A stretch of 6,861 nucleotides of DNA from assembly GCA_023252065.1 (NCBI GenBank), contig JAHEXO010000123.1, positions 1-6,861 on the forward strand, in the 5' to 3' direction. The position numbers and the translations under genes are program-made. Shown piece after piece: positions 1 through 6,861 of the stretch (the first letter of the stretch is position 1; the number at the start of each line of letters is the position of its first letter). This stretch comes from Nocardioides sp. (GTDB lineage: Bacteria; Actinomycetota; Actinomycetes; Propionibacteriales; Nocardioidaceae). Below the pieces are notes generated by a model. It was not told where the DNA came from. It saw only the letters and a list, made by a program, of their open reading frames with translations, and did not search any database.

Positions 1-493
1 CGGCGAGGACCCCGTCGCGGAAGGCGCGCCACGGGACCCACTCGGCGGCGGCCACCTCCGACGCGTCTGGTGTCGGCGCACCGTCGGAGACGGCGACGAA
101 GACCGGGCAGAGCTCGTTCTCCCTGACCCCGTTGGGCATCGTGGCCTGGTAGCGGAACGCCGGCAGTGCGAGCAGGAGGTCGTCGAGGCGCAATCCGAGC
201 TCCTGCTCACCGCGACGCGCCACGGCGCCGACGAGGTCCTCTCCGGGGGCGGGGTGGCCGCAGAAGCTGTTGGTCCAGACCCCCGGGAACGTCCGCTTGT
301 CGAGCGCCCGGCGGGTCACGAGCAGGCGTCCCGCGGGATCGAAGACGTAGCAGGAGAACGCCAGGTGCAGCGGGGTGTCGGCATGGTGGGTGGTGGCCTT
401 CGGGGCAGAGCCGATGGCGTGCCCGGACTCGTCGAGGAGCACGACCTCCTCCTGCTGCTCGATCGGGCGGGTCGAGCCGGCCGGGCCGGTCAT
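1..493 (-). CDS. idi: Isopentenyl-diphosphate delta-isomerase type I (Idi), 3' end cut by window edge
   Basis: Catalyses the interconversion of IPP and DMAPP in the cytoplasm, setting the supply of the allylic primer for prenyl diphosphates. The first 164 residues are visible; E. coli Idi has 182, so only the C-terminus is missing. Read against the E. coli protein, the active-site residues are all present with conserved spacing: metal-binding His36, His43 and His80, Glu125 and Glu127, and catalytic Cys78 in WTNSFCGHP. The RENELCPVF motif (124-132) and the TRRALDKRTFPGVWTN stretch (60-75) are typical of this Nudix-fold family. The ATG at 493 overlaps the stop of the preceding flavoprotein gene as ATGA, and a GAGG lies 5 bases upstream of it (499-502). 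As the last visible gene of a prenyltransferase and polyketide synthase operon, it probably feeds DMAPP to the prenyl donor. Family assignment is firm; the pathway link is inference from context. Confidence 0.96.
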   Translation of the reverse strand, partial: MTGPAGSTRPIEQQEEVVLLDESGHAIGSAPKATTHHADTPLHLAFSCYVFDPAGRLLVTRRALDKRTFPGVWTNSFCGHPAPGEDLVGAVARRGEQELGLRLDDLLLALPAFRYQATMPNGVRENELCPVFVAVSDGAPTPDASEVAAAEWVPWRAFRDGVLA

Positions 494-1515
494 GCCGGCC
501 TCGCCAGCGCGTTGACGGCGACCCCGAACAACGACGGCAGCCGCTCGGCGGCCGGCACCAGCATCCGCCGCAGCGGCGGCACCTGGGTGGCGGTCAGCAG
601 CGAGCCGGTCATCAGCCGGTAGCGCCGCGTGACCGTGTGCCAGTCGGCCTCGTAGCGACCGGCATCGCCGTCGACGAGCGCCGTCACGGCTGCCCGGGCC
701 TGGGCGACGGCCAGGGCGACTCCCTCGCCGGTCAGTGCGTCGACGTAGCCTCCGGCGTCGCCGACCAGCAGCACGCGACCGGCCACGCGGCACCGCGCGC
801 GCTGGCGGAGCGGTCCGGCGCCCAGTACCTCGCCGACCGGCGCGGCGCCTTCGAGGCGCTCCCGCAAGGCGGGGAAGCGGGCGAGGTGGGCGTCGAAGGG
901 GCCGCGAGCCGAGGTCAGCAGGGCGACCCCGACCTCGTCGGGGGCCACCGGCGTCACGTAGGCCTCGACAGCACGCGCCCAGTGCACCTCCACGAACGAC
1001 GTCCAGGGGGCGAGCCGGTAGTGGCGACGAAGCCCGTAGCGGCGCAGGGGGGCCACCCGCTGCTCGAGGCCCAGCCGGCGCCGGACCCCGGAGTGGAGAC
1101 CGTCCGCGGCGACCACGTGGGCGAACCGCTCGCCGTCGACCACTACGCTGTCGCGGCGTTGGCGGAGGTCGTGGGCCGCCCGGGGCTCGGTGACCACGCC
1201 GGCCTCGTCGGCCGCGACGCGCATGGCCGCGTGCAGGGTCGTCCGGCGTACGCCCCGTCCGGGCCCGGCCCGGAACGCAGCCTCGGCACTGCGCCGGCCC
1301 GCGACGTAGCGGATGCCTTGCAGCGGCTCCCCCGCGGGCTCGACTCCGAGATCGGCGAGGGCAGACACCGCGCCGGGCATCAGACCCTCGCCGCAGGCCT
1401 TGTCGAGGACCCCCGCCCGCTTGTCCCACACCGCCACGTCGAGCCCGGCGCGGACGGCGTAGAGCGCGGTCGCCAGCCCGGCCGGTCCGCCGCCGATCAC
1501 GAGGAGGTCCTTCAC
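490..1515 (-). CDS. FAD-dependent oxidoreductase, SrsC/AgqC-like ring hydroxylase candidate
   Basis: A 341-residue flavoprotein of the PHBH/geranylgeranyl-reductase fold. It shows the N-terminal FAD dinucleotide motif GGGPAG (8-13), a DKACGEG motif (38-44) and the second FAD motif GDAGGYVDALTGEG (252-265). The GTG at 1515 is chosen because it sits just before the beta strand of the FAD motif and overlaps the stop of the upstream methyltransferase as GTGA; the longer reading frame upstream only shadows the methyltransferase gene. In the srs and agq phenolic-lipid clusters, a flavoprotein next to the type III synthase and methyltransferase hydroxylates the methylated alkylresorcinol to a methoxyhydroquinone, and this gene holds the same place. 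The KACG-type motif is also found in geranylgeranyl reductases, so a reductase role cannot be excluded. FAD oxidoreductase is firm; hydroxylase is an inference from position. Confidence 0.85.
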   Translation of the reverse strand: MKDLLVIGGGPAGLATALYAVRAGLDVAVWDKRAGVLDKACGEGLMPGAVSALADLGVEPAGEPLQGIRYVAGRRSAEAAFRAGPGRGVRRTTLHAAMRVAADEAGVVTEPRAAHDLRQRRDSVVVDGERFAHVVAADGLHSGVRRRLGLEQRVAPLRRYGLRRHYRLAPWTSFVEVHWARAVEAYVTPVAPDEVGVALLTSARGPFDAHLARFPALRERLEGAAPVGEVLGAGPLRQRARCRVAGRVLLVGDAGGYVDALTGEGVALAVAQARAAVTALVDGDAGRYEADWHTVTRRYRLMTGSLLTATQVPPLRRMLVPAAERLPSLFGVAVNALARPA

Positions 1516-2063
1516 GGCCCGACCTGCGTGGAGGCGGCCGCTGGAGCCGGGGTGTCGTGGAGGGCGGCCAGCGCGTGGTTCTCCACCCGGAGCCGGACGC
1601 TGAGCAGCACGGCGTTGCAGACGGTGAAGACCGCGGCCGTGACCCAGGCCGAGTAGACGAGCGGCAACGCGAACCCCTCGACCACCACGGCCACGTAGTT
1701 GGGGTGGGACAGGAAGCGGTAGGGGCCGCCGGTGACCCGGGGCAGGCCCGGCACGACGATCACCCTGGTGTTCCACTGGTGGCCGAGGGTCGCGATGCAC
1801 CACCACCGCAGGGCTTGGGACGCCACGACGAGCGCCAGCATGGTGAGGCCCAGGGCCGGGATGAACTCCGGACGGCTCCACCACACCTCCACCAGGCAGC
1901 CGACCAGCAGGCCCGTGTGCAGGACGACCATCACGGCGTAGTGACGCCGCCCGGTCTCGACACCGCCGTGGGCCAGGCTCCAGGCGGCGTTGCGCTTCGA
2001 GACGACGAGCTCGGCGAGGCGTTCCAGGCCGACCGCGACCACGAGCAGCGTGTACCAGATCAT
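1512..2063 (-). CDS. Isoprenylcysteine carboxyl methyltransferase (ICMT) family membrane methyltransferase, SrsB/AgqB-like
   Basis: A 183-residue integral membrane protein, probably a SAM-dependent O-methyltransferase. Hydrophobic segments lie near residues 2-21, 42-62, 67-88 and 124-158. The family signature is clear: LGHQWNTRV (93-101), then [18 protein letters not shown] (112-129) with His120, Pro121, Tyr123 and Glu129, and a C-terminal RVENHAL (159-165) that matches the region where ICMT-type enzymes close over SAM. In Streptomyces griseus, SrsB of this family methylates a phenolic hydroxyl of an alkylresorcinol, and this gene directly follows the type III synthase as srsB does. The ATG at 2063 overlaps the synthase stop as ATGA and has a good GGAGG at 2071-2075. 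Cysteine carboxyl methylation is unlikely in a bacterium, so the phenolic-lipid role is preferred by inference. Confidence 0.9.
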
Positions 2064-3148
2064 GCGTCCACCTCCGGGGCACGCAGCAGCACGAGCTCGG
2101 AGCAGAAGCCGGGGCCCATGGCGAGCATCAGCCCGTAGGACCCGGGACGCGGCGGGCGGTCGGCGAGGGTGTCGGCGAGCACGTGGAGGACCGAGGCCGA
2201 GGACAGGTTGCCGATCCGGGCCAGGGAGTCCCAGGTCACCTGGAGCGCCTCGCGCGGGACGTCGAGCGCCGCCTCCATCGCCTCCAGCACCTTCGGGCCG
2301 CCCGGGTGCGCGACGTACCACTCGATGTCGGCGCGGGTCAGGCCCTGGTCGTCCAGGAACCCCTGCACGTCCTCCCCGAGGTAGCGCTCCACCAGCACCG
2401 GCACGTTCGCGTCGAGCACGATCTTCAGGCCGGTCGAGCCGACGTCCCAGCCCATCGTCCGCTCGGAGTCGGGGTAGAGCCGGCTGCGGGTGGCCAGCAC
2501 GTCCGGCTGCGGCGACCCGAGGGGCCCGTCGAGCGCTGCGGCCCGGTCGCTGCCGACCGCTACCACGGCCGCGGCTCCGTCGCCGAAGAGGCCGCTGGCC
2601 ACGAGGTTGGGCATCGAGATGTCGTCGCGCTGGAGGGTCAGGGTGCACAGCTCGACGCTCATCAGCACCGCGACGCTGCCGGGATGACCGACGAGGTAGT
2701 CGTGCAGCCGGGCCACCCCCGCGGCGCCCGCCACACAGCCGAGCCCGACCAGCGGCACCCGGATGACGTCGGGACGCATCCCGGTCAGGGCCGCGACCCG
2801 AGCGTCCAGCGACGGCACGGCGAGCCCGGTGACCGTGGCCGACACGATCAGGTCGACGTCCTGCGGGGTGAGGCCCGCCGCCTTGAGCGCGTCGGTGACC
2901 GCCCTCGCACCCAGCTCGACGCCGACCTCGATGAAGGCGTCGTTGGACTCGGTGAAGCCCTCCAGCTCGCCGTAGCGATGCAGCGGCAGCGCCAGGTGGC
3001 GGTGGTCGACGCGGGCGTTGGCGTGGATCCGCTGGACCACCGTCTCGTCGACCGCGCCGCGGAGCAGGTCGTGGGTGAAGGTGTGGGTCAGCTCCGCCTG
3101 GCTGTGGCGGTGCTCGGGGAGTACGCCTGTGACGCTCAGGACTCGCAT
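2060..3148 (-). CDS. Type III polyketide synthase (alkylresorcinol synthase-like)
   Basis: A 362-residue homodimer-type ketosynthase of the chalcone synthase superfamily, the usual length for bacterial members. The Cys-His-Asn triad is visible: Cys138 in [11 protein letters not shown], His281 in YVAHPGGPK, and Asn314 in [14 protein letters not shown]. The C-terminal [13 protein letters not shown] (343-355) matches the GFGPG loop of the family. Such enzymes extend an acyl-CoA starter with malonyl-CoA and cyclise the chain. With an ICMT-type methyltransferase and a flavoprotein directly downstream, as in srsABC and agqABC, the best guess is a fatty acyl starter and a 5-alkylresorcinol product. 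Alkylpyrone formation cannot be ruled out from the residues I can place. The ATG at 3148 has its own strong ribosome binding site and overlaps the reductase gene by 13 bases. Family is certain; product is inference. Confidence 0.95.
2071..2075 (-). promoter_or_regulatory. Ribosome binding site of the methyltransferase gene
   Basis: GGAGG on the minus strand, 7 bases upstream of the ATG at 2063 and inside the 3' end of the synthase gene. It supports that start over the longer frame reading upstream, and suggests direct initiation as well as coupling through the ATGA overlap. Confidence 0.7.
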
Positions 3149-4341
3149 GGTGGTGACTCCTCGGGGGTGGGGGTGGTCGAAGGGGTGCGTGCGCCGGTCA
3201 CGGATCGGGCGAGCTCACGGGCCAGCCCGCGCGCAACGGCCGGCGTGATCCGGCCCCGGGCCAGCCCGAGCTCCACCAGGTCGTCGAACACGCGCTGGTC
3301 GTTGGAGGCGGCGCGGAGCCCGGCGCCGAGCACGGCGCCGTGCCGGCAGAGTCGGCCGGCCAGCCGGACGTGCCGGAGGTGGGAGTCGAGCAGGGGGCCG
3401 ACCGCGGCGGCGTGGCGGGATCCCGCCGACCCCGGGTCGCCGGCCGCGAGCACCTCGGCGGCGGCGCGCCCGGCGGCCAGGCCGGTGGCGACCGCGTAGT
3501 AGATGCCCTCCCCGGTCATCGGGTTCACGAGGCCGGCGGCGTCTCCGGCCAGCAGGATCGCGCCCGGTCGGGGCCGCCAGCGTCCGGAGGACAACGGCAG
3601 TCGGGCACCCTTCCAGCTCGTGCCGCGCTCGGTGGCGCCGGGGAGGAGCGCGTCCAGTCGGGCCAACAGGTCGGCCTTGGTCAAGCCCGGCGACCCCTGC
3701 TGCGCCTGGCCGGTCAGCACGCCGTACCCGACGTTGCAGAGGCCGTCGCCGCGGTCGAAGGACCAGGCATAGGCCGGACGGCGTGCCGTGTCGAACACGA
3801 TCACCTGCTCCCCGGCGCGCGAGGGCGGGGTCGGCGCGTAGCCGCGTAGCGCAACCGCGCTCGGTCCGGGCGTGAGCCCGAGCGCCTGGCGCACCACGGA
3901 GTGGGCGCCGTCGGCACCCACGACGACCCGGGCCTCGTACCGGTCGTCGAGAACCGTGGGCGCTCCGGGACTCACCCGCCGCACGCGGTCATGGAGCAGG
4001 ACGGCCCCCGCGTCGCAGGCGGCGGTGACCAGGCGCCGGTCGAGCTCGGCGCGCGGGACGACCCAGGCCGCCTGGGCCATCCGACGGCTGACGTCGAGGG
4101 CGCCACGGCGCAGGCGCAGCGTCGACACGGCGACCCGGTCGGCGACGACCGAGCCGGCTCCCACCTCGTCCAGGAGGTCGACGACCTGGGGGGCGATGCC
4201 GTCACCGCAGGCCTTGTCACGGGGGAACGTCGACCGGTCGAGCATCACGACCCGCAGCCCGGGGTCGGCGCGGAGTGCCCCCAGCGCGGTGGCGGCGCCC
4301 GCGGGTCCGGCGCCCACGATCGCGAGGTCCCAGGCCCTCAC
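3136..4341 (-). CDS. Geranylgeranyl reductase family FAD oxidoreductase
   Basis: A 401-residue flavoprotein, within the usual 390-430 range of actinobacterial geranylgeranyl reductase-family proteins. It has the FAD motif GAGPAG (10-15), the family signature [10 protein letters not shown] (39-48) whose cysteine (45) lies near the active site in characterised members, VVGADGAHS (140-148), and the FAD motif [14 protein letters not shown] (266-279). These enzymes use FAD and an electron donor to saturate double bonds in isoprenoid chains of lipids, quinones or prenyl diphosphates. Next to a UbiA prenyltransferase it most likely reduces the attached prenyl group or its donor, as implied by the dihydrogeranyl group made by the agq cluster. 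The GTG at 4341 overlaps the UbiA stop as GTGA; upstream in this frame only shadows UbiA. No clear ribosome binding site precedes it, so it probably depends on coupling. Confidence 0.9.
3157..3162 (-). promoter_or_regulatory. Strong ribosome binding site of the type III polyketide synthase
   Basis: GAGGAG on the minus strand, 8 bases upstream of the ATG at 3148. It lies inside the coding end of the preceding reductase gene. It fixes the synthase start and suggests the synthase is translated at a higher or partly independent rate compared with the two genes before it, whose GTG starts have no clear ribosome binding site. Confidence 0.75.
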
Positions 4342-5174
4342 CCGGACACCACGGTCAGCAGCAGGACGTCGACGAGGGCGATGGCGACCGCGGCGGCGAA
4401 CGGAGCCTTGCCGTGACCGGTCGCGGTCACGAAGGCCAGCGCCGCGACGACGGCGAGCGCCGTCCAGGCCCACGTGGTCGGCGCCCCGGCCGGGCCGAGG
4501 GCGGCCACCACCGAGGCGACCACCAGGAGCACGGTCGCGACCGCGCGGCTCGCGGTGGCCCCGAGCACGTGGGGCAATCCCCGCACCCCCGTGGCGGCAT
4601 CGGTGGCGAAGTCGGGCAGGGCGTTGAGAAAGTGCGCCGCCACGCCGAGGGCCGCCGCCGACGCCATCATCCAGAGGGGTGGCCAGTGGTGGGGTACGTC
4701 GGCCAGCGTGACGACGGCAGGCAGCGTGCCGAACGCGACGGCGTAGGGCAGCCACGACCAGGGCGTGCTCTTCAGCACCAGGTTGTAGAGGTGACCGCAG
4801 CCGACGCCGAGCCCCAGGTGCACGACGGCACTGCGCCACCCGACGAGGAAGGACAGCACCACGCAGGCGACGGCAGCCACGGCCAGCGACGCGCGGACCA
4901 CCGACACCGACAGCTCGCCGTTCGCCAGCGGCTTGTCGAGGCGGCCCGCCTGCCGGTCGCGACCGGCGTCGACGAGGTCGTTGCCCCAGCCGATCGTGAG
5001 CTGCCCGGCGAGGACCGCGGCGGTGACGATGACCCCTCGGGCCAGTGGCAGGTCCTGGCCGACGGCGAGGAGCGCCACGACGGACGTGACCGCGATGGTC
5101 GGACCGATGTGGGCGGCACGGAGCAGGGCGAGTCCGCTGCGCGGAACCGGGGGCACCTCCGCTGAAGTCGTCAC
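4338..5174 (-). CDS. UbiA-family membrane prenyltransferase
   Basis: A 278-residue polytopic membrane enzyme of about eight or nine helices that joins a prenyl diphosphate to an acceptor, usually an aromatic ring or hydroxyl. The two metal-diphosphate motifs are present: NDLVDAGRD (65-73, an NDxxDxxxD) and DFATD (188-192, a DxxxD). Between them are DKPLANG (80-86) and a loop around YNLVLKSTPWSWLPY (130-144), both typical of the family. The start is a GTG at 5174; an in-frame TGA lies only five codons upstream, so no longer protein is possible without a frameshift. No good ribosome binding site precedes this GTG, but the stop of a 16-residue reading frame overlaps it as GTGA. With the type III synthase in the operon, a phenolic lipid is the likely acceptor, as for the UbiA-like enzyme of the agq cluster. 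Acceptor and chain length are inferred. Confidence 0.93.
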   Translation of the reverse strand: MTTSAEVPPVPRSGLALLRAAHIGPTIAVTSVVALLAVGQDLPLARGVIVTAAVLAGQLTIGWGNDLVDAGRDRQAGRLDKPLANGELSVSVVRASLAVAAVACVVLSFLVGWRSAVVHLGLGVGCGHLYNLVLKSTPWSWLPYAVAFGTLPAVVTLADVPHHWPPLWMMASAAALGVAAHFLNALPDFATDAATGVRGLPHVLGATASRAVATVLLVVASVVAALGPAGAPTTWAWTALAVVAALAFVTATGHGKAPFAAAVAIALVDVLLLTVVSG

Positions 5175-5221
5175 AGTCGGCTCAGCGTCTCACGGCCGGT
5201 GGCGGACGTCGTCGTCGTCAT
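5171..5221 (-). CDS. Possible 16-residue leader peptide coupled to the UbiA gene
   Basis: An ATG at 5221 opens a frame reading MTTTTSATGRETLSRL, whose TGA overlaps the UbiA GTG as GTGA, the same junction type used between several later genes. An AGGAG (5224-5228) precedes the ATG, but only 2 bases separate them, shorter than usual. No better start follows within reach of this motif. The frame may be a leader that delivers ribosomes to the weakly initiated UbiA start. Alternatively, it may mark the true UbiA N-terminus displaced by a sequencing frameshift, or be chance. I do not recognise the peptide. Confidence 0.35.
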   Translation of the reverse strand: MTTTTSATGRETLSRL

Positions 5222-5323
5222 GTCTCCTGCAAGCATCGGGTGACCGTCTCGGTACCCGGCCGCGGAGCACCGCATGCAGACCCGGCGTGTGACGTGGGCC
5301 GGCACCGTGAGGCCTGACGCGCC
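5222..5323 (-). promoter_or_regulatory. Intergenic region, likely site of the promoter for the prenyl-polyketide operon
   Basis: This is the only sizeable gap between genes in the window, separating the Gfo/Idh/MocA-type gene from the overlapping biosynthetic run. I find no convincing -35/-10 pair or operator. It contains the AGGAG at 5224-5228 and part of a hairpin at its far end. Promoter content is inferred from layout only. Confidence 0.35.
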
Positions 5324-5326
5324 TCA
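5308..5326 (-). terminator. Short hairpin overlapping the stop codon of the Gfo/Idh/MocA-type gene
   Basis: A perfect 6-base inverted repeat, TGAGGC and GCCTCA, around a 7-base loop; the first arm includes the TGA stop. No T-run follows on either strand, so it is at best a weak or non-canonical terminator or an RNA 3'-end stabiliser. A 6-base stem can arise by chance in DNA this rich in G and C. Confidence 0.3.
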
Positions 5327-6352
5327 GCGCTCGGCCGGGAAGCGCACGCCGAGCTGCGCGCGCACCTCGTCGAGCACCTGCATCATCCGCAGCGTCTCGT
5401 CCAGGGGCAGCAGGTCGGACTCCGTCTTCCCCGCCGTCAGGAGCCGGGCGAACTCCGCGGACTCGTAGGCGAGTCCGTGCTCGCGGCTCGGCGACTCGAA
5501 GCGGTCGAGCTCGTGGTCGTCGGGGTCGAGCAGGTGCACGGTGTTCGGCTGGTAGAACCAGCCGTCGATCTCGACCCGCCCCTTCGTGCCGGAGATCGAC
5601 GCCGCGCACGGGGTCTTGGCGAGCATCGTCGACGAGAGCGTGCCGATCGCGCCCTGGGGCCCGGTGACCGCGATCGTCTCGCCGGCGTCGACGCCCGTGT
5701 CGATCAGCGTCCCGGTCGCCTGGACGGCGGTGAACGCGCCGAGGGCGAGGTGTGCGAACGCGATCGGGTAGATCCCCAGGTCGAGGAGAGCGCCGCCGGC
5801 GAGTGCCGGCTCGGTCATCCGCTCCGGGCCGTCGGGGTGGAGCAGCTGACCGTGGTCGGCCTCGACCGCCACCACCTCGCCCAGGACTCCCTCCTCCAGG
5901 CACCGGCGTACGACGTCGAGGTGCGGCAGGAAGCGCGTCCACATCGCCTCGACGACGAGCAGACCTCGTGCCCGGGCCGCCTCGATGACCGCCGTCGCCT
6001 CGGCGGCGTTGCGGGTGAACGCCTTCTCCACCAGCACCGGCTTGCCGGCCTCCAGCGCGAGCATGGCGTGGTCGTGGTGGGCGGAGTGGGGGCTGGCGAC
6101 GTAGACGGCGTCGACCTCCGGGTCGCCGACAAGGGCCTCGTAGCTGCCGTGGGCCCGCTCGGCCCCGAACTCGGCGGCGAAGGCCTGAGCGCGCTCGAGC
6201 GAGCGCGAGCCGACCGCGGCCACACGCGACGCGGTCCTGGCGTGCAGGGCGGCGGCCCAGTCGTGCGCGATGCCACCAGGAGCGAGCACCCCCCAGCGGA
6301 TGGGCGGGGCGTCGATCGGGTCGGGGATGCGCGAGGACGGCAGCGTCGTCAT
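5324..6352 (-). CDS. Gfo/Idh/MocA family NAD(P)-dependent oxidoreductase (dihydrodiol dehydrogenase-like)
   Basis: A 342-residue soluble dehydrogenase with the usual two-domain layout. The N-terminal Rossmann region holds WGVLAPGGIAHDW (20-32) and VYVASPHSAHHDH (83-95). The family's EKP-type motif is present as EKA (109-111, with Lys110), followed by VEAMWTRFLPH (134-144), which resembles dimeric trans-dihydrodiol dehydrogenases. GGALLDLGIYP (186-196) marks the catalytic helix of the C-terminal domain. Members oxidise or reduce sugars, inositols or cyclic diols with NAD(P)(H); the substrate here is unknown. It starts 7 bases after the stop of the membrane-protein gene, so those two are probably co-transcribed, while about 100 bases separate it from the UbiA operon. 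A role in the phenolic-lipid pathway is possible but nothing in the sequence shows it. Confidence 0.9.
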   Translation of the reverse strand: MTTLPSSRIPDPIDAPPIRWGVLAPGGIAHDWAAALHARTASRVAAVGSRSLERAQAFAAEFGAERAHGSYEALVGDPEVDAVYVASPHSAHHDHAMLALEAGKPVLVEKAFTRNAAEATAVIEAARARGLLVVEAMWTRFLPHLDVVRRCLEEGVLGEVVAVEADHGQLLHPDGPERMTEPALAGGALLDLGIYPIAFAHLALGAFTAVQATGTLIDTGVDAGETIAVTGPQGAIGTLSSTMLAKTPCAASISGTKGRVEIDGWFYQPNTVHLLDPDDHELDRFESPSREHGLAYESAEFARLLTAGKTESDLLPLDETLRMMQVLDEVRAQLGVRFPAER

Positions 6353-6359
6353 CGCGCCA

Positions 6360-6779
6360 TCATTCCAAACCGGCGACCGTCACCGACACGACGGCCGCCA
6401 CCAGACCGACGACGGCTGCGGCGCAGCGCCAGCGATCAGCCCGGAGCAGGCGGCCGAGGGTGGGCTCGTCGCGTCGGGACAACCGCCCGTGGATCGGTGC
6501 CGCCACCGTGGCCGTCAGCGCCATCGCCGTGGCCTCCGCTGCAAGCGCCACCCAGGCAGCCGGTCCCGGTCCGGAGCGCACCAGCGCGACCCCGGTGACG
6601 ACCAGCGCGCCGTACACCAGTCCCACGAGGGGGGTGATGGCGCGGGTGTGCCGGGCGTGGGCCGCCGACCACTCCTCATCGGTCCTGCTGGCCAGCGCCG
6701 GGTAGACCAGGACCGTGACGGTGAGCTGGAACCCGGCATGCAGGGCCGCCACGAGGGCGAACGCCGTCGCGGCACTCAC
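6360..6779 (-). CDS. Small four-helix membrane protein of unknown function
   Basis: A 139-residue protein with four hydrophobic segments near residues 5-29, 49-68, 74-96 and 118-137. The first carries HAGFQLTVTVLVYPAL (14-29); a polar link follows with EEWSAAHARHTRAITP (35-50), and PIHGRL (95-100) follows the third helix. Histidines 14, 41, 44 and 97 lie in or close to the helices. I do not recognise a family with certainty; the layout loosely recalls small four-helix DUF1772-like proteins. The GTG at 6779 overlaps the stop of the upstream flavoprotein gene as GTGA, which suggests coupled synthesis and possibly shared work with that enzyme. No signal peptide apart from the first helix is seen. 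Coding status is supported by the tight junctions on both sides. Confidence 0.75.
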   Translation of the reverse strand: MSAATAFALVAALHAGFQLTVTVLVYPALASRTDEEWSAAHARHTRAITPLVGLVYGALVVTGVALVRSGPGPAAWVALAAEATAMALTATVAAPIHGRLSRRDEPTLGRLLRADRWRCAAAVVGLVAAVVSVTVAGLE

Positions 6780-6861
6780 CTCAGGTCGGCGAGCACGGCG
6801 TCCGCGGCTCGTTGCCCACTGACCAGGGCACCCTGGATCGAGCCGGTGTCGCGGTGGTCGC
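6776..6861 (-). CDS. C-terminal tail of an FAD-dependent oxidoreductase (amine oxidase/phytoene desaturase-like), cut by window edge
   Basis: Only the last 27 residues are visible. They begin DHRDTGS and continue as GSIQGALVSGQRAADAV before ending DLR. This matches the C-terminal FAD-binding motif of amine oxidase-like and phytoene desaturase-like flavoproteins, where a glycine and small residues contact the flavin and the helix with SGxRAA closes the protein. The frame is chosen because this motif appears in it and because its TGA overlaps the membrane-protein GTG as GTGA. Substrate cannot be told from this fragment. Confidence 0.7.
   Translation of the reverse strand, partial: DHRDTGSIQGALVSGQRAADAVLADLR

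Follow-up and report, generated by a model that had tools for sequence, protein, structure and literature searches.

The agqABCD cluster of Actinoplanes missouriensis was reportedly described by Awakawa in 2011 as the source of alkyl-O-dihydrogeranyl-methoxyhydroquinones; its methyltransferase and monooxygenase are presumably encoded by agqB and agqC. The product class is given as 6-alkyl-4-O-dihydrogeranyl-2-methoxyhydroquinones (PMC3569393), O-prenyltransferase activity is ascribed to AgqD (PMC3227686, PMC4044012), and orthologues of agqA-D are reported in PMC7692728. Two related systems are the srsABC genes of Streptomyces griseus, which direct the synthesis of phenolic lipids and consist, according to PMC6669644, of three core genes with no prenyl module, and the pkqABC genes of Mycobacterium smegmatis and Streptomyces sp. 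MNU77, which encode a polyketide synthase (PKS), a methyltransferase, and an oxidoreductase for polyketide quinones. SrsB is called a decarboxylative methyltransferase in the title of a cited paper. The pkq cluster is described without a prenyltransferase, reductase, or idi, and its product is a free quinone that can cycle (PMC9927152). Among the literature matches listed, including PMC6309074 and PMC10821996, no reductase or idi was found inside an agq, srs, or pkq cluster.

The ORF listing of a 6,861-nt window (the whole stretch of DNA analyzed, from a Nocardioides-like bacterium) contains six consecutive minus-strand ORFs in the order UbiA, reductase, type III PKS, methyltransferase, monooxygenase, and idi (Table 1). 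The PKS, ICMT-type methyltransferase, and FAD monooxygenase belong to the same three families as the srs core and lie on one strand in the srs/pkq order, and the UbiA-family prenyltransferase brings the content to that of an agq-type cluster. The locus resembles agqABCD in uniting PKS, methyltransferase, monooxygenase, and UbiA, and the agq product likewise carries a partly reduced chain; it differs from agq, as described through the named genes agqA-D, in having UbiA at the front and a reductase and idi in the same overlapping row. We consider it probable that this is an agq-type phenolic-lipid operon with its own prenyl-modifying module, and on our best reading the in-operon candidate reductase and isoprenoid supply are what is new relative to the known agq-type pathway.

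Table 1. Features of the window, all on the minus strand, listed in the direction of transcription
Feature	Coordinates	Strand	Remarks
Short ORF	5171..5221	-	16 codons (MTTTTSATGRETLSRL); ATG at 5221; AGGAG at 5228-5224; considered as a candidate leader
UbiA-family membrane prenyltransferase	4338..5174	-	278 aa; GTG start; PF01040
Geranylgeranyl-reductase-family flavoprotein	3136..4341	-	401 aa; GTG start; TIGR02032
Type III polyketide synthase	2060..3148	-	362 aa; ATG start; chalcone/stilbene synthase N and C domains
ICMT-type membrane methyltransferase	1512..2063	-	183 aa; PF04140; SrsB/PkqB-like in position and family
FAD-dependent monooxygenase	490..1515	-	341 aa; FAD_binding_3; SrsC/PkqC-like in position
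idi, type 1 isopentenyl-diphosphate isomerase	2..493	-	first 164 codons; PRK03759 and TIGR02150 above cut-off

The initial annotation had described six overlapping genes with no intergenic base and gene content that extends the srsABC type toward agq, and both descriptions hold: the overlaps read from the sequence are 4, 13, 4, 4, and 4 nt, with 0 intergenic bases, and the content is the srs/pkq core plus UbiA. The same gene order recurs in many genomes, so the arrangement is not due to chance. The idi gene (PRK03759 score 226.7 against a cut-off of 127) is incomplete, running off the end of the window and contig at base 1. The operon had been given a span of 1 to 5221, but position 5221 is not the start of UbiA; that start is the GTG at 5174. 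A frameshifted UbiA N-terminus was rejected, as homologues are likewise 277 to 278 aa long.

Position 5221 instead begins a 16-codon ORF that has a good ribosome site and shares 4 nt with the start of UbiA. No ORF of similar sequence occupies this position in the 11 relatives compared, and the region 5100-5400 gave no match to sigma-70-type promoter or terminator patterns; the leader-peptide reading was therefore dropped. Other short overlapping ORFs do occur at this position in some relatives, one of which (L010) has 19 codons and an ATG start without such a ribosome site. The Gfo/Idh/MocA oxidoreductase gene and the gene beyond it did not turn up in the fetched loci, except for a 60% match to the latter in L012.

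The PKS carries the catalytic triad Cys138, His281, and Asn314, conserved in all 81 rows compared, together with Trp234, conserved in 80 of them and replaced by Phe in L063. Its closest solved relative is Pks11 (4jao, 394 bits), deposited under the title "Alpha-pyrone synthesis", which would fit a synthase that makes alkylpyrones and a cluster whose product is a methylated, prenylated pyrone rather than a hydroquinone. Whether close homologues make only pyrones had been proposed as a check, and Pks11 speaks both ways, since PMC5916927 lists it as alkylresorcinol forming. The same source ties a Trp at the position occupied by that of ArsB to resorcinol formation and reports it for PKS11 as well; Trp234 would be the equivalent residue, judging from the MGWD motif in which it sits and which the operon PKS shares with Pks11. 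With this residue nearly invariant and a monooxygenase adjacent in 56 of 58 loci, pyrones as the cluster product seem very unlikely.

The initial annotation's assignment of a geranylgeranyl reductase is supported: the flavoprotein scores 171.3 bits against TIGR02032 (cut-off 158.8), its best PDB match is a digeranylgeranylglycerophospholipid reductase (3oz2), and it has prenyl-reductase-like motifs. Prenyl reductases are described as having a YxWxFP motif and an active-site Cys (PMC6309074). In the operon protein, Cys45 lies in CGDG and the YxWxF...GxG motif is present, with Asp (Asp or Asn among the copies) where characterized enzymes have the Pro of YxWxFP(x7-8)GxG. This substitution, and the relatedness of the family to hydroxylases, could point to a second ring hydroxylase or a quinone-modifying oxidase that leaves the prenyl chain unsaturated; the operon monooxygenase also resembles the family, with a TIGR02032 score of 104.9 bits that is below cut-off. 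That monooxygenase, however, lacks the prenyl-reductase motif, which is found in 40/40 reductase copies (matches above 150 bits) against 0/75 monooxygenases (above 120 bits). Given this split, the family score, and the structural match, we regard a second hydroxylase or oxidase as rather unlikely and take the operon reductase as a candidate chain-saturating enzyme.

UbiA contains the two Asp-rich motifs of its family, NDLVDAGRD (residue 65) and NALPDFATD (residue 184). A relative of equal length from Nocardioides sp. (P0008) matches it at 78%, and a PDB search returned no relative, only two chance-level matches.

We counted cluster content in 58 loci flanked by 2.7 kb or more on each side, drawn from the 81 rows; the 23 rows with short flanks, including the window, were set aside. 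Content was scored by tblastn, with the proteins of the window and one epimerase from L025 as queries; this replaced longest-ORF calling with cross-locus conservation, which placed gene boundaries poorly at such a G+C content. The methyltransferase was present in 57 loci, the monooxygenase in 56, UbiA in 46, the reductase in 36, and idi in 16. The three-gene core form occurs in relatives from Rhodococcus and Mycobacterium (L072, L076). Nocardioides caldifontis (L004), a cultured relative, gave matches to all six genes. Four Nocardioidaceae clusters with the reductase and/or idi had no UbiA match (L013, L048, L056, and L008); in L008 this may be an assembly break. The nearest tree row (L001, 85% PKS identity) lacks a reductase in its cluster, with none found genome-wide at E 1e-20, indicating that prenyl reduction is dispensable in the clade. 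On the PKS tree, which was built by a quick method and offers too few independent pairs, idi or the epimerase was not demonstrated to follow UbiA or the reductase.

Linkage was also examined reciprocally in 394 actinobacterial genomes whose sampling took no account of PKS. Of these, 201 had a UbiA match, and a PKS lay within 1.5 kb of UbiA in 28 of the 30 best matches; widening the view added one more (L130); four of these 30 genomes were already known from the PKS search. Reductase matches were present in 81 genomes, and 24 of the 30 best adjoined a PKS, one of them (G019) in a genome already known. For the other six, a PKS was elsewhere in four and none was detected at E 1e-40 in two; all 30 genomes also had a UbiA match. 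The prenyl module of UbiA and reductase is thus coupled to the PKS cluster, and UbiA-PKS adjacency persists even in Jiangella, where the UbiA-reductase pair is inverted.

These counts bear on the possibility that UbiA, idi, and the reductase work for menaquinone synthesis or for isoprenoid metabolism in general and are merely co-transcribed. Both idi and UbiA-family enzymes are general isoprenoid genes, UbiA relatives are as widespread as the 201 genomes indicate, and among 18 places from ranks 31-50 a PKS match was nearby in 11 and absent from the vicinity in 7. The survival of UbiA-PKS adjacency through the Jiangella inversion argues the other way, as do the relatives' own menaquinone genes: each of the 20 relatives tested also encodes a separate prenyltransferase of the menaquinone type, scoring above cut-off (MenA in 11, the TIGR01475 enzyme in 9). 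Operon UbiA itself scores only 22.9 bits against TIGR01475 (cut-off 180.8) and is not listed for TIGR00751, placing it outside both menaquinone-type groups. MenJ, like the putative operon enzyme, reduces a prenyl chain carried by an aromatic compound, but MenJ-like proteins are encoded separately in 7 of the 20 relatives, at 575 to 629 bits, below the model cut-off of 700. Operon copies score 83 to 110 against the same model (NF045655), and the window's own reductase, at 97.6, falls far outside it. In the 13 tested genomes with a reductase-free cluster, no match elsewhere in the genome exceeded about 100 bits. A menaquinone role, which had been raised as a check, was accordingly rejected for the relatives tested, where both genes go with the PKS cluster, and a general-metabolism role is highly improbable.

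For the agq-type phenolic-lipid operon that we favor, we infer the chemical steps, substrates, and physiological role as follows. The PKS would extend a long-chain acyl starter to an alkylresorcinol or alkylresorcylic acid, the ICMT-type enzyme would O-methylate it, and the monooxygenase would hydroxylate the ring to give a methoxy-alkylhydroquinone. UbiA would then transfer a prenyl group from a prenyl diphosphate, most likely onto a ring oxygen as with AgqD; the reductase would hydrogenate at least one double bond of the attached chain, and idi may adjust the DMAPP/IPP balance under the extra demand. The predicted product, an ether between a methoxy-alkylhydroquinone and a partly saturated prenyl chain, is probably a lipid of the membrane or envelope.

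UbiA and MenA prenylate ring carbon, MenJ saturates part of the menaquinone chain, and actinobacterial menaquinones typically have reduced prenyl side chains. Operon UbiA, with both Asp-rich motifs intact, might likewise prenylate a ring carbon and the reductase partly saturate the chain, giving a redox-active respiratory carrier with alkyl and prenyl chains. In favor of this, the pkq operon has the same core, and its products reportedly serve Mycobacterium and Streptomyces as alternate electron carriers (PMC9927152). This C-prenylated polyketide quinone appears unlikely, as AgqD, the one UbiA of such a cluster described in the sources consulted, prenylates oxygen (PMC3227686), non-prenylated polyketide quinones are reported to be functional (PMC9927152), and relatives carry separate menaquinone-type genes. 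Similarly doubtful is its extension to a C-prenylated benzoquinone that would serve Nocardioides, Pseudonocardia, Streptomyces, and others as a respiratory carrier alongside menaquinone, with reductase and isoprenoid supply encoded in the operon. A hydroquinone mono-ether would have to shed its prenyl group before it could be oxidized to a quinone, which makes a membrane lipid the likelier product of an agq-type cluster; of the two roles suggested by the initial annotation, redox carrier and membrane modifier, the former is weakened if UbiA O-prenylates like AgqD (PMC3227686). Culture extracts of four Phytohabitans strains with agqA-D orthologues are reported to lack the expected ions (PMC7692728), so agq-type clusters may either be silent or have a different product.

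In the agq sources available to us, no reductase is named for the dihydrogeranyl chain of these lipids, and the operon gene offers a concrete candidate: it usually adjoins the prenyltransferase, its motif fits, and relatives with and without it provide a natural comparison. The analysis also keeps two readings apart, in that O-prenylation would yield a non-cycling lipid and C-prenylation a possible respiratory quinone; only if C-prenylation is true would the operon extend the polyketide-quinone story.

Six consecutive genes on the minus strand of the window overlap successively by 4, 13, 4, 4, and 4 nt and encode, in order, a UbiA prenyltransferase, a geranylgeranyl-reductase-family flavoprotein (the reductase), a type III polyketide synthase (PKS), an ICMT-type methyltransferase, an FAD-dependent monooxygenase, and idi, which is truncated by the contig end. 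The initial annotation correctly described six overlapping genes of identifiable families, but its end coordinate, 5221, is not the UbiA start; it marks the start of a 16-codon open reading frame (ORF) overlapping UbiA, of which no counterpart of similar sequence was found among the 11 relatives compared. In a quick tree, the window PKS groups with Nocardioidaceae; its closest row, L001, from a Nocardioides metagenome bin, is 85% identical, and this pair has 94% SH-aLRT support, with weaker support for the wider placing.

PKS residues 4-356 of 362 match the mycobacterial Pks11 structure (394 bits). C138, H281, and N314 are present in all 81 PKS rows, window included, and W234 is present in 80, with Phe in its place in L063; W234 probably corresponds to the resorcinol-linked Trp reported for ArsB, SrsA, FtpA, PKS10, and PKS11 (PMC5916927). 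The srs and pkq operons are described as PKS, methyltransferase, and oxidoreductase, the products being methoxy-methyl-alkyl benzoquinones along with the phenols and hydroquinones from which these form (PMC9927152). Locus counts used the 58 rows with at least 2.7 kb of flank on both sides, 23 of the 81 rows (the window among them) having been left out for short flanks; the methyltransferase was found in 57 of these loci and the monooxygenase in 56, with lower counts for UbiA (46), the reductase (36), and idi (16). The reductase match at L017 is a fragment only, and the Mycobacterium and Rhodococcus loci L072, L074, and L076 showed no UbiA match. UbiA matches are also absent in the proteobacterial and myxococcal relatives L069, L070, L075, L078, and L080. 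In L069, L070, L075, and L078 there is a gene nearby that groups with a fatty acyl-AMP ligase, and Mycobacterium L076 has one too, on the opposite strand, which suggests a different starter loading route. L019 and L020, named as different Pseudonocardia species, are identical in PKS sequence and agree in all their matches and the positions of these, possibly a labelling issue.

To escape the bias of loci chosen through the PKS, 394 actinobacterial genomes were searched with UbiA and with the reductase. A UbiA match was present in 201, and a PKS lay within 1.5 kb of 28 of the 30 best matches (54-76% identity; 4 of the 30 genomes were already known through the PKS). One further match, L130, showed the whole cluster in a wider view, and the exception, G382, had no PKS match at E 1e-40. 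The next 20 ranks (47-55% identity) were represented by 18 places, 11 of them with a PKS within 5 kb and 7 without. Similarly, 24 of the 30 best reductase matches adjoin a PKS; three genomes (G143, G196, and G312) have PKS and UbiA together but the reductase at a separate place, in G048 the PKS is elsewhere in the genome, and G138 and G407 have no PKS at E 1e-40. All 30 of these genomes have a UbiA match. Related UbiA-family genes without a nearby PKS match occur in many Actinobacteria (L113, L114, L118, L120, L121, L125, L126, and others), and matches at 36-42% identity were seen in very small genomes (1.2-1.5 Mb). The record behind L182, an 11.85-Mb circular Nonomuraea sequence listed among plasmids as "plasmid I," is by its size likely a chromosome.

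A role of UbiA and the reductase in menaquinone synthesis, the alternative that the initial annotation had set against its own reading, is unlikely in the relatives tested: a separate menaquinone-type prenyltransferase was found in all 20 of their genomes. MenA is above its curated cut-off in 11, and in the remaining nine, all Streptomyces, so is a TIGR01475 enzyme, the prenyltransferase of the futalosine route. The operon place is distinct from these places in 10 genomes (G001, G002, G004, and G014-G020) and is probably so in the other 10, since the window UbiA scores 22.9 bits against a TIGR01475 cut-off of 180.8. MenJ-like proteins in 7 of the 20 genomes score 575-629 bits, below the model cut-off of 700, and the operon reductases score 83-110 bits against that model. 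Where the cluster lacks a reductase (13 of the tested genomes), no match elsewhere exceeded about 100 bits, and four of the 13 gave no match at E 1e-20. In G018 (Pseudonocardia) there is a second reductase copy (49% identity), about 11 kb away from the one in the operon.

The two flavoproteins of the operon are both similar to geranylgeranyl reductases, but only the first passes the family cut-off of 158.8 bits (171.3); the monooxygenase falls under it (104.9). The best solved relative of the reductase is 3oz2, a digeranylgeranylglycerophospholipid reductase, and the alignment spans [17 protein letters not shown]. An active-site Cys and a YxWxFP motif are reported to be common to active prenyl reductases, the archaeal enzymes having YxWxFP(x7-8)GxG (PMC6309074). 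YxWxF...GxG occurs in 40/40 reductase copies (>150 bits) versus 0/75 monooxygenases (>120 bits); at the Pro position, the 12 commonest variants in the reductase copies have Asp, or Asn in one. Given the family cut-off, the 3oz2 match, and this motif contrast, the first flavoprotein would carry out chain reduction and the second ring hydroxylation.

In 20 of 80 fetched loci, some with short flanks, the PKS has idi no more than 5 kb away. Of these 20 loci, 12 have idi downstream, on the strand of the PKS; it is upstream in the other eight, on the opposite strand in 7 and on the PKS strand in 1. The existence of three placements speaks for repeated recruitment, although a paired test on the PKS tree was too small to decide. 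An NAD-dependent epimerase/dehydratase-family protein is encoded near the PKS in 21 of the 58 loci, often just upstream of UbiA, and 18 of these 21 also have a reductase match; at L017 both are partial matches, as if by joint decay.

Coordinates of individual features in the window and in related loci
Feature	Location	Remarks
16-codon ORF	5171-5221	strong ribosome site; 4-nt overlap with UbiA start
Second reductase copy (G018)	C7:160490-161614	
NAD-dependent epimerase/dehydratase-family protein	L025:127-1203	
Gene grouped with fatty acyl-AMP ligase	L069:9716-11464	

The agq cluster of Actinoplanes missouriensis is reported to yield 6-alkyl-4-O-dihydrogeranyl-2-methoxyhydroquinones (PMC3569393), with AgqD as O-prenyltransferase (PMC3227686); a cluster of agqA-D orthologues has been interpreted as making alkyl-O-dihydrogeranyl-methoxyhydroquinones (PMC7692728), and in Gephyromycinifex a UbiA gene is described adjoining srs-like genes (PMC8779670). 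Compared with agq as published, the window operon differs in having the reductase and idi within the same overlapping operon, and among the literature matches listed we found neither gene in an agq-, srs-, or pkq-type cluster. Several observations point against an agq-type pathway with chain saturation and isoprenoid supply built in: L001, the closest row, has no reductase in its cluster and none was found in its genome; three Nocardioidaceae loci (L013, L048, and L056) have the reductase and/or idi without a UbiA match in the cluster, UbiA matches elsewhere reaching only 41-46%; UbiA matches in the L008 and L011 genomes are at contig ends, a separation that may reflect assembly breaks; and the ions expected from the agqA-D orthologues of four Phytohabitans strains are described as not observed (PMC7692728). 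Judged from gene content, a methoxyalkylhydroquinone prenyl ether is nevertheless the more likely product class of the window operon. The product first proposed fits this known class, but the redox-carrier role suggested for it is weaker: O-prenylation makes the hydroquinone an ether, which is unable to cycle to the quinone form. A role as membrane lipid is therefore more likely for an agq-type product, and only C-prenylation would leave room for a carrier. The most useful outcome is that the prenyl-reducing step now has a candidate that can be tested.
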